A stretch of DNA of 10,935 nucleotides from Opitutia bacterium (GTDB taxonomy: Bacteria > Verrucomicrobiota > Verrucomicrobiia > Opitutales > Opitutaceae), in assembly GCA_003157575.1 (NCBI GenBank), contig PMKA01000341.1, positions 1-10,935 on the forward strand. The letters run 5' to 3'. The notes beneath the pieces were generated by a model that worked only from the letters and a program-made list of their open reading frames with translations, was not told where the DNA came from and made no database searches. Below are positions 1 to 10,935 of this stretch, piece by piece (the stretch's first letter is position 1; each line of letters opens with the position of its first letter). The translations under genes and the position numbers were made by a program.

Positions 1-303
1 CAGCAGCAGCGCCTCTGCATCGCACGTGCGATCGCCGTCGAGCCCGAGATCATCCTGATGGACGAGCCTTGTTCAGCTCTCGATCCCATCGCCACCGCCA
101 AGGTCGAGGAGCTGATTCACGAGCTGAAGAAGAAGTACACGATTGTGATCGTCACCCATAACATGCAGCAGGCTGCGCGGGTGTCGGACCGCACGGCGTT
201 CTTTTACCTCGGCAAACTGGTTGAATTCGACGAGACACGGACCATCTTCATGAAGCCCGCAAATTCCCAGACCGAGGCTTATGTCGCCGGTCGCTTCGGT
301 TGA
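1..303 (+). CDS. pstB: Phosphate ABC transporter ATP-binding protein PstB (3' part only)
   Basis: The reading frame is open at the left edge and shows the last 100 residues of PstB, the cytoplasmic ATPase that drives the high-affinity PstSCA phosphate importer. Visible are the tail of the ABC signature (QQQR, first four residues, with LSGG lost beyond the edge), the Walker B segment [13 protein letters not shown] (about 17-29), the switch histidine in [13 protein letters not shown] (H53), and the C-terminal AYVAGRFG, which resembles the usual PstB ending YITGRFG. The Cys-Ser in the DEPCSALDP loop and the [10 protein letters not shown] segment are PstB hallmarks that separate it from other ABC ATPases. 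It is followed 32 bp later by phoU in the same direction, the classical pst-phoU order; pstSCA should lie to the left of the window. The family assignment is secure. The start and the Walker A are not visible. Confidence 0.97.
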
Positions 304-335
304 TGTCGCCCCGCCGCAATCCTGTTTTCCCACCC

Positions 336-1022
336 ATGAAACGATTCTTCGACACCGAACTCGAAACCTTCCGCTCAAAGCTCATCGTGATGGGGGAGAC
401 GGCCATCGAGCAGGTCCACGCGGCGGTCAAGGCGCTGGAGGAAGGCAGCCCGGCTCTCGCCGGCCAGGTGATCGCCGCCGACGACAAGCTTGACCGCCTG
501 GAGGTCGAAATTGACGACGAGGCCGTGCGCTACATGAACCTGCGCGCTCCGGTCGCCAGCGATCTGCGCCTCGTGATCGTCGGGATGAAGGCGAGCCACG
601 ATCTCGAACGGGTGGGGGACGAGGCGACGAGCATCGCAAAACGCTCGATCAAGCTCGGCGCCGAGCCGCCGCTCAAGGCCTATATCGACATACCCCGCAT
701 GGCGACCATCGCGCTGGAAATGCTGCGCGATGCGCTCGACTGTTTCCTGCAGGTCGACGAGGCGAAGGCGGTCGCGGTGTGCAGGCGCGACGCCGAGGTG
801 GACGATCTCAACCGCCAGCTCTACCGGGAGCTGACGAGCTTCATGGTGGAGGACCCCGCGACGATCTCCCGCGCGATCGAGCTCATGTTCGTCTCGAAAT
901 CGATCGAGCGCATTGCGGACCACGCCACCAATATCGCCGAGGAGATGATCTATCTCAGCCAGGGCAAGGACGTGCGCCATACCGACGAGGTGAAGAAGGG
1001 CCCGGCGGGCGGCCAGGCGTGA
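336..1022 (+). CDS. phoU: Phosphate-specific transport system accessory protein PhoU
   Basis: A 228-residue protein with the PhoU opening MKRFFDTELETF and two PhoU helical-bundle repeats. Each repeat carries the metal-binding E/DxxxD signature: ERVGD (91-95) in KASHDLERVGDEATSIAKRS, and ERIAD (191-195) in SIERIADHATNIAEEM. PhoU is a cytoplasmic peripheral protein that couples PstSCAB transport status to the PhoR kinase and keeps the Pho regulon off when phosphate is plentiful. It lies directly after pstB and is probably co-transcribed with it. ATG at 336 was chosen because it gives the family's usual N terminus. An in-frame ATG at 303 would add 11 residues ([11 protein letters not shown]) and overlap the pstB stop; neither start has a clear Shine-Dalgarno. 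The C-terminal tail after residue 215 is short and Gly/Lys rich. Identification is secure; the exact start is less so. Confidence 0.95.
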   Translation: MKRFFDTELETFRSKLIVMGETAIEQVHAAVKALEEGSPALAGQVIAADDKLDRLEVEIDDEAVRYMNLRAPVASDLRLVIVGMKASHDLERVGDEATSIAKRSIKLGAEPPLKAYIDIPRMATIALEMLRDALDCFLQVDEAKAVAVCRRDAEVDDLNRQLYRELTSFMVEDPATISRAIELMFVSKSIERIADHATNIAEEMIYLSQGKDVRHTDEVKKGPAGGQA

Positions 1023-1028
1023 TGTATC

Positions 1029-1075
1029 CTCGCGCGGCAGCCGGGAATCGGACCGTAGCTGCGAGCGTGAGCGAG
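1029..1075. terminator. Weak stem-loop between convergent phoU and phosphoesterase genes
   Basis: The 61-bp gap between the two convergent genes contains an imperfect inverted repeat. GCAGCCGG (1037-1044) pairs with CCG (1053-1055) and GCTGC (1058-1062) across a 2-nt bulge, and CTCGC (1029-1033) can pair with GCGAG (1071-1075). It is well placed for a bidirectional terminator, but no T-run follows on either strand, so the call is tentative. Confidence 0.3.
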
Positions 1076-1083
1076 CGGAGGGT

Positions 1084-1905
1084 TCATCCACTCGCCATTT
1101 CCACAAGCTCAACCGCGGACCCGGCCGCGGACTCCTCCGGCGGCATTGGGTATTCCCGGAGGAAGCTCACGTAGTCGAGCAGTTCAAAGCGCCCGTCGTG
1201 GTGTTCGACGATCGCCGTCAGCGACTCGATCCAGTCGCCGGAGTTCAGATAATGGACGTCGCCGATCATCTTGTCGGCGGGCGTGTGGATGTGTCCGCAC
1301 ATCACGCCGGCGCATTGGTGATCATGGGCGAGCCTGGCGATGTGATCCTCGAATTTGGAGATGTGGTTGACCGCGGATTTGACGCGGGCCTTGATCGCGC
1401 TGCTCAGCGACCAGTACTCCTTGCCGCGCCAGGCGCGCCATGCGTTGTAGGCGCGGTTGAGTTTCAGGAGCACCTGGTACCCCCAGTCGCCGAAGTGGGA
1501 GAGGAACGCGAAGTTCTGCGTGACGGTGTCGAACACGTCGCCATGCAGGACGAAATAGCGGCCGCGGAGCCCTTCGTGGATGTAATCCTCGACGATGGAG
1601 AGATTCTCGAATTCCAGCGGCAGGAACTTCGCCAGGACGTCGTCGTGGTTGCCCCGGACATAGATGACGGTCGTGTCCCGTTTTTCGAGCATCTTGAGGA
1701 CGATCCGGATGAAGCGGGTATGCGCCTTCGTCCACTGGCCGGAACGCCGGAGCTGCCAGCCGTCGATGATGTCGCCGTTGAGAATGAGCTTCTCGCAGCG
1801 GATGTTTCGCAGAAAATGGTTCACCTCGCGCGCCTTGCACTCGGTCGTGCCGAGGTGGACGTCGGAGATGATCACCGTGCGGACTGAAAGACGGTTCTTT
1901 TCCAT
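1084..1905 (-). CDS. PlcP/LpxH2-like metallophosphoesterase (UDP-2,3-diacylglucosamine diphosphatase family)
   Basis: A 273-residue calcineurin-like metallophosphoesterase. The di-metal motifs are all present: DVH (D15, H17), GDIIDG (D45), GNHDD (N86, H87, D88), HGD (121-123) and GHIHTP (204-209). The linking segments, including DIIDGWQLRRSGQW, FGDWGYQVLLKLNRAYN, EYWSLSSAIK and LNSGDWIES, match the group usually annotated as UDP-2,3-diacylglucosamine pyrophosphatase. The phosphate-starvation phospholipase C PlcP of Sinorhizobium also belongs to this group. PlcP releases diacylglycerol from phospholipids so that glycolipids can be made. As last gene of an operon with two lipid-type glycosyltransferases and a lipid kinase beside pstB-phoU, a PlcP role seems more likely than lipid A synthesis, but this is inference. 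The start overlaps the upstream kinase by 34 nt in another frame. The ATG at 1905 leaves 14 residues before the first metal ligand, normal for the family. No signal peptide or membrane segment is visible. Confidence 0.9.
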   Translation of the reverse strand: MEKNRLSVRTVIISDVHLGTTECKAREVNHFLRNIRCEKLILNGDIIDGWQLRRSGQWTKAHTRFIRIVLKMLEKRDTTVIYVRGNHDDVLAKFLPLEFENLSIVEDYIHEGLRGRYFVLHGDVFDTVTQNFAFLSHFGDWGYQVLLKLNRAYNAWRAWRGKEYWSLSSAIKARVKSAVNHISKFEDHIARLAHDHQCAGVMCGHIHTPADKMIGDVHYLNSGDWIESLTAIVEHHDGRFELLDYVSFLREYPMPPEESAAGSAVELVEMASG

Positions 1906-2834
1906 GGTTCGGGGTGGCTGGAGAGCGGAATTGCGGATGGGATCCTGCAGTTGGAGGGAACCAGAAGGCGCAGGCTGCGCGGGCGGACCTCGACCGTCAC
2001 CGTTGCCGCGGCCGGATGGGTCTCGCCATCCGTGTGGATAAGGCCCGGGGCGGATCGCTCGATGACGAAGTGCGCGGCGCGCAGTCGCCAGATGTGCGGG
2101 CTTCCGCCGATTGTGCCCAGAAAGAGCCGGACCACGAGCGCAGCCGCGCCGAGCAGGCCGGGCGGGCGCACGGCAACGAGATCCAGCAGGCCGTCGTCCA
2201 CCCAGGCCCCCGGCGCAACCCTGGCGTTGTTGCCGTACTGGTCGGAGTTGGCCACGGCCACGATGAAGGCGTCCAGCGTCATGCGGGCGCCGTGGTCGTC
2301 GGAAATGGTGACCTTTTCGGGACGGTGCCGGAGGAATGCGGCGAGTCCGGTGCGCGCGTATGCGGGGAGCCCGCGGCGGGAGAGGCGGTTGAACCGGAAG
2401 CTGATCTCGGCGTCAAAACCAAGGCCCATGACGTTGAAGAACGGGTGGCCGTTGGCCGTGCCGGTGTCGATGGACACGGTGCGGGCGGTGTCGTCGACGA
2501 GCAGCGCGAGGGCGCGGCGCGCCCGTGTGGGCAGCCCGAGGTGAAGCGCCAGGCCGTTGCCCGAGCCGCAAGGCACGAGGGCGAGGGCGGCGGGCGAGCC
2601 AACGAGCGCCTGGGCGATCTCGTTCATCGTTCCATCGCCGCCGACGGCCACGATGCGCTCGACCCCGGCATCGAGCGCGTTGCGGGCAAGTTCGGTGGCG
2701 TGGCCCGGGCACTCGGTAAACACGATCCCGGCGTCCAGCCGGTGCGCTTTTGAGAACGCCTGCAGCTCGGCCGCGAGACGGGGACTGCGGCGGTTCCGGC
2801 CGGAAAAGGGGTTGAAGATGAAGAGCGTCTTCAT
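1872..2834 (-). CDS. Diacylglycerol kinase family lipid kinase (YegS/DgkB type)
   Basis: A 320-residue soluble lipid kinase of the DAGK catalytic-domain family. Seen in order are NPFSGRN (8-14), the nucleotide-binding GGDGTMNE (65-72), PCGSGNGLA (88-96) followed by LHLGLP, the family segment NVMGLGFDAEISFRF, and NSDQYGNNARVAPGAWVDDGLLDL near the start of the beta-sandwich half. These enzymes phosphorylate diacylglycerol or related lipids with ATP at the inner membrane face; DAG to phosphatidate is the likeliest reaction here. The ATG at 2834 overlaps the upstream glycosyltransferase stop as ATGA, which decides the start and implies translational coupling. The frame happens to stay open far upstream, but that part is out-of-frame sequence of the neighbouring gene. 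The 3' end runs 34 nt into the phosphoesterase gene. It could instead act on another lipid alcohol; substrate cannot be read from sequence. Confidence 0.9.
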   Translation of the reverse strand: MKTLFIFNPFSGRNRRSPRLAAELQAFSKAHRLDAGIVFTECPGHATELARNALDAGVERIVAVGGDGTMNEIAQALVGSPAALALVPCGSGNGLALHLGLPTRARRALALLVDDTARTVSIDTGTANGHPFFNVMGLGFDAEISFRFNRLSRRGLPAYARTGLAAFLRHRPEKVTISDDHGARMTLDAFIVAVANSDQYGNNARVAPGAWVDDGLLDLVAVRPPGLLGAAALVVRLFLGTIGGSPHIWRLRAAHFVIERSAPGLIHTDGETHPAAATVTVEVRPRSLRLLVPSNCRIPSAIPLSSHPEPWKRTVFQSAR

Positions 2835-3961
2835 GCGGCGGTCGTGACCGGAGCCGGGACGCCCCCGCCGAGCATCTCGGCAACGATGGCCCGGCTGGCT
2901 TCGGGCCGGGCAAGGGGCGCGAGCGCCTCGCGCCATTTGAGCCAGAGAGAGCCCTTGTCTGCAAACGCCTGCCGCAGCGAGCGGACAACCGCGTCGGGTG
3001 TCTCGACCAGCCCGCCGACGCCGTGGCGGCGGAGCAATTCGTAGTTGCCCTCCTCCTGTCCCGGCACGACCTGGTTCACAAGCATCGGACAACGTGCGGC
3101 GATCGCCTCCTGGGTGGTGGCGCCGCCCGCCTTGCTGATGACTACATGGTGGGTCATCAACAGACGTGGAACCTCGTTGGTCCAGCCGAGGATGTCGGTG
3201 CGCCGGCGCCGGCCGGCGGCGAGGCGTTCGAGCTGTCGCCGCAGGTGATCGTCGCGGCCGACGGCGAACGTCAGCTCCCAGTCGGAATCCTCCAGCAGCC
3301 GGCGCGCGGTCGACAGGGCGTGGCGGACGCCGGAGTGGACGATGTAGAAGACGCGTGGTGTCGCTCCCGCGGCAAGATCGGGCGGGGAGAGGCTCCCGGC
3401 ATGTTCGCTGAAGAACGCAGGGACCGGAAAGCCAAGGACCCGCAGCCTGGCCGCCGGCACCCCCCGGGCGCGCATCACGAGGGCCGTGTCCTGGTTGGGG
3501 ACAAACCATGCGGTGCAGGCCGGGCGGACCCAGAGGGAGTTGATGCTGATGGAATCGGTCACGACGTTGTAGAACGGCGCAGTCAGCCGGCCCGAGGAGG
3601 CGAGACGCTCGAGAAGGAACCCGTAGGCGGGAAAGGTGCTGCAAACGACCGCCGGTTGCTCCCGCTGTATCAGCAGATCCAGCTGGCGGAGCTCCCGGCG
3701 CAGCAGCCAGAGGTGCCGGGGAAAGATCTCATTGTGGTCCACCCACCGGTAAAACGCGCTCCAGAGTCCCGGCGTGCCGTTAATTGCGGCGAGATAGGCG
3801 TGGCGGGCGATCCGGTTGAGCCGCGGAGAGCAAAGGGCGAGGAGGTCGACGGCCTGTGCGGTTCCGGGACCATGCAGCGCGTCGCCGGCTGCGGCGAGGT
3901 TGCGGGCGGCTGCATTGTGCCCCTCGCCGAAACCTGCGGTGAGGATGAGGAGTTTGCTCAT
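2831..3961 (-). CDS. GT28-type glycosyltransferase, MGDG synthase/UgtP-like
   Basis: A 376-residue GT-B glycosyltransferase resembling plant/bacterial monogalactosyldiacylglycerol synthase and Bacillus UgtP. The N-terminal acceptor half has the glycine-rich motif AGFGEGHNAAA (9-19), a tyrosine/tryptophan-rich stretch LWSAFYRWVDHNEIF and VVTDSISINSLWVRP (133-147), where VTD...W is typical of the MGDG-synthase domain. The C-terminal donor half has ISKAGGATTQEAIAARCP (275-292) and PGQEEGNYELL (300-310), the UDP-sugar-binding region. Such enzymes move a hexose from a UDP-sugar onto diacylglycerol at the cytoplasmic membrane face. It is second in the operon: its ATG overlaps the upstream GT4 stop by 4 nt and its stop overlaps the lipid-kinase ATG by 4 nt. 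The neighbours support a DAG acceptor. Donor sugar and processivity cannot be predicted. A MurG-like role in peptidoglycan is disfavoured by the MGDG-type N terminus. Confidence 0.88.
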   Translation of the reverse strand: MSKLLILTAGFGEGHNAAARNLAAAGDALHGPGTAQAVDLLALCSPRLNRIARHAYLAAINGTPGLWSAFYRWVDHNEIFPRHLWLLRRELRQLDLLIQREQPAVVCSTFPAYGFLLERLASSGRLTAPFYNVVTDSISINSLWVRPACTAWFVPNQDTALVMRARGVPAARLRVLGFPVPAFFSEHAGSLSPPDLAAGATPRVFYIVHSGVRHALSTARRLLEDSDWELTFAVGRDDHLRRQLERLAAGRRRRTDILGWTNEVPRLLMTHHVVISKAGGATTQEAIAARCPMLVNQVVPGQEEGNYELLRRHGVGGLVETPDAVVRSLRQAFADKGSLWLKWREALAPLARPEASRAIVAEMLGGGVPAPVTTAA

Positions 3962-5094
3962 GGCGGGTTTGCTTCGATGACGGCGAGCAGGTCGGCCTCA
4001 AACCGGAGGATGACGTTGGTCCAGGAGTGATCGTCCCGGGCGGCGGCGTTCGCGCGCAGGCGGTCCCGCAACGCTCCGTCGCGCGCCAGTTCGGCGGCGG
4101 CGGCCGCGAGCGCCTGCGGATCGTGCCGGGGTGCGACGAGACCGTTCTCGCCGTGGCGGACGAACTGGCGCGCCGCGGCATAGTCGAAACTGGCTATCGC
4201 AAGGCCGCTGGCCATCGCTTCGGTGACCACATTGCCGAAGGTCTCAGTCAGGCTTGCATGCACATAGACGTCGGCGGAGGCGTAGTGGCGGGACAGGGCT
4301 TCGCGCGGGATGAACCCGGTGAAAATGCACTCCGGGTGGGCCGCCTGGAGGGCCGGCCGCAACGGGCCGTCGCCGACGAGCACAAAACGCAGGCGCGGGT
4401 GGACGGCGCGCATCGCGGAATACGAGGCGAACAGGAGCGGATAGTTCTTTTCGGCCGCCATCCGGCCGACGTGCAGCAGGACGACGTCTCCATTGACGGC
4501 GCCCCAGCTGGCGCGAAGTGCAGAAGAGCGGAAAGCGGGTGAAAAGCTTTTGGAGTCCACGCCGCGCGAGAGCACGCCGAGCCGGGTGAAGCCAAGCGCG
4601 AAAAGTTCCTGGCAGAGCTCCTCGGTCGGTGCGAAGGTGCGCAGCGTGCGGTTGTGAACGTGGCGCAGCCATGCGATCGCGGCTCCGCGCAGGGGTGCGA
4701 ATCCGTAGCACTTCGCATAGAGGTGGAAATTGGTGTGGAAGCTCGATGTGACCGGTATGCCGAGCGCCCGGGCGGCGCTTACCGCCGATGCGCCGAGCGG
4801 ACCCTCGGTGGCGACGTGCACGAGATCCGGGCGTCCGGCCCGCCACAGCCTTTTTAGCCGCCGTCGCGCGGGCAGGCCGAGCCGCATCAGGGGGTAACCG
4901 GGCAGCGGCAGACCGGGCAGGGGCTCCTCGCGATATTCCGGGTGCTCGGCGGTGCTGGAAAGATCGGACCGCCGTGGCCGGTAGACCGTCACCTCGTGCT
5001 TCCGACGGCCCAATTCACGGGCGATAATCCCAAAGGTCATGGCGACGCCGTTGATCTCGGGAGGGAAGGTCTCGGTGACGATGGCCAGTTTCAC
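3958..5094 (-). CDS. GT4 family glycosyltransferase (SqdX/MgtA/DgdA-like)
   Basis: A 378-residue retaining GT-B glycosyltransferase. The N-terminal acceptor domain begins VKLAIVTETFPPEINGVAMT (the GTG start is read as Met) and contains VHVATEGPLG and SSFHTNFHLYAKCYG. The C-terminal domain has LLHVGRMAAEKN (207-217) with the donor-phosphate-binding R211 and K216, LVGDGPLR, and the EX7E motif ETFGNVVTE with E284 and E292. Relatives add glucose, galactose, mannose or sulfoquinovose to lipid acceptors, and this subtype is often found beside PlcP/LpxH2-like genes. As first gene of the operon it may glycosylate DAG directly or extend the sugar added by the GT28 partner. The start is GTG at 5094: an ATG two bases earlier is followed at once by TGA, and no in-frame ATG/GTG/TTG occurs further upstream. 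The donor sugar is unknown. Confidence 0.88.
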   Translation of the reverse strand: MKLAIVTETFPPEINGVAMTFGIIARELGRRKHEVTVYRPRRSDLSSTAEHPEYREEPLPGLPLPGYPLMRLGLPARRRLKRLWRAGRPDLVHVATEGPLGASAVSAARALGIPVTSSFHTNFHLYAKCYGFAPLRGAAIAWLRHVHNRTLRTFAPTEELCQELFALGFTRLGVLSRGVDSKSFSPAFRSSALRASWGAVNGDVVLLHVGRMAAEKNYPLLFASYSAMRAVHPRLRFVLVGDGPLRPALQAAHPECIFTGFIPREALSRHYASADVYVHASLTETFGNVVTEAMASGLAIASFDYAAARQFVRHGENGLVAPRHDPQALAAAAAELARDGALRDRLRANAAARDDHSWTNVILRFEADLLAVIEANPP

Positions 5095-5096
5095 AT
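5091..5096 (-). promoter_or_regulatory. Start-stop element (ATG-TGA) overlapping the GTG start of the lipid operon
   Basis: On the minus strand the sequence reads ATGTGA. The ATG (5096-5094) is followed immediately by TGA (5093-5091), while the GTG start of the GT4 gene (5094-5092) shares its first base with the G of that ATG. An initiating ribosome choosing the ATG would terminate at once. No Shine-Dalgarno favours either codon. It may be coincidence or a translational damper. Confidence 0.3.
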
Positions 5097-5128
5097 GTTC
5101 GCTCAGGCGGAGGATTTCGGTCAGCCCC

Positions 5129-5163
5129 AGGAGGCTGTCGGACTTGCGTTCCGACAGCCTCCT
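5129..5163. repeat. Perfect 14-bp stem-loop in the lipid-operon leader (hairpin 1)
   Basis: AGGAGGCTGTCGGA (5129-5142) and TCCGACAGCCTCCT (5150-5163) are exact reverse complements around a 7-nt loop (cttgcgt). It lies 35-70 nt upstream of the GT4 start codon. Neither strand has a T-run after the stem, so a classical intrinsic terminator is unlikely. If transcription starts near the Pho-box-like site at 5180-5208, this hairpin would be at or near the 5' end of the mRNA. Confidence 0.75.
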
Positions 5164-5170
5164 AGAGTCT

Positions 5171-5200
5171 CATCCACAGGTGACGGACCTGTGTCGGATG
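5171..5200. repeat. Stem-loop 2 of the intergenic array
   Basis: CACAGGT (5175-5181) pairs perfectly with ACCTGTG (5187-5193) around gacgg. CATC (5171-5174) then pairs with GATG (5197-5200), leaving a 3-nt bulge, 11 bp in all. It overlaps the Pho-box-like repeats of site A, so the palindrome may reflect a protein-binding site rather than RNA structure. Confidence 0.55.
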
Positions 5201-5208
5201 CGTGACGA
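5180..5208 (-). promoter_or_regulatory. Pho-box-like direct repeats upstream of the lipid operon (site A)
   Basis: Read on the minus strand, three heptamers TCGTCAC (5208-5202), CCGACAC (5197-5191) and CCGTCAC (5186-5180) start exactly 11 bp apart with 4-bp spacers. PhoB and related OmpR-family regulators bind 7-bp repeats with 4-bp spacers; the E. coli half-site is CTGTCAC/T. The repeats face the GT4 gene and end 85 nt before its GTG. No convincing -10 box was found downstream. The array overlaps stem-loop 2 (5171-5200), which contributes some of the self-similarity. The same motif and phase recur at 10523-10551 and 7690-7729. Confidence 0.5.
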
Positions 5209-5219
5209 TCGGGGCAAAT

Positions 5220-5258
5220 CCAAGGAGCCTGCCGGACTTCGTCCTCCGGGCTCCTTGG
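5220..5258. repeat. Stem-loop 3 of the intergenic array
   Basis: CCAAGGAGCC (5220-5229) pairs perfectly with GGCTCCTTGG (5249-5258). CGGA (5233-5236) pairs inside with TCCG (5245-5248) across a 3-nt bulge, leaving an 8-nt loop. Its sequence resembles hairpin 1: both arms share AGGAG-CTG-CGGACTT, suggesting a diverged second copy of the same element. Confidence 0.65.
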
Positions 5259-5278
5259 CAAATGGCTGGCGCCATTTG
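5259..5278. repeat. Stem-loop 4 of the intergenic array
   Basis: CAAATGGC (5259-5266) pairs perfectly with GCCATTTG (5271-5278) around the tetraloop tggc. It begins on the base after stem-loop 3 ends, so the two could stack coaxially. No gene or T-run explains it. Confidence 0.6.
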
Positions 5279-5285
5279 GGACGGA

Positions 5286-5307
5286 CTTACGCGTAGCAGT
5301 GCGTGAG
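5286..5307. repeat. Stem-loop 5 of the intergenic array
   Basis: CTTACGC (5286-5292) pairs with GCGTGAG (5301-5307), seven pairs including one T-G wobble, around an 8-nt loop. It is preceded by acggactt, the same tetrameric core (cggac + c/t + t) found at or near the loops of stem-loops 1, 2 and 3. Confidence 0.45.
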
Positions 5308-5312
5308 ACCTG

Positions 5313-5340
5313 AAAAATGGCCTTTGTGGGGGCGGAGGCC
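5313..5340 (-). terminator. Probable intrinsic terminator of the hybrid histidine kinase
   Basis: Read on the minus strand, GGCCT (5340-5336) and AGGCC (5323-5319) form a short GC-rich stem around a 12-nt loop, followed by ATTTTT (5318-5313). It lies about 80 nt after the kinase stop codon and in the right orientation. The stem is only 5 bp, so efficiency is uncertain. A separate 7-bp inverted repeat AGAATCC/GGATTCT (5346-5369) lies between it and the kinase stop. Confidence 0.4.
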
Positions 5341-5418
5341 GGAGAAGAATCCAGTTGAGACCGGATTCTGACGATGCCGACCCTGGTTTTCGCCTGAGAA
5401 GAGCTCTGGGTTGGAGAT

Positions 5419-7515
5419 TTACGCCGCCGGCCGGGCGGCCCTGAAGAACGGCAGACAGGCTCCGGCGAGGCGTGCGATCGAGAACGGTTTGGCCACAAGG
5501 GGCACGTCGCATTCGCGGATTTGCTCGTCGAGCTTCCGGTCGCCCGCATAACCGGACACAAAGAGAAAGCGTCTGGCCATGGAGGGCTGCAGTTCACGCA
5601 GCCGCAGATAAAGTTCGACGCCGTTCATCCCGGGCATGCAGATGTCGGACACGACAAGGTCGTAATGCTCCTGGGTCGCCCGGGCCAGTCCCTCCGTTCC
5701 GTTTGCCGTGGCGTCGACCTGGCAGCCGAAATGGGAACGGATCACCTCCTGGAGCAGCTTGCGCAGCACGTCCTCATCCTCGACCACCAGAACCTTGTGG
5801 CCGGCCCACTCGCCCGGACGAAGGACGGGATCCGGCTTCTGGTTCGCCGCACCCGGGGCGGGCGCCGCGCTCGCGGCGACGGGAAAAGCCACGGTGAAAA
5901 CGGCCCCGGCCCCGGGCTCGCTCTCGACGGAGATGTCGCCGTCGTATTTGCGCGCGATGCTGGAGCAGATGCTCAGGCCGAGCCCCGAGCCCTTGTCGGG
6001 GCCCTTGGTGGTGAAGAAGGGATCGAAAATCCGGCCCATGATCTCGGGCGGGATTCCGGCGCCATTGTCCTTCACGATCATGCAGGCGGCGCCATCGCGC
6101 CGGCTCACCGCGATGTCGAGCGCCGGTTCCGCGGTCGAAGCCATGGCCTGCAGGGCATTTATGGTGAGGTTCATGAACACCTGCTTGAGCTGCGCGCTGT
6201 CGGCGAGGACGTTGACGGGATCGGTCTCCAGGACCGTCCGGACCCGGACGCCCGTCTCCCGGAGCTGGAATTTCAGCATCACCAGCGACTCCTCGACGAC
6301 CTGCCGCAGGTCGACGATCTGCGGATGGCCCGAGTCGGGCCTCGAAAGCTGGAGCAGCTGGCGGATGATGTGGGCCGCCTCGACGACGCTCTTGTTGATG
6401 TAGCCGACATAGAGCCGTGAGCGTTCGTCGAGTATGGGTTCAAGCAGGCCGGCGAAACCCATGACCGGCGTCAGCTTGTTGTTCAGCTCGTGTGCGATCC
6501 CGCCGACCAGCGTGTCGAGGAGCAGCTGCTTTTCCTGGCGCCGCAGATGGCGCTCCACGGTCCGCTGGTCGCTGATATCCTCGAGGCAGGCGCAAATCTG
6601 GCTGGTTTCGCCGATCCAGTTTGTGCTGAGGCGGAAGATTCGCGGTCCACGGCCGGCGATCTGAAACGTGAATTCGTGGGTCGCGGGCGTCGGGATGTGG
6701 CTCTCGAGCGCAAGGAGGAGGTTCTGGAACAGGGCGCGTTCGCGCTCCGCGACCAGGCTGACCAGGGCGGGCTCCTTTTGGGGATTCTCGCCGAGGTTCA
6801 GAAGCTCGCCGAGGCGCTGATTGTGGGTTTGCACAGCGCCCCGGGTGTCGAGAAGCGCGATGCCGAGCGGATTGTTCGCAAACAGGCAACGGTAGAGCGC
6901 CTGGGTCTGCCGCAGCGCGTGATTCACCTGAAAGAGATTGAGGTTCTGCCGGTGCTGCAACTCGTGCTGGCGGCGCAATTCGCCGAGTTGTTCCTCGACC
7001 AGCCGGCTCTGCAGCTGGGCCAGCGCCTGGACCGGGATCAGGCCGAGCAGCCGATGGTCGTCGTCGACCAGGAGCACGTCCTCGTGGAACTCGTCCCCTT
7101 TCCGCGCCAGCGTCCGGTCGAGGATCTCGCGCACGGGCGTGGCGCGCGCGAACACGAGGGGATGGGCGACCTGCGCGAGGTGCGCGGGGCTGCGGCTGTA
7201 GATCGCGAAGCCGTAGCGCGAGCCCAGCATGAAGCCCAGCTGCAGGCGGGAACAGAGCCCGCAAACGCGGCCGTCGCGCGTCAATGCAATGAAGTCGACG
7301 TTGCGTTCGCTGAACAGCCGGTGGACCTCGTCGAACGGCAGATCGTGGGGCGCCGAACACCGGTGGTGGACGAGCGACTCCAGGGAGGTCGCCTCCGCCG
7401 AGAGGACGGCCGGCGGCTGCGCGGGGGCGGGGAACGCCCGGGCGTCGCCGGGCGGAGGCGTATCGGGATTATGGATGCGGGTGTCCGCCGCGGGATCCGC
7501 GCGGTTGTCTGTCAT
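5419..7515 (-). CDS. Hybrid sensor histidine kinase: CBS-like N terminus, PAS, HisKA, HATPase, receiver
   Basis: A 698-residue soluble hybrid kinase (numbering from ATG 7515). Residues about 42-168 resemble a CBS-domain pair (LLVDDDHRLLGLIPV at the second unit) with an unusual CGLC. Residues 168-205 are a Gln/Leu-rich coiled coil, and 205-320 PAS-like (YRCLFANNPLGIALLDTRGAV ... CACLEDISDQRTVERHLRRQEKQ, where a linker helix begins). The HisKA phosphoacceptor is H342 in GGIAHELNNKLTPVMGF. The ATPase has the N box NLTINALQ (about 449), DNGAGIPP (483), FDPFFTTK (497) and GSGLGL (509). The C-terminal receiver has E579/D580, phosphoacceptor D624 in SDICMPGMNG, S654 and K676. No transmembrane segment is apparent, so the signal is probably intracellular. 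TTG at 7527 would add four residues. No dedicated DNA-binding partner is adjacent. It is not recognisable as PhoR, which normally has membrane segments and no receiver. Confidence 0.9.
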   Translation of the reverse strand: MTDNRADPAADTRIHNPDTPPPGDARAFPAPAQPPAVLSAEATSLESLVHHRCSAPHDLPFDEVHRLFSERNVDFIALTRDGRVCGLCSRLQLGFMLGSRYGFAIYSRSPAHLAQVAHPLVFARATPVREILDRTLARKGDEFHEDVLLVDDDHRLLGLIPVQALAQLQSRLVEEQLGELRRQHELQHRQNLNLFQVNHALRQTQALYRCLFANNPLGIALLDTRGAVQTHNQRLGELLNLGENPQKEPALVSLVAERERALFQNLLLALESHIPTPATHEFTFQIAGRGPRIFRLSTNWIGETSQICACLEDISDQRTVERHLRRQEKQLLLDTLVGGIAHELNNKLTPVMGFAGLLEPILDERSRLYVGYINKSVVEAAHIIRQLLQLSRPDSGHPQIVDLRQVVEESLVMLKFQLRETGVRVRTVLETDPVNVLADSAQLKQVFMNLTINALQAMASTAEPALDIAVSRRDGAACMIVKDNGAGIPPEIMGRIFDPFFTTKGPDKGSGLGLSICSSIARKYDGDISVESEPGAGAVFTVAFPVAASAAPAPGAANQKPDPVLRPGEWAGHKVLVVEDEDVLRKLLQEVIRSHFGCQVDATANGTEGLARATQEHYDLVVSDICMPGMNGVELYLRLRELQPSMARRFLFVSGYAGDRKLDEQIRECDVPLVAKPFSIARLAGACLPFFRAARPAA

Positions 7516-7689
7516 GGCGGCCGTCAAGGCTCGGCAGGGACCCCGTCATGGCAAACCGCGGGCGTTACAAGTGCGTCAAATCCGCCCCCGCGGCCGCCTC
7601 CGCAACGGCGATCGCAGGGCGGGCGAAGGGGGGCGCGCGTCCACAGAAGCCGTGCGCGGAAGGGGCGGCGCGCCTCCCGGAACGCGCAG

Positions 7690-7729
7690 GTTACGGCAGC
7701 GTGGCGGAGGGGTGATATTTCGGTGACGC
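7690..7729 (-). promoter_or_regulatory. Pho-box-like direct repeats in the kinase/hydrolase divergent region (site C)
   Basis: This 274-bp divergent region (7516-7789) holds no gene that I can support. Read on the minus strand it contains GCGTCAC (7729-7723), ATATCAC (7718-7712), CCGCCAC (7707-7701) and CCGTAAC (7696-7690), four heptamers at exact 11-bp phase. All share the final A-C, and most the C-G-T core, with sites A and B. The orientation matches the kinase gene, but the site is 175 bp from its ATG and only 60 bp from the hydrolase start on the other strand, so the regulated gene is undecided. The units are more degenerate than at site A. Confidence 0.38.
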
Positions 7730-7789
7730 GGGCGCTTTGTTTTTGCATCGGACGCGGGCCGGCGGCGATGGTGGTTTCACACGCCGCCC

Positions 7790-8905
7790 ATGCCCACGCT
7801 GACGTTCTCGCCGGTTCCCGCCTGGTTGTTCCAGTTCAGCCGCTTCGCGCCGCCGCCGGTCTGGCGGACGCTCCTGCGCTCGGCCGGCCGCAGGCTGCAG
7901 CCGCGCCGCTCCGCGCCGCTCGCGCCGCGGATCCGCCGCCGCCAGGAGGCCCTGCTCGCCCGCGGGGCCGCCGGTCCGCAACACCGGGCGGCGATCATCC
8001 GCGATCCGGGCCGCGGCGTCACTCCGACGATTGTCCTCGGAGGTTTCGTGCCGGATTCGAGCGAGACCGTGTTTCTGCTGCGCGACCTGTTCCTGCATCA
8101 GGGCGACCTTTACTGCGTCGATTATCCACGGCACGGCTTCAACCTCGAACTGCTGTGCGCCCAGCTCGACGACCTGGTGGAGGAGCTGGCGCTGCGCGGC
8201 GGCCAGCGGCCCGTTGTCATGGGGGTGAGTTTCGGTGCGGGACTCGTTCTGGAATGGCTGCGCCGCCACCGGCTGGCGGGGGATCCGCCCGTGCTGCGCG
8301 GCGTCGTGATTGTCAGTCCCGTAGCGTGCGTCGAGGACCTGCTCCCCGACGCCGCCGCAAAACCGACCACCCTGCTCGGCCGCGCGATCAAACCCTACTT
8401 GGTCGAACGGACTGCGGTCGACCCGCTCGTCGTGGAGAAATCCCGCGCGATCTTCATCAAGATGTTCGAGGCGGGCGCCAAGAACCGCGCCTCGCTGCGG
8501 GGGATCATGACCGCCGGGGAACTGGCCGGATTGCGCGCCGCGGTGTTGGGAACGATCCGCGGCGTCGATTTTGCCGGCGCCTGCGAGCGCGTGCAGACGC
8601 TGCGCCTGCTGCCGCCTCCGACGAGCTATTTCCAGCTCGACGTCCTGCCCTTGTGCGAGGCGCCGGCGCTTATCCTCTACGCCGAGAAGGAGGACTCCGT
8701 CATCGCCGTCGGCTCGCCGACCCGCCGGGCGTTCGCGGCGGCCCACCGGGCCTACTTTTCATCCAGCGAATGCCGGGTCGTCGCCAACCCGGGCGGCGCG
8801 CAAGTCCAGCACGCGTCGCTGATCTTCCACAGCGCCAATTTCCGGCCGGTGCTCGCCGGCTTCTTCCGACAGGTTCGCAGCCTGCGCCTGCCGCTGGCCG
8901 CATGA
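7790..8905 (+). CDS. Alpha/beta hydrolase-fold protein
   Basis: A 371-residue protein with an alpha/beta-hydrolase core starting near residue 79 (TPTIVLGGFVPDSSETVFLLRDLF). The nucleophile elbow is GVSFGAG with Ser147. A plausible catalytic acid is D302 in LYAEKEDSVIAV and the His is H341 in VQHASLIF, giving a complete triad in the right order. Residues 24-66 are very Arg/Pro rich and probably disordered or surface-binding. The DYPRHGFNLELL stretch follows strand 4, as in esterase/lipase-like members. A lid-like insertion spans about 185-280. I do not recognise a specific substrate. It precedes the GH3-family gene by 22 nt on the same strand, so the two are probably one transcript, and a role in hydrolysing or supplying the GH3 enzyme's acyl substrate is conceivable but unproven. 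ATG 7790 is the only supported start; upstream sequence has no good Shine-Dalgarno. Confidence 0.85.
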   Translation: MPTLTFSPVPAWLFQFSRFAPPPVWRTLLRSAGRRLQPRRSAPLAPRIRRRQEALLARGAAGPQHRAAIIRDPGRGVTPTIVLGGFVPDSSETVFLLRDLFLHQGDLYCVDYPRHGFNLELLCAQLDDLVEELALRGGQRPVVMGVSFGAGLVLEWLRRHRLAGDPPVLRGVVIVSPVACVEDLLPDAAAKPTTLLGRAIKPYLVERTAVDPLVVEKSRAIFIKMFEAGAKNRASLRGIMTAGELAGLRAAVLGTIRGVDFAGACERVQTLRLLPPPTSYFQLDVLPLCEAPALILYAEKEDSVIAVGSPTRRAFAAAHRAYFSSSECRVVANPGGAQVQHASLIFHSANFRPVLAGFFRQVRSLRLPLAA

Positions 8906-8927
8906 GGATTTGTATGGCTCCGTTTCC

Positions 8928-10511
8928 ATGAACCTCGCCCGGCGAGTCATCCTTGGCCCGATAGCGACCGGCCTGACGGCCGATGTGCGGCGGCGCATCC
9001 AACGGAGCGGCGCGGGCCATGCCGGCCAACAAACGGCGTTCGCGGACCTGACCCGCCGGATCGCCGCGTCCATGTACGGCCGGGAGACCGGTGTCGAGGC
9101 CGGCATGGCGTACGAGGAGTTTCGACGAAGGGTGCCTCCGCGCACGTACGAGGGCTTTGCGCCGTTCATCGAGCGGATGAAGCGGGGGGAGGACGGTGTG
9201 CTGTGGCCGGGGGTCTGCAACCATTTCGCAGTCTCATCGGGCACGACGGCCGGGCGCACGAAATACCTGCCGGTGACGCCGGCTCTGCTGGCGCATTTCC
9301 GACGGGCCGGACTCGAATCGCTGCTCTATTACGCGGCGCGGACCGGGCGGACGGACGTGTTTCTTGGCCGGCACCTTTTTCTCGGCGGTTCGTCGGCGCT
9401 CACGCCCGTTCGGGAACGCACCGGAGGGAGCCCTGCCTATGCAGGCGATTTGAGCGGAATCACGGCCCTCGACATGCCCGCGTGGGCCGACCGGGTGCTG
9501 TACGAGCCCGGGAAAACGATCGCCCAGATGAGCGACTGGCCGGCGAAGATCGACGCAATTGCCGCGCGGACATGGCAGCGCGACATCACCTTGCTCGCTG
9601 GAATCCCCAGTTGGGTGCTCGTGCTTGCAGAGGCGTTGCGGGCGCGGGCGGCACGATCGGGGAAATCGATCCGGCATCTGCAGGATCTCTGGCCGAATTT
9701 CCAATGCCTCGTGCACGGCGGGGTGCCGGTCGCGCCGTTTGCCGCCGAACTGCAGGCGGCGCTCGGACCCTCGGTGGTTTTTCACGAAGTCTATCCAGCG
9801 TCGGAGGGATTCATCGCAGCCCAGGATGCCGATGCCGATGCGGGGCTGCGGCTGATGACGGAAGCGGGGCTGTTCTTTGAGTTCCTGCCCCTTGAACATT
9901 TTGCCGAGCCGGAAGTGGCGAACCTCGGAGGGCGCGCGGTTCCGCTCGAAGACGTGAAGCCCGGCGCGGATTACGTGTTGCTCCTGACGACTCCAGCCGG
10001 GCTCTGCCGGTATGTGATCGGCGACGTTGTGCGATTCACGGCAACCGATGTGCCGCGCCTGGTTTATGCCGGCCGGACAAGGCTCCAGCTGAGCGCATTC
10101 GGGGAACACGTCATCGAAAAGGAGCTCACGGACGCGCTTTCGGCGGTTGCGCGATGCCGTGTCTGGAAGGTGGCGGACTTCCATGTCGCGCCGTTGTTTG
10201 TCGACGCCGCCGCGGGCGTGCGACGCGGCCGCCATGAATGGTGGCTGGAGCTCCGCGCGAGGGCGGGCGCCGCGCCTGAGGCGGATTCGATCGCGACCGA
10301 ACTGGACGGCGAACTCATGCTTCGCAACGACGACTACGAGGCGAAGCGGCGGGGAGGGGGGCTCGACGCGCCGCTCGTGCACTTCGTCGCGCCCGGCACA
10401 TTTGAACGCTGGCTGCGCGCCGGCGGCAGGTGGGGCGGACAGCACAAGACCCCCCGTTGCCGCAGCGACCGCGCGATTGCCGACGAACTGGCCGCAATCG
10501 CCGGGCCATGA
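8928..10511 (+). CDS. GH3 auxin-responsive-promoter family protein (acyl-adenylate-forming amide synthetase fold)
   Basis: A 527-residue GH3-family member of the firefly-luciferase/ANL adenylating superfamily. Visible are the ATP-phosphate loop SSGTTAGRTKYLP (103-115), the motif YPASEG (289-294) for adenine/ribose contact, CRYVIGDVVRF (360-370), YAGRTRLQLSAFGEHV (380-395) and the C-terminal HKTPRC with Lys507. Plant GH3 enzymes adenylate acyl acids such as indole-acetate or jasmonate and transfer them to amino acids; bacterial relatives are mostly uncharacterised. The length and full motif set imply an active enzyme. The start was placed at ATG 8928. A TTG at 8910 would add six residues, and a GAGGA (8904-8908) overlapping the hydrolase stop is 19 nt from the ATG, which is long. 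It is coupled to the upstream hydrolase. Substrates are unknown. Confidence 0.9.
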   Translation: MNLARRVILGPIATGLTADVRRRIQRSGAGHAGQQTAFADLTRRIAASMYGRETGVEAGMAYEEFRRRVPPRTYEGFAPFIERMKRGEDGVLWPGVCNHFAVSSGTTAGRTKYLPVTPALLAHFRRAGLESLLYYAARTGRTDVFLGRHLFLGGSSALTPVRERTGGSPAYAGDLSGITALDMPAWADRVLYEPGKTIAQMSDWPAKIDAIAARTWQRDITLLAGIPSWVLVLAEALRARAARSGKSIRHLQDLWPNFQCLVHGGVPVAPFAAELQAALGPSVVFHEVYPASEGFIAAQDADADAGLRLMTEAGLFFEFLPLEHFAEPEVANLGGRAVPLEDVKPGADYVLLLTTPAGLCRYVIGDVVRFTATDVPRLVYAGRTRLQLSAFGEHVIEKELTDALSAVARCRVWKVADFHVAPLFVDAAAGVRRGRHEWWLELRARAGAAPEADSIATELDGELMLRNDDYEAKRRGGGLDAPLVHFVAPGTFERWLRAGGRWGGQHKTPRCRSDRAIADELAAIAGP

Positions 10512-10522
10512 CCGGCGGCGAC

Positions 10523-10551
10523 TCTTGACCGGATCGTCACATCTTCGCCAC
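10523..10551 (+). promoter_or_regulatory. Pho-box-like direct repeats upstream of the PhoB-like regulator (site B)
   Basis: Within the 91-bp gap between the GH3 gene and the regulator are TCTTGAC (10523-10529), TCGTCAC (10534-10540) and TCGCCAC (10545-10551), again at exact 11-bp phase and facing the downstream gene, whose ATG is 51 nt further on. The middle unit is identical to one unit of site A. The first unit also looks like a TTGAC -35 element. No clear -10 is seen at the expected distance; GATATT at 10573-10578 is the best AT-rich candidate. Confidence 0.48.
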
Positions 10552-10602
10552 GGGATTGCCGCCGATTCCGGCGATATTTGGAGAAAATAACCTCCGTCTG
10601 CA

Positions 10603-10935
10603 ATGAATCCCCTGATCCTCGCCGTCGACGACGAGCGCGACATCCTCGATCTTGTCCGCTTTCATCTCACCCGCGCCGGATGCGACGTCGTCACGGCCGC
10701 CAGCGGTCGCGACGCGTTGGAATCGATCCGCGTCAGGCGCCCGGATCTCGTTCTGCTCGACCTGATGCTGCCGGACATCGATGGCTTTGCCGTCTGCGAG
10801 ATCCTGCGGCGGCAGGCGGCGACGGCGGCGATTCCGATCGTGATCCTGAGCGCATGGCACACGGATGATTCGCGCGACCTTGGCCTCGAGCTGGGCGCGC
10901 TCGATTTCCTGACCAAGCCGTTCAGTCCGAAGGTG
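10603..10935 (+). CDS. PhoB-like response regulator, receiver domain (3' end beyond window)
   Basis: The frame opens with ATG at 10603 (MNPLILAVDDERDILDLVRF) and runs open to the right edge, giving 111 residues of a CheY-like receiver. The acidic pair is D9/D10, the phosphoacceptor is D53 in LVLLDLMLPDIDG, the switch Ser is S83 in VILSAW, and the Lys is K105 in FLTKPFSPK. The VCEILRR and GLELGA...TKPFSP segments are typical of PhoB/OmpR-subfamily regulators, which carry a winged-helix DNA-binding domain C-terminally, here outside the window. PhoB is phosphorylated by PhoR and activates phosphate-starvation genes. Two differences from common PhoB are visible: SAW instead of TA after the switch residue, and GALDF instead of GADDY. 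Candidate Pho boxes lie 51 nt upstream, suggesting autoregulation. The OmpR-type output domain and a downstream phoR are predictions. Confidence 0.85.
   Translation, partial: MNPLILAVDDERDILDLVRFHLTRAGCDVVTAASGRDALESIRVRRPDLVLLDLMLPDIDGFAVCEILRRQAATAAIPIVILSAWHTDDSRDLGLELGALDFLTKPFSPKV

Follow-up and report, generated by a model that had tools for sequence, protein, structure and literature searches.

A Pho-box-type repeat array precedes a PlcP-like lipid operon in Opitutaceae and probably places it under phosphate control

The Pho box is described (PMC2648988) as a pair of 11-bp direct repeats, each with the 7-bp core CTGTCAT. In Escherichia coli K-12, pstS carries four units followed after 10 bp by TATTTT, and phoA two units followed after 10 bp by TATAGT, a spacing that is the same in the Opitutaceae array promoters described here. 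At such promoters PhoB takes the place of the −35 element. Putative Pho boxes before plcP clusters of marine bacteria have already been published (PMC4796936), as has plcP-agt in a methanotroph (PMC9239053), and a single OlsH-OlsI operon was described for planctomycetes in 2025 (PMC12493201). The kind of promoter reported below is therefore already known. According to PMC4796936, the marine clusters place a phosphoesterase and glycosyltransferases behind a putative Pho box, as in Opitutaceae, and homologues are reported in a verrucomicrobial single-cell genome; the Opitutaceae operon differs in that a GT4 gene comes first, then a GT28-type gene and a lipid kinase gene, with the PlcP-like gene last, and in belonging to a different bacterial family. 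In the literature searched there was no report of plcP in this group, only the marine plcP study (PMC4796936) on a Pho box and PhoB in Verrucomicrobia, and a single metagenome study on phosphate starvation and lipids in Opitutaceae; an earlier description of a verrucomicrobial Pho regulon may nevertheless exist.

The DNA analysed here (the window, 10,935 nucleotides) comes from an Opitutaceae genome of 3.99 Mb in 546 contigs that is 73.6% complete, and its features are listed in Table 1. Overlaps of a few bases between the four lipid genes on the minus strand suggest that they form a single operon behind the array. The first-pass annotation had described three heptamers facing the GT4 gene on the minus strand, and both their sequence and their positions were as it said: TCGTCAC at 5208-5202, CCGACAC at 5197-5191 and CCGTCAC at 5186-5180, in steps of exactly 11 bp. 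Its tally of ten units in three intergenic regions was likewise borne out, with three at 5208-5180 (−), four at 7729-7690 (−) and three at 10523-10551 (+), all ten ending in AC and nine having C as the second base. The array at 5208-5180 has the marks of a Pho box, namely direct repeats of 7-bp units in 11-bp steps, a −10 hexamer at the phoA/pstS distance, and an array common to the phosphate genes of the lineage. As the best explanation, we take positions 5219-5164 (−) to be a Pho-box-type promoter of the GT4-GT28-lipid kinase-PlcP-like operon, driven by PhoB at low phosphate, with a probability of about 0.82. The PhoB/PhoR-like pair of the host and the presence of pstB and phoU in the window also support this reading.

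Table 1. Features of the window (positions counted from its first nucleotide).
Feature	Positions	Strand	Remarks
Three-unit Pho-box-type array	5180..5208	minus	TCGTCAC gcat CCGACAC aggt CCGTCAC
Fourth, weaker unit, ATTTGCC	5213..5219	minus	In phase, upstream of array; position conserved in GT4 and porin profiles
−10-like hexamer, GACTCT	5164..5169	minus	10 bp past last unit
Palindrome, 14-bp arms	5129..5163		Directly after −10 hexamer, before start codon
GT4 glycosyltransferase	3958..5094	minus	First operon gene
MGDG-synthase-type (GT28-like) glycosyltransferase	2831..3961	minus	PF06925
YegS/BmrU-type lipid kinase	1872..2834	minus	PF00781; TIGR00147 above cut-off
PlcP-like calcineurin-type phosphoesterase	1084..1905	minus	Family match, operon context
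pstB end (1-303) and phoU (336-1022)	1..1022	plus	Convergent to lipid operon
Hybrid histidine kinase		minus	Further upstream of GT4
OlsI-like alpha/beta hydrolase (7790-8905) and OlsH-like GH3 enzyme (8928-10511)	7790..10511	plus	
Third array, four units	7690..7729	minus	Directed away from OlsI-like gene
Second array	10523..10578	plus	TCTTGAC, TCGTCAC, TCGCCAC, TTGCCGC, 10 bp, GATATT; 29.3 bits
Receiver-domain protein	10603..10935	plus	Cut at 111 aa by contig end; same-genus orthologues receiver-only

Phosphate genes of the family provided a source of promoters separate from the lipid operon. On a host contig (C441) a partial pstS-type gene follows a porin gene, whose upstream region contains the units TCGTAAC gcag CCGTCAT ccaa TCGTAAC. 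Upstream regions of pstS itself were rejected as a training set (array in only 3/32), and since several of these stretches resembled the end of another gene, the region upstream of the preceding porin gene was used instead. Genes for PhoB-like proteins were also discarded for training; they mostly lack the array (4/25 forward, 4/25 reverse), which counts against the Pho-box reading. The array was present in 20 of the 24 family porin upstream regions, host included, at p≤0.02. A matrix was trained on 19 porin-pstS promoters from genomes other than the host, with no GT4 promoter among them; the training sites had been located through a consensus blending that of the first-pass annotation with that of E. 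coli, and are to that extent not fully independent of the motif first noticed. With this matrix, the 200 bp before 45 named GT4 genes reached at least 15 bits in 37 cases and less in 8, the latter a point against the Pho-box reading, and that score was reached in 0/900 random segments of the same loci, 0/450 shuffles and 0/45 opposite strands. The three highest scores in the window were those at 5208(−), 10534(+) and 7718(−), at 26.9, 25.5 and 25.4 bits, that is, the array before GT4 and the two further intergenic arrays already annotated, and the best score among 60 dinucleotide-shuffled windows was 19.0 bits. The ranking and scores obtained with a porin-trained matrix, together with the 10-bp spacing of the hexamer, argue for a Pho-box-type promoter. 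The comparison on which this reading could have fallen, fixed beforehand, left it standing, with the array in the porin-pstS promoters as counted above and in 44/45 GT4 upstream regions.

To examine promoter geometry, profiles were built from 20 porin promoters and 45 GT4 promoters, the latter taken from the window and from 44 relatives (L098 excluded). Information was concentrated in the units, in the weaker fourth upstream unit and in the hexamer 10 bp past the last unit. NANNNT occurred exactly 10 bp past the array in 29/45 GT4 and 17/20 porin promoters; at none of the 14 other offsets did it exceed 4/45 and 3/20, respectively. The unit consensus, YCGNCAC/TCGTMAC, differs from the E. coli CTGTCAT, the final AC being nearly fixed in Opitutaceae. 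The hexamer in the window is weak, GACTCT agreeing with TATAAT only at A2 and T6, and this counts against a Pho-box promoter. Two-unit matches are frequent by chance, and one could envisage that the repeats arose in that way or are a functionless relic of common ancestry; however, only the units and the −10 hexamer carry information, unrelated porin promoters share the array, and random segments and shuffles never attain the matrix score, so that we regard such an origin as very improbable.

Conservation was assessed in relatives labelled Opitutaceae, Opitutia/Opitutae or Verrucomicrobia. The GT4 query had matches at E≤1e-20 in 123 of 150 family genomes, paralogues included, and a scan of named genomes yielded 46 GT4 loci, of which 45 were scored after one (L097) was dropped for too little upstream DNA. 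The three-unit array was detected in all but one of the 45 at p≤0.017 against 300 shuffles, a count in which the relatives are not independent samples. The exception, L098, in which the array was absent (p=0.24 against 300 shuffles), counts against the Pho-box reading. The order GT4-GT28-kinase-PlcP-like was found at 27 of the 46 loci; the kinase was missing at 3, the order was GT4-PlcP-GT28 at 8 (about 55% identity), 6 loci were cut off early, and GT4 stood alone at 2. Genes for pstB and phoU, at least 69% identical, were present on 4/46 loci (L063, L065, L096 and L106).

The specificity of the pattern across genomes depended on its stringency. Patterns of two units allowing one mismatch showed little enrichment in the host genome (29 matches, 21 in the reversed control), and the same held for three units allowing two mismatches (19 and 13); these loose patterns were dropped as evidence because their counts lay near those of the controls. 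The exact three-unit pattern was the only specific one, with 23 matches in 61 genomes and a single match in the reversed control. It lay directly before a GT4 gene in 12 of the 23 cases; given that the pattern was drafted after the GT4 promoters had been seen, these matches are partly circular. Reading frames were scanned near nine of the 11 other matches (all but L170 and L173). Families were found near five, namely a PBP/pstS-type protein, a VTC-domain protein, two proteins with a TonB plug domain, and DnaA, whose start is about 495 bp away; no family was found near the other four. The frames at L158, L161 and L169 overlap the array site and may not be genes. The VTC-domain gene (polyphosphate polymerase type) belongs to a relative and has the exact array directly before it (L162, 1501-2341). 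On host contig C101 (L179, 7001-7040) an exact three-unit array is accompanied by an in-phase fourth near-match, and the 172-aa frame behind it matched no Pfam family.

Other members of the OmpR family also use 11-bp direct repeats, and the host encodes several OmpR-type regulators: a PhoB query gave seven matches at E≤1e-30, two of them PhoB-like. A different OmpR-family regulator might therefore bind the array and control phosphate uptake and lipids jointly in response to a different stress. Against this, the array marks porin-pstS promoters, and its exact matches elsewhere include pstS and the VTC-domain gene, which points to phosphate as the signal; we judge another regulator to be quite unlikely. 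For PhoB, the host offers PhoB-like candidates on contigs C202 and C302. The best candidate for a PhoB/PhoR pair is on C202, separate from the window contig, where the gene for a PhoB-like regulator overlaps the subsequent gene for a PnpS/PhoR-like kinase. The regulator scored 245 bits for TIGR02154 (PhoB), below the cut-off of 296, yet this was its best family match; the kinase scored below the cut-offs for both PnpS (315, cut-off 400) and PhoR (294, cut-off 334). The predicted recognition helix of the C202 protein, RTVDTHVRRLR, is near-identical to that of E. coli PhoB, RTVDVHIRRLR, which also favours the Pho-box reading; those of two other host regulators diverge more.

The regulator encoded at 10603 had been put forward as the protein for footprinting, a proposal that we do not uphold. 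Its five top matches within the genus, 65-79% identical, stop 123-136 aa past the start of the match, and a DNA-binding domain is absent from these five orthologues. Judged by its orthologues, the protein is very probably receiver-only, thus not the regulator expected to protect the array, and probably not PhoB. Identity is highest, at 50-54%, with five PhoB-like proteins of other genera whose genes lie no more than about 6 kb from a pstS-type gene, and is 37-41% with five others, including those on C202 and C302; the protein may be a phosphorelay modulator that arose from PhoB. Since the receiver-gene promoters of five relatives score only 1.4 to 14.1 bits with the matrix, the case for a Pho-type promoter of this gene is weaker than it looks from the window by itself.

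The palindrome that follows the −10 hexamer bears on whether the promoter works in the host. The host genome holds 24 dispersed copies, this one included (at most three mismatches; none in the reversed control); the palindrome has a fold z of −5.2 and looks like a REP-type element. No inverted repeat was found at the corresponding place in four same-genus loci or in L066, and L081, the locus of the cultivated relative Geminisphaera colitermitum TAV2, which has the Pho-box-type array, carries a different one there. The palindrome overlies the expected transcription start, which counts against the Pho-box promoter reading, and its position directly after the hexamer, dispersed family, absence from the four same-genus loci and fold would fit a promoter that was weakened or broken in the host genome alone. 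However, the units, the spacer and the operon frames are intact, the identity of the promoter at the level of the family is unaffected, and hairpins at the 5′ end may also make a transcript more stable; we consider a damaged promoter unlikely, but worth bearing in mind for this genome. A second palindrome, at 5220-5258, has 18-nt arms that are 83% complementary; it directly abuts the fourth unit, which leaves the 56-bp promoter bracketed by a palindrome on either side.

Under the Pho-box reading, a PhoB-type regulator would be phosphorylated under phosphate shortage, bind the 11-bp direct repeats as a substitute for a −35 element, and recruit RNA polymerase to the hexamer that follows after 10 bp, turning on the four lipid genes. 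The PlcP-like enzyme would then strip the phosphate headgroup from phospholipids, the glycosyltransferases would convert the released diacylglycerol to glycolipids, and the lipid kinase would return excess diacylglycerol to phosphatidate. Because the control DNA of the lipid operon bears the same repeats as that of phosphate-uptake genes, such a swap of phosphorus-containing for phosphorus-free membrane lipids is very probably induced by phosphate shortage. This would extend phosphate-controlled membrane remodelling to the Opitutaceae (Verrucomicrobiota), and three to four 11-bp units, a 10-bp spacer and a −10 hexamer make a usable promoter model for regulon prediction in the family. We call the phosphoesterase PlcP-like, a putative assignment drawn from fold family, gene neighbours and literature; an identity as LpxH was rejected (37 bits, NF003743 cut-off 134). 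A search of solved structures gave no match for this protein and only distant GT4 enzymes for the GT4 glycosyltransferase. A homologue of the phosphoesterase (48% identical) on a Mitsuaria plasmid (L298, 3929-6995) has ppk1 and a Ppx/GppA gene as neighbours, and no adjoining glycosyltransferase gene.

The window also contains an OlsI-like and OlsH-like pair. As in the planctomycete ornithine-lipid pathway (PMC12493201), a GH3-like enzyme and an alpha/beta hydrolase are adjacent; the Opitutaceae pair differs in being hydrolase-first and beside a Pho-type array, and its lipid product is putative. The OlsH-like enzyme scored 347 bits, below the NF052613 cut-off of 620 for OlsH membership. The reading of 7729-7690 as a Pho box stood only in part: the phased array is there, but it is directed away from the OlsI-like gene, and no −10-like hexamer follows it at the usual distance. 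Before OlsI-like genes, arrays were found by consensus score in 3/30 cases forward and 16/30 reverse, and by the matrix in 1/30 and 8/30, respectively (0/300 in shuffles); the orientation is ambiguous because porin promoters also score on the reverse strand (11/24, consensus score). It is tempting to envisage a Pho island of the Opitutaceae, in which phospholipids would give way both to glycolipids made from PlcP-released diacylglycerol and to OlsI-OlsH ornithine-type lipids, while the receiver-only protein, under its own Pho box, would feed back on PhoR-PhoB; we hold this only tentatively and think it rather doubtful as a whole. Matches to OlsI occurred in 37 of 100 family genomes, and OlsI-like and OlsH-like genes were both present on 3 of the 46 GT4 loci (L077, L079 and L106).
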